From contig NZ_JANZXB010000005.1 in NCBI RefSeq assembly GCF_025371035.1, positions 62,001-126,000 of the forward strand: 64,000 bases of DNA. The letters run 5' to 3'. Source of the stretch: Sphingomonas sp. LC-1 (lineage in GTDB: Bacteria > Pseudomonadota > Alphaproteobacteria > Sphingomonadales > Sphingomonadaceae). Shown here one piece after another: positions 1 to 64,000 of the stretch. Position numbers and translations under genes: made by a program. Under the pieces are notes generated by a model, which saw only the letters and a program-made list of their open reading frames with translations, ran no database searches and was not told the origin of the DNA. The first letter of the stretch is position 1. Each line of letters begins with the position of its first letter.

Positions 1-508
1 GACCCAGGCGCAGTGCACGCATACCCGTCGTCGTGATGTTGCGCCCGTCATAGCGCGATCCGAAGGTCGAGCTGACATCGGTCAGGATGCGGCCGCGCGG
101 CTTGAAGGTATAGATACCGTCCGCCGAGTGGAAGACGGGCAGGCCCGCACCCCATTCGGTGGTGACCCCTGCCGCATTGGCCTGCCGCGCCTGCGCGACG
201 TCGCGTTCGGCGGGGCCGGGGGGTACCAGCTGCGGCGCGAAGGGGCGGGTGACGGTATCGCGGCCGATCGTGTCGCTTTGCGCCAGTTGCGGCGCGGGCG
301 GGGTGGTCGGGGCAGGAGCGGCAACCGGAGCGGGCGCGGCGGCGGTCGTACCCTCCAGCCGGTCGAGCCGGGCGCGCAGGGTCGCGATCTCGGCGGCCTG
401 CTGGCGGACCAGCGCGGCGAGGTCGTCGTTGCTCGGCGTCTGGGCGAGCGCGGGGGTGGCGCCCAATAGGGCGACCAGCGCGGTGGCGGTTCGGATCGGG
501 GTCATCAT
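1..508 (-). CDS. OprO/OprP-type porin, N-terminal part (gene continues past the window start)
   Basis: The first 169 residues are present. They begin with a signal peptide (MMTPIRTATALVALLGA, cleavage near ALAQ) and then a short coiled-coil stretch (about residues 25-50, DDLAALVRQQAAEIATL). A proline/alanine-rich linker follows, then the start of a beta-barrel region (FKPRGRILTDVSS, a typical first strand). Coiled coil plus barrel is the usual plan of phosphate-selective porin O/P relatives in sphingomonads and xanthomonads. The ATG overlaps the stop of the solute-binding protein gene by four bases (ATGA), so the two are translated together. The barrel would allow a small anionic or chelated solute through the outer membrane; the actual substrate cannot be read from this part. 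Confidence 0.75.
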   Translation of the reverse strand, partial: MMTPIRTATALVALLGATPALAQTPSNDDLAALVRQQAAEIATLRARLDRLEGTTAAAPAPVAAPAPTTPPAPQLAQSDTIGRDTVTRPFAPQLVPPGPAERDVAQARQANAAGVTTEWGAGLPVFHSADGIYTFKPRGRILTDVSSTFGSRYDGRNITTTGMRALRLG

Positions 509-1581
509 TTGGGGGCCTCTTGAACGAGAGTGGCGCGCCAGTCGGCCAGGAAGCGGCGGCGCTTGATCGTGTCGAGATTGACGAGAAGCTGCGGCCCGAC
601 GCGGATCGGGCGCTGCTGTTCGGCGGACAGTCGCGGCGCACGGACATCGGCGCGCACCGGCAGCAGCCATCGCCGGGCGAGCAGCGTCTGGCCGGTGCGC
701 GACAGCAGGAAGTCCAGGAAGAGCCGCGCCGCCGCCGGGTGCCGGGCATCGCGGGCGATGAAGGCGACGCGCGAGGCGACGATCGTATAGTCGCGCGGGA
801 AGACCACCCGGATGTTCGGGTCGCGCATCGCACGGGTCAGTGCGTAGGGGCCGACGACATTGTACGCGATGGCGATCCGCCCCGCCGACACCGCGTCCAG
901 CATCGGCTCGGTGGTGCGCGACAGCATCGGCCGGGTCGCCGCGATCGCCTGCACCAGCGAGCGGGTGTCGCGGGTGATCGCATGATCCTCGGTCAGGTAA
1001 AGATAACCGACATTGGACCGGGCGGGATCATAGGTCGCGACCTTGCCCGTCAGCGCCCCGCGACGGGTGCGGAGCAAGTGCTCGAACGCCTCGTGGGTGC
1101 GCGGCACCTGTCCGGCGGGGATCAGGCAGCGATTGGCGACGAAGGCGACCGGCTCGGCGGTGACGCCGTAACCCATATTCTTCCACACCGCCGTGGCGGG
1201 GAGTGCGGGCTTTTCGGGGCTGAGATAGGCTTGCGCATAGCCGTCGTTGATCAGCTTGGCCTGGAGGTCCATCGCCGACGACCAGACGACATCGGCCCCT
1301 GGTGCCTTGCCTCGCGCCTCGGCGACGACTCGGTCGTAGATGATGCTCGATTCCAGATCGTCATAGCGAACCCGGACGCCGGGATAGGTGCGGCGGAACG
1401 CCGCGATCAGCGGCTGCATCGCGGCGGTGTCGGCATTGCCATAAACGCGCACCATGCGCTCGCCGCGCGCATTGGCGACCAATGCGTCATAGGAGCGGGG
1501 ATAACCGGCCGGGCGCTGCGCATCGGTACGAGCGGGCACGACGGCACCCAGCATCAGCATCGATAGAATTACCATTCGCAT
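505..1581 (-). CDS. Periplasmic solute-binding protein of the Fe3+/organic-ligand ABC type
   Basis: 358 residues with a signal peptide (MRMVILSMLMLGAVVPA) and the fold signature of AfuA/FbpA-like extracellular solute-binding proteins: VRVYGNADTAAMQPLIAAFRR at the N-terminal lobe, then VRYDDLESSIIYDRV, ADVVWSSAMDLQ and a C-terminal lobe with DPNIRVVFPRDYT. It has no lipobox, so it should be a free periplasmic protein. It is the first gene of an operon with the porin and is transcribed away from the TctD/TctE-like pair, with about 100 bp between. No ABC permease or ATPase gene is visible, which suggests either a partner elsewhere or a role in presenting ligand to the neighbouring sensor kinase. 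Ligand identity (iron, citrate, phosphonate or other) is not decidable here. Confidence 0.8.
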   Translation of the reverse strand: MRMVILSMLMLGAVVPARTDAQRPAGYPRSYDALVANARGERMVRVYGNADTAAMQPLIAAFRRTYPGVRVRYDDLESSIIYDRVVAEARGKAPGADVVWSSAMDLQAKLINDGYAQAYLSPEKPALPATAVWKNMGYGVTAEPVAFVANRCLIPAGQVPRTHEAFEHLLRTRRGALTGKVATYDPARSNVGYLYLTEDHAITRDTRSLVQAIAATRPMLSRTTEPMLDAVSAGRIAIAYNVVGPYALTRAMRDPNIRVVFPRDYTIVASRVAFIARDARHPAAARLFLDFLLSRTGQTLLARRWLLPVRADVRAPRLSAEQQRPIRVGPQLLVNLDTIKRRRFLADWRATLVQEAPK

Positions 1582-1681
1582 CGTTCAGGTCCTCTCGCTT
1601 CCCGCCTCTGAGTTCGGGTAAGCTCAATGCCATGGATTATCCCGCCAAGCTGTCATCCGCCTTTCACGGAAGGTCCGCGTC

Positions 1682-2347
1682 ATGCGGATTCTGATCGTCG
1701 AGGACGATGCGGCGCTGGCGCGCGGGATCGTCGCGCTGCTGCGCGCGGCGGGCCATGCGGTCGATCATGTCGCGACCGGCGAGGACGCGTTGATGGTCGC
1801 GGCGGACGAAGCCTATGCGCTCGTCGTCCTGGACGTAGGGCTACCCGACATCGACGGCTTTGCGGTGCTCCAGACGCTGCGGCGTCGGGGCAACCGGGTG
1901 CCGGTGATGATGCTGACCGCGCGCGATGCGCTGGACGACCGGGTGCGCGGGCTTGACCTGGGGGCGGACGATTATCTCCGCAAGCCCTTCGCGCCGGAGG
2001 AACTGGAGGCCCGCATCCGCGCATTGGGGCGGCGGCGCGGCGGCGACCCCACGCCCGAGTTGGTCGTCGGCGCGCTAATCCTCGACCGTTCGCGGGGCGC
2101 GGCGCGGGTGGGTGAGCGGATGCTCGACCTGCGTCGTCGGGAATGGGCGGTGCTCGACGCGCTGGCGACCCGCGCTGGGCAGATTGTGCCGCGCGAGACA
2201 CTGCAATCGGAAGTGTTCGGCTATGACGAGCCGGTCGGGCCCAATGCCATCGAGGTGAACATCACGCGGCTGCGCGGCAAGCTGGCCCCCGATGGCCCGG
2301 CGATCCGCACCGTGCGCGGCGTCGGCTATATGCTCGATGCCCATTAA
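1682..2347 (+). CDS. OmpR-family response regulator, TctD-like
   Basis: 221 residues. The receiver domain (1-115) has the acidic pair E7/D8/D9, the phosphoacceptor D51 (VVLDVGLPDIDG), T79 and K101 (LRKPF). A winged-helix output domain follows (about 125-220; EVNITRLRGKL and TVRGVGYML are typical of the OmpR class). A GGAAGG ribosome site lies just before the ATG. The gene overlaps the sensor kinase start by 11 bases, so the pair is co-translated. Family knowledge: TctD/TctE systems respond to tricarboxylates and control the outer-membrane porin and binding protein next to them. The divergent binding protein plus porin fits that arrangement; the target itself is inferred. Confidence 0.9.
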   Translation: MRILIVEDDAALARGIVALLRAAGHAVDHVATGEDALMVAADEAYALVVLDVGLPDIDGFAVLQTLRRRGNRVPVMMLTARDALDDRVRGLDLGADDYLRKPFAPEELEARIRALGRRRGGDPTPELVVGALILDRSRGAARVGERMLDLRRREWAVLDALATRAGQIVPRETLQSEVFGYDEPVGPNAIEVNITRLRGKLAPDGPAIRTVRGVGYMLDAH

Positions 2348-3776
2348 GTCTCCGCGTGGCGGCGCACTGGCGCTGCGCACCCGGCTGTTCGCGGCGATGC
2401 TTGCGCCGATGCTGGCGATCGCGGTGCTGCTGGGGGTGGCGGGAGCGACGCTGATCGCCGATGTCGTCCGCCGCACTAACGACCGCGTGCTCGGCGGCGC
2501 GCTGGGTGCGGTGGCCGAGACGGTGCAGGTCGAGCGCGGCGAGGTAACGCTGGACCTGCCTGCCGCCGCCTTCGGCATGCTGGAGAATAGCGAGCGGGAT
2601 AACGTCTATTACCGGATCGCGGTGGGCGGTCGTCTGCTGACCGGCTATTCCGACCTCTCCGCGCCGAATATTGCCGAACTGGCGCTGGACACGCCGCGCT
2701 TCCGTTTCGCCCGCTACCGGGATCAGGATATTCGCATCGCCGAAGTGCGCCGCGCCTTGCCGCGGATCGACGCGCCGGTCATCGTGCAGGTGGCCGAGAC
2801 GCTCGATGGTCGCCGCGCGCTGCAACGGCGGCTGGTGATTGCGCTGGTGCTGGGTGAATTGCTGCTGGTGGGCGTCGCCATGCTGCTGATCCGCCCGGCG
2901 CTGGCCTGGAGCCTGCGGCCGCTCGCGGGGCTGCGCGAGACGGTTGCGGCGAGGGATACACGCGCGACGCCCGATTTGTCGCCACTCGACACCGGGCCGC
3001 TGCCGGTCGAGCTTCGTCCGCTCGCCGATGCGTTCGACCATCTGCTCGCCCGGCTGGACAGCGCGACGGCGGGCATGCGGCGCTTTACCGCCGATGCCTC
3101 ACACCAGATGCGCACACCGCTTGCGGTGCTGAAGGTGCAGGTGGCGCTGGCCCGACGTGGCAGCCCGACCGCGCTGGGCGAGATCGCCGACGCCGCCGAT
3201 CGGCTGGAGCATCTGGTGACGCAGTTGCTGGCCTTGGCCCGGGCGGAAGAGGCGGGCATCGCACCACCACGCGAGCGGGTCGACCTGCGCGAGGTGGCGG
3301 TCGTCGTCATCAACCGCCGGATCGCGCAGGCGATCGAAGCGGGGGTGGAAATTCATCTCGATGCGCCCGCTGACATCGCGATTGCCAGCCACCGTACGCT
3401 GATATTCGAAATCCTTTCCAACCTGATCGACAATGCGATCCGTTATAATCGTCGCGGTGGCCAGGTGATGCTGACCATTTCATGCGAAGAAGGGGAGGCC
3501 GCTAGGATCGTCGTAGCTGATGACGGGCCCGGTCTGCCCGATGCCGAACTTGCTCGTCTGGGCGAGCGCTTCACGCGTCTTTCAAGCGCGCGCGACAGCG
3601 AGGGGAGCGGCCTCGGTCTCGCCATCGTCCGTTCTGCGGCGTCGCGCCTTGATGCGTCGCTGGATATCGTCAGTACCCGACCAGGACTGCGCATCACGCT
3701 CGGCTTTGAATCCGCAGCCGCAATAGCGAAAGTTGGCTCCGCCAAATCAAATGGGCGAGCGGGTCCGCTCTGTTGA
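2337..3776 (+). CDS. Sensor histidine kinase, TctE-like
   Basis: The chosen ATG sits inside the 3' end of the response-regulator gene and gives 479 residues. Order of domains: first membrane helix about 18-44, periplasmic 2CSK_N-type sensor region about 45-165, second helix about 166-187, HAMP-like linker, HisKA with H256 (ASHQMRTPL), and an HATPase with N box (NLIDNAIRYN), G1 (DDGPGLP) and G2 (GSGLGLAIV). The periplasmic part is short and may bind a ligand directly or through a binding protein. An upstream in-frame start is possible but would overlap the regulator gene even more. Confidence 0.9.
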   Translation: MPIKSPRGGALALRTRLFAAMLAPMLAIAVLLGVAGATLIADVVRRTNDRVLGGALGAVAETVQVERGEVTLDLPAAAFGMLENSERDNVYYRIAVGGRLLTGYSDLSAPNIAELALDTPRFRFARYRDQDIRIAEVRRALPRIDAPVIVQVAETLDGRRALQRRLVIALVLGELLLVGVAMLLIRPALAWSLRPLAGLRETVAARDTRATPDLSPLDTGPLPVELRPLADAFDHLLARLDSATAGMRRFTADASHQMRTPLAVLKVQVALARRGSPTALGEIADAADRLEHLVTQLLALARAEEAGIAPPRERVDLREVAVVVINRRIAQAIEAGVEIHLDAPADIAIASHRTLIFEILSNLIDNAIRYNRRGGQVMLTISCEEGEAARIVVADDGPGLPDAELARLGERFTRLSSARDSEGSGLGLAIVRSAASRLDASLDIVSTRPGLRITLGFESAAAIAKVGSAKSNGRAGPLC

Positions 3777-3968
3777 GCAGCTATCATTTCCCATCTGACC
3801 TTCAAAGTAAGTCAAGAACCGTACGTTCCGAAAGCAGCCATCATGCAGATAAACGAACAGCGTTTTTCCGGATGCACAGCGGGCCGTCCGAATGGCCGAT
3901 TGTGGGTCAATCCGGCCCAAGATCAGGGACACCGTCCTTGCCCCCGATGACGTGTCCAGCACCGATTT

Positions 3969-4634
3969 TCAGCCGTTCAACGGCGAATCCTCAAAATCGG
4001 CCAGCAGGGCAGCGACGTTATCGTACAGCGCCACAGCGCCGGCACCCCGTAGAACCTCGTCGTTGAACTTGCCCGATCGGACGCCGACGGCTGCGATGCC
4101 GCATCTGGCGGCCGCTTCGATGTCGTACGGCGTGTCGCCTACGACGATCACCTCGCTGGCATCGAGCGACGACAGCTTCTTGAGAGCGGTCGAAAAGATG
4201 TCGGGGGCAGGCTTGGTTCTTTCGACGTCGTCCGAAGTGGTCGAGACGTCGACGATATCACTGGCATCCATCAGCCCGACGTAATGCTCGAGCTCTTCCG
4301 ATGACGCGGAGGACGCCAGGACGACCTGACGGCCGCTATTTTTGACTTTCATGAGTAAGTCCCTTGCCGAAGCGAAGGGCACCACCTGTTCCAGGTACTT
4401 CGACTTGAATATCCTGCCGTGCTCGTTGCCCATCCTCTCCTGCTCGGCCTCGTTCGTGTCCGGGAGCAGCGTCGGCACCAACATGTCGGTGCCCTTGCCG
4501 ATCTGGTCGTGTACCGTCTGATCATCGAATGTCGCGCCGATCCGGTTGAACACGGCCTGCCAAGCATCGACGTGATAGTCGTTGCTGTCCACGAGGGTGC
4601 CGTCGATGTCAAATAGGATTGCCTTGATAGCCAT
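3969..4634 (-). CDS. HAD-superfamily phosphatase, phosphoglycolate-phosphatase-like
   Basis: 221 residues with all HAD motifs: DIDGTLVDSN (nucleophile D9, acid D11), a serine motif VLASSAS, the lysine of KPAPD, and the acidic motif GDTPYDIEAA. A helical cap domain (about 17-85) places it with PGP/beta-phosphoglucomutase-like enzymes that hydrolyse small phosphate esters in the cytoplasm. The start is set by an AAGGAG ribosome site seven to ten bases before this ATG; a longer upstream reading frame belongs to the adjacent transposase remnant. It stands alone between the kinase and the IS remnant, so it may be a transferred or spared passenger gene. Substrate unknown. Confidence 0.85.
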   Translation of the reverse strand: MAIKAILFDIDGTLVDSNDYHVDAWQAVFNRIGATFDDQTVHDQIGKGTDMLVPTLLPDTNEAEQERMGNEHGRIFKSKYLEQVVPFASARDLLMKVKNSGRQVVLASSASSEELEHYVGLMDASDIVDVSTTSDDVERTKPAPDIFSTALKKLSSLDASEVIVVGDTPYDIEAAARCGIAAVGVRSGKFNDEVLRGAGAVALYDNVAALLADFEDSPLNG

Positions 4635-4689
4635 GGTGTTATCGCTCCTTGAAGCCCCAACGCACGGCGTACGGTGATGGGCACCACTA

Positions 4690-5047
4690 AGAGGTCGCCG
4701 CCCCGTATCGGCCATCGGTCACGTAGCGCCTGCTCGAGCGCATCCAGGACAAAGCCGGCATGTGCGCTCCGGCTGGCGCGCCAGCCAATGATCCGGCGAG
4801 TGTAGGAGTCGATGACGAACGCCACCTAGGCGGGCCCTGCCCAAGTCGCGACATAGACCCTGCCTTGGCAAAGGCGGAGGTAAAGTCCGACACCGATAGC
4901 ATGTTCGGCGGCGGCGCACGAGCGGACACCGTGCCGCCTTATCGCTGACAGTGGACCAACGCGATGGGTGATCCTTCTCATGGTCCAGCACCACCCGCAC
5001 CGTGCGCGCACCTCAGGCGAAACCGTGTTGGTCGTCTTGCTCGTCAT
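4690..5047 (-). pseudogene. Decayed IS3-family transposase (OrfA start joined to OrfB piece)
   Basis: On the minus strand the sequence opens with an IS3 OrfA-like start (MTSKTTNTVSPEVRAR, then VLDHEKDHPSRW in another frame). It continues with a stretch of the OrfB integrase core (SDFT with the first catalytic Asp, then AFVIDSYTRRIIGWRASRS and HAGFVLDALEQALRDR). The pieces lie in different frames and most of OrfA plus the front half of OrfB are missing. The coding similarity stops near 4690, before the second catalytic Asp. Just upstream, about 5060-5098, the minus strand reads TTGAACCGCGCCGGGTTTGT, which looks like an IS3 terminal repeat (inference). This is an internal deletion product and cannot move by itself. 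Confidence 0.75.
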
Positions 5048-5181
5048 AGCCCCTTCCTCTCAGGAGCCGGGGCTTCCGACAAACCCGGCGCGGTTCAATC
5101 AGAAGGGGGCAGCTCAAACACCAAATCCCCAAAAAGACGCCAGAGGTTACCTTTACCGGCTCCAGAGGTTAAGTCGCCTAT

Positions 5182-7017
5182 ATGGAACAACAAGCTCTCG
5201 TCTTCGCGCTGATTGGTATTCTGGGGATAGGAGCACAGTGGATTGCATGGCGGACGGGATGGCCGGCCATCGCGCTGATGCTGGCCGCAGGCGTCATTGC
5301 CGGGCCGATCACCGGCCTGATCATCCCTGAGCATACGTTCGGCAGCCTGCTGGAACCCATGATCTCGGTGGCGGTTGCGCTCATCCTGTTCGAGGGCGGA
5401 TTGAGCCTCAATTTCCGCGAGTTGCGCAAAACCGAAGGTGCCGTGACGCGCCTGATGATGATCGGCATTCCGCTGGGCTGGGTACTGGGTACGCTGGCTT
5501 GCTATTATGTGGCGGGGCTCGTGTGGCCTGTTGCGATCCTGTTCGCCGGTATCCTGGTGGTGACCGGGCCGACCGTCGTCATCCCTCTGCTCCGTCAAAG
5601 CAACATCGCACAGCGCCCGCGTGCGATCCTCAAATGGGAAGCCATCGTCAACGATCCATTCGGGGCGCTCTGTGCCGTCATCACCTACGAATATCTGCGC
5701 CGTGTCGACGAGGGCGGCACGCTGCTGTCCGTGGTCACCGCGTTGCTGGGCGCGGCGGTGGTGTCGGGGCTGATCGGTTATGGCATGGCGCGCGCGATCG
5801 CCTGGGCGTTTCCGCGTGGCCATGTGCCCGAATATCTCAAGGCCCCCGTATTGCTGGTCGCGGTGATCGGCACGTTCGTACTGTCCAATCTGATCCAGCA
5901 GGAAACCGGGCTGCTTGCCGTGACCGTGATGGGGGTGGCGGTGGCCAATATGCGGCTAGACTCGTTGCGCGACATTCATCCGTTCAAGGAGAATGTGACG
6001 GTCTTGCTGATCTCCGGCGTGTTCGTCTTGCTGTCAGCCTCGCTGGATTTCGAGGTGCTGCGCCTGTTCGAATGGCGCTTTGCCGCGTTTCTGTTCGCAC
6101 TGTTGTTCCTGGTGCGTCCAGCGACCGTGCTGATCGCCTTGGCCTTCAGCAAGATTCCTTGGAACGAACGACTATTGGTCGCTTGGATCGCACCGCGTGG
6201 CGTCGTAGCGGTCGCCGTATCGGGGCTGTTCGCGCTGCGGCTGGACCAGCTAGGCTATGGCAACGGCAATATCCTCGTCACCCTATCCTTCGCGGTGGTG
6301 GTGGCGACGATCATCGCCCATGGCTTCAGCATCCGCTATGTCGCGCGCTGGCTGAAGGTCACTGGGGCGACGGAGAAAGGGCTGCTGATCGTCGGTAGCA
6401 CGCCTTGGAGCATCTCGCTGGCGAAGCAGATTCAGTCGCTGGGACTGCCGGTGACGATTGCGGATACCAGTTGGCAAAGACTCTCCGGCCCACGACAGGC
6501 CGGAATCGAGACCTATCATGGCGAAATCCTGGCCGAGACGACCGAAGAACGGCTCGACCTCACTCAGTTTCAGGTGCTGGCTGCGACGACCGAGAACGAG
6601 GCTTACAACGCGCTGGTCTGTAATGAATTTGCGCATGATATCGGGCGCGATTCCGTCTACCAGCTTGGCGGAAGCGGGGATGACGAGGATCATCGCAGCC
6701 TGCCGGAAGCGCTGCGCGGACGGGCGATGTTCACCGCCGGGCACGGGGTCGAGGAAATCCTGCAGCGCGAGGCGGCAGGCTGGACCTTCCGCAAGACGCG
6801 GATCAGCGAGCAGTTCAACTTCGACCATGCCCGATCGATCCTCCCGGATGAGGCCGACATGCTGTTCGTGCTGCGCAAGGACGGTCGCATCCGTTTCTTC
6901 ACTCATGCCGCCAGGCCCTCGCCACAAAATGGCGACGTCGTCGTGTCCTATGGACCCTCGCGTCACGGCGATCCTGACGCTAATCAAGTCACACCAACCG
7001 GAGAGGGTGTCGCATGA
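5182..7017 (+). CDS. CPA1-family cation:proton antiporter with C-terminal nucleotide-binding-like domain
   Basis: 611 residues. Residues 1-390 form about twelve membrane helices with the CPA1 motifs: LFEGGLSLN, VTGPTVVIPLL, and the transport pair N157-D158 in EAIVNDPFGAL. From about 397 there is a cytoplasmic Rossmann-like RCK/TrkA-N domain (GLLIVGSTPWSISLAKQI ... TYHGEILAE) and a further C-terminal module. This matches NhaP-type Na+ or K+/H+ antiporters with a regulatory tail. The usual GxGxxG loop of the RCK part is weak (VGSTPW), so nucleotide binding is uncertain. The stop overlaps the next gene as ATGA, so an OmpA-type lipoprotein is coupled to it. It starts just outside the IS remnant. 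Confidence 0.9.
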   Translation: MEQQALVFALIGILGIGAQWIAWRTGWPAIALMLAAGVIAGPITGLIIPEHTFGSLLEPMISVAVALILFEGGLSLNFRELRKTEGAVTRLMMIGIPLGWVLGTLACYYVAGLVWPVAILFAGILVVTGPTVVIPLLRQSNIAQRPRAILKWEAIVNDPFGALCAVITYEYLRRVDEGGTLLSVVTALLGAAVVSGLIGYGMARAIAWAFPRGHVPEYLKAPVLLVAVIGTFVLSNLIQQETGLLAVTVMGVAVANMRLDSLRDIHPFKENVTVLLISGVFVLLSASLDFEVLRLFEWRFAAFLFALLFLVRPATVLIALAFSKIPWNERLLVAWIAPRGVVAVAVSGLFALRLDQLGYGNGNILVTLSFAVVVATIIAHGFSIRYVARWLKVTGATEKGLLIVGSTPWSISLAKQIQSLGLPVTIADTSWQRLSGPRQAGIETYHGEILAETTEERLDLTQFQVLAATTENEAYNALVCNEFAHDIGRDSVYQLGGSGDDEDHRSLPEALRGRAMFTAGHGVEEILQREAAGWTFRKTRISEQFNFDHARSILPDEADMLFVLRKDGRIRFFTHAARPSPQNGDVVVSYGPSRHGDPDANQVTPTGEGVA

Positions 7018-7658
7018 CGAGATCGATATGGAACGGCCGGGCCGTGCGCGTCGTGGCGACGGCCATGATCGGCCTCGGCATGACCGCCTGCCAGCCACGG
7101 GTTGAACCCGCCGCGAACGACACGGCCGAGACTCCCGCCAATGCCGGGACGGCAGACAATGCGACGGTGCCCGGCAACGATGCGGCAGCGCAGGAGCAGG
7201 AGGAGGCGAAGAAGTCGATCATCCGGCCGGAAATCGCGCCATCGCCCACGCCGACCCCGCCCGCCGGGCCGGTCGAACTGACTATTCCTTTTCCGGCCAA
7301 GGGCGCACAACCCGATCAGGCGGGCATCGCCATGCTCGACACGCTGGTTGCCGATCCCGTCCTGGCACTGGGCGGGCCGATCACGATTTGGGGACATAGC
7401 GACTCGGCCGGGTCCGACGCCGCGAACCTGACCGCTTCGCGTCGCCGCGCAGAGGCAGCGCGTGACTATCTGGTCAAGAAGGGCGTTGCCGCCGACCGGA
7501 TCACCGTCATCGCGATAGGCGAGGCGCGGCCGATTGCGCCCAATCGCAAGCTCGACGGATCGGACGATCTGGAAGGTCGCGTCAAGAACAGACGGGTGGA
7601 GATCAAGGTGGACCTGCCCAAGGCCGCACCGGATGCAGCGGAGCCTCCGCCGTCCTAG
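7014..7658 (+). CDS. OmpA-family lipoprotein
   Basis: 214 residues. A lipoprotein signal ends in LGMTAC with C26 as the lipidated residue. A low-complexity Ala/Asn/Glu/Pro linker (about 30-85) follows, then an OmpA-like domain (about 88-200; IWGHSDSAGSDAANLTASRRRAEAA, then RVKNRRVEI). That domain class binds peptidoglycan, so the protein would tether outer membrane and cell wall. Its ATG overlaps the antiporter stop, which is an unusual pairing of an inner-membrane transporter with an envelope-anchoring lipoprotein. Both may answer osmotic or pH stress (inference). Confidence 0.85.
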   Translation: MTRSIWNGRAVRVVATAMIGLGMTACQPRVEPAANDTAETPANAGTADNATVPGNDAAAQEQEEAKKSIIRPEIAPSPTPTPPAGPVELTIPFPAKGAQPDQAGIAMLDTLVADPVLALGGPITIWGHSDSAGSDAANLTASRRRAEAARDYLVKKGVAADRITVIAIGEARPIAPNRKLDGSDDLEGRVKNRRVEIKVDLPKAAPDAAEPPPS

Positions 7659-8060
7659 GCCGGGCCGACGTTCGCGCGGAGCGGGGTGGTTCCGTGCCGA
7701 ACAGGGGATCGGTACGCCAATTCCGGTACGGTCACCTGCAGGGGGAGCAATGGTGTGAATGTCGACGGCTTGCCTTGTCTGCTGACGTCGCTTTTTTGAG
7801 TCCGACCGTCCTATGATCGCTACCTCGTCATTCCTGCGGCCATATTCCCTCTGGTTGTGACGCGCATGGCATCGCTGATATTCCATTCGGGTGTCGCTCG
7901 TGACGACCTCGGTTGAGCAGGCGCCTATTGGCCATCGTGCGGCTAGCTGCCGCAGCAGCCAGTATAAAAGCGAACTATATTGTTGATCCAAATCAGCAAA
8001 AATCGGTTTCTGGCCGTCTCGTAAACTGTCCCTTTACATTTCGTCGGTGAAGTCGTCGGC
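7659..8060 (+). other. 402-bp intergenic region upstream of the TadG-like gene
   Basis: No convincing gene was found on either strand. The last 100 bases are more AT-rich than the surroundings (TATAAAAGCG, TTGTTGATCC) and carry a 5-bp dyad, GTAAA at 8021-8025 and TTTAC at 8033-8037, close to the start of the next gene. This may be the promoter and operator of the TadE/TadG cassette; the assignment is weak. Confidence 0.4.
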
Positions 8061-9764
8061 ATGGCTCACCACCCCTTCTCCAGCCGATGGGTTTTGGCGA
8101 ATGGCCGCTTGGTGCCCGCGATGGCTGGTTTGCTCGCTAGGCTCGCTGGGGATCGTCGCGGCAATGTGATGGCGTTGTGGGTGTTCTCGCTCATTCCGTT
8201 GGTGGCGCTCGTCGGTTCGGCGATCGACCTCGGCACGGGCTATGTGACCCGTAAGCAGATGCAGATCGCCTGCGACGCAGGCGTGCTCGCGGGGCGCCGT
8301 GCCATGACGGCCGGTGCGGTTGATGACACGGTGCGGGCGGAGGCAACCAAGTTCTTCAACTTCAACTACAGGCAGGGCTTGTACGGCTCGAAGCCGTTCA
8401 CCCCGTCCATCAGCAGCACGACGACATCGAAGACGACGGTCGTGATCGACGCCGCCACCACCGTTCCGACATCGATCATGCGAATATTCGGCTTCACCGA
8501 ACTGCCGGTAAAGGTCAGTTGCAACGCATCGCAGGACTTTGTGAATACCGACATCGTCTTCGTGCTGGACACGACCGGGTCGATGGCGGACAAGGCGACT
8601 CCCAGCGATACATCGACCAAGATCCAGGCATTGCGTGCCGCCGTGCTGGCCCTGTACGACCAGCTGGCACCGATCCAGACGCAATTGACCGCGTCCGGCA
8701 TGCGCCTGCGATATGGCGTGGTGCCCTATTCCAGCGCCGTGAATGTCGGAAAGGCGATCCGAGCGGCCAACCCGAACTACATGCTTTCCGGTCCTTGGAC
8801 TTATCAGTCCCGGGAGGTCGTGACGGACAATCGAAGCTCATCCAGCTGTTCCCAGCTTAATGGTAACTACAATTTCTGGCAGGGTCGCTGCACCTATTTC
8901 AACTATGCACCCCGATCGTTCGACACCTCAAACTATGTCTCCGGCGCGACCGTCGACGTGGGGCCGCTGATCGGAACGGCAAATTCGTCGGGCGTTACGC
9001 CCACCAATACTACGTCGAAGAGGGTTAGCTGGGCTGGCTGTATCGAGGAACGGCAGACCGTTCGTATGAGTGCGACCGAAGCAGCCATTCCTGCGGGCGC
9101 GACCGATCTCAACATCAATCTGATACCGAGCACCGAGGCCACCAAGTGGAAGCCCTATTGGCCGGACATCGAGTATTTGAGTTATAAGTATCAAGAGCTT
9201 TCCAATGATCCGTACAAACCACAGGTCGCATGCCCGACGGCCGCGGCTGCTATGCAGGTTTGGACCAAAGGCGATCTCAAAAACTATCTCGACACGCTAA
9301 TTCCGGACGGCGGCACCTATCACGACAACGGGATGATGTGGGGTGCGCGCTGGGCGTCTTCCGGGGGCATATTCGGTCCGGCCAATCCCGATACGTACAA
9401 CACGATGCCGGTCAAGAAGTACATCATCTTCATGACCGACGGAACATTTGCTACCGGCTATTCCTATCTTTATTCATCTTATGGCATCGAGCAACTGGAT
9501 GCTAGGGTGACGCCGGGTGGCGGGTGGTCCAACCAGACGGACCAGCTCGCCCGCCACCAGCAGCGCTTCAACCTATTGTGCTCGCAGGCGAAGTCCATGG
9601 GATATTCGGTGTGGGTGATCGGCTTTGACACCGCGCTCGACGCTTCGCTGACGAATTGCGCGAGCACGCCCAGCCAGGCATCGACCTCCTCGGACCAGGC
9701 GGCATTGATGGCGCGCTTCGTCGAGATCGGCAAGAACATCGGGGCGCTGAGGCTTACGCAATGA
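8061..9764 (+). CDS. TadG-like pilus-assembly protein with von Willebrand A domain
   Basis: 567 residues. The N-terminus has the TadE/TadG signature (DRRGNVMALWVF) with one membrane helix, about residues 38-57, followed by ACDAGVLAGRRAM. A VWA domain begins near 163 with a metal site D170-x-T172-x-S174 (FVLDTTGSM) and continues to the end (KKYIIFMTDG, WVIGFDTAL). A long insert of about 200 residues separates the first VWA strands. Proteins of this family sit in the inner membrane and act with Flp/Tad pili or surface adhesion. A shorter start at M21 is possible. The next gene overlaps by ATGA. No Tad ATPase, secretin or prepilin peptidase gene is present nearby. Confidence 0.85.
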   Translation: MAHHPFSSRWVLANGRLVPAMAGLLARLAGDRRGNVMALWVFSLIPLVALVGSAIDLGTGYVTRKQMQIACDAGVLAGRRAMTAGAVDDTVRAEATKFFNFNYRQGLYGSKPFTPSISSTTTSKTTVVIDAATTVPTSIMRIFGFTELPVKVSCNASQDFVNTDIVFVLDTTGSMADKATPSDTSTKIQALRAAVLALYDQLAPIQTQLTASGMRLRYGVVPYSSAVNVGKAIRAANPNYMLSGPWTYQSREVVTDNRSSSSCSQLNGNYNFWQGRCTYFNYAPRSFDTSNYVSGATVDVGPLIGTANSSGVTPTNTTSKRVSWAGCIEERQTVRMSATEAAIPAGATDLNINLIPSTEATKWKPYWPDIEYLSYKYQELSNDPYKPQVACPTAAAAMQVWTKGDLKNYLDTLIPDGGTYHDNGMMWGARWASSGGIFGPANPDTYNTMPVKKYIIFMTDGTFATGYSYLYSSYGIEQLDARVTPGGGWSNQTDQLARHQQRFNLLCSQAKSMGYSVWVIGFDTALDASLTNCASTPSQASTSSDQAALMARFVEIGKNIGALRLTQ

Positions 9765-10357
9765 CGAGGCTGCAGGTGCCCCGACTCGCTTTCCTGCTAT
9801 CGGACAGGCGCGGCGCCTCGGTCGTGGAGTTCGCCATCGTCGCTTTGCCCGCCATTGCGATCATGTGCGGTCTGTTCGACCTGGGTTACCGGCAATATGT
9901 CGCGATCCAGGTGCAGGATGCTCTGGACCGTGCGGCCCGGCGGGTCACCGTGGGACCGAACACCACGAGCGCGCAATTGACGGCCATGGTCAAGGACAGC
10001 GTTTCGGGGATCGCAAAGACTGCGACGGTCATCGTCGTACCCACCAGCTACGGCAAGTTCCAGCAGGTGTCCAAGGCCGAGCCCATCACCACCGACACGG
10101 TACCGCTGGGGACCTATAATAGCGGTGACTGCTTCACCGACATAAACGGCAACGGCATATGGGATGCGGATGCCGGGAGGGCAGGGACCGGGGGTTCGGA
10201 CGACGTGGTGCTTTACACCGCTACCGTGACCTATCCCGAGATCGTGCCCATGAGCAAGCTGATGGGGTGGAGCGCCGTCACGAAATTGACCGCGACGACG
10301 ATGCTGAAGAACCAGCCCTATGCCTCCCAAGCCGAACCCGTGACGATATGCAATTGA
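9761..10357 (+). CDS. TadE-like pseudopilin
   Basis: 198 residues, translationally coupled to the TadG-like gene (ATGA). The N-terminus MTRLQVPRLAFLLSDRRGAS followed by VVEFAIVALPAIAIMCGLF is the TadE prepilin-like pattern: basic lead, glycine, conserved Glu (E23) and one hydrophobic helix. The remainder is a periplasmic domain with one pair-forming cysteine region near the end. It overlaps the next gene by 10 bases. Expected role: minor pilin-like component anchored in the inner membrane, working with the two neighbours. Confidence 0.85.
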   Translation: MTRLQVPRLAFLLSDRRGASVVEFAIVALPAIAIMCGLFDLGYRQYVAIQVQDALDRAARRVTVGPNTTSAQLTAMVKDSVSGIAKTATVIVVPTSYGKFQQVSKAEPITTDTVPLGTYNSGDCFTDINGNGIWDADAGRAGTGGSDDVVLYTATVTYPEIVPMSKLMGWSAVTKLTATTMLKNQPYASQAEPVTICN

Positions 10358-11130
10358 GGGCGTTTGGGAAGCATCTGCGGGCCCTTGCAGGCCAGCGGCG
10401 GGGCGTGGCCCTGATCGAGTTCGCGATTGCGGCACCATTGGTCCTCCTGCTCGGTTTGGGGGGCGTCGAGCTGGGAAACTATGTCGTTGCGAATTTGCGC
10501 ATCTCGCAGATCGCGATGGCGGTTGCCGACAATGCGGGACGGGTGCGGACGACCATCGACGAAGCGGATATAGCCGAGATCATGATTGGCGCGATGAAGA
10601 TGGGGGAGCCGCTGTCCCTCGCCACCAACGGCCGCATCATCCTTTCCGATCTGGAGCAGCGCACGTCGACCACGGGGACCAACGGCAAGGGGCCGGTATC
10701 CACCAGCAATCCGGAGGGCTATCGGCAATGGATCAGGTGGCAACGCTGCGCGGGGGCGTTGACGGTGGTCTCGTCACTGGGTGGTCCGCTGGACGGCGCC
10801 GGCATGGCCGTCACCAATCTGGACGACACCACCAATGACGATCATGGGGCCGTCGAGGGGGCGTCTGCTATCGACGGAATGGGGAAAGCCGGTAATCAGA
10901 TTGCCGCGTCGAAGGACACTGCCGTGATGGTCGTCGAGATCGTGTACAATTACCGACCTCTCGCTCCCGTGGGCATGATCACCTCAATGCTCGGCACGCC
11001 GCAAATCAGGCGGGTCATGGCCTTCAATGTTCGCGAGCGGACCGCCTATTCGTTGCGGAACGATGGCAAACTGTCGGGCACCAAACGCGCGGATTGCCGT
11101 CTCTTTGCCGCAGCAGTCCCGACGGCGTGA
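10348..11130 (+). CDS. Second TadE-like pilus-assembly protein
   Basis: 260 residues. The start ATG lies in the last codons of the previous gene, which sets the frame and the start. The N-terminal motif QRRGVALIEFAIAAPLVLLL has the conserved Glu (E24) and a single membrane helix of about 20 residues. The rest is a periplasmic domain of about 210 residues with no enzyme motif. Together the three genes form a TadG-TadE-TadE cassette under one promoter. The 236 bp after it, up to the convergent TolC gene, hold nothing I recognise. Confidence 0.8.
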   Translation: MQLRAFGKHLRALAGQRRGVALIEFAIAAPLVLLLGLGGVELGNYVVANLRISQIAMAVADNAGRVRTTIDEADIAEIMIGAMKMGEPLSLATNGRIILSDLEQRTSTTGTNGKGPVSTSNPEGYRQWIRWQRCAGALTVVSSLGGPLDGAGMAVTNLDDTTNDDHGAVEGASAIDGMGKAGNQIAASKDTAVMVVEIVYNYRPLAPVGMITSMLGTPQIRRVMAFNVRERTAYSLRNDGKLSGTKRADCRLFAAAVPTA

Positions 11131-11366
11131 CGGCAACCGGCAGGAGCGTTACCAAGCGCTTCGCAACGGCCTGCTCGAAGATGCTCGGTTCGACGAGGGC
11201 CTTGCGTCGGTTCGCGATGGAAGCTGATGGCCTGCGGTGCACCATCTCTGTGCCCATATCGCCCTTGGCGGAGCAGCCGGATAAGGGGTGAAATCGGTGA
11301 GTCTCGGGGCTGGAGATCGACAAGCCATGCCGCCAGACCCGGAACCAAACCTACTTCGCCCGTCAG

Positions 11367-12818
11367 CTATTCCAGCCCCAAAGCCACCCGATCGGCGGTA
11401 GCGGCGGCGAGTTCGGCGCGGGCGGCCGCGATCCGGGCCTGAGCGTCGATCAGGCGGACCCGCGCGTCGTTCGCCGTCTCCTCGCGCTGGTTGACCAGAA
11501 AGAAATCGCTCGACCCCAGCTCGAACCGTCGCCGCTCGGCAGCGGCGAGCCGTTCGGCAAGCTGGCGTTCCTGCTCCGCGATCGAAGCCAGCTTCTCGGC
11601 CGCGCCCACGCCGATCGTGATCCCCTCGACTTCGACCGTGATCTGATCGCGCAGAAAACGGCTGCGCGCCGACAGTGCGTCCATTTCGGCCTGCGCTTCA
11701 ACGATCCGCCCTTTTGCCGCCCGGTTCTGAAGCGGCATCGAAAAGCGGAAGCCGACCGCCGCCTCCAGGGGCGTCCGCGAGGAACCGCCAAGCCCCACGG
11801 GCCCGACGTCCTTGCCCACCTCGCCGCGCAGGTCGAGCCGGGGGCGGAGATCGTTCTGCGCCAAAGCGAGACGGGCGGCCCCCTGATCGATACGGGTCAG
11901 CAGCATCTGGAGGTCGGGGCGTCGCCGTTCGAAATCGTTTCGGGCAGCGGCGGCGACGCCGGCCAGTGCATTGGCGTCAGGGGGCAGGCGCTCCGGCCCG
12001 ACCAGCAAAGGATCACCGGCGGCATCGCGGAAATACAGGGAGAGCGCATTGGCCGCTGCTTGGAAATCACCCTCAGCCCGAACCACCAAGGCGCGGCGGC
12101 GAACGAGATTCTGGTCGTTCTCGGCGAGCAAAATGTCGGGCCGCGCGCCAAGCTGTACCTGGCGGGCAAGGCCGCCGCGACGGCTTTCCGACAGCGACAG
12201 AAGGTCGCGATAGGCACGCAGTCGCAGGCCCGCCGCGACCCAGTTCTGATAGGCGTCGATCGCGCGCCGCTGTACGCCGATCGCCACGGCCTGACGCTCG
12301 AATTGCGCGATGTCGATGTCGCCGGAGGCCAATGTACGCCGCGTCCGGCGCTCGTCGATCAAGCGATCGCGGAGCAGCGAATAGAGCGCGCCGACCTTCA
12401 CCTCGCCGAGGCGGTTGGTGTAGTTCTCGTCCTCATAGACCGGGAAGCCACCCCGGCTGACGCGATAATTGCCATAGACGTAACCGCCATTGTCGGTCAG
12501 CGGACGGGTGGCGCGGGCCGAGGCGATGGTCCCGTCATAATAGCCCAAAGTACGCGAGCGGCCCTCGGCATCGAACACCGTGTCGAACGCGCCGTTGGCG
12601 GTGATGGCGCGCCCCTCTGCGGCGCGTATCTTGGCGAGCGCCTCGACGATCTGCGGGGCCGCGCGGGCAGAGGCGCGCAGCACCTCGTCCAGGGTCAGCG
12701 GACTCGTCGTGGGCACCGACGCGGGGGCGGGGTTCGCCTCAATCCGCTGCGCCGTCGCGGGGAGGGCAATGGCTGGCGGAACGATCAGCGCCGACAGGAG
12801 CAGAAGCGGCCGGATCAT
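11367..12818 (-). CDS. TolC-family outer-membrane channel protein
   Basis: 483 residues. A signal peptide (MIRPLLLLSALIVPPA, cleavage near ATAQ) precedes two TolC/OEP repeats: long heptad-rich helices (IVEALAKIRAAEGRAI in the first, VEAQAEMDALSARSRF in the second) with short strand regions between. Length and architecture fit the outer-membrane partner of type I secretion or tripartite efflux. It is the last gene of the ABC-HlyD-TolC operon and overlaps the HlyD stop by four bases, so it is dedicated to this system rather than a shared housekeeping TolC (inference). Confidence 0.9.
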   Translation of the reverse strand: MIRPLLLLSALIVPPAIALPATAQRIEANPAPASVPTTSPLTLDEVLRASARAAPQIVEALAKIRAAEGRAITANGAFDTVFDAEGRSRTLGYYDGTIASARATRPLTDNGGYVYGNYRVSRGGFPVYEDENYTNRLGEVKVGALYSLLRDRLIDERRTRRTLASGDIDIAQFERQAVAIGVQRRAIDAYQNWVAAGLRLRAYRDLLSLSESRRGGLARQVQLGARPDILLAENDQNLVRRRALVVRAEGDFQAAANALSLYFRDAAGDPLLVGPERLPPDANALAGVAAAARNDFERRRPDLQMLLTRIDQGAARLALAQNDLRPRLDLRGEVGKDVGPVGLGGSSRTPLEAAVGFRFSMPLQNRAAKGRIVEAQAEMDALSARSRFLRDQITVEVEGITIGVGAAEKLASIAEQERQLAERLAAAERRRFELGSSDFFLVNQREETANDARVRLIDAQARIAAARAELAAATADRVALGLE

Positions 12819-13888
12819 TTCAGCTTGCCTGCCTTGGCCGCGATCTTCTTGTCGTCGTCCTTGTCCGCGCCCTTATCGGTCGCGGTTTGGCCAAATTCCA
12901 AGGGGAAGTCGTTGAGTTGGCGCCACAGCTCATAGCCGACCGTGACGGTCTCGCCTTGCACCCAACCCTGTACCTTGCCGCCCAGCCGGACGAAGCGGCG
13001 TGCGGGCCAGGCGGGCTTGCCCGGCACCGGTTCGACGAGGATGCGGAACAGCCCTTGTGCATTGGCATTGGGATCGATCGTGCGAACCCGGCCATCGAAA
13101 AAGCCATAGGCGACCGATGGCCAGCCACTGAACTGGATCGCGGGCCAGCCTTCGAACTCCAGCCGAACCGGGCGCCCCGGTCGCAGCAGTGGCACGTCAC
13201 GGCCGTCGATCAGCAACTCGACCGCCCGCTCGACCTGTTCGGGCGCGACCACCGCCAGCGCGGTGCCGGCCGACACCAGCGCGCCGCCCGCCGCGGCGTT
13301 GAGGTTCTGGATACGACCATCGCGCGGGGCACGAACCAACTGGGCCGACTGGCGATTGAGCTGGACCTCTATCCGGTTCAGCTTGGCGCGGGACTCCGCC
13401 AGCTTGGCCCCCGAGTCCGCGACCTTGATCTGTGCCTGCTCATAATCGCGCCGCGACGCCAATCCTTCGGAAAATAGCTGGCGCGTGCGATTGACATCGA
13501 TCGAGGCGACCGATTGGGACTGGCGAACCGAGGCGATCTCCGCCTGCACCTGCGCGCGCTCGGCGGCGAGGCGGGACAGCAAATTGGGGTCGAGGTCGAC
13601 AATGCGGGCGATCGGGTCACCGCGCTTCACATGCTGGCCGTCATGGACATACCAGCGCTCGACCCGCCCCGGCACCAGTGCGGTCACGTCCTGTGCCCGA
13701 TCCTGTGGATCGAGCGAGACGACCTGTCCTCGGCCTTGCGCGGTTTGCAGCCACGGCACGAAGAACAGAATGAAGATCGCCGCCGCGATACCCACCGCCA
13801 GCATCCAGGCGATGGCGACGGTGACCCGTGGCGGACGCAGCGACCCAAGCGTGCGGAAATGGGCGAGATGCTCAGGCAGATGCGACAT
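12815..13888 (-). CDS. HlyD-family periplasmic adaptor protein
   Basis: 357 residues. One N-terminal inner-membrane helix (about 24-47) is followed by a lipoyl/biotinyl-like half motif (ALVPGRVERWYVHDGQHVKRGD) and a coiled-coil hairpin (about 105-175). The second lipoyl half (VRAPRDGRIQNLNAAAGG) and a beta-barrel domain complete the membrane-fusion-protein layout. The C-terminus is rich in Lys and Asp. It overlaps the ABC gene by 17 bases and the TolC gene by four. It should bridge the inner-membrane ABC protein and the outer-membrane channel. Confidence 0.9.
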   Translation of the reverse strand: MSHLPEHLAHFRTLGSLRPPRVTVAIAWMLAVGIAAAIFILFFVPWLQTAQGRGQVVSLDPQDRAQDVTALVPGRVERWYVHDGQHVKRGDPIARIVDLDPNLLSRLAAERAQVQAEIASVRQSQSVASIDVNRTRQLFSEGLASRRDYEQAQIKVADSGAKLAESRAKLNRIEVQLNRQSAQLVRAPRDGRIQNLNAAAGGALVSAGTALAVVAPEQVERAVELLIDGRDVPLLRPGRPVRLEFEGWPAIQFSGWPSVAYGFFDGRVRTIDPNANAQGLFRILVEPVPGKPAWPARRFVRLGGKVQGWVQGETVTVGYELWRQLNDFPLEFGQTATDKGADKDDDKKIAAKAGKLK

Positions 13889-15557
13889 TGGCGTCCTCCT
13901 GGCTGATGGCGGACCGAAGATCGGCCAGGTGCTCGAAGCGGCGCTGCTCGGTCAGGCCCAGATAGAGATATCCATCCAACTCCAGATCCTCGGGGCGGCC
14001 GGTACAGAGCAATACCGTCGTGCCGTGCGCCTTGAGATGCCGCAGAGCCGCCGACAGCCGCTCGGGTGGCAACAGGTCGAAAAGCTGGCCCAGGAGAAGC
14101 AATTTGGGGCGGACCAGAAGCGCATTGGCCAGCTTCAGGGCCATGGTCTCGCCCACGCTGAGCGGATAACCGGTCGAACCGAGCGGCGTGTCCAATCCCT
14201 GGGGCAGGCTGGCAAGGCGGCGTTCCAGCCCCACCATTGCCAGCGCTTCCATCGCGCCTTCGCCAATGTCCCCAGACGCAAGCCGCAGATATTCGCGGAT
14301 CGTGACCTCGACGATCGTCGATCGATCGAGCACGGTAACGTCCGACCGCAGATGATACATGTCGAACGACCCCAGATCGGTGCCCCCGATCCGGACCAGG
14401 CCGCGGTCGGGCACGGCATGACGCTTCAGCAACATCGCCAATCGGCGTTCGGCGCCGGGTTCGGCGACCGTCACAAGCTGCTCTCCAGCCGCGAGGGTCA
14501 GGGTGTAGCGCGCGTCGTTGAAGACGACGTCGGTCAGCTTGACCGATCCGTCGCGTGGGCCGCTCTCACCGCGCACCTTCGGCTCCTGGGGAATGGCGAA
14601 CAGCAACGATAGCTCCTCGGAGCTGGCCGCCAGATCGTAGAAGGTGTCGAGATACAGGCCGAGTTGCGAAATGCCGTAAAAGACCCCCGAAAGGATCAAC
14701 TCCGCTGCGACCAATTGGCCGAGCGACAATTGCCCCCGGAGGATCAACATGCCGCCGAGCAGCAGCAAACCGGCGCTCGCAAAGGCGTAGATCAGCAGGA
14801 AGGCCACCGTCTGTGCGAACTGATATCGAAAGTACCGGCGATGGGTATCGACATAGCTGGCGGTCATCGCCTCCGACCGGACCATGGCGAAGTCGAGATG
14901 GCGAAGCGACTTGTAGAAGCCGTTCGATCCGCCGACGCTTTCCAGCCAGCGGGCCGCATTGTGCTTGGCATGGCTCAGCGCCACGGCACCGCTGATCGCA
15001 CCGCGCCGCCACAACAGCCAAACCAGCAAAAGCGCTGCGACCAGCACGACGTTGAAGGCTAGAAAGACGGGGTGATAGAAGCTGGTGATCGTCAACCCGA
15101 TCACGGCTTGCAGCACGATGGTGAAGCCGCCGATGACCAGGCTGGGCACCGACTTCTGAACGACGACCAGGTCGAAATAACGATTGAACAGATCGCCGCG
15201 ATTGCCGTCGGCAAAGAACGGATCCTGCGCATGGACCGCGCGAAGGGTCACCTCGGCCACGACGCGCGAAAACAGGCGCCGTTCGAACGCCGCCATGATC
15301 CAGACTCGAAGCGCGCTCAGCGCGGCCACCATCAACAAGAGGAGCAGCAAGACCCCGGACAGCGCCCATAAAGGCGCAGGCATCGCGGTGTTGGCGACGC
15401 TGTTGATCAGCAACTGAACCGAAATGGGGGTGGCAAGTGCTAACAGACTGATCGCAATGGTATAGACGATGCCGAGCCTGACATAGGCGGCATCTGGGCC
15501 TATGATCTGCGACAGCCAGCCCGCCGCATCGCGAAATCCCAATCGCTCCGTCGCCAA
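13872..15557 (-). CDS. ABC-transporter-like membrane protein with degenerate, probably inactive ATPase domain
   Basis: 561 residues: a six-helix ABC exporter membrane domain (about 25-310) and a nucleotide-binding-domain fold (about 335-550). Each ATP-binding motif is altered. At the Walker A position there is AEPGAERRL (about 365-373) with no GK[ST]. The Q-loop reads VTVLDRSTIV without Gln. The signature is LSVGE (466-470). The Walker B end is LLLLGQ (486-491), so both the Asp and the catalytic Glu are lost. The H-loop reads LLCTGRP without His. The frame is intact and hydrophobic packing is kept, so this is not a simple pseudogene. The start is TTG, set by AAGGGGGA about seven bases upstream. 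First gene of the operon with HlyD and TolC. Confidence 0.85.
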   Translation of the reverse strand: MATERLGFRDAAGWLSQIIGPDAAYVRLGIVYTIAISLLALATPISVQLLINSVANTAMPAPLWALSGVLLLLLLMVAALSALRVWIMAAFERRLFSRVVAEVTLRAVHAQDPFFADGNRGDLFNRYFDLVVVQKSVPSLVIGGFTIVLQAVIGLTITSFYHPVFLAFNVVLVAALLLVWLLWRRGAISGAVALSHAKHNAARWLESVGGSNGFYKSLRHLDFAMVRSEAMTASYVDTHRRYFRYQFAQTVAFLLIYAFASAGLLLLGGMLILRGQLSLGQLVAAELILSGVFYGISQLGLYLDTFYDLAASSEELSLLFAIPQEPKVRGESGPRDGSVKLTDVVFNDARYTLTLAAGEQLVTVAEPGAERRLAMLLKRHAVPDRGLVRIGGTDLGSFDMYHLRSDVTVLDRSTIVEVTIREYLRLASGDIGEGAMEALAMVGLERRLASLPQGLDTPLGSTGYPLSVGETMALKLANALLVRPKLLLLGQLFDLLPPERLSAALRHLKAHGTTVLLCTGRPEDLELDGYLYLGLTEQRRFEHLADLRSAISQEDANVASA

Positions 15558-15737
15558 GACAATCCCCCTTCACACGATGAGCGCGCCGATAATGGCCGTT
15601 TTTTGCCGGACTGTTGCTGGATCTTTATAAAAGGTACGTTCCGGCTTAATCCATGTGATGCCAGGATAATGACAAATGCGTCATGTGGCCAATCGGAATG
15701 TTGATGGCGGGCCCATAGAAAATGGCTATGGCAAGAT

Positions 15738-16643
15738 ATGCCCACTCTGCGTCAACTCGAATATCTGGTCACGATCGCGGATACGGGATCGTTCGCGCTG
15801 GCGGCACGGGTCGCCCATGTGTCGCAACCAACGCTCAGCCAACAGGTCCGCACGCTCGAGGAACGGCTCGGCACCAAGCTGCTCGAGCGCAGCGCGACGG
15901 GGGCGATGCTGACGCCCGTCGGGCGCAGTATCGTGGCGACGGCGCGACGGATGTTGAGCGATGCCAGTGACATCGCTGCACTGGCGGCGGGTGCCTCGGA
16001 CAAGCTGACAGGGACCTTGCGACTGGGGACGACGCCCACGCTCGGGCCGTATCTTCTATCCCCTATCATCGCCGAACTGCACCGCATGGCACCGCAGCTA
16101 CGGTTGCATGTGCGCGAGGGGATACCCGACGAACAGGTGCTGGAGCTGTCGCGCGGCAATATCGACGTGGTGCTCGGACCGTTGCCCATGACCGGGGAGG
16201 ACCTAACGATCGAGCCGCTCTTCCGCGAACCATTGCACCTGGTGGCGGCGCTCGATCATCCGATCGACCTTGGCGTACAGACCGCGCATGAGGCGTTGGC
16301 GGGCATTCCGCTGCTGACCCTGGACCCACGCCATCATCTTGCGCGACAGGCCGCCGAAGTCGCCGAGCGATATGGCATGACGATCGCGCCGGACTATTAC
16401 GGCACCAGCCTGGAAAGCTTGCACCAGATGGTCGCGAGCGGCCTTGGCTTCGCGCTTTTGCCGGGCCTCTATCTTCGGTCGCAGATCGGTGGGGCTACCG
16501 GTCTGAAGCTGTTGCCGGTCGAGGGCTGGCGCGTTCATCGGTCGATCGCGATCGCCTGGCGGCGGCAATCGCCCATGGGCGCGGCTTTCGGGCTGCTCGC
16601 CGATCATGTCCAGGGCTGTGCGCGGCAATTGCTGGAGCCATAG
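15738..16643 (+). CDS. LysR-family regulator, OxyR-like but without the redox cysteines
   Basis: 301 residues. The N-terminal HTH (about 3-62) reads LRQLEYLVTIADTGSFALAA and VSQPTLSQQVRTLEERLG, close to OxyR in pattern. The effector domain (about 90-295) aligns with OxyR through the segment LLTLDPRHHLARQAAEVAE. There the two cysteines that form the OxyR disulfide would be His and Val. The only cysteine in the effector domain is near the C-terminus. It therefore should not sense peroxide by a disulfide. It is divergent from the ABC-HlyD-TolC operon with 180 bp between, so it is the natural candidate regulator of that operon (inference). Confidence 0.85.
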   Translation: MPTLRQLEYLVTIADTGSFALAARVAHVSQPTLSQQVRTLEERLGTKLLERSATGAMLTPVGRSIVATARRMLSDASDIAALAAGASDKLTGTLRLGTTPTLGPYLLSPIIAELHRMAPQLRLHVREGIPDEQVLELSRGNIDVVLGPLPMTGEDLTIEPLFREPLHLVAALDHPIDLGVQTAHEALAGIPLLTLDPRHHLARQAAEVAERYGMTIAPDYYGTSLESLHQMVASGLGFALLPGLYLRSQIGGATGLKLLPVEGWRVHRSIAIAWRRQSPMGAAFGLLADHVQGCARQLLEP

Positions 16644-16708
16644 CGCGATACGGCTCGGGCAGCAGAAATATCGCGACGATTACCCGCACGAGGCGGAACC
16701 GCCCTTGT

Positions 16709-17872
16709 TCAAGGAGCGAATACTGCCCGCAGGCAACCGTCCTCCTTGTGCTTGAACATGTGATACCCCTTCGGTGCGTCCTCCAGCGAGAAGCGGTGGG
16801 TCGCCAGAGAGGCCGGCGTCAATTCGCCGCGCTGGGCATGATCGAGCAGGCGCGGGACATAGGCTTGCCCATGCTGCTGCGCGGTACGGACGGTCACACC
16901 CTTGTTCATCAGCAAGCCCAGCGGAAATTTGTCCATCAGGCCGTACACGCCGAGAATGGACAGGATGCCCCCCTTGCGAACCGCCAGCATCGCCTGGCGA
17001 AGCGCCGTACCTCGATCGGTTTCGAGATAGAGCGCCTGCTTGACCCGGTCATAGGCGTGCTGGAGGCCGGTGCCGCCCGCTTCCATGCCGACTGCGTCGA
17101 TACAGGCATCGGGACCCCTGCCACCGGTCAGCTCCTTGAGCGCCTCGATCACATCGACCTTGGTATAGTCGAGTGGGATCGCGCCGAACGCCTCGGCCTG
17201 CGCCAGACGTTCGGGATAGCGGTCGATGGCGATAACCCGTTCGGCCCCCAACACCATTGCGCTCTGCTGCGCCATCAGGCCGACGCCGCCACAACCCCAG
17301 ACGGCGATGACGTCGCCCGGCTGGATGTCGCAGAAGTCCGCACCCATGAAACCCGTCGGCGCCGCGTCCGAGATGAACAGCGCAGTCTCGTCCGACACGC
17401 CGTCGGGCACCTTGAAACAGTCGGTATTGGCAAAGGGGACGCGGACATATTCCGCATGCGCACCGGCATAACCGCCGAACGCGTGCGAATAGGCATAGAT
17501 GCCGGCGGTCGGATAGCCGAGCAGCGGTTCCTGCAATTCCGGTTTGGGATGGGTCGTGTCGCAGAGCGAATAGAGGTCATGCTGACAATACCAGCATCGT
17601 CCGCAGGAGATGAAGGACGGTACGACGACGCGGTCGCCCTTCGCCACTTTGGTGACCTCCGAGCCCGTATCGACGATCTCGCCCATGAACTCATGCCCCA
17701 GCACGTCGCCTTCGCGCATCGTGGGGATCAGCCCGTCGATCAGGTGCAGATCCGAACCGCAGGTCGTGGACAGCCTGACCTTGAGGATCACGTCATTGGG
17801 GTTGAGGATCGTCGGATCGTTGACCGTTTCCACGCGAAGGTCGTTGACGCCATTCCAGCACAGTGCGCGCAT
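16709..17872 (-). CDS. Zinc-dependent alcohol dehydrogenase (formaldehyde/threonine dehydrogenase-like)
   Basis: 387 residues of the medium-chain dehydrogenase family. Catalytic zinc ligands are C38 (TTCGSDLH), H60 and E61 (GHEFMGE). The structural zinc is held by C90, C93, C96 and C104. The NAD-binding loop is VWGCGGVGLMA. Length and the insert after the structural zinc match the glutathione-independent formaldehyde dehydrogenase-like subgroup. It is the third gene of a crp-like, SRPBCC, dehydrogenase row with 12 bp to the SRPBCC gene. Substrate unknown; it resembles the dehydrogenase at 21.3 kb and was probably duplicated long ago. Confidence 0.9.
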   Translation of the reverse strand: MRALCWNGVNDLRVETVNDPTILNPNDVILKVRLSTTCGSDLHLIDGLIPTMREGDVLGHEFMGEIVDTGSEVTKVAKGDRVVVPSFISCGRCWYCQHDLYSLCDTTHPKPELQEPLLGYPTAGIYAYSHAFGGYAGAHAEYVRVPFANTDCFKVPDGVSDETALFISDAAPTGFMGADFCDIQPGDVIAVWGCGGVGLMAQQSAMVLGAERVIAIDRYPERLAQAEAFGAIPLDYTKVDVIEALKELTGGRGPDACIDAVGMEAGGTGLQHAYDRVKQALYLETDRGTALRQAMLAVRKGGILSILGVYGLMDKFPLGLLMNKGVTVRTAQQHGQAYVPRLLDHAQRGELTPASLATHRFSLEDAPKGYHMFKHKEDGCLRAVFAP

Positions 17873-17884
17873 GATGATTTCTCC

Positions 17885-18394
17885 TTAGCGGTCGGTGCCG
17901 CCGTTGCGGGCGGCGGGCTGCGGAACGGTGGTGGGGATCTCGCCGGTCAGCGCCAGTGCGCGAAAGCGGTAGAGGGCCGTGCGCACGATCTCGTGCGGGG
18001 CGATGTGAAACAGCTTGGCCAAGACCTGGCCGACGGCGCCACCCGGCGGATCGAAGCGAACGTCCAGATGGAGTTCGGTGCCCCGGTCACCCGGCGCGGG
18101 ACGGAAGGTCAGCACGCCGATATTGGGCACGTCCGCCCCCTCCTGCGTCGTCCAGCGCAGGCTGTCGGAGGCCTCGTCCGCCATGGTGGTCCGCCATCGA
18201 TATTCGCCGCCGGTGACGCCAGGCACAGTCCAATCGGCTGTCCGATCGTCTAGCGGGGTGACGGTGGCGATATGCGCCCATATGCGGGCCTGGGTCCGGG
18301 GTTGCAGCCATAGCGATCGAAGTTCGGCCGCGGGCTCGCCGACCGTGACGGAGGCGGTAACGGCCTGATCGGTTTCGGCTTCCGCAATGCTCAT
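17885..18394 (-). CDS. SRPBCC-family protein (START-like fold)
   Basis: 169 residues. The pattern of a helix-grip SRPBCC protein is visible: an N-terminal strand VTASVTVGEPAAELRSLW, a middle sheet with GGEYRWRTTM, RWTTQ and GVLTFRPAPGDRGTELHLDVRF, and a long C-terminal helix AVGQVLAKLFHIAPHEIVRTAL. Such proteins bind small hydrophobic ligands or act as cyclases. It lies between the Crp/Fnr-like regulator and the zinc dehydrogenase and is likely co-transcribed with both. No catalytic residue can be named. Confidence 0.8.
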   Translation of the reverse strand: MSIAEAETDQAVTASVTVGEPAAELRSLWLQPRTQARIWAHIATVTPLDDRTADWTVPGVTGGEYRWRTTMADEASDSLRWTTQEGADVPNIGVLTFRPAPGDRGTELHLDVRFDPPGGAVGQVLAKLFHIAPHEIVRTALYRFRALALTGEIPTTVPQPAARNGGTDR

Positions 18395-18436
18395 CTTAGA
18401 CCTCGGCTTTTTGTCGATGGAGGGGCGGGGGACGTC

Positions 18437-19267
18437 CTATCGAGGCGGGAGGAGGATCGGGCGCGCGCCCATTGCCGCGTCGGCCTCGACCACGTCTGCG
18501 CCCCACCCGGCGACGGCATGGAGTCGTTCCAGGTCGGGCAGCGTGATCCGCCGTCTGCCGCACACCAGCAATCCGTCGCGGCGAAGGCCTTGAAGGACGC
18601 GGTTGACGTGGACCGGTGTCAGGCCGAGCAGATCAGCCAGTTGTTCCTGGGTGAGGGGGCAGGCGAAGGCGCCGTCCTTCGCAAGCCCCGCCTTGTTCGA
18701 TCGATCATGCACGTCGGCCAGATGATAGGCGACACGCTCCCGCGCATTGCGTCGGCCCAGGCTGGTCAACTGCGCGCGGAGCCGCCGCATGTCGTCGACC
18801 ATCGTTCGTTCCCGGTGACGATGGAAGGATGGCCTGTCATCGTTGTCGACCGTCCGGCGCAGCACCGCGACGCGCACCGGACCGCAGGCGCGAATATCCT
18901 CGTTCGCTGCGGGCGGCACCCAGTCGCACATGTCGCCAGCCACCAGTATGTCGGTGATCTGTCGCACGCCATCGTGCAGGCCATGCGCACGATAGGCCCA
19001 CCCCTCGACGATGAGGTGGAGATGACGGTCTCCGCCGAAAGCAGCGGATATGGTCGATCCGTTCCTCACTGGTACGATTGCCATCACCGCCCTGGCGAGC
19101 GCCTGACACTCTTCAGCCGTGACCCGGTCGCCCAGTACCATTCGGACCGTTGCCGTCGCGGGGTGTACCGGACGGGAGGAATTCGGGAAATCGACAAAGG
19201 GTTCGCGCTCGGGTTGGTCAGGAGGCGGCGATTGGCGATAATGTGTCGTGGAGTACGTTTGGAGCAT
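18437..19267 (-). CDS. Crp/Fnr-family transcriptional regulator
   Basis: 276 residues. A cupin-like sensor domain (about 40-165; GDRVTAEECQALARAV ... AGDMCDWVPPA) is joined by a dimer helix to a winged HTH (about 200-262; LTQEQLADLLGLTPVHVNRVLQGLRRDGLL). It lacks the N-terminal cysteine cluster of FNR and a clear cAMP pocket, so the signal is unknown. The first 35 residues are low in structure and a later start is possible. A CCTAGGGAT element lies 63 nt before the ATG, shared with the dehydrogenase at 21.3 kb. The gene leads the SRPBCC-dehydrogenase row. Confidence 0.85.
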   Translation of the reverse strand: MLQTYSTTHYRQSPPPDQPEREPFVDFPNSSRPVHPATATVRMVLGDRVTAEECQALARAVMAIVPVRNGSTISAAFGGDRHLHLIVEGWAYRAHGLHDGVRQITDILVAGDMCDWVPPAANEDIRACGPVRVAVLRRTVDNDDRPSFHRHRERTMVDDMRRLRAQLTSLGRRNARERVAYHLADVHDRSNKAGLAKDGAFACPLTQEQLADLLGLTPVHVNRVLQGLRRDGLLVCGRRRITLPDLERLHAVAGWGADVVEADAAMGARPILLPPR

Positions 19268-19330
19268 CGGTCAAACCCTCATGTCGTCATGACAATTTGG
19301 TGACGTCAGCCATGCGTCGGCACCCGTAGC

Positions 19331-19339
19331 ATCCCTAGG
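19331..19339 (-). promoter_or_regulatory. CCTAGGGAT element upstream of the crp-like gene
   Basis: On the minus strand CCTAGGGAT ends 63 nt before the crp-like start codon. The same nine bases, in the same orientation and at the same distance, precede the dehydrogenase at 21314. The element overlaps the TAG stop codon of the PAS-LuxR gene. Probable operator, perhaps for that LuxR-type regulator (inference). Confidence 0.5.
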
Positions 19340-21179
19340 TAGGCTTCCGCGTCCCGCTGCCTTCGCCGGGCCGTGCTAGGCCCGCCGCCAGTGCAATCTG
19401 GATAAGTTCGGCCAGATTTCCGGCATCCAGCCGGTTCATGACCTGGGCTCGGTGCAGCTCGACGGTACGCGGACTGATGCCGAGTTTCTTGCCGGTTTCC
19501 TTGTTCGTGTTGCCCTCGACCAGGGCTTGCAAGACTTCCCGCTCGCGTGGCGTGAGACGTGTCACGCGAGCACTCGCGGTTTCATCGCGTGAGACCGGTC
19601 GGACGGCGGCGAGACATTCCGCGATCGCGCTCGACAGGCCGGCGGGCACCGATGTTTCATCTTCCACGACGACATAGTCGCTCGCGCCCGCCTTCATCGC
19701 AGCGATGGCCGACATGAGATCGGTTCCGGGCGTGTCCAGCACCACGCTCGGTAGCGCGATGGCCCGCGCTTTCAGTTCGCGCGGAACGGACAATCCATCG
19801 GCCTTGGCCTTGCGGACATCGACCAGCACACAGCCAGGGGTGAGGAGCGCGGCGATATCGAGAAAGGTGGTCGCGCTTTCGAACGTCCTCGCGCGATACC
19901 CCATTGTCCGCACCATGCCCGCCAGACGCCTGGCATCCAGTGCCTTGGTGCTGACGATATAGACCTGACCGATTTCTTCCTGGGTGACGTCTTCCGTGAT
20001 CCCGCCGATGCGCGCGATCGCACCATTGTCGTCGAGGATGGGGAAGCTCGTATCGCGCAAGCGGCGGACGGACCCGTCTCCGGGGCGGATGATGCGGTAT
20101 TCATATTGCGCCGCCTCGCCGGACTTGACCGTCGCGAGCGCGTGTTCGACCTGCAATCGGTCTTCGGGATGCACATAGTGCAGCCATTGCTCGATGGAGT
20201 GGGCCGCCTGTTCCTGGGGTATTCCCCAAATCCGCTCGAACGCGGCACTGCGATACAGAATCGTCCCTGTCACGGGATCGCTGATCCACAGAAGATTGCT
20301 GCTATGCGCCGCAAAGCTGCTGAACTGTGCCTCGCTCGCCCGAATGGCCGCTTCGGCATGACGTCGATCTGTTACATCGGCAGCCGCGCCGATGAAACCA
20401 ATGGGATGGCCGTTCTCGAACGTCGTCCGGCCCCATGTTACGATATGGCGCAGGACGCCGTCGTCACGGCCGATCACCCGATATTCCACAGAATAGCTGC
20501 CGTCGCCTGCCGGATCGACACAGGCCGCAATGGCCGCGCGGACCCGCTCCCGGTCGTCGGGGTGAATGCCTTGCTCGAATATGGTTTCGTCGACCGGTGT
20601 GTCCGGCGACAGTCCCCACATGGCACGGAGTCTCTCATCCCACTCGAGTGCGCCGGTGCGCGGATCCCAGGCATAGATGCCGATCCCGACAAGTTCGGTC
20701 GCCGCGCGCAGTCGCGCCTCGCTTGTGCGGAGTGCTTCTTCGAAGGCCCGCCGCTCGCTGGTATCGCGCGAAACGCCGATGACCAGTTCTACCGACCCGT
20801 CGGGCCCCCAAACGGGTCCCCACAGATAGGAGAAATAGGCGGCCTGGCCGGTCGGGCTGCGGAAGAAGACCTCGTTCTGGATCGTTGCGCCATCGGCAAA
20901 GATCTGATCGATATGGCCGTTGAGCAATGCCGCCAGATCCGCCGGATAATTCAAGTCCTCAAACGACTTGCCGAGCATTTCTTCCACGGTCAGTCCCAAG
21001 AGCGCAAGCATCGCCGGATTGGCATAGGCAAAGCGTCGCCGCCGGTCGAAGGCATAGACATAGTCGGGAATTGACGACAGATTCGCTTCGAGAAAACGCA
21101 CCTGTCCGGCCAGCGTCTCGCCCGAACCCAGCGGCGGATCGTCGACCCCTGTCGCGAAAACCGGTGCGCAATCATCCAT
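19335..21179 (-). CDS. PAS-PAS-PAS, pseudo-receiver, LuxR-type HTH regulator
   Basis: 614 residues from the ATG at 21179; a TTG 13 codons earlier is possible. Three PAS/PAC units occupy about 25-145, 150-275 and 280-400 (PAC ends SRDTSERR, ADVTDRRHAE, TEDVTQEE). A receiver-like domain follows at about 405-525, and a FixJ/LuxR HTH at 540-600 (LTPREREVLQALVEGNTNKE). In the receiver the acidic pair is replaced by S410-T411 (VYIVSTKAL). The phosphoacceptor position D454 is kept (VLVDVR), but the conserved Lys is gone (VVVEDE). Sensor and output are thus in one chain and phosphorylation is doubtful. The gene sits between the crp-like gene and the divergent dehydrogenase and may control both. Confidence 0.85.
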   Translation of the reverse strand: MDDCAPVFATGVDDPPLGSGETLAGQVRFLEANLSSIPDYVYAFDRRRRFAYANPAMLALLGLTVEEMLGKSFEDLNYPADLAALLNGHIDQIFADGATIQNEVFFRSPTGQAAYFSYLWGPVWGPDGSVELVIGVSRDTSERRAFEEALRTSEARLRAATELVGIGIYAWDPRTGALEWDERLRAMWGLSPDTPVDETIFEQGIHPDDRERVRAAIAACVDPAGDGSYSVEYRVIGRDDGVLRHIVTWGRTTFENGHPIGFIGAAADVTDRRHAEAAIRASEAQFSSFAAHSSNLLWISDPVTGTILYRSAAFERIWGIPQEQAAHSIEQWLHYVHPEDRLQVEHALATVKSGEAAQYEYRIIRPGDGSVRRLRDTSFPILDDNGAIARIGGITEDVTQEEIGQVYIVSTKALDARRLAGMVRTMGYRARTFESATTFLDIAALLTPGCVLVDVRKAKADGLSVPRELKARAIALPSVVLDTPGTDLMSAIAAMKAGASDYVVVEDETSVPAGLSSAIAECLAAVRPVSRDETASARVTRLTPREREVLQALVEGNTNKETGKKLGISPRTVELHRAQVMNRLDAGNLAELIQIALAAGLARPGEGSGTRKPT

Positions 21180-21241
21180 AAGGCCGGCTTTCTTTGAATT
21201 TGCCGACAAAGGCGGCAAGCGCCTGCGACCGGGTATAGTTC

Positions 21242-21250
21242 CCTAGGGAT
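21242..21250 (+). promoter_or_regulatory. CCTAGGGAT element upstream of the second zinc dehydrogenase
   Basis: CCTAGGGAT lies in a perfect 10-bp palindrome TCCCTAGGGA (21240-21249) and ends 63 nt before the ATG at 21314. This is exactly the distance seen at the crp-like gene. It is in the divergent gap shared with the PAS-LuxR gene, so an autoregulatory role is possible. Confidence 0.5.
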
Positions 21251-21313
21251 CGCCCGGATGGGACAAGGGCTGGCCAGTGCGTATCTCCACGCCACGCAAC
21301 CGAGGAGAGTGGC

Positions 21314-22489
21314 ATGAAGGCGCTGGTCTGGCACGGCAAGGAGGACATCCGATACGACACGGTGTCCGACCCTGCGATCGAACATCCCCGCGATGCCATA
21401 ATCAAGGTTACGAGTTGTGCAATCTGTGGGTCCGACCTGCATCTATTCCACAATCTCGTCCCCGCGATGCTGCCCGGCGATATCATGGGTCATGAAACGA
21501 TGGGCGAAGTGGTCGAGGTCGGCAGTGCCGCCAAGGGATCGCTGAAGAAAGGCGACCGTGTCGTTATCCCCTTCACCATTCAGTGCGGCGAATGCGATCA
21601 GTGCCGACGCGGCAATTTCTCCGTCTGCGAACGGACGAACCGGAAGAAGGAACTGGGCGACAAGGCGTTCGGTCATGCGACCGCCGGGCTGTTCGGTTAT
21701 ACGCACTTGACCGGCGGCTATCCCGGCGGCCAGGCCGAATATCTGCGGGTTCCTTTCGCGGACACGACGCACATCAAGGTGCCAGGCGGGATCGATGACG
21801 AGAAGCTGTTGTTCCTGTCGGACATCCTGCCCACCGGTTGGCAGGCGGCGGTGCAGGCCGACATTCAGCCAGGCGATACGGTAGCGGTCTGGGGCTGCGG
21901 CCCGGTCGGCCAGATGACGATCCGTTCGGCGATCCTGCTGGGGGCCGAACAGGTGGTGGCGATCGATCATCTGCCCGAGCGTCTGTCCATGGCGGCCGCG
22001 GCAGGAGCGGTCACGATCAACTTCGCGGAGGAAAGCGTCGTCGAAAGGCTCAACGAGCTGACAGGCGGCAAGGGGCCGCACAAGTGCATCGACGCGGTCG
22101 GCACGGAGAGCCACGTCAATTTCGGGCAGCCCGATACGGTGCTGGACCGCGCCAAGCAGATGCTGATGGCGGAGAATGACCGTCCCCACGTCCTGCGTGA
22201 GATGATCTATGTCTGCCGTCCAGGCGGGGTAATCTCGATCATCGGTGTCTATCTGGGACTGGTCGACAAGATCCCGATGGGGCAGGCGATGAACAAGGGA
22301 CTGACCTTTCGGATGGCGCAAGCGCATGTCCCACGCTGGACCGGCGATCTCCTCCGCCGGATCGAGGATGGGCAGATCGATCCCTCCTTCGTCATCACGC
22401 ACAAGGTCGACCTGTCCAAGGGACCTGAAATGTACGCGACCTTCCGCGACAAGGCGGACGGGTGCGTCAAGGTCATGCTCCAACCCTGA
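21314..22489 (+). CDS. Zinc-dependent alcohol dehydrogenase
   Basis: 391 residues, medium-chain family. Catalytic ligands C38 (AICGSDLH), H60 and E61 (GHETMGE); structural zinc C91, C94, C97, C105; cofactor loop VWGCGPVGQM. It has an insert of about 15 residues (SHVNFGQPDTVLDRAKQ) typical of the formaldehyde dehydrogenase-like group. A GAGGAGAG ribosome site precedes the ATG. The next gene follows after 11 bp. The upstream CCTAGGGAT element suggests joint control with the crp-like operon. Physiological substrate unknown. Confidence 0.9.
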   Translation: MKALVWHGKEDIRYDTVSDPAIEHPRDAIIKVTSCAICGSDLHLFHNLVPAMLPGDIMGHETMGEVVEVGSAAKGSLKKGDRVVIPFTIQCGECDQCRRGNFSVCERTNRKKELGDKAFGHATAGLFGYTHLTGGYPGGQAEYLRVPFADTTHIKVPGGIDDEKLLFLSDILPTGWQAAVQADIQPGDTVAVWGCGPVGQMTIRSAILLGAEQVVAIDHLPERLSMAAAAGAVTINFAEESVVERLNELTGGKGPHKCIDAVGTESHVNFGQPDTVLDRAKQMLMAENDRPHVLREMIYVCRPGGVISIIGVYLGLVDKIPMGQAMNKGLTFRMAQAHVPRWTGDLLRRIEDGQIDPSFVITHKVDLSKGPEMYATFRDKADGCVKVMLQP

Positions 22490-22500
22490 AGGAGGCATCC

Positions 22501-23088
22501 ATGCCACTCACCATCTTCACCGGTATCGCCCGTTCGGAGGGCGACCCGAAGGTCGAACGCAAGGGACCGAGTTCACTCAAGGGCGCTGACCGGCTCGCCA
22601 GGGCGCTGGGGTGGTTCTCGGTCGGGCTCGGCATTGCGGAACTCGTCGCGCCCGGTCGGATAGCTCGCAGTCTCGGGTTGGATGACAAGGAGGGATTGGT
22701 CCGCGCCTATGGTGCTCGCGAACTAGCCAGCGCCGTCCCGACCTTGTCGATCGACAAGCCGATCGGACTCGCCGCGCGGATCGGCGGCGACGCGCTCGAC
22801 ATCGCGACGCTCGCGACCGGGTTAAATCGCGACAACCCCAAATGGCGGAACGCCGCGATCGCCACCGCCCTGGTCGCGGGGATCACGCTGCTCGACATCG
22901 TCGCGTTCAAGGGGGTGCAAGCCGTGCACAAGCGCGACCCGAACGCCGATCGCGATTATTCGGACCGGTCTGGCCTGCCACGCGGCACAGCGGCATCGCG
23001 CGGACTTGCCCGCAAAGACTTCGACATTCCGCCGGACTATGGGGCTGAAGGTACGGTGGCGGATGCGGTGCCGCTGCTCGCGTCCTGA
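22501..23088 (+). CDS. Small membrane-associated protein of unknown function
   Basis: 195 residues with a strong GGAGG site before this ATG. Two or three hydrophobic stretches are present (about 30-55 LGWFSVGLGIAELVAP, 75-95, and 118-140 AAIATALVAGITLLDIVAF). The pattern (GW-S-GLG-AEL, GARELAS, GDALDIATL) is one I know from unnamed proteins found beside zinc dehydrogenases and SRPBCC cyclase-like genes in sphingomonads; no function is established. The C-terminal 45 residues are polar and rich in Arg and Asp. Co-transcribed with the dehydrogenase. Confidence 0.75.
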   Translation: MPLTIFTGIARSEGDPKVERKGPSSLKGADRLARALGWFSVGLGIAELVAPGRIARSLGLDDKEGLVRAYGARELASAVPTLSIDKPIGLAARIGGDALDIATLATGLNRDNPKWRNAAIATALVAGITLLDIVAFKGVQAVHKRDPNADRDYSDRSGLPRGTAASRGLARKDFDIPPDYGAEGTVADAVPLLAS

Positions 23089-23231
23089 AACTGCGGCACG
23101 GCGCGGTGCCCTGAGGGCCTGAAATGGTCACTCGGGGCGCCGTCGCTGCCTGCCTCGCCAGCCGATTTCGTGACTGTGACGGGATTGCATGGAGCCATGA
23201 GCGAGATCGCATGTCCGTCCGAAAGGCCTTG

Positions 23232-24212
23232 TTAAACCCTTTCTTCGCCGAGCGTGACGCGGGTGCAATAGCCTTTATCGACCGGTTCGATCTGCATATT
23301 GCCGCCCAATTGCTTGGCAAGGAGGCGTACGAGCTTGGAACCCAACCCCGGCTCGATGCCATGCGGGCATCCGACCCCATCATCGGCGACCGTGACGACC
23401 ATGCCTGACGCAGCGCGCGTGACGACGACCTGGATGACCCCACCGCGCTCGCCCGGATAGGCGTATTTCAGGCTGTTGGTGACCAGTTCGTTGACGATCA
23501 GGCCGACATGGATCGCCACATCGCTGGGAACCTCGATCGGATCGCACGCGACCCGCACCGCGATCGGCCGGACATCGCGCAACAGATCGCCCAATCCCTG
23601 GCACAGGGTCGGAACATAGTCCGCAAGGTCGACGCGTCCACCGTCGTTATCCCCGCGCAGCCGCTCCTGCGCGCGGGCGACGACCATGACACGCGCATTG
23701 GCGGCATCGAGTGCGGCACGAACCTCGGCATGGGACGATGCCCGGCTTTGCAACTGGATCGCCGAACTGATGATAGCGAGATCGTTCTTGGTACGGTGCG
23801 CCATTTCCTGCAAAAGCAGTGCCTTTGCGCGTTCGCTCTCTTCCAGGCGTTCGATCGTCTGGCGCAACGCCTCCGTCGTCGCCGACATGGTGAAGCAGAT
23901 CAGCATAAAAATGCCGAGCGCCATCGCATCCTCGCGGCCGATCCATAGCGAGAAGCGGGGCTCGACGAAGAGATAGGCGGCGATCAGTACACTGAGGATC
24001 GTGGCGAAGAAGCCCGACCCGCGATCGAAGACAAGTGCACACAGGAACACGGCGGGATAGAAGAGCAGGACGGGAAAATTGTGCAGCGTTCCTTCCAGCG
24101 AATGGCGTAGGAGCGCGGTCAACAACACGATCAGCGCGCTGGCGGCGTAGCGCAGGGCAACGCCATAGCGCTGCCGGGGAAGAAGCCTGACCAGCAGATT
24201 TTCTTCGATCAT
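23232..24212 (-). CDS. HRXXN (HisKA_2/HWE-class) sensor histidine kinase with DUF4118 membrane region
   Basis: 326 residues. Three or four membrane helices (about 20-112) form a DUF4118-like module. The dimerisation helix carries H139 in MAHRTKNDL, which is the HRXXN variant. The HATPase part has NELVTNSLKYA and ADDGVGCP. Family knowledge: HRXXN kinases in Sphingomonas feed the PhyR general stress pathway. Cognate response regulators are not encoded next to it. The position beside stress-type dehydrogenases and sigma-EcfG-like promoters fits that role (inference). Confidence 0.9.
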   Translation of the reverse strand: MIEENLLVRLLPRQRYGVALRYAASALIVLLTALLRHSLEGTLHNFPVLLFYPAVFLCALVFDRGSGFFATILSVLIAAYLFVEPRFSLWIGREDAMALGIFMLICFTMSATTEALRQTIERLEESERAKALLLQEMAHRTKNDLAIISSAIQLQSRASSHAEVRAALDAANARVMVVARAQERLRGDNDGGRVDLADYVPTLCQGLGDLLRDVRPIAVRVACDPIEVPSDVAIHVGLIVNELVTNSLKYAYPGERGGVIQVVVTRAASGMVVTVADDGVGCPHGIEPGLGSKLVRLLAKQLGGNMQIEPVDKGYCTRVTLGEERV

Positions 24213-24463
24213 ATCCCCCCAAGCCCAATTCGTACCGACGCTTTCGTGGATACAAGTACGATTATCGTTAATCTTCGGCCGACAGATCGTCGTTGATATC
24301 GATCAGCCTTGCTGCGGGGTACGGTGATCGAACTTTTTTACGGGCTTGTCGCCCAGCGTGCAAGCAGACCAGCCGCGGCTCATTCTGCTGCGGGACAATT
24401 TGATTACCTGGAGCCGCGATCGCTCAGCGGGCGCTGGGGTGGTGCTGTGCGGTATCGCGCTCA

Positions 24464-26338
24464 TCAGTCCCCGCGTGAGCACGATACGCCCTCGGCGGCC
24501 GCAAGATTGATCGGAGGACGGGATGGTATCTCAACGGTTTTCGCAGGAGCGATACCGCAGGGCGAGTATATGGTAGTTGCACTACCGTCATAAGGAAGAA
24601 CTGCGCGATCCCCTGCTTCAAATCGGGGCACATCATATATGCCGTCTATCAGCAGGTCGAGCAAAGCGTTTACGAACCCCGAAGTGTCCGTGACGGTCGC
24701 GATCGAATGGCGTTGGGGCGATACCGGATCAATCGAGACGAAGTCATCCGCGACTTGGCTGGCGTTGCTCAGGCGGAGGGATGCTATGTCCATTGCCTCA
24801 CAGAGGCTTGCGACGGTCTCTGCCTCGTCGTCGGGGGCTTCGCCGATATGGATTAAGCCCCATGGACGAAGATGATCCGGCAGTGCCGCAATGGCGGGGA
24901 GGCCCATCGCGTCCGCTGAAAGTGCTCCGACGACACGGTGGCTGATGCCCCGCCTTGCGCAAATCCCGGCCCATATATCGGCGGCGCTCGCATCACGGCA
25001 CCATATGAGCAACGGCCGGTCATGCTGGTGTTCGGATGGAAGCGGCGCTTTGATCGGATGGGGCAGGGCGGGATAGACTAGCCGCTCGGACCTCCGCCAC
25101 CAGCCGGGTGCCATCGCGACCGGATGTCGCGCCGCGCCGGCCGCCAAGCCGCTCCACAATCGCGCGAGAGCGGTCGGCCGTGGAGTCCCGTCCGACACGT
25201 CGAACACCCCTGGCTCATAGCGGCCGGGTTTGGTCAGCAATGTATCCCATCCGTGCGAACCCAGAAGCGACCATGCCGTGACCGCACGGATATCGACGCC
25301 GTCGTTTCGCACGGTCAAGCATTTGTCCCAGGCCTCCGCCGCCCAGCGCAATTGTTCCTCGCGGGTGCAGCCATTGTGCACCTCGGTCACGGCCAAGGGG
25401 GTTCCGTAACGGTCCCATGCTTCCTGCAAAGCACCGGCAAGCCCGGGCGGCGGTGGATCGAGAACGCGCACGGCCTCCACATCCGCATAGACACGTCGGG
25501 CATTGCCGCCATGGGTATGCGTCGGATAACGTTGCAATCGGTGATCGAGGAAGCGGTCGCTGGTCAGATAATGGTTCACGCCGACGATGTCGGGCGGGCA
25601 GGGATCGTCCGCGATCCGACGCAACCGCTCGGCAAAGCCGAAGCTTGCGATCCGGGTCCACAGGGGATGATGCGGCGTGATGCGCCCGAACAGCAAATCC
25701 CATCCCGCCCAGCGACGGAGATTGTCGAACGCCGCCTGTTCGCCCAGTAGAACGGTGGCATAGGTACGGCCCAGATCGTCGGTCTGGATCAGCTTGGCCG
25801 CCGGATTGACCTGCCGGATCGCCCGCATGGCGGCCCGCGTGCCATCGATCTGGTTGAGCAGCGCGAGCCAGAAGGCCGCTTCATCCCGAGCGTGCGGATA
25901 CCAATGGCCGTAAAGGCCCGAAAAGCGCGCCGTCGTCAGGGGTTCGTTGACCGGCGTCCAGCTCTCTATCCATGGATAACGCTCGACGACCTTTGCAGCA
26001 TAGTCGCCCAGCCCGGTGGCAAAACCATCGTCCAGCAGATGCGTATGCGGCGGACCGCTGCCGTGATGGACCAGCCCTGCGATGGGCCGAATGCCAAGGT
26101 CGCGCAATCGCCCAAGCCTCTCATCGGTCCATGACCAGTCGGGCGTGCGTCCGTCCGGCATCACCCGTTCCCACAAAACGGGATAGCGGATCGCCGTCAT
26201 CCCCAGCGAGGCGAACAGGTCGAGATCGGCAAGTCGGCCGTGATGTCCGCTTAGGCGAATTTGATCGCTATAGCCCGCCGCAGTGCGATTGACGGTGCAT
26301 TCCACGCCGCCCCAGAATTGCAGGCCATCCATCGGCAT
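24464..26338 (-). CDS. Family 1 glycoside hydrolase fused to a degenerate RmlD-like domain
   Basis: 624 residues. Residues 1-400 are a GH1-type TIM barrel with acid/base E132 (WTPVNEPLTT) and nucleophile E319 (AVTEVHNG). From about 438 to 590 the sequence tracks the Rossmann fold of RmlD-type dTDP-4-dehydrorhamnose reductases that are fused to such hydrolases in related bacteria. Here the dinucleotide loop is lost (LLIWCRDASAADIW instead of a GxxGxxG). It is probably a structural or dead domain. A GGAAC-N16-CGTT promoter lies 14-38 bases before the start. Expected to act on, or help build, a surface or stress glycan; the substrate is unknown. Confidence 0.75.
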   Translation of the reverse strand: MPMDGLQFWGGVECTVNRTAAGYSDQIRLSGHHGRLADLDLFASLGMTAIRYPVLWERVMPDGRTPDWSWTDERLGRLRDLGIRPIAGLVHHGSGPPHTHLLDDGFATGLGDYAAKVVERYPWIESWTPVNEPLTTARFSGLYGHWYPHARDEAAFWLALLNQIDGTRAAMRAIRQVNPAAKLIQTDDLGRTYATVLLGEQAAFDNLRRWAGWDLLFGRITPHHPLWTRIASFGFAERLRRIADDPCPPDIVGVNHYLTSDRFLDHRLQRYPTHTHGGNARRVYADVEAVRVLDPPPPGLAGALQEAWDRYGTPLAVTEVHNGCTREEQLRWAAEAWDKCLTVRNDGVDIRAVTAWSLLGSHGWDTLLTKPGRYEPGVFDVSDGTPRPTALARLWSGLAAGAARHPVAMAPGWWRRSERLVYPALPHPIKAPLPSEHQHDRPLLIWCRDASAADIWAGICARRGISHRVVGALSADAMGLPAIAALPDHLRPWGLIHIGEAPDDEAETVASLCEAMDIASLRLSNASQVADDFVSIDPVSPQRHSIATVTDTSGFVNALLDLLIDGIYDVPRFEAGDRAVLPYDGSATTIYSPCGIAPAKTVEIPSRPPINLAAAEGVSCSRGD

Positions 26339-26351
26339 CTCCCGTCAATCC

Positions 26352-26376
26352 AACGGACCGAGATGAACGGCGTTCC
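26352..26376 (-). promoter_or_regulatory. Sigma-EcfG-like promoter of the GH1 fusion gene
   Basis: On the minus strand GGAAC (26376-26372), 16 bases, then CGTT (26355-26352). This matches the general-stress sigma factor consensus GGAAC-N16/17-CGTT of alphaproteobacteria exactly. Confidence 0.65.
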
Positions 26377-26417
26377 CACCAACACATTGATTTGCATTGT
26401 AAGACAGTAACTTAGCA

Positions 26418-26443
26418 GGAACTTGGCGAAGCGGCAGGTTGTT
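26418..26443 (+). promoter_or_regulatory. Sigma-EcfG-like promoter of the glycosyltransferase-UGM fusion gene
   Basis: GGAAC (26418-26422), 17 bases, then TGTT (26440-26443), 34 bp before the GTG start at 26478. It differs from the consensus -10 (CGTT) at one base. It faces away from the promoter of the GH1 fusion gene. Confidence 0.55.
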
Positions 26444-26477
26444 TCCTCTTTGTAACAGCGATGAAAAGGGAGCCTCC

Positions 26478-28838
26478 GTGATCACCCAGCCGTCGACCGC
26501 CGCCAAGAGCTCCGCCTTGTATCACCGCCGCCCGCGATCGACGCTGATCTGCTTTAGCCATCTCCGCTGGGGCTTCGTCTTTCAAAGGCCGCAGCATCTG
26601 ATGACGCGCTTCGCCATGACGCAGGACGTCCTGTTCTGGGAGGAGCCGGAGTACCGCCAGGGACCTCCCGAACTGCGCCGTCATATCTGTCCGGACAGCG
26701 GTGTCGTCGTGCTGACGCCGCTACTCGACGAGGCCTTGCGAGGATGCGAGGACGAGGCGCTGACGGCCTTGCTGGATGCCGAGATGGCAGGCGTCACGGG
26801 TCCGCTCATTCGATGGTACTACACGCCGATGATGCTGCCCTTCTCGGACCATGTTCCGGCGGCTTGCATCGTTTATGATTGCATGGACGAACTCTCGGCG
26901 TTCAAGGGAGCGCCGCCTGAGTTGCTGGAGCGCGAGCAACGGCTGATCGAGCGGGCGGATCTGGTCTTCACGGGCGGGACAAGCCTGTACGAGGCGAAGC
27001 GGCGGCGCCATTCGAACGTCCACGCCTTTCCCTCCAGCATCGACGCAGCGCATTTCGGCCGGGCACGGGGCCGCGTGGCCGAACCCGCCGACCAGACGGA
27101 ACTGCCCCGGCCAAGGTTGGGCTTTGCAGGCGTGGTAGACGAGCGGATGGACCTCGATCTGCTGGGGGCGCTGGCGGATGCGCATCCGGAATGGTCGCTG
27201 GTCGTCATCGGTCCCGTGGTGAAGATCGACGAGGCCGATCTGCCGCGCCGCGCCAATATCCATTATCTGGGCGGGCGTCCCTATGCGGCGCTGCCGGACT
27301 ATATGGCGGGTTGGGATGTCGCGCTGATGCCCTTCGCCATCAATGAGGCGACGCGGTTCATCAGCCCGACCAAGACGCCGGAATATCTTGCGGCCGGGTG
27401 CCCGGTCGTCTCGACGCCGATTACTGATGTGGTGCGTCATTATGGCGAATTGGCGGGCGTGGCGATTGCCGACACGCCCGCCGCCTTCGTCGCGGCCTGC
27501 GAGGCGGGGATGGCGCTACGCGACGCCGGGCATGGCTGGCGCGACAAGGCGGATGCGCAACTTTCCGGGGGATCGTGGAGCAGCACGGCGCTCGAGATGA
27601 CTGCCCTGATCGAGGCGGAGATGGCGGGGCGCACCCGGCACGAGCCCATCGTGTCGCCGGTCACCTGGCCCCCTCTGCGCGATCGATATGACGTGATGGT
27701 GGTGGGCGCGGGCTTTGCCGGGGCGGTCATGGCGGAGCGGCTGGCCGCCGACGGAGGGAAGCGGGTGCTGGTGGTCGACCGGCGATCGCATATCGCGGGC
27801 AATGCCTATGATCATCACGACGCGGCGGGTATATTGGTCCACCGCTACGGCCCGCATATCTTCCACACCAATTCGAGCGAGATATTCGACTATCTCTCGC
27901 GCTTCACCGATTGGCGGCCCTATGAACATCGCGTCCTGGCCGATGTCGATGGCAAGCTGGTGCCGATGCCGATCAACCGCACGACGCTGAACGCACTCTA
28001 TGGCCTGGAACTGTCCAGCGATGCGGAGGTCGAGGCGTTCCTGGCATCGCGTGCCGAGCCGGTCGATCCGATCCGCACCTCCGCCGATGTGGTGGTGTCG
28101 AGGGTAGGGCGCGAACTCTACGAGACCTTCTTTCGCGGCTATACCCGCAAGCAATGGGGCATGGACCCGTCGGAGCTCGACAAGTCGGTGACCGCGCGCG
28201 TGCCGACCCGCAGCGGTACCGACGATCGCTATTTCAGCGACCGCTATCAGGCGATGCCCGTGCGTGGATTTACGCGGATGTTCCAGGCGATGCTGGATCA
28301 CCCCAATATCGATCTGCTCCTGGGTGTCGATTATGCCGATGTTCGGGAAGCCTATCCACACGATCATCTGGTCTTTACCGGGCCGATCGATGAATATTTC
28401 GGCTATCGTTATGGCCATTTGCCCTATCGTTCGCTTCGGTTCGAGCATCGGACGCTGGACGAGGAACAGCATCAGCCGGTTGCCGTGGTCAACTTCCCCG
28501 ACGAGGCGGTGCCCTATACCCGGATCACCGAATATAAGCATCTGACCGGACAGGTCGCGCCGCAGACCAGCCTGACCTATGAATATCCAAGTGCGACCGG
28601 CGACCCCTATTACCCAATCCCTCGCGACGAAAACCAGGCGCTTTACAAACGCTACGAGGCACTGGCCCTGGCGGAGCCGCATGTCAGCTTCGTCGGTCGG
28701 CTGGCGACCTATCGCTACTATAACATGGACCAGGTCGTCGGACAGGCCTTGGCAACCTATCGCCGCCTGAAGCCTATCTTGGCCGAGACCACTATGACGA
28801 CCGCTGCGGAACTGGCGCGAGGACGCAGCGCTGCCTGA
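26478..28838 (+). CDS. Glycosyltransferase fused to UDP-galactopyranose mutase
   Basis: 786 residues from a GTG start with AAAGGGAG six bases upstream; a TTG further up is less likely. Residues 20-390 form a GT4-like glycosyltransferase (FSHLRWGFVFQRPQHLM at the N-terminus, donor-site region SPTKTPEYLAAGCPVVSTP). From about 403 a complete Glf-type mutase begins with the FAD loop VMVVGAGFAGAVMAERLA. It continues with RYGPHIFHT and the UGM core FRGYTRKQWG, and ends in the usual YRYYNMDQVV region. The mutase converts UDP-galactopyranose to UDP-galactofuranose, which the attached transferase could use at once. Likely product: a galactofuranose-containing surface glycan (inference). Confidence 0.9.
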   Translation: MITQPSTAAKSSALYHRRPRSTLICFSHLRWGFVFQRPQHLMTRFAMTQDVLFWEEPEYRQGPPELRRHICPDSGVVVLTPLLDEALRGCEDEALTALLDAEMAGVTGPLIRWYYTPMMLPFSDHVPAACIVYDCMDELSAFKGAPPELLEREQRLIERADLVFTGGTSLYEAKRRRHSNVHAFPSSIDAAHFGRARGRVAEPADQTELPRPRLGFAGVVDERMDLDLLGALADAHPEWSLVVIGPVVKIDEADLPRRANIHYLGGRPYAALPDYMAGWDVALMPFAINEATRFISPTKTPEYLAAGCPVVSTPITDVVRHYGELAGVAIADTPAAFVAACEAGMALRDAGHGWRDKADAQLSGGSWSSTALEMTALIEAEMAGRTRHEPIVSPVTWPPLRDRYDVMVVGAGFAGAVMAERLAADGGKRVLVVDRRSHIAGNAYDHHDAAGILVHRYGPHIFHTNSSEIFDYLSRFTDWRPYEHRVLADVDGKLVPMPINRTTLNALYGLELSSDAEVEAFLASRAEPVDPIRTSADVVVSRVGRELYETFFRGYTRKQWGMDPSELDKSVTARVPTRSGTDDRYFSDRYQAMPVRGFTRMFQAMLDHPNIDLLLGVDYADVREAYPHDHLVFTGPIDEYFGYRYGHLPYRSLRFEHRTLDEEQHQPVAVVNFPDEAVPYTRITEYKHLTGQVAPQTSLTYEYPSATGDPYYPIPRDENQALYKRYEALALAEPHVSFVGRLATYRYYNMDQVVGQALATYRRLKPILAETTMTTAAELARGRSAA

Positions 28839-28848
28839 ACGAGAGGGA

Positions 28849-28883
28849 AGCGGGGGGTGGGGCATATCCGTGATCGCCCCGCT
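28849..28883. terminator. Possible terminator hairpin between convergent genes
   Basis: AGCGGGG (28849-28855) can pair with CCCCGCT (28877-28883) around a loop of 21 bases, between the UGM fusion and the convergent ATP-grasp gene. There is no T tract, so this is only a weak candidate. Confidence 0.3.
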
Positions 28884-28906
28884 CTCTGCCGGTGATTTAG
28901 GGCTGC

Positions 28907-29860
28907 TCAGGTGTTCGATTTGATGGTCGGCCTGCCTGCCCCGAGCGCCTGCATCAGGGTATCGCTATAGATTTTATGCGTCGCGGTTGGCCGGTGCACT
29001 CCTTGGGACGAGGGCGCGATGCCAAGCGACGCGGCGGGGGTGAAGGTCAGTTCGCCGAAATAGATCCCGTCACGCCCATCATAGAGATCGACGCGGACGA
29101 ACGCGAATGGCACCGACAATGCGTGTGCGGCAGCGGTCATGGCCTCCAGCCGTTCGCGAGCTGCCAGAACAAAACCGCTAGGGGAACGGAGCCCGTCATC
29201 CTCGTCCATCGGTTCGAAGTCGGGCACGCGGAACAGGCGGCTCCACGGCTCTCCAAACCGCCCATGATCGATCTGGCAAAGGTGGGGGCGGCCATGAATG
29301 CAGTGGAATTTGTAATCGTCGGGCGGTCCGGGGACGGTCGTCGGTATCATCGCCTCGACGATGATCTGACGCGGCAATTGCCAATATTGCATCTCGCGCA
29401 GGATCGGTGCGTAATCGACCGAGGCCAAGTCATAGAGCGGGCGCAGTTCGGCCGGATCGGTCAGATCGCGCAGAAAGGTGACCCCACCGCTGGCATGGGT
29501 CGGCTTGGCGATGGCATCGGTCCCAAGGAACGGGCGCAGCATTTCGAACAGATGTTCGGGGGAGCGCACCGCCGTGATCGGTATCACGGCCCGCGTTTCA
29601 GGGACCCGCAGCGCGGGGAAAACGCGCCGCGCTTCCGCCTTGGCGGTATGCTTGTCGACAAAGGTCCGCGCCAGACGGGACCAGTCCGGATCGATCATCC
29701 GGTCGTAGATCACGTCGTTGATCAACGCGTCCGGATGGCCGGGGGGCAGGGGTTCGCGCCCGAATTTGCGTTCGAAGGGCGGGGCGGCGACTTCATGGTT
29801 GGCGGCGCGCGTCAGGTCCATGCGCCTTTCTCCGCTCGACCGCGATGCATGCGCTGACAT
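28907..29860 (-). CDS. ATP-grasp TupA-like protein
   Basis: 317 residues. The pattern of TupA-like ATP-grasp proteins is seen: FVDKHTAKAEARR at the N-terminal side, a lysine strand AIAKPTHASGGV, an acceptor region IVEAMIPT followed by DDYKFHCIHGRPHLCQ, and a metal-binding end FVRVDLYDGRDGIYFGELTFTP. Members ligate amino acids or similar groups to surface polymers such as teichuronopeptide, or modify capsule sugars. A second start at 29821 has a better ribosome site (GGAGAAAGG). It lies 13 bp after the GNAT gene and converges on the UGM fusion, which suggests a surface-glycan role. Confidence 0.8.
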   Translation of the reverse strand: MSAHASRSSGERRMDLTRAANHEVAAPPFERKFGREPLPPGHPDALINDVIYDRMIDPDWSRLARTFVDKHTAKAEARRVFPALRVPETRAVIPITAVRSPEHLFEMLRPFLGTDAIAKPTHASGGVTFLRDLTDPAELRPLYDLASVDYAPILREMQYWQLPRQIIVEAMIPTTVPGPPDDYKFHCIHGRPHLCQIDHGRFGEPWSRLFRVPDFEPMDEDDGLRSPSGFVLAARERLEAMTAAAHALSVPFAFVRVDLYDGRDGIYFGELTFTPAASLGIAPSSQGVHRPTATHKIYSDTLMQALGAGRPTIKSNT

Positions 29861-29873
29861 CAGCGCACCCCCG

Positions 29874-30383
29874 TCAACCGAGCGTCCTGCTAAGACGGAC
29901 CAGGGTCGGGTCGCCTTCCACGGGATGGAGATCGAAGCCCATTTCCCGTTCGATCAGAATGGCGGACCTGTTTTCGCGATCCTCGATGGCTTCGATCGTG
30001 CGGTATCCCCGGCGTCGGGCTCGTTCCACGAGCAGGTCGAGCAGCGTCCAGCCGATGCCCATCTGCTTCATGTCGTGCCGGATCGCGATCGCCGCCTCGG
30101 CGACGCTGCCCGTCTTGTCGCCGGCCAGCATCGCGGCGCCGAGGATCGAGCCATCCTCGGAAAAGGCGATGAGGCTCTCCGTCGTCGCATTATCGGCATG
30201 GATCATGCCGGACAGCCGCTCGTGACTGACCTCGCGTACGCTGGTCAGGAAGCGGAAGCGCAGATCCTCGGGCGAGACCCGCGCGAAGAAGCCGGCCAGC
30301 GGGGCCTTGTCTTCTGTGCGCGCACGCCGGACATGCAGCCGAACGTCCTTATGGGTGACCAGCAATTCGGTGTCGGCGATCAT
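29874..30383 (-). CDS. GNAT-family N-acetyltransferase
   Basis: 169 residues from the ATG behind an AGGAGG site. The GNAT core includes VHVRRARTEDKAPL-type strand 1 (LHVRRARTEDKAPL), the acetyl-CoA loop RHDMKQMGIGWTLL, and the helix-strand end GYRTIEAIEDRENRSAI. The opening segment (FFARVSPEDLRFRFL) is close to the GNAT domain of Pat-type protein acetyltransferases that modify acetyl-CoA synthetase. Its place just after an acetyl-CoA hydrolase/CoA-transferase gene would suit a role in acetyl-CoA control, but the target is unknown. Confidence 0.8.
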   Translation of the reverse strand: MIADTELLVTHKDVRLHVRRARTEDKAPLAGFFARVSPEDLRFRFLTSVREVSHERLSGMIHADNATTESLIAFSEDGSILGAAMLAGDKTGSVAEAAIAIRHDMKQMGIGWTLLDLLVERARRRGYRTIEAIEDRENRSAILIEREMGFDLHPVEGDPTLVRLSRTLG

Positions 30384-30446
30384 CACGATGTCCTCCTGAA
30401 TGGTCCCGACCATGCGCCTGTTCGGCGCGCATGACATTGACCCGCG

Positions 30447-31967
30447 TCAAGACGGCTGCATCGTTCCCGTCTCCATGAAGCGCCGATGCCAGGACAGGGC
30501 CTCACCAGGCAGCGAGGGGGCATGCAGGCCATAGCTGCCGCCTTCCGCCCGCGCGGCGTAATCCTGCAGCAGAGGCCGGTAGTCGGGATGGGCGCAGCGT
30601 TCGATCACCATCCGGGCACGCTGACGCGGGCTGAGGCCGCGCAGATCGGCCAGGCCCTGTTCGGTCACGATCACCTGCACGTCCTGCATGATATGATCGA
30701 CATGCGAGGCCTGCGGCACGATGGCGGAAATCTTGCCGCCCTTGGCGGTGGACGGCGTCATGAAGATCGAGACATAGGCGTTGCGCGCGAAATCGCCCGA
30801 TCCGCCGATGCCGTTCTGGATGCGCGAGCCCATGACCAGCGTCGAATTGACATTGCCATAGATGTCGGCTTCGATCAGCCCGTTCATCGCGATGCATCCC
30901 AGGCGCCGGACCAGTTCGGGATGGTTGCTGATCTCCTGAGGGCGCAGGATCATGCGGTCGCGGTAGCTCGCCATGTCGGCGTTGAGCCGCGCCGCCGCCT
31001 GCGGGCTGAGCGAAAAGGCGGTGGCGGAGGCCATGCGCAGCTTGCCTGCGTCGAGCAGGTCGAGCATGCCGTCCTGGATCACCTCGGTATAGGCGGTCAT
31101 CGGCTCGAACGGCGTGTCGATCAGCCCGGACAGCACCGCATTGGCGATATTGCCGACGCCCGACTGGATGGGAAGCAAGCCGGCGGGCAGCCGTCCGCGC
31201 GCGACCTCATGCCGCAGAAACTCGATGATATGCCCCGCGATCGCTTGGGCCGTGGCGTCGGGCGCGGCGAAGGGCAGGTTGCGGTCGGGGGCATCGGTTT
31301 CGACGATGGCGACGATCTTGTCCGGGTCGCAGGCAAGATAGGGGGTGCCGATCCGGTCATCCGGCCGAACCAGCGGGATCGGCACACGATCGGGGGGCAG
31401 GCGAGTGCCGTAGTAGATGTCGTGCATTCCCTCCAGCGCCGAATCCTGCCAGCGATTGACCTCCAGGATCACGCGCGTGGCGCGGTCCGCCCAGGTCTTG
31501 TTGTTGCCGACCGACGAGGAAGGGATCAGCGATCCGTCCGCGCGGATACCCGTCACCTCGATAATCGCGGTGTCGAGCGGACCCAGCACCCCTTCCCATG
31601 CCATGGGTGCGACCTGGCTGAGGTGCATGTCGAGATAGTCGATCTCACCGCGATTGATCTTCTCGCGGGCGACCGGATCGCCGCTATACGGCAGACGCTG
31701 GGCGATCCCGTCGACCGCCGCCAGTGCTCCGTCCAGTTCGGGCCCGGTCGAGGCCCCGGTCCACAGATTGACGCGAAAGGGCCGCCCGGCCGCATGATCC
31801 TCCGCCATGCGCCGTGCCAGCGCCTGCGGAACGGCCTTGGGATAGCCGGAGCCGGTAAAGCCGCTCGTCGCCAGGGTTTCGCCGTGGCGGATCAGCGCGG
31901 CGGCGGTATCGGCATCGGTGATACGGGAACGCAGGGCGGCACAAGCGATACGATCGGTCATTGTCAC
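30447..31967 (-). CDS. Acetyl-CoA hydrolase / succinyl-CoA:acetate CoA-transferase
   Basis: 506 residues of the Ach1/AarC class. The catalytic glutamate is E295 in AYTEVIQDG, preceded by the CoA-binding GVGNIANAV. Other landmarks are NLWTGASTGPELD near the N-terminus, SSVGNNKTW in the middle and GIGGSGDFARNAY in the C-terminal half. The enzyme moves CoA between acetate and succinate, or hydrolyses acetyl-CoA, in the cytoplasm. Together with the AdhP and aldehyde dehydrogenase genes just upstream on the same strand it would complete an ethanol-acetaldehyde-acetate-acetyl-CoA route. Confidence 0.9.
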   Translation of the reverse strand: MTMTDRIACAALRSRITDADTAAALIRHGETLATSGFTGSGYPKAVPQALARRMAEDHAAGRPFRVNLWTGASTGPELDGALAAVDGIAQRLPYSGDPVAREKINRGEIDYLDMHLSQVAPMAWEGVLGPLDTAIIEVTGIRADGSLIPSSSVGNNKTWADRATRVILEVNRWQDSALEGMHDIYYGTRLPPDRVPIPLVRPDDRIGTPYLACDPDKIVAIVETDAPDRNLPFAAPDATAQAIAGHIIEFLRHEVARGRLPAGLLPIQSGVGNIANAVLSGLIDTPFEPMTAYTEVIQDGMLDLLDAGKLRMASATAFSLSPQAAARLNADMASYRDRMILRPQEISNHPELVRRLGCIAMNGLIEADIYGNVNSTLVMGSRIQNGIGGSGDFARNAYVSIFMTPSTAKGGKISAIVPQASHVDHIMQDVQVIVTEQGLADLRGLSPRQRARMVIERCAHPDYRPLLQDYAARAEGGSYGLHAPSLPGEALSWHRRFMETGTMQPS

Positions 31968-32008
31968 TCCATGATGCGGGCGGGGCCGAAGCCTCCGCCC
32001 GCCATCTG

Positions 32009-33043
32009 TCAGGCTGCAAGGTCGAGGACGACGCGGCCTTCAATCTGTCCTTGCCGCATCCGGTCGAACACCTGATTGACCTGGGTTAGCGGCGCGGTGG
32101 AAACGGTCGCTCTCACCTTGCCGTCCGCCGCGAAATCGAGCGATTCCTGTAGATCGAGCCGGGTGCCGACGATCGATCCACGCACCGTGATGCCGTTCAG
32201 CACCAGCCCGAAGATGTTCAGCGGGAAGTCTCCCGGCGGCAAGCCGTTGAGCGCCACCGTGCCGCCGCGCGCCATCATGCCGACGGCCTGGGCGAAGGCG
32301 CGTTCGCTAACTGCGGTGACGAGCGCGCCCTGCGCCCCTCCGCCGGTCTCGCGCTTGATCGCCGCGGCCGGGTCCGGCTCGGTGCGGGCATTGACGGTCA
32401 CCTTCGCGCCCAGTCGCCGCGCGAGGTCGAGCTTTGCGTCGTCGACATCGACCGCTGCGACGTTCAGGCCCATCGCAACGGCATATTGCACCGCCATATG
32501 GCCAAGACCGCCGATGCCCGAGATGACGACCGTGTCGCCCGGCTTGGTGTCGGTCATCTTCAGCCCCTTATAGACTGTCACCCCGGCGCACAGCACGGGT
32601 GCGATCTCGGTGAAGCCGATATTGCCGGGCAGATGGCCGACGAAATTCGGATCGGCGATGACATAATCGGCAAAGCCTCCATTGACCGAATAGCCGGTGT
32701 TGAGCTGGCTTTCGCACAATGTCTCCCATCCGCCCAGGCAATGCACGCAGTGGCCGCAGGCGGTGTAGAGCCAGGGCACGCCGACCCGGTCGCCTTCCTT
32801 GACGTGTTTCACGCCCCTGCCGACCGCAGAGACATAGCCGACGCCCTCATGCCCCGGAATGAAGGGCGGGTTGGGCTTGACCGGCCAGTCGCCCTCGGCA
32901 GCGTGCAAATCGGTGTGGCAGACGCCCGAGGCCTGGATCGCGACCTGGATCATGCCGTCGCTGACTTCGGGTACCGGAACTTCGTCAATGGTCAGCGGAG
33001 CGCCGAATTGGCGGACGACGGCTGCCTTCATGGTCTTGGCCAT
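32009..33043 (-). CDS. adhP: Zinc-dependent alcohol dehydrogenase AdhP
   Basis: 344 residues from the ATG behind GAGGAGAAAA. Catalytic zinc ligands C42 (VCHTDLH), H65 and E66 (GHEGVG). Structural zinc ligands C96, C99, C102 and C110. The cofactor loop is [15 protein letters not shown]. Length and motifs match the ethanol-active, propanol-preferring AdhP enzymes of bacteria, which are NAD dependent and cytoplasmic. It lies between the aldehyde dehydrogenase and CoA-transferase genes with short gaps, suggesting one C2-metabolism operon. Confidence 0.9.
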
Positions 33044-33112
33044 GGATTTTCTCCTCTCGGATGATGATGAAGCGGGGATGGGCACGATCGACCGTCCCCG
33101 CTTTGACGGGGA

Positions 33113-34624
33113 TCAAAAGAAGCCGAGCTTCTTGGCCGAATAACTGACCAGCAGATTCTTGGTCTGCTGATAATGGTCGAGCATCATGCGATGCGTCTCC
33201 CGCCCAATACCGGAACGCTTATAGCCACCGAACGCCGCATGAGCAGGATAGGTGTGGTAGCAGTTGGTCCACACCCGCCCTGCCTGGATGGCGCGGCCCA
33301 TGCGATAGGCGCGGGTGCCGTCGCGGGTCCACACGCCCGCACCCAAGCCATAGAGCGTGTCGTTGGCGATGCGCAGCGCCTCTTCATCGTCCTTGAAGGT
33401 CGCGACCGACACGACGGGGCCGAAAATTTCCTCTTGGAACACCCGCATCCTATTGTTGCCGCTGAGAACGGTCGGCCTGACATAATAGCCTTCCAGCCCC
33501 GCCGGCCGGTTTCGCTCCCCGCCGGTCAGCACCGTGGCGCCCTCGTCGCGGCCGATGTCGAGATAGCCGAGGATCTTGTCCATCTGCTCCTGCGAGGCCT
33601 GTGCGCCGACCATGGTGGCGGGGTCGAGCGGATCGCCCTGGATCATCGCCTCGACCCGCGCGACCGCCTTTTCCATGAAGCGGTCATAGATGGATTCGTG
33701 GACCAGCGCGCGGCTGGGGCAGGTGCAGACCTCGCCCTGATTAAGCGCAAACATGGCGAAGCCCTCAATCGCCTTGTCGAGATAATCATCGTCGGCCGCC
33801 GCGACATCCGCAAAGAAGATGTTGGGGCTCTTGCCGCCCAGTTCCAGCGTCACCGGGATCAGGTTTTCGGAAGCATAGGACATGATGAGCTGCCCGGTCG
33901 TCGTCTCGCCGGTAAAGGCGATCTTGGCGATGCGCGGGTTCTGCGCGAGCGGCTTGCCCGCCTCCACGCCATAGCCGTTGACGATGTTGAGCACACCTTC
34001 GGGAAGCAGGTCGGCGATCAGCTCGGCCAGCACCATGATCGAGGCGGGGGTCTGCTCGGCGGGTTTCAGCACCACGCAATTGCCCGCCGCCAAGGCCGGC
34101 GCGAGTTTCCAGCAGGCCATCAGCAGCGGGAAGTTCCACGGGATGATCTGCCCCACTACGCCCAGCGGCTCGTGGAAATGATAGGCGACAGTGTCGTGGT
34201 CGATCTCCGAAATCCCGCCCTCCTGCGCGCGGATGCAGCCTGCGAAGTAGCGAAAATGATCGATCGCGAGCGGGAGATCGGCGGCGGTCGTCTCGCGGAT
34301 TGGCTTGCCATTGTCCCAGGTCTCCGCAGTGGCGAGCAGAGCGAGATTTTCCTCCATACGGTCGGCGATGCGATGAAGGATCAATGCGCGTTCGGCGACA
34401 CTGGTGCGGCCCCATCCGTCCTTGGCCTTGTGCGCGGCGTCGAGCGCCAGTTCGATGTCGGCGGCCTGGCTGCGCGCGATCTGACAGATGAGCTGACCGT
34501 CGATCGGCGATCGATTGTCGAACCAGCGCCCGTCGACTGGATCGACCCAGCGCCCTCCGATGAAATTGGCGTAGCGCTGCTTGAACGGCGCGGTGCGCGC
34601 CTTGATAGCTTCCTGGATCGTCAT
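33113..34624 (-). CDS. aldB: NAD(P)-dependent acetaldehyde dehydrogenase, AldB/ExaC type
   Basis: 503 residues. The start is the ATG of [10 protein letters not shown]; the reading frame is open further upstream but reaches into the promoter. Catalytic residues are E261 (ELGGKSPN) and C300 (GEVCTCPSR). PWNFPLLMA marks the cofactor fold. The region [12 protein letters not shown], then [17 protein letters not shown], is diagnostic of the AldB/ExaC/AcoD subgroup, which oxidises acetaldehyde to acetate. It is divergent from an AcoR-like regulator, with a palindrome in the 182-bp gap. Confidence 0.9.
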
Positions 34625-34742
34625 GCAACCTCTCCTTGGTCTGTTATAATACCAAGCTCTGCCTGCACGCCGTTCGGGGCAAGCCGATCCGCGCCGAAGC
34701 GGCGGCATGGCGGTGGACTTTCGGCGCATGAAGCGTAGCATG

Positions 34743-34789
34743 TGTCGCACGGCGCGACGCGAAACGCGGCGGTGTCGCAACTTGCGACA
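34743..34789. promoter_or_regulatory. TGTCGCAA palindrome and imperfect second copy between aldB and its regulator
   Basis: 34773-34789 reads TGTCGCAACTTGCGACA, a perfect dyad with 8-bp arms around one base. A related imperfect site starts 30 bases earlier (34743-34759: TGTCGCACGGCGCGACG). Tandem dyads are typical for Fis-type HTH activators of the AcoR class. The perfect one ends 17 bp before the regulator start. Confidence 0.6.
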
Positions 34790-34806
34790 ATGGAGAGGAT
34801 GCGGCG

Positions 34807-35847
34807 ATGGACGGCGCCGGGATAGAGCAAGGACGTCGAGCCTATTTCGACGAGGGGCTTCTGCCCCTGGAAAGCGTGCGCCAGCCGGTCCTGCGCTCGT
34901 GGCTGCGCTGTACGGACATGGGCCTGCGGCAGGGGCGGCGGCAGGATGACGGACCGCTGAGCGAGGGCGAACTCAATGCCCTGCGCCAGCGACGCGAGCG
35001 GCTGCGCCGATTATGCCGCCCGGAACTCGAGATGCTGGCAGGGGAGGCGCGCGACACCAGTAGCGTCGTGATCCTGGCCGATGCGGATGGCATGATCCTG
35101 GATACGATCGGCGATACGGGCTTCCTTTCGCGAGCGGCCCAGGTCGCCTTGCGTCCCGGCGTGTCGTGGACCGAGGCGAGCACCGGCACCAACGCGATCG
35201 GTACGGCCATAGCCGAGCGTCGCCCGATCGCCGTGCACGGCGCGGAGCATTTCTTCGCCGAACATGCGGTGCTCAGCTGTGCGGCAACGCCAATCCTCGA
35301 TCCGCGCGGCGCGATCGTCGGCGCACTCGACATTTCGGGGCCTTCCGCCAGCGGCCATGGCCATGCGCTGGGGCTGATCCGGCTGGCGGTCGACCAGATC
35401 GAGCACCGCCTGTTCCGCTCCGGCTTTGCGGATTGCCGCGTGCTTCGGATGCACGACGATGCAGCGATGCTGGGCACGGCGCGCGAGGGGATTTTGGTGT
35501 TCCGCGACGATCGGCTGGTCGCCGCCAATCGCCGGGGATTGTCGCTGGTCGGTAGAAGCTGGGAAGCGCTCGATGAGACACCGCTCAGCGATCTGGTGGA
35601 TGTGCGCGGGCAGGCGGGGCGCGGACCTCTGCGCCTGACCAATGGAGCGACGCTGATCGGGGGGTGGGACAGCGAAGCACGGGGTGGCGGGGCGGAGCTG
35701 ACGATGACGGCGCGCCCGCTCGCCGATGAGCGCGCCGAGGCGATAGAAGCCGCGCTGGCGGCGCATGGCGGCAATGTCTCGGCGGCGGCGCGGCAATTGG
35801 GAGTTCATCGCAGCACGATCCATCGCCATCTCGCTCGCCATCGCTGA
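34807..35847 (+). CDS. AcoR-like regulator with GAF and Fis-type HTH but no AAA+ domain
   Basis: 346 residues. The N-terminal part ([16 protein letters not shown]) and GAF domain (about 60-195; [16 protein letters not shown], then [15 protein letters not shown]) are those of AcoR-type sigma-54 activators. The C-terminus has a Fis-type HTH (about 302-345; [21 protein letters not shown]). The central AAA+ ATPase, including the GAFTGA loop, is absent and replaced by a PAS-like or linker stretch (about 215-295). It cannot open sigma-54 promoters by ATP hydrolysis. It probably acts as a direct repressor or sigma-70 activator of the divergent aldB operon. Confidence 0.85.
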
Positions 35848-36068
35848 TCCCGCGCGCGGGAGGGGGGATGACCGCCGGATCGCCCCCGACGGTTCGATAA
35901 TAATCGCCTTCGGGAAAGTCCTTGCGGTTGCGCCCGCCGGGTATCAGTCGGCCGACGCCGGGCGCCAAGCGACGTAGGCGATCAGCGTCAGCCCTGTGAC
36001 CCTCTCACTTCCGCATCCGCCTTGCGTTTCAATCGTCACCCATAGCCATGCACGTATCCCTACACAGT

Positions 36069-38495
36069 CTAATCATGGCGCAGCGCCGAGGCGGGAGCCG
36101 CGCGGCTGGCGCGCCACGCCTGACCGAGGACGGTTAACACTGCGATGACGAGCGCCAGCACGGAAGCTCCCACGAAATAGAGCGGGGACAGGGCGATACG
36201 GTCGTCAAAACCGGCCAGCCAGGTGCGCATCGCAAAGAAGGCCAAGGGCCATGCGATGGCATTCGCGATCAGAACCGGGCGCAGGAACTGTCCGACGAGC
36301 AGTTTGACGATGTCTGACGTGGACGCCCCCAGCGTCTTCCTGATGCCGATCTCCTTGACCCGGCGCTGCGTGTTGAAGGAGGCGAGGCCCCAAAGACCGA
36401 TGCAACCGATCAGCACCGCCAACCCTGCGCCGATGCCGAAGAGCCGGGTCGCCCGGTCATCCTCTTCATAAAAAGTCTGGAGCAACTGCTCCCCCGTATC
36501 CGCGCGAAACGGCGCTTCGGGCGCAATCCTGACCCAGGCGGCGCGCACCGCGTCCCTTATGCGCCGAGGATCGCCGGTGAAGCGCATCGTCGCCACGGGA
36601 TAACTTACGATGCCGTGGGTGTAGGTGTAGTAGACCGGGGTTGCGGGTATGTGCGGCGAGAAGAAGCGCAGATCGTCGATCACGCCGACAATCGTCATCG
36701 GCCGGGGTTGGACGATGGTCTTGCCGATCGCCTCTTCCGGCGAATAAAAGCCGAGGGCCGAAACCGCCTTGCGCGATATGACGATGTTGACCGCCACGTC
36801 CTTTTCGGCATTCTTTCTATCGTCCAGGCGATGGGCGTCGTCGAGAAGGCGACCAGCAATGGCCTTCGCACCGAACAGGCGGAAGAAGTCCGACCCTATG
36901 CGGATGCCCCGAGCGGCTGGCCCGGGGCCCGGCCGACCGGACAGAAGGAGATTGTCGGAATTGTTATTCCCGACATCGCCCACACCAGTATCGGATGTCG
37001 TCACCATCGACACGCCCGGCACCGCCCGGAAGGCGTCGATCAGAGCGAGATGCTTGGCCGAATCGACATAACCCAGCCATGGGGCCACTAGCAGCCCTTC
37101 GCGCCGAAACCCCAGATCGGCCTGACGGACATGGCGCGTCTGCGCGACGAGGACGGCCGTGCCGATCAGAAAAGCGATCACCAATGCGAACTGAGCCACG
37201 ACCAGCGCTTCGCGTACCCTGGCCCCTGCTCGCCCACCACCCGGCGCACGCGCAGAGGCAAGCACCGCCGCGACCGGAAAGCGGGACAACAATACGGCCG
37301 GATAAGAGCCAGCAAGAATGCCGACGCCGATCGAAAGCAGCAACAGCACCGGCACAACGACAGCATAGGGCATCGTCAGGGACAGGCCGCCGGCCGCATT
37401 GACCAAAGGCAGTCCGACCTCCGCCAGCATCAGCCCAAGCAGCGCCGCCACTGCCACGGCCAACACCGCTTCGCTCAGGAACTGGCGGACCAGCGTGGCA
37501 CGGTCGGCGCCCAGAACCTTGCGCATGGCGACTTCGCGGGCCCGAAGCCCGGCCCGAGCACTTGCGAGGTTCACGTAATTGACGACCGCAATCAGCAGGG
37601 TCAGCACGCCGACCAATCCCAGCGTGACGATGGTCAGCTTGCGGCTCGCGCTTTCCTGACCGGCCGGTTGGAGATGCGCCTTGGTCAAGGCAAGGAGCGG
37701 CAGGCCGATGCGCGTCGCCACGTCTTCTCCCAAGTCCCGTGCGCCATGCCGGGCGACGAAGCCGGGTATTTTCTGTTGGAATGCCTCGGCAGCGGCTTCG
37801 TCAGGAAAGCGGAGATAGGTCTTGAGGGAAGTGCTGCCCCAATGATCCCACCAATCGCCCAGGTCGCTGGTGGGCAGCCGAGCCAGAATGGTGAACCGGA
37901 AGTCGGTCGTCTTGGGCAAATCCCTGAACACGCCCGTGACCCGGTGCGGCGCGGTCTTGTCGAGTGCCAGCGTCATCGTCTCGCCGATCGGATTGGCATA
38001 ACCGAAATATTTCCGCGCCGCGGACTGGCTGATGATCACGCTTGTCGGGTCTGCCAGCGCGCTTGCCTTGTCGCCCGCGACCCATGGCAGGTCGAACACC
38101 TGCAGGAAGCTTGCATCGACTTGCGCTATGTCATCGAATGTCGCGATGCCGTTGCGGACTATGCTGCCCCCGTCCTTGCCGTCCATATTAGCGCCGCCCA
38201 TGATGCGGGTGCCGACCAGGTCGGGAAAGTCCTGCCGCAATTCGTCGAGCAACCCTCCCATGGTAAACGGATAGGTTCCGGCGAACGGACCATCGGCGCG
38301 TTTCTAGTCGGTCTGGACGAGATATATCCCGTCATGGTGCGGCAGCCACTTTTCGAAGCTGGTCTCGAAGCGGACATAGAGGGCGAGGACGAAAAACACC
38401 GCGATCCCGACGGCAAGCCCCCCGATGTTGAGCGCAGCAAAGAGCTTGTGGCGTGTCAGGGACCGATAGAAGGCGGTGAAGGCGAAGCTGTTCAT
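36069..38495 (-). pseudogene. FtsX/MacB-type permease gene interrupted by an in-frame TAG
   Basis: Read through one stop, the gene encodes 808 residues. An AGGAG site precedes the ATG, followed by MNSFAFTAFYRSLTR and a first membrane helix (about 20-42). Codon 64 is TAG (38304-38306); beyond it the same frame continues without further damage (KRADGPFAGTYPF, then the periplasmic MacB_PCD domain and FtsX helices at about 280-400 and 680-805). Such proteins are permeases of ABC systems that export lipoproteins or peptides, and need an ATPase partner; none lies here. A single base change, for example from TGG or CAG, explains the stop. Sequencing error or suppression cannot be excluded. Confidence 0.8.
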
Positions 38496-38929
38496 GCGCG
38501 GGCTCCTGACGGGACGCGCAGCGGTATGCGCGAGGGGGGCGACTTCTGTCTCATTGCGACAAATGTCACCGCCCACTCGAAAAAAGGCTAACATGTTATG
38601 AGAGAGCGTTTTTCTGGCGGGTCACCAGAGACTGGTGTGACGGCCTTGGACACTCCGTTCAAAACCGGACGATTTTTGATGGCGTCAAGTCGATAAGCCG
38701 ATGTCTGCGGGAATCGACCCCGGATACACGGGTTATGATTGGATGCTGGGATGTGCTCGTCGTCGGCGGTTATTGCGCCCGAGGTTCACAAATGGCGGGC
38801 CGGATACGGATCGTTGCCCCAGTCAAATACGCATTGAGCTTCGTGGGCGAACGCCTTTCGCGTTCATGGCTCAATCGATGGATCGATCGGACCCCATCGT
38901 CGACGACAGGGCCCGATCGACAGGCATTG
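38496..38929. other. 434-bp gap between the permease gene and the TonB receptor
   Basis: No gene is supported. On the permease side there is an AT-rich patch with a perfect palindrome TAACATGTTA (38590-38599), about 95 bp before the permease start. On the receptor side a small hairpin GAACGC-CTTTC-GCGTTC (38849-38865) lies downstream of the receptor stop without a T tract. Short open frames in the middle have no recognisable product. Confidence 0.4.
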
Positions 38930-41900
38930 TTACATCTTCACCCGCGCCCCGACGAACATGAAGCGGCCCACGGCCGTCGTCGGTTGGATGGTCTGACCAT
39001 AGTCGGGCAACTGATCGAACAGATTGCTGACACCGCCATAGAATTGGAACCGATCGGTCGCATCGACGCTGGCATAGATGTTATGCTGCCAGCGCGGCTT
39101 GATGTAGTAATACTCCGCCGCCACGAAGTCGGGGTTGCTTCCCGAGGTTTCGCGGGTGTAGCGCAGGGTCTTGTCGAACCACTGTAGCCCATAGTTGAGG
39201 GTCACTGCACCCTTGGTCCAGGAAAGATTCGACGTTACCTGATATTTCGGCGCGACCGAGAAGATCGTTCCGCGATAATCGGTCACAGGGGCGCCCGGCA
39301 CGCCAATGAACAACAGCTTGTCGAGATAGTTGCCATTCACCTGCAGGTTGAACAGACCCAGATTGGCAGTCGGCAGACGCCAGTTCAGGTTGAAGTCCAG
39401 GCCCGCCGTCTGGAACGACGCGACGTTCTGGGGCGCGACGCTGAAGCCGGTGACATTGCCCGCCTGCGCAACACCGCTGCCGGGACCATTTTGGCGCGTG
39501 ATCGCGCCGCAGAACTGGTTGTTCAGCGTCGGGGAGTCGACGCAGAGCTGGGCCAGCTGGATCGGCGTGACCGTATTGATCGCGTTCTTCAGGCGGATGT
39601 CATACCAGTCGGCCGACAGAGTCAGGCCTGGCAGGAAGCGCGGCGACAGAACGACGCCTGCCGTCCAGGTATTGGCCTCTTCCTCGCGAAGCAACGGGTT
39701 GCCGCCCGCCGTGCCGGAAATGTTGAACGACCGATTATCATTATAGGTCGCCGGGTCCGCGCCCAGGCCCTGCAGCAGCGTGCGGCAATTTGCGGCGCGA
39801 TACTGGGTGCCGTTGCCGGTATTGGCCGGGATGCAGGGATCCTCGGTGAAGAAGGCGAAGGTTTGCGACCGGCCGCCGAACAGCTCGCTGATATTGGGCG
39901 CGCGGATGGCGACCGAGTAGGTCCCGCGGAACGTGATGTCGCGGATCGGCGCATACATGCCGTCGACCTTCCACGTCGTGGCGCGGCCGATCGTCGAGTA
40001 ATCCGACACGCGGATGGCTGCGCCCAGTTCCAGGTCATGCGCGAAGCGCATGTTCTTGGCGATCGGGGCGTTCAGTTCGGCAAAGACTTCCTTGACGTCG
40101 AACGATCCGCGCGTCACGCTGAGTGCATTGGTGAAGGTCAGGCCCTGCTGCTCGATGGGATCGGGCGTGAAGCTGCTGATCTCCTTGCGGTATTCGGCGC
40201 CGAAAGCATAGGCCAGCGGGCCGCCGGGCAAGGTGAAGAACTTTTCGAAATCGCCGCTGACCGAGGCCGAAACGACATGCTGCTCGATGCGCGAACGGTC
40301 CGTGGTCGGCGCCAGGATGAAGGCGATGCCCGACGGATCGGACAATCCTTCGCCCAGAATGTTGATCGGACGGCACTGACCCGGCTGGAACGTCGTCCGC
40401 GGCAAAACGGTGCGCCCGCTCGAATAGGGCTGGTTCGGCGTCCAGTTCGGATCCAGGTTGGCGCGGCAGGTGATCTGTCCGGTGGCAGGATCACGCACAG
40501 CGTCGAGCGCCGCGAAGAAGCGGTCCGAATAGATGTCGTTCGTGTATTGGCTACGCACATCGGTACGCCCGAAGACATAAGACACTTCGTAATGCGTCTT
40601 GTCTTCCAGATCGCCGCGCAGGCCGATCACCGTGCGATAGGTGTCGCGCTTGATGTTCTCGCCGCGCTGGCCATTGCCGTTCATGCCCAGATCGAAATTG
40701 TCGCGGCTGACCAGCACCCCGCCGATGGACGGGTCGATTGCCGACCGGATATTGGCGGGGAGGTAGGGGTTATCGCCCTCGATCAGGATGTTATAGTCGA
40801 AAGTCGGTTGTGCCAGCGAGAAGGACTTGGTGGTCGCATACTTCGCCTCACCGAACAGGGTGACGGTGTCGCTGATGTCGTAATGGCCCAGGAAATTGGC
40901 GAGATGCCGTTCGATCCGCGGCTGCAAATCGTTCAGATAGCGCGCGACCGGCGTGCTCGATCCGCCGACCGAATAGCCGCCGGGATAGGCGACGCCATTG
41001 TCATAGACCGCACCGGTGCCGGTGAAATCGGGCACGCCGTCGCCGTCCACGTCAACGGCGCCGTCAGGCGAACTGCCATAATAGCGGGCATCGGTGATCG
41101 GCACGCGCGCGGGCACCGTGCCATTGGTGTTCCGGACGAAGACGGGGAAATTAGACTGACCGAACTGGGTACGCTGCTTGGCCTGCAAGCGGTCGTCCAT
41201 AGAATATTGATAAGCGAGCGCGACATTGCCGCGACCGTCCGAAAAATTCCGCCCGGCCGTGACTGCGATCAGACGCTGTCCCGCATCGCCCCGATCGGAA
41301 ATCCCGGCCTGACCGCGAACGGTCAGCCCCTGGAAATTCTGCTTCAGACGGAAATTGACCACGCCCGAGACACCGTCTGCGCCGTAGATCGCCGAGGCGC
41401 CACCGGTCAGGATGTCGACGCCCTCGATCAGGTCGGTCGGAATCGTGTTGATGTCGACCGACTGTTCGCCGGGAATGCCCGAGACGTGCCGACGTCCATC
41501 GACCAGGGTCAGGGTGCGCTGACGCCCCAAATTGCGCAAGTCGAGTGTGTTCAGGCCGGTTTCACCGATGCCCGCACGATCACCCGAGTTGTTGGACGAA
41601 CCGGCCGAGCCCACCAGCGCAGGGTAAGCGCGGAGGAAGTCCGTGGCGTTCGTCGTGCCCTGGGCCTCGAACGTTTTGGCGTCGAGCGTCACGATCGGAC
41701 TGGGCGTCGAGAAATCCTGGCGGCGAATACGCGAGCCGGTGACGACGACATCGCCGGTCTGCCCCGCATTGCTGCTGTCCTCTACCGCGCCAGGCTGTGC
41801 GTCCTGGCCCGGCAGGTTGCTGTCGCCCTGCGTCGTTGCAGGCGCCGTTTCCTGCGCCTGAGCCGCACCGGAAAGGCCGGAAACCGCAATAGCCAATGCG

Positions 41901-41932
41901 GCCGCGCCATGGGCGAATGCCATCCGCTTCAT
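38930..41932 (-). CDS. TonB-dependent receptor, 1000 residues
   Basis: Signal peptide MKRMAFAHGAAALAIAVSG, cleavage near AQAQ. A disordered Gln/Pro-rich stretch precedes the plug, which begins with DVVVTGSRIRRQDFSTPSP and continues with LDLRNLGRQRTLTLVDGRRH and GGASAIYGADGVSGVVNF. The long beta-barrel ends in GRFMFVGARVKM. Size and the SRIRRQDFSTPSPI start match the Oar/CirA-like class common in sphingomonads, which import large ligands. The ligand is unknown: there are no enzyme genes next to it. The 230 bp upstream is AT-rich and probably holds its promoter. Confidence 0.9.
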   Translation of the reverse strand: MKRMAFAHGAAALAIAVSGLSGAAQAQETAPATTQGDSNLPGQDAQPGAVEDSSNAGQTGDVVVTGSRIRRQDFSTPSPIVTLDAKTFEAQGTTNATDFLRAYPALVGSAGSSNNSGDRAGIGETGLNTLDLRNLGRQRTLTLVDGRRHVSGIPGEQSVDINTIPTDLIEGVDILTGGASAIYGADGVSGVVNFRLKQNFQGLTVRGQAGISDRGDAGQRLIAVTAGRNFSDGRGNVALAYQYSMDDRLQAKQRTQFGQSNFPVFVRNTNGTVPARVPITDARYYGSSPDGAVDVDGDGVPDFTGTGAVYDNGVAYPGGYSVGGSSTPVARYLNDLQPRIERHLANFLGHYDISDTVTLFGEAKYATTKSFSLAQPTFDYNILIEGDNPYLPANIRSAIDPSIGGVLVSRDNFDLGMNGNGQRGENIKRDTYRTVIGLRGDLEDKTHYEVSYVFGRTDVRSQYTNDIYSDRFFAALDAVRDPATGQITCRANLDPNWTPNQPYSSGRTVLPRTTFQPGQCRPINILGEGLSDPSGIAFILAPTTDRSRIEQHVVSASVSGDFEKFFTLPGGPLAYAFGAEYRKEISSFTPDPIEQQGLTFTNALSVTRGSFDVKEVFAELNAPIAKNMRFAHDLELGAAIRVSDYSTIGRATTWKVDGMYAPIRDITFRGTYSVAIRAPNISELFGGRSQTFAFFTEDPCIPANTGNGTQYRAANCRTLLQGLGADPATYNDNRSFNISGTAGGNPLLREEEANTWTAGVVLSPRFLPGLTLSADWYDIRLKNAINTVTPIQLAQLCVDSPTLNNQFCGAITRQNGPGSGVAQAGNVTGFSVAPQNVASFQTAGLDFNLNWRLPTANLGLFNLQVNGNYLDKLLFIGVPGAPVTDYRGTIFSVAPKYQVTSNLSWTKGAVTLNYGLQWFDKTLRYTRETSGSNPDFVAAEYYYIKPRWQHNIYASVDATDRFQFYGGVSNLFDQLPDYGQTIQPTTAVGRFMFVGARVKM

Positions 41933-42162
41933 AAGAACTCCCTGTGGGTTTTGGTTTATGTTTGACCAAAACGCGCATGGAGCCGCGATGACAACCGCGT
42001 CATCGACAGGTGGGTTAAAATGGTGATGCAGAGTGTCTTTTCGGTAACGCTTTATTACGGCTATGTCACTCGAAAATAACCTACATTAGGTCCGATTTGA
42101 GGCTTTTAGATGAGTTAAAGGCATTTGATCGCCGATCAACGCGCCGACACCCTTTGCGGATC

Positions 42163-42747
42163 TCATGGCTGGGTTGGCGGTGTAGTCGATTGTGGCATTC
42201 CGGCCCGCCGCATTTCGGCAATCTCGGCGGCGGTCTTGAAATCCAACATTTCGATTTGGAAGATCAGGTCGGAGTTGGCTGGAATGGGTCCAGAGGCCTG
42301 TGCGCCATAACCCAGTGCAGAGGGAACGCAGAGGCGTACCACGCCGCCGCGACCTATCAGCTGCAACCCTTCCGAAAAGCCGGGGATGACGCCGCCGACC
42401 GGCATGGGGGACTGCATGGATTGGTCGAAGACTGTTCCCGTCGCGCTAAGATAGCCGATATAATTGACGAGCACCGTGTCGTCTGCCGAGGGCTTGGGGC
42501 CGTTCGCTGGCCGCAAGATGGAATAGCCCAGGCCGGAAGGGGTCCGCGATGCGCACAGCCTTTGTCCGGCGGGAACGATTGGCGTCAACGGCAGCGGAAT
42601 GATCGTGTCATTCGGCGCGACCGGCTTGAGGGCTGCGGAACGCGGCCCGTTATCCGACCGTGTCGTAGCATGGGCCGGGCAAAGTGCGAGCAAAGGCACG
42701 GACATGGAAAGGACAAGGCGGCTCAGGGCGCGGGGGTATGATCTCAT
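42163..42747 (-). CDS. FKBP-type peptidyl-prolyl isomerase, exported
   Basis: 194 residues. A signal peptide (LSRLVLSMSVPLLALCPAHA) is followed by a linker and an FKBP domain (about 72-172). Landmarks are VLVNYIGYLSATGTVFDQS, PVGGVIPGFSEGLQLIGRGG, VRLCVPSALGYGAQ, PIPANSDLIFQIEMLDF. The active-site pattern is mostly kept. It should act in the periplasm on protein folding. A C-terminal Pro/Thr tail follows. It lies alone, convergent or unrelated to the neighbours. Confidence 0.9.
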   Translation of the reverse strand: MRSYPRALSRLVLSMSVPLLALCPAHATTRSDNGPRSAALKPVAPNDTIIPLPLTPIVPAGQRLCASRTPSGLGYSILRPANGPKPSADDTVLVNYIGYLSATGTVFDQSMQSPMPVGGVIPGFSEGLQLIGRGGVVRLCVPSALGYGAQASGPIPANSDLIFQIEMLDFKTAAEIAEMRRAGMPQSTTPPTQP

Positions 42748-42791
42748 GATCCCCGCCGTAATCGGCCCCCGCCGAACAGATCAAGGGGCGG

Positions 42792-43256
42792 TCATTGGTG
42801 GTTTCGAATGATTTTCATCAAAGCAGCATCCAATGCCGACAGGAAGCGGGATCGATCCTCCTTTGCGAATGGCGGTGGCCCGCCGATCCGATCACCTCCG
42901 GCCCGCAGGTCGTTCATGATCGCCCGTACCGCAACGGCATTGCCGATCGAGCTGGTCGTGAACGGCTTGCCGTTCGGCGCGATCACCGCTGCGCCTGCCT
43001 TGAGGCATCGATCGGCCAACAGGATGTCAGCCGTCACCACCACCGTCCCGCCATCCGCGTGGTCGGCGATCCAGTCGTCCGCGGCATCGAAACCGTCGCC
43101 GACGACCACGCGCGCGATCAGCGGATGGTCCGGAATGCGCAGGTGCGCGTTGCTGACCACCGTCACCGGCACCGCCAGCCGGTAAGCGACGCGATAAACC
43201 TCGTCCTTTACCGGGCAGGCGTCCGCATCGACCAAGATATGCGCTCTTTCCGTCAC
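42792..43256 (-). CDS. YaiI/UPF0178-family protein
   Basis: 154 residues from a GTG start (VTERAHILVDADACPVKDEVY); the frame is open to a TTG 12 codons earlier but the family length (about 150) favours GTG. The conserved DADACPVKDE, DHADGGTVVVTADILLADRCLKAG-type segment and C-terminal GDRIGGPPPFAKEDRSRFL are all present. The fold is PIN-like with conserved Asp residues; the biochemical role is not established. Confidence 0.85.
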   Translation of the reverse strand: MTERAHILVDADACPVKDEVYRVAYRLAVPVTVVSNAHLRIPDHPLIARVVVGDGFDAADDWIADHADGGTVVVTADILLADRCLKAGAAVIAPNGKPFTTSSIGNAVAVRAIMNDLRAGGDRIGGPPPFAKEDRSRFLSALDAALMKIIRNHQ

Positions 43257-43381
43257 GGGGGCGCCGTCGCATGAATGGCGGCACGGTGGCAACTCCGCGC
43301 TGAAACAGTCGAGGACGTTCAGTGCTGCCGCTACCGCCTGCCATCAGCCGCAATGGGCGATGCAGCCGATGGAAAGCACCG

Positions 43382-44188
43382 TCAGGCAAAAATCTCGGTG
43401 AGCCGATCGACGTCGGGGCCGTCTTTCCAATGACGCAATTCGATGAACAGCGAGGCGCCGACCAGCGTGAACCATGTCAGCATGACGGTCGTCACGATCG
43501 ATTGCAGCAGCTCGACCATGAGCGAGGGCGTCGTGGCAACCCGTACCGCGCCTCCGCCGGTCAGCGCCCCAAAGCTGCCGTAACCCGCCACGGTCGCGGC
43601 ACCGATCACCACCGAAACAACCAGATAGATGGCACATGCCAGCAGGCCGATGCCGAATATCGGCCAACGTGCACCCTGGGTCAGGCTTCGACTCCGACCA
43701 AAAGCGCCGAATACCCCCGTTCGTTCCGCGACGACGGCCGGCAGGCTGACCGACCACATCACGGCCAAGATGATGCCGGGGACCAGCAGAAAGAGCGCGC
43801 CCAGCCATATGCCGAAGAAGAACAGGGTATTGACCGCGAACAAGGGCAATGCGCGACGAGCGCCCAAGGTCAGCACTTCGCCAAGTGTCGCGGGTCGGCC
43901 TTGGTCATGCGCGACCGCTGCATGAACCAGCGCGCCGCTGGCGACGAGCCATAGCAAGCCAACGACGAGACCATAGGTCCCGAACAATAGATAAGCCCCA
44001 TCCTGAAGCTCGCGCGCAAAAGATGCCCTCCCAAGGAGTGCCTGGGTTCCGAATTGCGGCAAGGCGACGAGGACGAAGGTCACGCCCAGCGTAGCCACGG
44101 GATTGGCCTTGATCACATTGATACTGCGTCCGAATACCGCGCCAACCGATAGTCCATGACGCGTTTGCGTGATCGCCTGGCTGGCCAT
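43382..44188 (-). CDS. Polytopic membrane protein, glycerophosphodiesterase-membrane-domain-like
   Basis: 268 residues with a GGGGGA site before the ATG. Five or six membrane helices (about 28-48, 68-95, 118-150, 185-215, 230-255). The pattern GRSINVIKANPVATLGVTF, LLLVPGIILAVMWSVSLPAVV and GAFGRSRSLTQGARWPIFGI resembles the membrane domain found in GdpD/DUF975 families. It is divergent from the DUF4129-MoxR operon with about 190 bp between the starts. Function unknown; it may act with that operon. Confidence 0.75.
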   Translation of the reverse strand: MASQAITQTRHGLSVGAVFGRSINVIKANPVATLGVTFVLVALPQFGTQALLGRASFARELQDGAYLLFGTYGLVVGLLWLVASGALVHAAVAHDQGRPATLGEVLTLGARRALPLFAVNTLFFFGIWLGALFLLVPGIILAVMWSVSLPAVVAERTGVFGAFGRSRSLTQGARWPIFGIGLLACAIYLVVSVVIGAATVAGYGSFGALTGGGAVRVATTPSLMVELLQSIVTTVMLTWFTLVGASLFIELRHWKDGPDVDRLTEIFA

Positions 44189-44379
44189 GTTGCTTCCCCC
44201 CTCAGCATGCTTGCCGAGGATCGTGTCAAGTCGATGCCACTCTGTCCAGCCTGATCGACGACATGTAAAACAGGAATAGCGGATTGGCGTCTGCAATCGG
44301 TCCGGCTACAGTCCGCCACGGGGCATTGCAGCGTGGATGGAGGGGGATCATCGCGGCGACAGCAAAGGACACGGCGGTT

Positions 44380-45051
44380 GTGGCGGATCAACTCGCCGCA
44401 GCGCATGCTCGTCTGCGTGCCGATCCGTCGATCCAGTTCCATTTGACGGCGGCACCCACGCCACCCGAGCCTCCCGGATGGCTGAAGTCGCTGGGGCGTT
44501 GGCTTGTCGACCTTTTCCGGCCGATCGGACGTTTCCTGCGCTGGCTGACGAACCTGATGCCCGATGCCCCTTATGCGCGTATCCTGCTTTGGATTGTGAT
44601 CGTCGCCTTGGCGGCTGCCCTGATCTGGATGGTCGTCGAACGGGTCAGGTTGGGCGAGTGGCGATGGCCGGTCCGGCGGCGGGGGCCCGAAGACATTGCC
44701 GACATGGAAGGCGATCCATGGACGCCTGGCGAAGAACCCGCCCGGGCCTGGCTCAGTGCGGCAGACCGGCTCGCCGCAGACGGGCGATTTGCCGAGGCGA
44801 TCCATTATCTGTTGTTTCATTCCATCGACGACATCGGGCGCCGCCGCCCCGCACTGCGACGGCCTTCGCTGACCAGCCGCGAATTGGCGTCGGCTTCGCT
44901 GTTGCCCGTCTCGGTCCGGCCGCTCTTTGCGCGCATTGCGGGACTGGTCGAGCGCAGCCTTTTCGGAGGACGGCCCGTCGAACAGGCCGACTGGGACGCC
45001 GCGCGGGCTGCCTATACCGAACTGGTATTGCCGCAACGGTGGCGCGCATGA
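44380..45051 (+). CDS. DUF4129-domain membrane protein
   Basis: 223 residues from a GTG with AAAGGA upstream; the frame is open to TTG codons at 44326 and 44284, so the start is uncertain. After an amphipathic N-terminus (ADQLAAAHARLRADPSIQF) there is one membrane helix (about 68-88) and a C-terminal DUF4129 domain (about 115-220; AEAIHYLLFHSIDDIG, LTSRELASA, RSLFGGRPVEQADWDAARAAY). It is the first gene of a coupled membrane operon and overlaps the next gene by ATGA. DUF4129 has no known activity. Confidence 0.75.
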   Translation: MADQLAAAHARLRADPSIQFHLTAAPTPPEPPGWLKSLGRWLVDLFRPIGRFLRWLTNLMPDAPYARILLWIVIVALAAALIWMVVERVRLGEWRWPVRRRGPEDIADMEGDPWTPGEEPARAWLSAADRLAADGRFAEAIHYLLFHSIDDIGRRRPALRRPSLTSRELASASLLPVSVRPLFARIAGLVERSLFGGRPVEQADWDAARAAYTELVLPQRWRA

Positions 45052-46277
45052 GCGGGCGGATTTTGCGCCGCCATTCCCGCAGCGGGGAGAAAGCGGCCGA
45101 GCATTTGTTTGCGCCGCTGACGGTGACACTGCTGCTGGTCATCGGCATTCTGGGCTTTGCCGGGTCGATGCTGCTGGGGGCCTATGCCCCGGATTTGCGA
45201 TCCGGGCAGAACGGCGGAACCCACGCCCTGTCCAACGCCGCAACCGGCTTCGCCGGGATTTTCGGCCTGGCCGAGGCGACCGGCCACAAGCCGCGGATCA
45301 TTCGGGCGGAAGGTGGATGGATGACGGACGACCTCGTCGTCGCCACGCCCGATCACGGTCACGTGGACATGACCAAATTCATGATGGCCCGGCATGGCCG
45401 AGCGACCCTGATCGTCCTCCCCAAATGGGCGACGCAAGCCGATGACGAGGTCAAAGGCTGGGTCGATGCCAGCGGCCTGCTGCCAAGGTCCGATCCGGCC
45501 AGTATCCTGGCACCGGCAACCGACATCACCGTGACCCGGCGTCGGAGCCGGGGGCGGGCGCTCCACGCGGTACGATGGGCGCCGGCGTCGATGAATGTCG
45601 CTGCCCCGCGCCCGCTCCAGGTCATGTCGTCGGCGGCCTTGACGCCCCTCGTGACCTACGATGCCGGGGGGATCGTGCTGGGGAAGGTGAAGGACCAGAA
45701 TGTCTATATTCTCGCCGATCCCGATCTGCTCAACAATCACGGCATTCGGACGCTCGATCGGGCGCGGGCTGCGCTCGACCTGTTCGACTTCGTCGCGGAC
45801 AACGGCTCAACGGGTGTAGCGTTCGACGTGACGTTGAACGGCCTGGGCCGTGGGCGAACCCCGTTGAAACTCGCCGTCGAGCCGCCCTTCCTGGCGATGA
45901 CACTGGCCCTGGTCGTCGCGCTGGCGCTCATCGGGTGGCAGGCCCTGTTCCGCTTCGGATCGGCACGGCACGCCGATCGGGCCATCGCTTTCGGCAAGAC
46001 GGCGCTGATCGACAACAGCGCGATGATCGTCCGCAAGGCGGGTCGAGAGGGCGGGCTGGGTTCGCGATACGCCGCGCTGGTCCGCGAGAGGGCAAGGGCG
46101 ATCTTCGGGGTGCCGGCACGACTGACCGACGAGGAGGCGGATCGCTATCTCGATCGCCTGCCGGGATCGACGACGTTCACGACCCTCGCCGCAGAGGCGA
46201 CGCGGGCCCGGCACCGCGACGACATGCTCGCCGGCGCGCAGGCGCTGCACCAATGGCAACAGGAGAAGACACGGTGA
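45048..46277 (+). CDS. DUF4350-domain membrane protein
   Basis: 409 residues. There are two membrane helices (about 26-47 and 283-303). The part between holds a DUF4350/GATase-like fold: [19 protein letters not shown], a middle region with [10 protein letters not shown], and [15 protein letters not shown]. The cytoplasmic tail (about 310-409) is helical. The usual partner of DUF4129, MoxR and DUF58 proteins. The start overlaps the previous stop (ATGA), and its own stop overlaps the next start (GTGA). Confidence 0.85.
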
Positions 46278-47230
46278 CGGTGGAAGAGGTTCAGGCGCTG
46301 GGGCAGGCGATCCGTGCCGAGATCGGCAAGGCGGTGGTCGGCCATGACGCCACCATCGACCTGCTGCTGGTCGCATTGTTCGCCGGGGGACATGTCCTGC
46401 TGGAAGGGCCGCCGGGCACCGCCAAGACGCTGCTGGCGCATAGTTTCGCGCAGACCTTGGGGCTGGGGTTCGGGCGCATCCAGTTCACGCCGGATCTGAT
46501 GCCGGGGGACATCATCGGCGCCAATCTGTTCAACTTCCAAAGCTCGACATTTACGCTGACCCGTGGGCCGATCTTCACCGAATTGCTGTTGGCCGACGAG
46601 ATCAACCGCACCTCGCCAAAGACCCAAGCCGCCTTGCTGGAAGCGATGCAGGAGCGCACCGTGACCATCGATGGCGAGAGCCTGGCGCTGAGCCGCCGTT
46701 TTACCGTGGTCGCCACCCAGAACCCGATCGAGCAGCAGGGCGTCTATCCGCTGCCCGAGGCGCAGCTCGACCGTTTCCTGTTCAAGCAGATCGTGCCCTA
46801 TCCCACGTCCGATGAAGAGCGCCGGATCGTCGCGTGCCACGGCGCCCGCCAAGCCGCCATGTCGCCCGCTGAATGGGGAGTCGAGGCCAAGGCCGACGCG
46901 GCGACGATCGACGCGGCGGTGGAAACCGTTGCTGGTGTCCGGCTGGTCGATGAGGTGATCGATTATATCGTCGCGCTGATCCGCGGAACGCGCGGCGTGG
47001 CGGATCTGGAGAGCGGTGCCTCGCCGCGTGCGGGTGCGATGCTGGCGGGAGCGGCGCGGGCGCGGGCCGCACTCGACGGACGCGATTTCGTCATTCCGGA
47101 CGATGTGAAGACGCTGGCACCCGCGCTGCTCCGTCATCGCTTGATCCTGTCACCGGCGGCCGAGATTGGCGGGCGCGCGATCGAGGATGTCGTCGCGCAG
47201 ATCATGGAGACGATCGAGGCGCCGCGTTGA
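46274..47230 (+). CDS. MoxR-family AAA+ ATPase
   Basis: 318 residues from a GTG start with AGGAGAAG upstream. Walker A GPPGTAKT with K51, Walker B LLLADEIN with D108-E109, sensor 1 [12 protein letters not shown], and LPEAQLDRF. MoxR enzymes act as chaperones that load cofactors or assemble complexes with VWA-domain proteins. The DUF58 protein in the next gene is the standard partner. GTGA overlap with the previous gene and TTGA overlap with the next. Confidence 0.95.
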
Positions 47231-48537
47231 TCTATCCCACCCGCATGGCGGTACTGGCGGCGGTGATCGGGGCTCCCATCACGTTGCTGGTTGCCGTGCT
47301 GTTTCCGACGACCTGGTTTGCGGGGCTTGGCTGGCCCGGCGCGGTGCTCGTACTTGTCTTGGCGGATGCATGGCTTGGCCGTGCAGCCGCGGACGCCCGC
47401 CTGGCGTTGCCCGGTTCGGCATCGGTCGGCGTTCCACTGACGATCACGGCGGCGGTGACGATCGTCGGCCCGTCTGTGCGAAGGACGGCGCAACTGGCCC
47501 TGTCGAACGATCCTTTGATAGCCCTTGCCGACGATACTCCGGTCAGCCTCATGATCGAAGACGGCAGGGCGAATGCGGCGATCATGATCATACCCCGGCG
47601 GCGGGGCACGGCACGGTTCGATACGATATGGCTACGCTGGGCCGGACCGCTGGGACTGGTATGGCGGCAAAAGCGGATCGATGACGAACGTCTGCTGCCG
47701 ATCCTTCCCGATGTGGAGACGGTGCGAGAACGAGGCGCGGAGGTGTTTCGGCGTCATGCGGTCCAGGGGCTACTCGCTCAGAGCGATCGGGGGGACGGCA
47801 CCGATTTCGACGCATTGGTCGAGTTTAGAACCGGCATGGACCGACGTGCGATCGACTGGAAACAGTCGGCACGCCACCGCAAGCTCTACGCCAAGGAATA
47901 TCGCACCGAGCGCAACAGCCAGATCGTGTTCGTGATCGATGCGGGGCGGCAAATGTCCGAACCCGTCGGCGGCATCCCGCGCATCGACCGTGCCATTTCG
48001 GCGGCGCTGCTGACCGGTTGGCTGGCCCTCAAGCTTGGCGACCGTGTCGCGCTCCACGCCTTCGACTCTTGCCCACGCGTCGGCAGCGGCTTTATCGGTG
48101 GTGCAAAAGCCTTTCCCCAGCTTCAGCATCTGGCGGCGCAGATCGACTATAGCGGGGACGAATCCAATTACACCTTCGCCCTGACAACGCTGGCCGGACG
48201 GCTGACGCGGCGATCCATGATCGTGCTGTTCACCGAATTCACCGACGCGACCTCCGCCGATTTCCTGGTCCGCGCTGTGGCCCGCCTGCTTAAGACGCAT
48301 CTGGTGCTGGTCGTCGTCCTGCGTGACGACGAACTGGAAGCTTTTGTCGATGCGGCGCCGGTCACGCCCGCCGATGTGACGCGTGCCGTCACCGCGGGAG
48401 CATTGCTTCGCGATCGGCGGCTGGTGCTGCTGCGCCTTCGGCACCTGGGGGTGCATGTCATCGAAAGCCCCCATGATCAGGTGGCCGAGCGACTGGTCGA
48501 AGGCTATGTCGATCTCAAACGCAGGAGCCTGTTGTGA
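47227..48537 (+). CDS. DUF58-domain protein, VWA-like partner of MoxR
   Basis: 436 residues from a TTG overlapping the MoxR stop (TTGA); an ATG at 47245 is an alternative. Two N-terminal membrane helices (about 8-27 and 32-48) precede a beta-sandwich region and the DUF58 core (about 195-280; [21 protein letters not shown]). A VWA-like fold follows, where the metal motif reads DAGRQM instead of DxSxS, so metal binding is probably lost or weak. Typical partner of MoxR in envelope or stress functions. It overlaps the next gene by GTGA. Confidence 0.85.
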
Positions 48538-49556
48538 GTGCGTTCGTCGATGCCGCCCCGCCGCTGGTCAATGCCAGCCGCTTTCGCGCGGCGCATGAGG
48601 CCGACTGGACACGGTTGGATATGCTGCTTCGACGGATCGAAAAGCGATCCGTCCGGGTTTTGTCCGAGGATGATCTGCTCGCGTTGCCCTTGCTGTATCG
48701 TATCACCCTGTCATCGCTGTCGGTCGCGCGCGAAACGTCTCTCGACCGAGCGTTGATCGCCTATCTCGAGCAGCTTTGCGCGCGCGCCTATTTCCAGCTT
48801 TACGGCGTATCGGACTCGCCATGGCACGATCTGGCGCGTTTTTTCACGCAGGGTTGGCCGAAAGCGGTCGCATCGCTTTGGCGCGAGACGCTGGTGATGG
48901 CCTTCCTGACCTTGGCGGGCGCGCTCGCCGCCTATGCGCTGGTTCGCGCCGATCCAAGCTGGTTCTATGGGTTCATTCCGGAAGCGCTGGCCGGGGGACG
49001 CGATCCCGGCGCTTCGGCGGCGACGCTGCGGCAGAGCTTGTACGGCAGTCAGGAGAGCGGACTGGGCATTTTCGCCAGCTTCCTGTTCGGCCATAACGCC
49101 CAGATCGCGATCTTCGCGTTCGCGCTGGGCTTTGCCTTTGTCGTGCCGACCGCGCTGCTGGTTCTCTATAACGGGCTGACGCTGGGCGCGATGATCGCCG
49201 TGTTTGCGGACAAGGGGCTAAGCCCGAACTTCTTGGCATGGCTGGCGATCCACGGGACCACGGAGTTGTTCGCGATCATGATCTCCGGAGCGGCCGGGAT
49301 GCGGATCGGCACCGCGATCGCCTTTCCGGGACGACGCACCCGCATGGACGCGCTGGTCGTGGCGGGCCGGACATCCGCCATCGCCGTCATGGGCGTCGTG
49401 CTGATGCTGGCGGTCGCGGCGATCCTGGAAGGGATTGGTCGGCAGGTGGTGACGAGCGATGGTTTGCGGGTCGGTATCGGCCTGGCCGCACTGGGGGCTT
49501 GGCTGGTCTATTATTACGGCATCGGGAGGCGGCATGCGCTTCGCTCGCCGGAGTAA
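48534..49556 (+). CDS. Stage II sporulation protein M (SpoIIM)-family membrane protein
   Basis: 340 residues from a GTG start behind GCAGGAGCC. The first 110 residues are helical and cytoplasmic (LDMLLRRIEKRSVRVLSEDDL). Five membrane helices follow. The family motif GFAFVVPTALLVLYNGLTLGAMIAVF and AIHGTTELFAIMISGAAG is clear. Despite the name there is no sporulation here: such proteins are regular members of MoxR/DUF58/RDD operons in Gram-negative bacteria. Function unknown. The RDD gene starts inside its 3' end. Confidence 0.85.
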   Translation: MSAFVDAAPPLVNASRFRAAHEADWTRLDMLLRRIEKRSVRVLSEDDLLALPLLYRITLSSLSVARETSLDRALIAYLEQLCARAYFQLYGVSDSPWHDLARFFTQGWPKAVASLWRETLVMAFLTLAGALAAYALVRADPSWFYGFIPEALAGGRDPGASAATLRQSLYGSQESGLGIFASFLFGHNAQIAIFAFALGFAFVVPTALLVLYNGLTLGAMIAVFADKGLSPNFLAWLAIHGTTELFAIMISGAAGMRIGTAIAFPGRRTRMDALVVAGRTSAIAVMGVVLMLAVAAILEGIGRQVVTSDGLRVGIGLAALGAWLVYYYGIGRRHALRSPE

Positions 49557-50397
49557 GGCGGCCTTTACCCTGCGACGCGGTTTCGTCACGCCGGAAGGCG
49601 TCGATCTGCAACTGGAACTCGGGAGCGCAGGGGCGCGGGCCGCCGCATTTCTGATCGACATCGTCCTGATGCTTGTCGTGCTGATCGTGGCGACGATCGC
49701 CTTGTTCGCCTTCGGTCTGGCGACCCGTGCCGATCTTGCCGCCATATTGTGGCTGATCGGTGCGTTCTGCCTGCGCAACGGCTGGTTCGTGCTGTTCGAG
49801 ATGAGTGGTCGCGGCGCCACGCCGGGCAAGCGCCTGATGGGTTTGCGGGTCATCGCTCGTGATGGCGCGCGATTGACCGGAGGCGCGGTGCTCGCGCGCA
49901 ACGCGATGCGCGAGATCGAGGTGTTCCTGCCGCTATCCTTTCTGGCGCAGCAGACGGCGACGGGCACGGCGGACGCGTTCCTGACCATCTTCGCATTGTC
50001 ATGGACGGGTATCTTCCTGCTATTCCCTTTGTTCAATCGAGAGCGGCTGCGGATCGGCGACATGGTGGCCGGCACCTGGGTGGTTCAGACGGTCAAGCAG
50101 AACCTTGCCGCAGACCTGACCGTGAGCGCGGATCGCCCGCGGCGTGTATTTTCAGACGCCGCGCTTGCGCTGTACGGCGTATATGAGTTGCATGCGCTGG
50201 AGGATGTGATCCGGAACGGTGATGCCCTGTCCCGCAACACGGTGGCGGCAACGATCCGACGCAAGGCGGGGCTGGCCGATGATGGCGACGACGACGGATT
50301 TCTTGCCGACTATTACGCGGCTCTGTGCGTGCGCTTGGAAGGGGGACTGCTGATCGGTCGCCGCCAACTCGACAAATCGGGTGCCATGGCAGGCTAG
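49534..50397 (+). CDS. RDD-family membrane protein
   Basis: 287 residues with GGGAGG before the ATG, overlapping the SpoIIM gene by 23 bases. The RDD motif is at about 31-50 (GARAAAFLIDIVLMLV), followed by two more membrane helices (about 72-92 and 145-165) and the conserved GATPGKRLMGLRVIARDGARLT. The C-terminal 110 residues are soluble and conserved in operons of this type. Last gene of the DUF4129-to-RDD operon. Function unknown. Confidence 0.85.
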   Translation: MRFARRSKAAFTLRRGFVTPEGVDLQLELGSAGARAAAFLIDIVLMLVVLIVATIALFAFGLATRADLAAILWLIGAFCLRNGWFVLFEMSGRGATPGKRLMGLRVIARDGARLTGGAVLARNAMREIEVFLPLSFLAQQTATGTADAFLTIFALSWTGIFLLFPLFNRERLRIGDMVAGTWVVQTVKQNLAADLTVSADRPRRVFSDAALALYGVYELHALEDVIRNGDALSRNTVAATIRRKAGLADDGDDDGFLADYYAALCVRLEGGLLIGRRQLDKSGAMAG

Positions 50398-50437
50398 GGC
50401 GGGTCGCGGCCATTTGCGAACCGCCCTGTCTATCGCA

Positions 50438-51553
50438 TCACCGAGTCCAGATGCCGGGGACGCTATCGATGGCATGAGCGATCGCTTCGGCGATGGCGCG
50501 GTCGTCCTTGGCGTCGGGATGCGCGTCGCATCCCTGGAAGGACAGGCCGTTCACGGGAACGAAACGGACCCGTTTTTCTCCGCTGTCGCTCAGTCGCTGG
50601 ACGACCTTGGAGACTTCTTGCGCAATTTCGCCATCAGCCAGATCGGTCGCCCAAAGGATAAAATAGGCGTTCGGATTCTTCTGGCGGAGCGTCTGCACGA
50701 ACGCGACATACCGCCCTTCGAAATCCCGATGGAGCGCCTCGCGATCGGGCCAGCGTTCCCCAGTCTTCAGCGGTGTTGAAAAATCGTTGGTGCCCAGAGC
50801 GATGACGATGATCTGCGGATGCCAATCCGGCCGTGCTGCCAAGATTTGGGAGTTTAGCAGGGCAAAGGGATAGGCTTGAGGCAGCGTCGGGGCGGCGAAG
50901 CCTCCATAGTTGCGGACGACACCGCGCCCCGAGATCGCATTGACCTGATAATCGGCGTCATAATGCGCTGCGGTGACGCCAGCCAGTCCGAGCAACGTAT
51001 TGGTCGTCTGCCAGATGGCATCCTGGCTGCACACTCGCGTCGACGACGTGTTTCCATAACCGACCGTGTGCGAATCCCCGATGAACTCGATCTGCCGCAT
51101 TCGTGGCTGCGGGGCGGGGAGGGGCGTCGTACCCCGTGGCGCGAATATGCCATGGAATGCGGTCGGACCGGCTTGGCTCTCGCTTACCACATCGACGCGG
51201 ATGCGATGCTTGCCGGGCCCATGGGCGGCCACGCGATAAACGCCCGGAGTGGGACGGACGAGCGAAAGGGGCGCGTCGCCATCGACCCTGATCCGAAGCG
51301 AGACGGCCCCTGCTCCGATACTGAGGTCTACGGCCGGACCGCGAAAAGCCGCTTCCCAATAGGTACCGGGCCATTGCCGGACATAGCCCTTTAAATGGAC
51401 CACGCGTCCGCCGACGTGGAGAGGCAACGGCCTCCCGGTCGACGCCCGCGCGCCCAAGGAACGGATCACTTGTGACGAGCCCGTTCGAGCGGGAAGCACG
51501 TAAGGCGACGCCGTGAGCAGCAACAGGGCGGCGGGGATGAAGGCGCGAAGCAT
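50438..51553 (-). CDS. SGNH/GDSL hydrolase, carbohydrate-esterase family 2-like
   Basis: 371 residues from the ATG behind CAGGAGAGACG. Signal peptide MLRAFIPAALLLLTASPYV. An N-terminal jelly-roll domain (about 40-150) leads into an SGNH domain with nucleophile S161 (EFIGDSHTVGYGN), an oxyanion Gly and Asn (GRGVVRNYGG, ALGTNDFS), and the D343/H345 pair (CDAHPDAKDD). The two-domain order is that of CE2 acetyl esterases, which remove acetyl groups from xylan or other glycans. It is divergent from the GH3 gene; both are secreted and may act on the same polymer. Confidence 0.85.
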   Translation of the reverse strand: MLRAFIPAALLLLTASPYVLPARTGSSQVIRSLGARASTGRPLPLHVGGRVVHLKGYVRQWPGTYWEAAFRGPAVDLSIGAGAVSLRIRVDGDAPLSLVRPTPGVYRVAAHGPGKHRIRVDVVSESQAGPTAFHGIFAPRGTTPLPAPQPRMRQIEFIGDSHTVGYGNTSSTRVCSQDAIWQTTNTLLGLAGVTAAHYDADYQVNAISGRGVVRNYGGFAAPTLPQAYPFALLNSQILAARPDWHPQIIVIALGTNDFSTPLKTGERWPDREALHRDFEGRYVAFVQTLRQKNPNAYFILWATDLADGEIAQEVSKVVQRLSDSGEKRVRFVPVNGLSFQGCDAHPDAKDDRAIAEAIAHAIDSVPGIWTR

Positions 51554-51753
51554 CGTCTCTCCTGGTCGGGGCGGCAAATGCCCTATCGCGGAATGGGATA
51601 GCTAGCTTGCTCGTGAACCGGCGCAACGAAAAAGCGTCTCGCCAATGGGCGATCATACGGGACAAGTCCGGCCTTGCGAATTCGGATAAGTGTTATTGAC
51701 AGTTTCGTCATGAAACCGGCACGGCTGGGAAAACGAACAGGAGAGATGTGACG

Positions 51754-54231
51754 ATGGCGTTTACCCGCAGCCTGGCCATGATCGTGGCCGCAACCGCCCT
51801 GAGCAGCGGCGCGATCGCACAGCAGGATCTGGCGCCCACACCCGACGCCAGTGCCGTAGCCCATCCCGAGCTGTGGCCCCAATTGCCGCTCAAGCGGCAC
51901 CGCGATCCCAGGGTCGAGGCACGCGTCGACAAGATCCTGTCGCAGATGAGTGTCGAGGACAAGGTCGGCCAATTGATCCAGGTCGACATTGCCTCGATCA
52001 CGCCCAAGGATCTGGAAACCTACAAGCTCGGTTCGATCCTGAACGGCGGGAATTCCGCCCCGAACAATGACGAATTCGCACCGGCGCCCGAATGGTTGAA
52101 GCTGTTCGATGCCTTTTGGGATGCCGCGATGAAGCGGAGCGATGGCCGCCCCAAGGTGCCGCTAATCTGGGGCACCGATGCGGTTCACGGCGCGAACAAT
52201 ATCGTCGGTGCGACGCTGTTCCCGCACAATATCGGCTTGGGCGCGGCGCGCGACCCCGAACTCATCCGCCGGATCGGCGCGGCGACGGCGGCAGAGACGG
52301 CCGCGACCGGCATCGACTGGAGCTTCGCGCCCACCGTTGCGGTGGTGCAGGACGATCGCTGGGGCCGGACATATGAAAGCTATTCGGAGGACCCGGCCAT
52401 CGTCGAGGCCTATGCCGGACAGATGGTCGAGGGGATTCAGGGCCGGGTCGGTGGCGACTTCATGAAGCCAGGCCATGTCATCTCGTCGATCAAGCATTTC
52501 TTGGGCGATGGCGGAACGGGTGGCCGCGATCAGGGAGATACGCGCGTTTCGGAAGAGGTGCTGCGCGACGTCCATGCCGCGGGCTATCGCAGCGGTCTCG
52601 TCGCGGGCGCATTGACGGTGATGCCCAGTTTTTCGAGTTGGAACGGTACCAAGATGACGGGCAACAAAAGCCTGTTGACCGGTGTGCTCAAGGATCGGCT
52701 GGGCTTTGACGGCTTCACCATCGGCGACTGGAATGCCCATGGCCAGGTGCCGGGTTGCAGCAACGAGGATTGCGCCGTGGCGATCAATGCCGGGCTCGAC
52801 ATGTTCATGTATTCCGGGCCCGGTTGGAAGCAGCTTTACGCCAACACCCTGCGCGAGGCCAAGGACGGCACGATCCCTGCCGCGCGGCTGGACGATGCGG
52901 TGCGGCGCATCTTGCGGGTGAAGATGCTGGCGGGATCCTTTGATGCCGGTCGTCCGTCGTCGCGTCCGATCAGCGGCCAGTTCAAGCTGATCGGCGCGCC
53001 CGAGCATCGCGCGATTGCACGTCAGGCGGTGCGGGAGTCACTGGTCCTGTTGAAGAACAATGGCGGCCTTCTTCCCCTGAAACCCGGCGCGAATATTCTG
53101 GTGGCGGGGCGCGGTGCCGACAATATCGGTCAGCAGGCCGGTGGCTGGTCGATCACCTGGCAGGGTACGGGCGTGACGAACGCGAATTTCCCCAACGGAC
53201 AATCCATCTGGTCCGGCATCGACGACGCGGTGCGAGCAGGCGGCGGCAAGGCGACCCTGGCGGCCGATGGCCGTTATACCGCCAGGCCGGATGCGGCGAT
53301 CGTCGTGTTCGGGGAGACGCCCTATGCCGAGTTCACGGGCGATCGCCCAACCTTGGAATACAGCCCGGAGGACAAGAGCGACCTCGCCTTGCTCAAAAAG
53401 CTGAAGGGAGCCGGCATTCCGGTCGTCGCGGTGTTCCTGTCGGGTCGTCCGCTTTGGGTGAACCCGGAATTGAATGCAGCGGATGCCTTTGTGGCGGCTT
53501 TCCTGCCGGGGACGGAAGGCGGCGGTGTGGCCGATGTCCTGATCGCGGGGCGCGACGGAAAGCCGCGTAACGACTTCCACGGCAAGCTCAGCTTCTCTTG
53601 GCCCAAGCGGCTCGACCAATATGTCCTGAACAAGCGCGATCCGAACTACGACCCGCTGTTCCCGATCGGTTATGGCCTGACCTATGCGCAGCGTAGCGAA
53701 CTGCCGACGCTCAGCGAGGCACGCCCGGCGGTGACCGCAGGCGACCAGAACGCCCTGTTCATGCGCGGTCGCGTCGTGGCCGGTGCTCGGCTCGACCTGG
53801 CCGGGGCGGTGCAGCAGACGCGTATCGACCGCGCCGCGCAGGAGGACAGTCTGCGCTTCACCTTTACGGGCAGCGGTCCGGGGAGTGCCGTGATCGAAGA
53901 GGCCAAACCGATCGACGTGACGCGGGAGGCGAACGGGCAGCTCAGCCTGCTTCTGGACTATCGGGTGACGGTGGCGCCGACGGATGCGGTGACCCTGGGT
54001 ATGGAGGGTGGCAAGCCCGCGTCCGTCCCGATCACCGGCGCACTCAAGGGAGCGTTAGGGGAATGGCGCCAATTGGCGGTGCCGTTGCGCTGCTTTGCGG
54101 ACGGCGGCGTGGATATGGCGACCGTGTCAAAGCCTTGGGTCATCGCGACCGAGGGCAAGCTGACCCTCGACATCTCCTCGATCCGTATCGCCAGCGCCCC
54201 TCCTGGGCCGGTGAGCTGCGGCGTGCGCTGA
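51754..54231 (+). CDS. Family 3 glycoside hydrolase (beta-glucosidase / exo-glucanase type)
   Basis: 825 residues from the ATG; GTG at 51748 is also possible. An AGGAG site precedes both. Signal peptide MAFTRSLAMIVAATALSSG. The catalytic Asp lies in FTIGDWNAHG (about residue 325), after SIKHFLGDGG with the KH pair. The C-terminal GH3 domain follows (GLLPLKPGANILVAGRGADN), then an extra beta domain to the end. The architecture matches the periplasmic exo-1,3/1,4-beta-glucosidases such as ExoP-type enzymes. Together with the esterase and receptor it belongs to the glycan-use region. Confidence 0.9.
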   Translation: MAFTRSLAMIVAATALSSGAIAQQDLAPTPDASAVAHPELWPQLPLKRHRDPRVEARVDKILSQMSVEDKVGQLIQVDIASITPKDLETYKLGSILNGGNSAPNNDEFAPAPEWLKLFDAFWDAAMKRSDGRPKVPLIWGTDAVHGANNIVGATLFPHNIGLGAARDPELIRRIGAATAAETAATGIDWSFAPTVAVVQDDRWGRTYESYSEDPAIVEAYAGQMVEGIQGRVGGDFMKPGHVISSIKHFLGDGGTGGRDQGDTRVSEEVLRDVHAAGYRSGLVAGALTVMPSFSSWNGTKMTGNKSLLTGVLKDRLGFDGFTIGDWNAHGQVPGCSNEDCAVAINAGLDMFMYSGPGWKQLYANTLREAKDGTIPAARLDDAVRRILRVKMLAGSFDAGRPSSRPISGQFKLIGAPEHRAIARQAVRESLVLLKNNGGLLPLKPGANILVAGRGADNIGQQAGGWSITWQGTGVTNANFPNGQSIWSGIDDAVRAGGGKATLAADGRYTARPDAAIVVFGETPYAEFTGDRPTLEYSPEDKSDLALLKKLKGAGIPVVAVFLSGRPLWVNPELNAADAFVAAFLPGTEGGGVADVLIAGRDGKPRNDFHGKLSFSWPKRLDQYVLNKRDPNYDPLFPIGYGLTYAQRSELPTLSEARPAVTAGDQNALFMRGRVVAGARLDLAGAVQQTRIDRAAQEDSLRFTFTGSGPGSAVIEEAKPIDVTREANGQLSLLLDYRVTVAPTDAVTLGMEGGKPASVPITGALKGALGEWRQLAVPLRCFADGGVDMATVSKPWVIATEGKLTLDISSIRIASAPPGPVSCGVR

Positions 54232-54258
54232 TCGGCCGGGCATAACGCCTGTGAGGTT

Positions 54259-54297
54259 CGGACATGATCATTCGCTGATGGGCGACGATCATGTCTG
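54259..54297. terminator. Hairpin between the GH3 gene and a convergent small gene
   Basis: GACATGATC (54261-54269) pairs perfectly with GATCATGTC (54287-54295), extended by a G-T and a C-G pair, around a loop of 17 bases. It lies between two convergent genes and can act in both directions. No T run is present. Confidence 0.45.
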
Positions 54298-54306
54298 CCG
54301 GGCGGA

Positions 54307-54609
54307 TCAGTCCACGCTCCGGTCGGCATTTTCGAGGCGGAATTCGACGCCGTTCCAGAAGCGTTCGAGACGGTCGAGCGCATATTGTCTGATGCGCCCG
54401 ACCTCATCGTCGCTCATCGCCTGAACCCCGGTCGCGCGTAAGCTGCCGAAATCGCGCAACATGCTCTGCGCCGTGGCGCGGCAGGCGCCGACCGGATCCT
54501 TGTCCCCGACAAGGAGCAAGGCATAGAGATTTTCCATGATGAAGCCATGGGCGGCCAAAGTGCCTGCGATGGCCTCTGCGAATTCATCATCCAATGTCGA
54601 TCTCCTCAT
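54307..54609 (-). CDS. Small hypothetical protein
   Basis: 100 residues, no recognised domain. The sequence is mainly helical and amphipathic (DDEFAEAIAGTLAAHGFIMENLYALLL, ending DRLERFWNGVEFRLENADRSV when read in two pieces). An AGGAGA site lies inside the first codons, which favours a TTG start at residue 6 (54594) over the ATG. Codon use resembles the neighbours, and a hairpin follows it. It is convergent with the GH3 gene. The function is unknown, and it may be a small cytoplasmic protein. Confidence 0.5.
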   Translation of the reverse strand: MRRSTLDDEFAEAIAGTLAAHGFIMENLYALLLVGDKDPVGACRATAQSMLRDFGSLRATGVQAMSDDEVGRIRQYALDRLERFWNGVEFRLENADRSVD

Positions 54610-54801
54610 AGGCCGTGAAAGCGTTGGGCCGACATGGAAGTTGCAATTCGCAACGCCCAGCAGCGTCTTGTCACGTTCTGTGGCGCAGGGGCCAGCCGGG
54701 AAAAGGCATGTTTTTTCGACGCCTAGTCCTATCGTCGTCCACTCTCGCTGCTATAGGCTCCGGCCATCGTTTCTGAGGTTGCGGGCAAGGGGACTGGTCG
54801 G

Positions 54802-56826
54802 ATGAGGTGGATGGTTGCGGTGGCGCTAGCCGTGTCCGCGATGCCGGTCACGGCACGTGAAACGCCTGCCGATCTGGTCAATCCCTTTGTGGGTACGCTT
54901 GCCGATTTCGGACAGTTGACGCCGGCGGCGGTTGCGCCTTTCGGTATGGTTCAACTTGGTCCCGATACCGATCCCGCCAATCACGCGGGCTATGATTTTG
55001 CGGCCGACAGGCTTTTGGGCTTCTCGCATACGCGTGGCGTCGGGGTCGGTTGTGGAGGTGGCGGCGGGGACCTGTTGGTATCGTTGCGCAAGGGCGAAGC
55101 CAGCGGGCCGGCGATCATGGACAAGCGGAGCGAGCGCGCGACGGCCGGGACCTATCGCGTGACCTATGACGGAGGCATTTCGGCCGAAGCCGTCGCCACG
55201 CGTGGCGCGGGGCTGCTCCACTTCACCGTTCCGCAGGCGGGCCCGTTCGTCCTTCGCATCGATGCGCGGCATAGCTATGCCAAGCGCATCTCGACCGCGT
55301 GGCGGACGGCCGACAGCGATGACCTGAGGGCCGAGATGGTCGCCGGGACGGTGTGCGATCAGGGGCGATACCGTCTATTCTCTTCGAGCCGTATCACGGT
55401 GAACGGTCGCCCGCTCCATCGGGCGCTTGCTGCCGCAGACGGTGTGGCGACGCTGCAGTTAAACCTGCGACGCGGCGACGTGATCGCGGTAGCCACCGGT
55501 TTGTCGAGCGTCGATGACGACGGTGCCGCGCTGGTCCGCGAGCGCGAACTCGGCACGCGTCGCTTTCAGGCGATCGCGGCGGAAACGCGGGCCGCCTGGA
55601 ACACGGCCTTGGGCAGGGTCGCGCCGGAGGGCTCCCGGAGGGAGTTGGCGTTGTTCTACACCTCGCTTTTCCGGGTGTTCCAGACGCCGGTCGCGATCGA
55701 CGATCCCGATCGTCGACACCGCGAGAATGACGGGTCGATCGCGCGTTCCCCGGCCGGCCAGACGCGCTACGCGAGCTGGTCGCTCTGGGACAATTACCGG
55801 ACCCAGTTGCCGCTTCTGGCGCTGTTGCAGCCCGAACGGAGCCAGGACATCGCTCGGTCGCTGGCCGACCTTTACATTCGCGGCAAGGCGCAATGGGCGA
55901 CGATGAACGAGCCGTTCCTGTCCGTCCGCACCGAACATGCCGGGATCGCGTTGCTCGACATGCATCGAAAGGGTATTGCCGGTTTTGACGCTCGCGCGGC
56001 GTTGAAGGGCATGGTGGCCGACAGCGCCACACTGCAACGCGATACCCCCGATCAAAGGATCGAGGCGGCTTATGACGACTGGGCTACCGCGCAGTTCGGA
56101 CGCGATCTGGGCGATGATGGGGTCGTGAACCGCTTCTCCACACAGGCGGAGGGCTATCGCCCGATGTGGCGATCGGTCTTCCAGACGCTGGCGGAGGATG
56201 CGGATGTGGTGAAGGCGCGGGGGCTCTATCAGGGTACCTTGTGGCAATATCGCTGGGCGCCCGTCTTTGATCTCGACTGGATGGTGGCGACGGTCGGCAA
56301 GCCGGAATTGCTGCGGCAATTGCATCACTTTTTCGATGCCGGATTGTTCAACATGACCAATGAGCCGGATATTCAAGTTCCCTGGCTGTTCGGTGCATTG
56401 GGAGAGCCGCAAGCCACCGCCGATCTGGTGCGGACGATTTTGACCCGTCCGATGGCGCATCCTTATACCAACGCCGGTAAGCTGCCTCAGCCCTTTGTCG
56501 GGCCCAGCTTTGCGCTGGCACCGCAAGGATTTGCCGATGGCATGGACGACGATGCAGGGGCGATGACGGCGTGGTATGTGTTCGCGTCGCTCGGCCTGTA
56601 TCCGCTGGTTCCGGGCGAGCCCTGGTACAGCGTGACCGTCCCGGCTTTTACGCGCGCTACGATCGATATGGGCGGGGGGCGCCGGGTTACGATCCGTCGG
56701 GTCGGCCCGCGCGATGGATTGGTGGTTCGTGCCGACTGGAACGGCACCACGCTCGCGGATTGGCGGGTAAACCATCACGCTCTGACCAAGGGTGGTATCC
56801 TGACCGTCACGACCCGTGCCCGCTGA
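54802..56826 (+). CDS. Family 92 glycoside hydrolase (alpha-mannosidase type)
   Basis: 674 residues. Signal peptide MRWMVAVALAVSAMPVTA. The N-terminal beta-sandwich begins with LVNPFVGTLADFGQLTPAAV and HAGYDFAADRLLGFSHTRG. The catalytic (alpha/alpha)6 domain includes SLWDNYRTQLPLL, NEPDIQVPWLFGALGEP and FADGMDDDAGAMTAWYVFASLG, where the acidic pair of the family (DD in GNDD) is kept. GH92 enzymes are calcium-dependent exo-alpha-mannosidases that remove mannose from glycans. It stands between the GH3 region and a TonB receptor and is likely part of the same utilisation set. Confidence 0.85.
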   Translation: MRWMVAVALAVSAMPVTARETPADLVNPFVGTLADFGQLTPAAVAPFGMVQLGPDTDPANHAGYDFAADRLLGFSHTRGVGVGCGGGGGDLLVSLRKGEASGPAIMDKRSERATAGTYRVTYDGGISAEAVATRGAGLLHFTVPQAGPFVLRIDARHSYAKRISTAWRTADSDDLRAEMVAGTVCDQGRYRLFSSSRITVNGRPLHRALAAADGVATLQLNLRRGDVIAVATGLSSVDDDGAALVRERELGTRRFQAIAAETRAAWNTALGRVAPEGSRRELALFYTSLFRVFQTPVAIDDPDRRHRENDGSIARSPAGQTRYASWSLWDNYRTQLPLLALLQPERSQDIARSLADLYIRGKAQWATMNEPFLSVRTEHAGIALLDMHRKGIAGFDARAALKGMVADSATLQRDTPDQRIEAAYDDWATAQFGRDLGDDGVVNRFSTQAEGYRPMWRSVFQTLAEDADVVKARGLYQGTLWQYRWAPVFDLDWMVATVGKPELLRQLHHFFDAGLFNMTNEPDIQVPWLFGALGEPQATADLVRTILTRPMAHPYTNAGKLPQPFVGPSFALAPQGFADGMDDDAGAMTAWYVFASLGLYPLVPGEPWYSVTVPAFTRATIDMGGGRRVTIRRVGPRDGLVVRADWNGTTLADWRVNHHALTKGGILTVTTRAR

Positions 56827-56951
56827 TCTCCAATCGCGCTATACCCGATCCAATTTGATATAGATTGGTGTCATAAGTCTTTCGAGTTTCACAAAACTGT
56901 CGTCATATTCCGCCATCGGAGCGCGCAATCGATCCGAATACGGGGGAAACC

Positions 56952-59480
56952 ATGACCTTTTCCAAAGCCGCATTGCTCCGCGCCACTGTTCTGACCGCTG
57001 TCGTGGTCGCCGCACCGCAAATCGTCAGCGCACAGACCGCCGCCGAACCGGTGACAGCGGCCGCCGAAGACACCGCTCAGGCCGACACGTCACCTCAGGC
57101 AGGCAGCGGTGAAGAGGTCATCGTCACCGGCTCTGCGCGGCGGCAGCGGCGCTTCGACGTGTCCTATGCGGTGAACTCGCTGGGCCAGGACGATGTGAAG
57201 CGGTTGGCCCCGCTGAACTTCGCCGATCTGCTCGGCAAATTGCCCGGTATCCAGGTCGAGGCGACTGGCGGAGAGGTGCAGAACGTCACCCGTATTCGCG
57301 GTATCCCGACCGACGATGGCTATGCGGTGTTCCAGCAGGACGGACTGCCGCTGTTCCATGACATCAACGGCAATTTCTTCCGCGGTGACAGCCTGAACCG
57401 CTATGACCTGATGACCGAACGGGTCGAGGTGGTTCGCGGCGGCCCGGCTCCGATCTTCGCCAGCCAGGCGGCCGCCATTGTCAATTCGATCACCGCCACC
57501 GGCACCGACACCACGCGCGGCAAGGTGCAGGTGACCTTGGGGACGACCGATCTCTATCGGCTGGACGCGATGCAAGCGGGGCCGCTGGGCGAGCGGACCT
57601 ATTATGCGATCGGCGGCTATCTGCGTCGGGACAATGGCCAGCGGAACAACGGCTTCCCGAACGACCGCGGCGGCCAGATCCGCGCCAATATCAAGCGTGA
57701 TCTCGACAACGGGACGCTGAAGATCAGTGTCAACTATCTGAACGATCACAACAGTTTCTACCTGCCGATCCCGGTGGCCGATCCGCGCAATCCATCGGTG
57801 TCGCTCAACCCCTATATCGACTTCTTCCATGGCACGCTGAACTCGCCCGCATTTCGTGGCGTGACGCTGAGATATCGGGACTCGGCCGGGGTCGTACGAA
57901 GCGAGACGCGCGACCTCGCGGATGGCCGGCATATGGAATATGGCAATATCGGCCTGCAATATGACGCCGAATTCGGCGGTTGGCAGTTTGCGGCCAAAGC
58001 GGGTTATACCCAAGGCAAGCTGCGTTTCGATGCGCTCTATTCGACCTCCAATCCCGTCGATGCCAACAGCTTCGCCAATGGTTTCCTGAGCGCGGCCAAT
58101 ACAGCCTTCGGGCCGGTGGCTCGTCTGGGCTATGCGTTGTCGGGGACCAACGGTGCCACCGCCTATGACCCGTATTCCGCCTCCGGCCTGGTGGTTCAGG
58201 GGCAGTATCGTGGCGTCGATTCCCGCTTCTATTCGGGCCAGGGCGATGTCAGCGTGACCCGGAAGTTCGAAACCGGCTTCGGTACCCATGACCTCCGTCT
58301 GGGCGGCTATGCCTCGGCCTATGGCCTGACCAACAAGGCGATCTATCAGGATTATCTGATGGAGGTGCGCGGCCAGCCCCGGACGCTCGATCTGGTCGCC
58401 TATTCCGCCAGCGGTTCCGTCTTGGGCTATGTCACCGACAAGGGCGTGCTGCGCTATGGCACCACCCTGAACCAGGGCGACGTCGATTCCACCGTTTATG
58501 CGGTCTATGCCAACGATACCTGGGAGGTGACTCCGGGGCTGCGGATCGATGGCGGCATTCGCCATGAATGGTACAATATCAGTGGCTACGGCCTGACCTC
58601 GACCTCGGTCAATTTGGGCGATCCCACGACGCTGGCCGACAATAATGTCCGTAGCTTCGACGGGGGTCGCCAGACCCGCAAGGACAGCCCGGTGGCGACC
58701 AACTGGACGATCGGCGTCAATTATGACGTGAGCTCGCACTTCGGCGGCTACCTCCGCGCCTCGCATCTGGAGGTGCCGCCCCAGTCCGCCAGCTATTACA
58801 ACATCAACCCGGTGCTGGTGAAAACGCAGGCCGACCAATATGAGGCTGGGCTGAAGGCGTCGTTCGGCCGCAATTACCTCTATATGACCGGCTTCTATAC
58901 GAAGTTCGATCCCTTCAACGCCTCGTTCGTCGCGTTCAACCCGACGACCGGCCGCAACGATCAGGCTGTCCCGTTCATCGGCCAGGCCGAGGTGAAGGGC
59001 GTCGAAGTGGACGGAACGCTGGCCCCGACACCTTGGTTCTTCGTCTCCGGCTCGTTCACCTATCAGGAGCCGAAGTACAAGAATTTGCAGAACAGCGCGG
59101 GGGCCGATCCTTCGGCCGTCAATGGCAAGCAGATCATCCGCGAGCCCAAGGTGTTCGGTAATATCCGCCCGACCTTCGCCTTCGACGCGGGGGGTGACCA
59201 GGTCGAGATTTACGGCCGCTACGAATATGTCGGCCGCCGTTATGTCGACCTTTTCAACAATACCGGCCTTCCCGCTTACAACACATTCGGCTTGGGCGGG
59301 ACGCTGACCCATGGCGGGTTCCAGTTCCAGGTCGTCGGCGACAATATCTTCAACAACAAGGGCCTGACGGAAGGCAATCCGCGTACCGACCAGCTCGACG
59401 GGCAGACCTCGCGCGATGCCATTTACGGCCGCCCGATCTTTGGCCGCAGCGTCCGCTTCGTCGTCAGCAAGGCTTGGTGA
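56952..59480 (+). CDS. TonB-dependent receptor
   Basis: 842 residues with a GGGGGAAA site. Signal peptide MTFSKAALLRATVLTAVVV, cleavage near VSAQ. The plug begins EEVIVTGSARRQRRFDVSYAV and includes LLGKLPGIQVEATGG and VEVVRGGPAPIFASQAAAIVNS. The beta-barrel runs to the end GRSVRFVVSKAW, a Trp instead of the usual Phe. It lies between the GH92 gene and a YdcF-like gene with a 4-base overlap. In sphingomonads such receptors next to GH and sulfatase genes bring in large glycans or their fragments (inference). Confidence 0.9.
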   Translation: MTFSKAALLRATVLTAVVVAAPQIVSAQTAAEPVTAAAEDTAQADTSPQAGSGEEVIVTGSARRQRRFDVSYAVNSLGQDDVKRLAPLNFADLLGKLPGIQVEATGGEVQNVTRIRGIPTDDGYAVFQQDGLPLFHDINGNFFRGDSLNRYDLMTERVEVVRGGPAPIFASQAAAIVNSITATGTDTTRGKVQVTLGTTDLYRLDAMQAGPLGERTYYAIGGYLRRDNGQRNNGFPNDRGGQIRANIKRDLDNGTLKISVNYLNDHNSFYLPIPVADPRNPSVSLNPYIDFFHGTLNSPAFRGVTLRYRDSAGVVRSETRDLADGRHMEYGNIGLQYDAEFGGWQFAAKAGYTQGKLRFDALYSTSNPVDANSFANGFLSAANTAFGPVARLGYALSGTNGATAYDPYSASGLVVQGQYRGVDSRFYSGQGDVSVTRKFETGFGTHDLRLGGYASAYGLTNKAIYQDYLMEVRGQPRTLDLVAYSASGSVLGYVTDKGVLRYGTTLNQGDVDSTVYAVYANDTWEVTPGLRIDGGIRHEWYNISGYGLTSTSVNLGDPTTLADNNVRSFDGGRQTRKDSPVATNWTIGVNYDVSSHFGGYLRASHLEVPPQSASYYNINPVLVKTQADQYEAGLKASFGRNYLYMTGFYTKFDPFNASFVAFNPTTGRNDQAVPFIGQAEVKGVEVDGTLAPTPWFFVSGSFTYQEPKYKNLQNSAGADPSAVNGKQIIREPKVFGNIRPTFAFDAGGDQVEIYGRYEYVGRRYVDLFNNTGLPAYNTFGLGGTLTHGGFQFQVVGDNIFNNKGLTEGNPRTDQLDGQTSRDAIYGRPIFGRSVRFVVSKAW

Positions 59481-59485
59481 GCCAT

Positions 59486-60580
59486 ATGAGCGGGTGGCGC
59501 GTCGCCGGGCTGGTCGTATCGCTGCTGATGATCGGGGCTCGGCCGGTTTCGGCGGGGCAGCCGGTGCGCGATGCCCATCTGGCGTCCATGGCGGCCCGGC
59601 TTTTCCCGGCGCTTCTCGGTCAGTCGGTGGCCGGGGAGGCGCGCGACCGGCGTGTCGCCGCCTGCGCCGGTGCGCCGGCCTGCATCGTCGCAGCGGCGAT
59701 CGTGCAGGACGGGGAGCGCGATGCCCTGGCCGCGCGGTCGGGCCCCCGCGGCGATGATGTGCGGCGGCAGGTCGATGGCTTGAACGAAGTCCTGCGCGTC
59801 TATGGCGTCGGGAAGCTGCCGCACTATCCGCTGATCGACGGATCGGACGAACCATTCGGCAGCGAGGGTTTTGCGGCCAAGGTCGCCGATGCGGTCGCGA
59901 TGGCGTCGGCCCAGCGGAGCGACCCGGCCATTAGCGGGGACATCAGCTTGTCGCTCGCGCTTGCGTTGCTCGACGCCAATGGCAAAGACGCGGCGGTGGC
60001 CTTCGAACCACTCGATCGGCTCCACAACGCCGCCGCTTTCGCCAAGGCCCGCAAGCTGAACTGGAGCCGCTATCGCTACACCGCGATCCTTGTCCTGGGC
60101 GTGGGACCAGATGATCTGGCCACCCCGCTCAGCGCCAAGGGAAAGGTCAATGTGCGTGCAGGGGCCGAGCGCTATGCGGAAGGGCTGGCGCCGTTCCTGA
60201 TCGTCAGCGGCGGTGCGGTGCATCCGCGAGGAACCTCGCATATCGAGGCGATGGAGATGCGCCGGGCCCTGATCGAGCGCTATGGCATTCCGGCGGAGGC
60301 GATCGTCATCGATCCATATGCCCGGCATACCACCACCAACTTGCGCAACGCCACGCGGCGCCTGATCGCGATGGGTGCGCCGCTCGATCGCGACATATTG
60401 GTGGTCAGCAACGCGCCGCATATCGACGCGATCGCCAGCCCGGCCTTTGTCGACCGCAACCGGCGCGAATTGGGGTATCAGCCTGCGGTGGCGGGCGAAC
60501 GTATGGCGTCCACCGCTATCGCGATGCGGCCATCCGGCGATTCGCTCCGCGTCGATCCGGGCGATCCGCTCGACCCTTGA
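59486..60580 (+). CDS. YdcF/SanA-like DUF218 protein, exported
   Basis: 364 residues from the ATG; a GTG at 59477 (overlapping the receptor stop) is possible. Signal peptide WRVAGLVVSLLMIGARPVS. A helical N-terminal region leads to the DUF218 fold (about 190-345): AILVLGVG, AEGLAPFLIVSGGAVHPRG, and IDPYARHTTTNLRNATR. Members act in envelope biogenesis or as small-molecule enzymes, with no reaction proven for this type. The receptor-YdcF pair is common in sphingomonads. The last 103 bases overlap the convergent PAP2 gene. Confidence 0.8.
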   Translation: MSGWRVAGLVVSLLMIGARPVSAGQPVRDAHLASMAARLFPALLGQSVAGEARDRRVAACAGAPACIVAAAIVQDGERDALAARSGPRGDDVRRQVDGLNEVLRVYGVGKLPHYPLIDGSDEPFGSEGFAAKVADAVAMASAQRSDPAISGDISLSLALALLDANGKDAAVAFEPLDRLHNAAAFAKARKLNWSRYRYTAILVLGVGPDDLATPLSAKGKVNVRAGAERYAEGLAPFLIVSGGAVHPRGTSHIEAMEMRRALIERYGIPAEAIVIDPYARHTTTNLRNATRRLIAMGAPLDRDILVVSNAPHIDAIASPAFVDRNRRELGYQPAVAGERMASTAIAMRPSGDSLRVDPGDPLDP

Positions 60581-61152
60581 GGGGCGGGCCGGTCGATCGC
60601 AATTTTCGACAAGGCGACTATGCCTCCGCCTGCGGCCATTCCGATCACCCCGCCTGCCACCAGATCGCTGAGATAATGTTTGCTTCGTGGTATCTGGATC
60701 AAGGCAATGGCCCCCGCGACGCCATAGGCGGCCAAGCGCTGAGCGGGATAGGCATCGGCAAAGGCATGGGCCACCGCCACAGCCCCGGCGGTATGACCGG
60801 ATGGGAAACTGCTTCGATCGCTCTGCCGGCTGCGACCGGGCCGCATTTCATAGCCTTTTCCGTCCTGCACCGCCTCTGGCCGCGTCCGGTCGATACGGTG
60901 CTTGATCATATCCTTGGCGGCAGTGGCCAGCAGTTCGGCCGCCAACATGTTGCCGCCCGCGACCGCCAGCCGGCGATCCTTCCTGAGCAAGCCGATCGCC
61001 AGAACGCTGGTGCATAGAGTGATGAGTTGCGGCTGATCGGCGACCTCGCTCAGCCAGCCTAGCAATCTGATCGGAGTCGAGGTGCGGGCCGGTGCCGCGG
61101 TTTGCGCGATCGAACGATCGACTTGCTCTATATCAGTGTCCATCGATCGCAT
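60478..61152 (-). CDS. PAP2-family phosphatase
   Basis: 224 residues with the three PAP2 motifs: KHRIDRTRP (K84, R91, P92), PSGH (117-120) and PRSKHYLSD (R156, H159, D163). Hydrophobic helices at about 43-57, 64-80, 121-135, 143-155 and 164-183 place it in the inner membrane. It would hydrolyse lipid phosphates such as undecaprenyl diphosphate or phosphatidic acid. The C-terminal tail (about 190-224) is low complexity and overlaps the end of the YdcF-like gene on the other strand. Divergent from the MFS gene. Confidence 0.85.
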   Translation of the reverse strand: MRSMDTDIEQVDRSIAQTAAPARTSTPIRLLGWLSEVADQPQLITLCTSVLAIGLLRKDRRLAVAGGNMLAAELLATAAKDMIKHRIDRTRPEAVQDGKGYEMRPGRSRQSDRSSFPSGHTAGAVAVAHAFADAYPAQRLAAYGVAGAIALIQIPRSKHYLSDLVAGGVIGMAAGGGIVALSKIAIDRPAPQGSSGSPGSTRSESPDGRIAIAVDAIRSPATAG

Positions 61153-61355
61153 GAGCGCAGACGAAGCCGCTCGGTTCCGAAGGGAGCCGCCGATCCGCCC
61201 TCTCCATTGCGACGGTCATCGGCCGCAATCTTCCCCGACTTGGCGCTTTGGTGCCGGCCCAAAGCCCTGTATCGCGTGCCCCGTGTAAACGCCGCACGGG
61301 ACGAAGATAGACGCCACCATATCGTTGGCTGTCGATGCGGGTCGAGGTCAGAGCT

Positions 61356-62624
61356 ATGAACGAACACGGACATCGGACCGTCGAGGCGCATGAGATGCCA
61401 CTCGCGCTTCGAAAAGGAACGGCGGATTACCGCCGCCTCACCCTTGCCATGCTCTTTGCCGGCTTTGCGACATTCTCAACGCTCTACGCGGTGCAGCCCT
61501 TGCTGCCCGAACTCGCGAGCCATTTTCGCCTCAGTGCCGAAGCCGCCTCGCTGGCCGTCTCGATGGCGACCGGGCCGCTCGCCCTCGGTATCCTGGTCGC
61601 CGGGGCCATTTCCGATCGAATGGGGCGTCGATCGCTGATGACCGCCGCGATGATGGCAGCCGCGATCCTGACCCTTGCCACCGCAGTCGCGCCGGGCTGG
61701 TATGCCCTGCTGGCGCTCAGGCTGCTGGCCGGGCTTGCACTCGCGGGCGTTCCCGCCGTCGCCATGGCCTATGTCGCCGAGGAAGTGGATGCGGCGTCGA
61801 TCGGATCGGCCATGGGGCTGTATATCGCGGGCAGCGCGCTGGGCGGAATGGGGGGGCGGCTGGTTGCCAGCCTGGTCGCGGCGGTGGCGGATTGGCGTTG
61901 GGCAATCGGGGCCGTGGGTCTGGCTGGCCTTGCGATGGCAGAGGCTTTTCGCCGATTGGCCCCTGTCTCCCGCCGGTTCGTACCGGGCGAGGCGGACTGG
62001 CTGTCTCTGCCGCGCGGCGCGATGACGTTGTTTCGCGATCCTGCCCTGCGCCTGCTCTATGCCGAGAGCTTCCTGCTCATGGGCATTTTCGTGACCATCT
62101 ACAATTATGCCGGTTTCCATCTGATCGCGCCGCCCTATGGACTGGGGCAGGCAACGGTCGGCGCCATATTCCTCCTTTATATTCTCGGTTCGGTAAGTTC
62201 GAGCCTGTTCGGCGGACTGGCGGGCAAGGTCGGCCGCCGCCGGATATTCTGGCTTCCCACGACCCTGTTGATCGCGGGTGTCGGTCTGACGCTGGCCAGC
62301 CCGCTCTGGGCGATCGTTGCAGGCATCGCCATCGCAACGGTCGGCTTCTTCGGCGCCCACTCGATCGCGAGCGCCTGGGTCGGGCGACGGGGTGGTGCGC
62401 GACGCGGACAGGCGGCGGCTTGGTATCTGTTCTTCTATTATATGGGATCGAGCGTGCTCGGCTCCGCAGGGGGGATCGCCTGGACCCGCATGGGCTGGCC
62501 CGGTGTCGTTGGTTTCTGCATCGCTCTGGGCGCACTGGCGATCGCGGGCAGCCTTTTGCTGGTCTTCGTTCGCCCCCTGGCGGTCGAGCCCGGCCCGGCC
62601 GCGGTGGTTCCACCCCAGGCCTGA
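61356..62624 (+). CDS. MFS transporter, YnfM-like
   Basis: 422 residues; an ATG seven codons earlier is possible. Twelve membrane helices are predicted by hydrophobicity. Motif A-type loops are seen (ISDRMGRRSLM after helix 2, AGKVGRRRIFW after helix 8). The opening (FATFSTLYAVQPLLPELASHFRLS) is that of the YnfM/AraJ drug or sugar efflux group. The substrate is unknown. It is divergent from the PAP2 gene and 132 bp before the sulfatase. Confidence 0.85.
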   Translation: MNEHGHRTVEAHEMPLALRKGTADYRRLTLAMLFAGFATFSTLYAVQPLLPELASHFRLSAEAASLAVSMATGPLALGILVAGAISDRMGRRSLMTAAMMAAAILTLATAVAPGWYALLALRLLAGLALAGVPAVAMAYVAEEVDAASIGSAMGLYIAGSALGGMGGRLVASLVAAVADWRWAIGAVGLAGLAMAEAFRRLAPVSRRFVPGEADWLSLPRGAMTLFRDPALRLLYAESFLLMGIFVTIYNYAGFHLIAPPYGLGQATVGAIFLLYILGSVSSSLFGGLAGKVGRRRIFWLPTTLLIAGVGLTLASPLWAIVAGIAIATVGFFGAHSIASAWVGRRGGARRGQAAAWYLFFYYMGSSVLGSAGGIAWTRMGWPGVVGFCIALGALAIAGSLLLVFVRPLAVEPGPAAVVPPQA

Positions 62625-62678
62625 GGAACGGTCTAAGCTCGCCGGAAACGAAAGAAGTAAATCCTATCTAATCAGTAG

Positions 62679-64000
<1,322 letters not shown>

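Follow-up and report, generated by a model that had tools for sequence, protein, structure and literature searches.

The ABC-HlyD-TolC operon and its divergent LysR gene

The window (the whole 64-kb stretch of DNA that was analysed) carries on its minus strand three intact ABC-HlyD-TolC reading frames, as the first-pass annotation had described: a predicted ATPase-dead ABC exporter half-transporter (13872..15557; 561 aa, TTG start), assigned from its translation, domain models, and a family alignment; a HlyD/RND-type periplasmic adaptor (12815..13888; 357 aa); and a TolC-like outer membrane factor (11367..12818; 483 aa), the last two assigned from domain models and locus comparison. The ABC protein comprises (i) a membrane domain (residues 20-318; 14604..15500, minus strand), which is its better conserved half, and (ii) a pseudo-NBD (residues 335-540; 13938..14555, minus strand), in which the ABC fold is present and the ATP-site residues are gone. 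It passed the ABC_membrane model (29.8 bits; cut-off, 28) and fell below the cut-off of the ABC_tran model for NBDs (24.2 bits; cut-off, 25). Structure prediction, which the annotation had proposed for this domain, gave a moderate single-chain model with the NBD fold present (VIA-align) and the ATP-site residues missing. No Rfam match at gathering score and no tRNA was found within the window.

The ABC, HlyD, and TolC genes were kept together in 71/71 loci (the contig of locus L117 stops before TolC), and their protein distances correlate at 0.96-0.97. The adaptor family has a specific C-terminal motif, [YF]E.WR..N.FP; an earlier HlyD tip motif, which matched 39/71, was dropped as uninformative. 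This HlyD subfamily occurred in 8 of 339 proteobacterial genomes, and these were the same eight that contained the dead ABC gene in a similar draw of 349, so no genome of that sample paired the subfamily with an active ABC protein. The window adaptor passed the RND_mfp model (96.0 bits; cut-off, 94.9), and the inner-membrane gene beside it is of the ABC type and is not an RND pump.

A LysR regulator gene, nearest to OxyR by profile score and locus comparison, diverges from the operon (15738..16643, plus strand). Its product scored below the OxyR cut-off (176.1 bits; cut-off, 329) and contains a single cysteine, close to the C-terminus. An OxyR-type LysR gene adjoins the operon in 41/71 loci and was not found, within the distances tested, in the other 30. 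Intergenic comparison identified two elements between the LysR and ABC genes: a conserved block, GCCAATCGGA (other strand, TCCGATTGGC), at 15688..15697, and an ATAG-N7-CTAT palindrome at 15715..15729, which is the only exact copy in the 64-kb window. The palindrome is conserved in divergent LysR-ABC pairs and was found exactly upstream of only 1/20 codirectional LysR genes; on these sequence patterns, it is likely a LysR site.

Loss of the ATP site across the family

Alignment to canonical motifs placed AEPGAERRL at the Walker A position (14439..14465), LSVGE at the signature (14148..14162), LLLLGQ at Walker B (14085..14102), and Gly520 in place of the H-loop His (13998..14000), all on the minus strand; the Q-loop, D-loop, and A-loop residues are likewise absent. 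This bears out the annotated loss of Walker A, the Q-loop Gln, the Walker B Asp and Glu, and the H-loop His, whereas the claimed loss of the signature Gly-Gly holds for one glycine, the other being retained (LSVGE).

We compared 111 distinct relatives (35-100% identity), which form one clade in the tree, with 37 canonical ABC exporters. Walker A and the Walker B Asp and Glu were present at the site in 0/111 relatives and in 37/37 controls. The annotation had reasoned that close homologues keeping GK[ST] and DE at these positions would mark the loss as simple decay; none of the 111 does so, and the expectation of a conserved family sharing the losses together with HlyD and TolC was borne out. 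The Q-loop was lost in 111/111, the first signature Gly was missing in 110/110 relatives with a letter at that column, and in 89/111 the phosphate loop was gapped where the second Gly would align. The second signature Gly was kept in 60/111, and the D-loop Asp in 11/111. Two of the 111 have an H-loop His, and two have Lys at the column of the Walker A Lys, the rest of the motif being absent. Walker A-, SGG-, and DE-like strings in 11/111 members lie away from the true sites, and a 44% match in genome G863 was rejected as a family member, its NBD being canonical. In two carriers (G006 and G186), the membrane and NBD parts lie in different frames. Judged from the alignments, the ATP-site loss is a family trait and not decay, because none of the 111 distinct relatives has Walker A or the Walker B Asp/Glu. 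Public records named 'ABC transporter ATP-binding protein' (H1, H2, H3, H11, and H14) may accordingly describe non-ATPases.

The family extends over Sphingomonadaceae, a second family of the same order, and one family of another class, and the dead ABC gene was found in 50 of 151 genomes of the genus. The copy of Novosphingobium aromaticivorans DSM 12444 (SARO_RS19820) sits on plasmid pNL2. Three plasmid-borne Bacteroidota relatives with the same operon have a degenerate ATP site too, with a Walker A-like loop kept in two of them; the Bacteroidota lineages read were these three, and a viral_contigs scan gave no active relatives there. DabA occurs in 13/151 genomes of the genus, 11 of them among the 50 dead-ABC carriers (Fisher p 1e-4, with kinship ignored), and lies within ~6 kb of the dead ABC gene in 4 of these 11; a function in DabAB-type CO2/bicarbonate uptake was set aside as a mere lead, the window genome containing no DabA match.

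Membrane-domain conservation and the proposed mechanism

Median omega was 0.074 for the membrane domain, 0.130 for the pseudo-NBD, 0.093 for HlyD, and 0.149 for TolC (105 pairs). The ratio of NBD to membrane-domain distances was 1.91, compared with 0.52 for an MsbA-like control (19 common genomes, 171 pairs). Selection is thus purifying, yet inverted relative to the MsbA-like control: conservation is higher in the membrane domain than in the NBD. Family-versus-control alignment identified residues peculiar to the dead relatives, foremost Glu286 in the last transmembrane helix (TM6; codon 14700..14702, minus strand), which is Glu in 110/110 dead relatives, 3/3 Bacteroidota, and 0/37 controls; split copy L092, counted outside the 110, has Glu there too. 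Gln150 in TM3 (codon 15108..15110, minus strand) is Gln in 105/110, 3/3, and 0/37, respectively. Together with Gln150, residues Tyr32, Lys135, His162, Ser195, Lys198, Trp204, Gln249, and Tyr307 are each found in 95-100% of the dead relatives and in 0/37 controls.

The annotation had listed another energy source, an active partner, or a non-transport role as consequences of the loss, and we judge this list to be the right one. The reading that we favour, tentatively, is that the conserved pseudo-ATPase exporter supplies the inner-membrane component of a tripartite complex with a HlyD adaptor and a TolC channel of its own, and moves substrate without hydrolysing ATP itself. The window pump probably works without ATP use of its own, because relatives in many species share the loss and retain the partner genes under selection. 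A pseudo-ATPase homodimer would dock on HlyD-TolC, its pseudo-NBDs would clamp the dimer together, rigidly or under regulation, and not act as a motor, and its membrane domain would transport a specific small substrate without itself hydrolysing ATP. This transport would either follow the gradient of the substrate or be coupled, via the buried Glu286 and perhaps Gln150, to the movement of protons or a different ion; in many species, the complex would stand under a LysR regulator. Ion coupling is possible, as one buried residue and the analogy with LmrA suggest. We are more doubtful of the wider proposal that an ABC-exporter clade, spanning at least two phyla, has given up ATP hydrolysis and is now an ion-gradient-driven or gated/passive tripartite exporter by way of its invariant transmembrane glutamate.

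Several observations count against the favoured reading: the structure model is of moderate quality and covers one chain; selection on the pseudo-NBD (omega 0.13) is not required of a purely secondary transporter; the NBD of LmrA matters too, as Walker A deletion indicates in the available sections of that work; and the residual D-loop Asp, H-loop His, and Walker A-column Lys, the two split-frame carriers, and the 30 loci without such a LysR gene weigh in the same direction.

The dead protein could instead be the obligate partner of an active half-transporter encoded elsewhere, in a heterodimer whose ATP sites are mostly the partner's. Heterodimers with one degenerate site, such as TmrAB and TM287/288, are well known (available sections of PMC8277102), the window genome encodes several canonical ABC exporters, and the retained second signature Gly would fit. 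The orphan active NBD that the annotation suggested looking for may also exist in the genome, where the LssB model alone matches 45 stretches. In such a heterodimer, however, the partner's Walker A/B would have to rely on the signature of the dead chain, and it is the first signature Gly that is missing throughout. No second ABC gene lies in the window operon. Moreover, the ABC BLAST cluster had 68 members in 67 loci (few-kb flanks), and since the extra member was the second piece of a split copy, no neighbouring ABC exporter had joined it. The LssB/LapB-type exporter of the window genome is not supported as the obligate partner: at E <= 1e-150, it was found in 2/25 genomes (G000 and G008, the latter without a dead-ABC match) and was not found in 7/8 known carriers among the 25, ubiquitous exporters lying outside this co-occurrence test. 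We consider an active partner unlikely.

A non-transport role, as an envelope-spanning scaffold or as a sensor reporting to LysR or gating HlyD-TolC, also seems unlikely to us. Catalysis lost with the fold kept is the pattern of a scaffold, and the adjoining LysR gene would suit a sensor; yet conservation peaks in the membrane domain (106/299 columns at least 90% conserved, against 36/206 in the pseudo-NBD), charged and amide residues included, and the constant presence of HlyD and TolC fits conduction better than scaffolding. It is less probable still that nucleotide is bound via replaced residues (e.g., Lys378/Arg379 after the P-loop and Arg521 at the H-loop), gating without normal hydrolysis: Lys378, Arg379, Arg412, and Arg521 are conserved at 91-100%, and the Bacteroidota Walker A-like loops point the same way, but none of the 111 relatives retains Walker A, the Q-loop, or Walker B, and the phosphate loop is mostly gapped. 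A pseudogene, local decay, or an assembly error, which the split frames of two carriers might suggest, is rejected for the window copy as a negligible prospect, given its intact frame, purifying selection, and the same losses in 111 distinct proteins of one clade.

Comparison with known systems

ATP hydrolysis is the defining trait of ABC exporters. A literature search, with subscription journals mostly outside its scope, returned no recognised paper on an ATPase-dead HlyD/TolC family among the matches listed.

Like type I secretion systems (HlyB/LssB-HlyD-TolC), the window operon combines a protein of the ABC exporter fold with a HlyD adaptor and a TolC channel, in the same gene order, and LssB and HlyB are the best curated matches of its ABC protein. 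The label "type I secretion-like" stands for a relative of these systems but not for one proper, since scores lie far below the curated cut-offs: 99.1/693.1 bits for LssB, 96.5/725.55 for HlyB, 84.3/208.65 for type_I_hlyD, and 26.9/225.15 for type_I_sec_TolC. HlyD and TolC accompany the gene in all 71 loci, whereas a competent ATP site is found in none of the 111 relatives. In contrast to type I systems, the window protein lacks the ATPase motifs and an extra N-terminal domain, and its adaptor is short and scores as RND_mfp, not type_I_hlyD. In a Persicobacter relative, the match to the LssB model covers residues 84-715 (model 70-691) and starts ahead of the membrane domain.

HlyBD2-OMP2 of Blastomonas fulva T2, named an ABC-type pump (PMC9505733), is a sphingomonad hlyB-hlyD-omp operon with gene sizes (1659, 1053, and 1503) close to those of the window operon, and on this likeness of operon and gene sizes it may belong to the dead-ABC family. 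Its best match is given under the N. aromaticivorans record CP000248, whereas the dead-ABC copy read here is on plasmid pNL2; the available sections of the account mention neither motif loss nor a functional test. TmrAB and TM287/288, as far as the excerpts of PMC8277102 describe them, likewise combine the ABC exporter fold with partly lost catalytic residues in one chain, but they pair with an active subunit, and none was seen beside dead-ABC genes.

The favoured reading of transport without ATP hydrolysis has a parallel in LmrA. In the available sections of PMC2704374 and PMC6155054, the LmrA membrane domain without its NBD (LmrA-MD) carries out ion-coupled transport, and a TM6 glutamate is important for it, although one assay detected no current with LmrA-MD, and Walker A deletion strongly cut ion transport by LmrA in cells. 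A TM6 carboxylate with TM3 amides is found here as Glu286 and Gln150, likened by helix, not as a contact, and without equating Glu286 with LmrA Glu314. On these partial sources, LmrA itself has ATPase activity and LmrA-MD is an engineered truncation, whereas the loss in the dead family is natural and family-wide, and its members keep the NBD fold and would work in a tripartite setting. The idea of an ABC membrane domain as a secondary transporter comes, in the portions available, from work on LmrA and MsbA, partly with engineered forms. A natural conserved family that lacks the ATPase motifs, has an invariant glutamate in a buried position, and comes with HlyD and TolC partners of its own offers a direct test of that idea; if the ion-gradient reading is true, the clade would be the natural counterpart of engineered LmrA-MD.

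Loss of the ATP site in a conserved operon

The three minus-strand genes of the operon overlap end to start and encode an ABC protein (561 aa; 13872-15557), an HlyD protein (357 aa; 12815-13888), and a TolC protein (483 aa; 11367-12818). The ABC protein has a membrane domain recognisable by its profile match and a nucleotide-binding domain (NBD) scoring slightly below the Pfam cut-off; among the named relatives fetched, S. paucimobilis is closest to this Sphingomonas genome, with 94% across the ABC protein. The motif losses that the first-pass annotation had read here were correct overall, except that LSVGE still has the second signature Gly. That annotation had also proposed seeking homologues with the same losses beside HlyD and TolC, and a conserved family was indeed found.

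This dead family comprises every fetched locus with an ABC match of >250 bits to the window protein (146 loci; 111 distinct proteins, including the truncated copy L092), and the controls were the remaining proteobacterial matches, selected on score without regard to motif. These controls are 37 distinct proteins, namely 19 MsbA-like orthologues, mostly from the window's genus, and 18 others. The lowest family member scored 315 bits and the highest control 102 bits. At the aligned sites, Walker A was found in 0/111 family proteins, a Walker B Asp or Glu in 0/111, and the first signature Gly in 0/110 with a letter in that column. The Walker A Lys column contains Lys in 2/111, with the rest of the motif missing; the H-loop His is present in 2 of 111, and the D-loop Asp is retained in 11/111. 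Walker A, Q-loop, signature, Walker B, D-loop, and H-loop are intact in 37/37 controls. Pseudo-NBD residues conserved at 96-100% include K378, R404, R412, G463, P465, K475, and D494.

HlyD and TolC genes lie behind the dead ABC gene in 71/71 distinct loci of >8 kb (gene coordinates were obtained for 66 loci, one of them being L117, which stops short of TolC). Of the 71 HlyD proteins, 70 carry the motif [YF]E.WR.LN.FP and the remaining one has IN instead of LN, and this HlyD subfamily occurs in 8/339 phylum genomes, the same eight that carry the dead ABC. Pairwise distances of ABC, HlyD, and TolC correlate at 0.958-0.970, which fits joint inheritance, as expected, although common descent alone also raises the correlation.

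Distribution and remote relatives

With the window ABC protein as query, matches were found in 50/151 genomes of the genus (E <= 1e-40), 36/298 of the family (E <= 1e-30), 3/289 of the class (all three from one family, the window's own), and 66/349 of the phylum (E <= 1e-18). Eight of these 66 are close (38-100%); one comes from a different family within the order and three belong to f174, a family in another class, where a separate search matched 10/118 genomes. From the weak phylum matches, 22 loci (L144-L165) and two places in genome G863 were fetched, and those aligned or read were canonical. One genome (G002) has two copies, and in G006 (genus search) and G186 (family search) the membrane and NBD domains lie in different frames.

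A remote relative with identical gene order occurs in Persicobacter, Aureibacter, and Riemerella plasmid records (genes annotated in the latter two and taken from ORFs in Persicobacter), and the C-terminal YE.WR motif of the proteobacterial HlyD recurs in 3/3 of these Bacteroidota HlyD proteins. A membrane-domain-only tree (22 dead, 3 Bacteroidota, 21 canonical) grouped the Bacteroidota with the dead family at support 100/100, as did a full-length tree (43, 3, and 37, respectively; SH-aLRT only); long branches were flagged in both. The Persicobacter and Riemerella relatives have a Walker A-like loop and lack the signature, Walker B Asp, and H-loop His, while the Aureibacter relative has lost Walker A as well. 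These three lineages suggest a stepwise loss, with hydrolysis going first and the P-loop later. The Persicobacter relative (L133:6494-8668) has ~150 additional N-terminal residues; since its LssB model alignment begins at residue 84, inside this extra part, a type I secretion exporter may have been the ancestor.

Neighbouring genes and intergenic DNA

A LysR gene of one type adjoins the operon in 41/71 loci, in divergent, codirectional, or downstream position; none of that type lies within the distances tested in the other 30/71. For the window LysR, OxyR is the closest model, with a score far below its cut-off. The intergenic DNA of 15 divergent loci is mostly variable apart from the palindrome ATAG-N7-CTAT (window 15715-15729; single occurrence in 64 kb), whose sequence is that of an OxyR half-site, and the conserved block TCCGATTGGC (window 15688-15697), which stands out in these loci just as the LysR-type palindrome does. 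Among 18 divergent loci (window excluded, near relatives unmerged), ATAG-N7-CTAT is exact in 14 and within one mismatch in 16, where base shuffles expect 0.35; an exact copy precedes only 1/20 codirectional LysR genes. In f174, the LysR adjoining L182 is closest to NhaR (189.7 of 219 bits), and 5' of the ABC gene in both L182 and L183 the divergent LysR is NhaR-like, not OxyR-like (L183 by eye only). NhaR is sodium-responsive.

DabA/DabB-like genes (CO2 or bicarbonate uptake) lie 5' of the operon in L061, L062, L064, L066, L067, and L137 and nearby in L082, DabA being assigned by Pfam (L061, L066), by the product name DUF2309 (L137), or by BLAST cluster (L062, L064, L067, L082); a carbonic anhydrase gene is present as well in L137, and 11/13 DabA genomes of the genus carry the dead ABC. 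Elsewhere in the window, a single ORF (26439-28838, plus strand) matches glycosyltransferase group 1 and then UDP-galactopyranose mutase, a 730-aa FtsX/MacB-type permease (36069-38261, minus strand) has two FtsX and two MacB_PCD stretches, and a 624-aa ORF (24464-26338, minus strand) weakly matches glycosyl hydrolase family 1 over residues 17-365 only.

Selection on the membrane domain and possible mechanisms

Median omega across the 105 pairs formed by 15 close orthologues was lowest in the membrane domain (0.074), followed by HlyD (0.093), the pseudo-NBD (0.130), and TolC (0.149). The NBD/membrane-domain distance ratio had a median of 1.91 in the dead protein versus 0.52 in an MsbA-like exporter across 19 genomes with both proteins (3/22 were left out, the control sequence being absent from the set), and the NBD was the more divergent half in 168/171 dead pairs versus 6/171 MsbA-like pairs. 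From omega and these ratios, the weight of selection is shifted to the membrane domain, with the NBD still maintained. Three properties are shown for the family: its members share the loss of the ATP site, the operon stays fixed, and the membrane domain is under selection.

Ten membrane-domain residues (Y32, K135, Q150, H162, S195, K198, W204, Q249, E286, and Y307) are 95-100% conserved among 110 dead proteins (L092 excluded), and are present in 3/3 Bacteroidota and 0/37 controls. E286 is located in hydrophobic segment six, within a helix predicted at 279-321 by the structure model. In the HMMER alignment it falls opposite the Phe that opens the TVFF stretch in ABCB-type exporters, a region that lines the drug cavity in P-glycoprotein. 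We propose that the dead ABC would form a homodimer, dock onto HlyD-TolC, and transport without itself hydrolysing ATP, possibly through ion coupling via E286.

The LmrA studies (PMC2704374, PMC6155054) describe E314, a TM6 glutamate modelled near TM3 amides, as mattering for proton-dependent transport. They also report ATP-independent transport by LmrA-MD, which lacks the NBD. The same studies describe lowered ion transport in full-length LmrA with a Walker A deletion and no LmrA-MD current in one nucleotide assay, both of which count against a simple LmrA-based reading. Less likely alternatives to the proposed mechanism are cooperation of the dead ABC with an active partner and a role as scaffold or sensor, with gating by nucleotide without hydrolysis the least likely of the three. 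Besides LmrA, work on MsbA (PMC4979069) bears on whether the membrane domains of ABC exporters can act as secondary transporters. In the literature searched, no published description of an ATPase-dead ABC family with HlyD-TolC was recognised; the nearest mention, in work on Blastomonas fulva, is HlyBD2-OMP2, there termed an ABC-type pump (PMC9505733).
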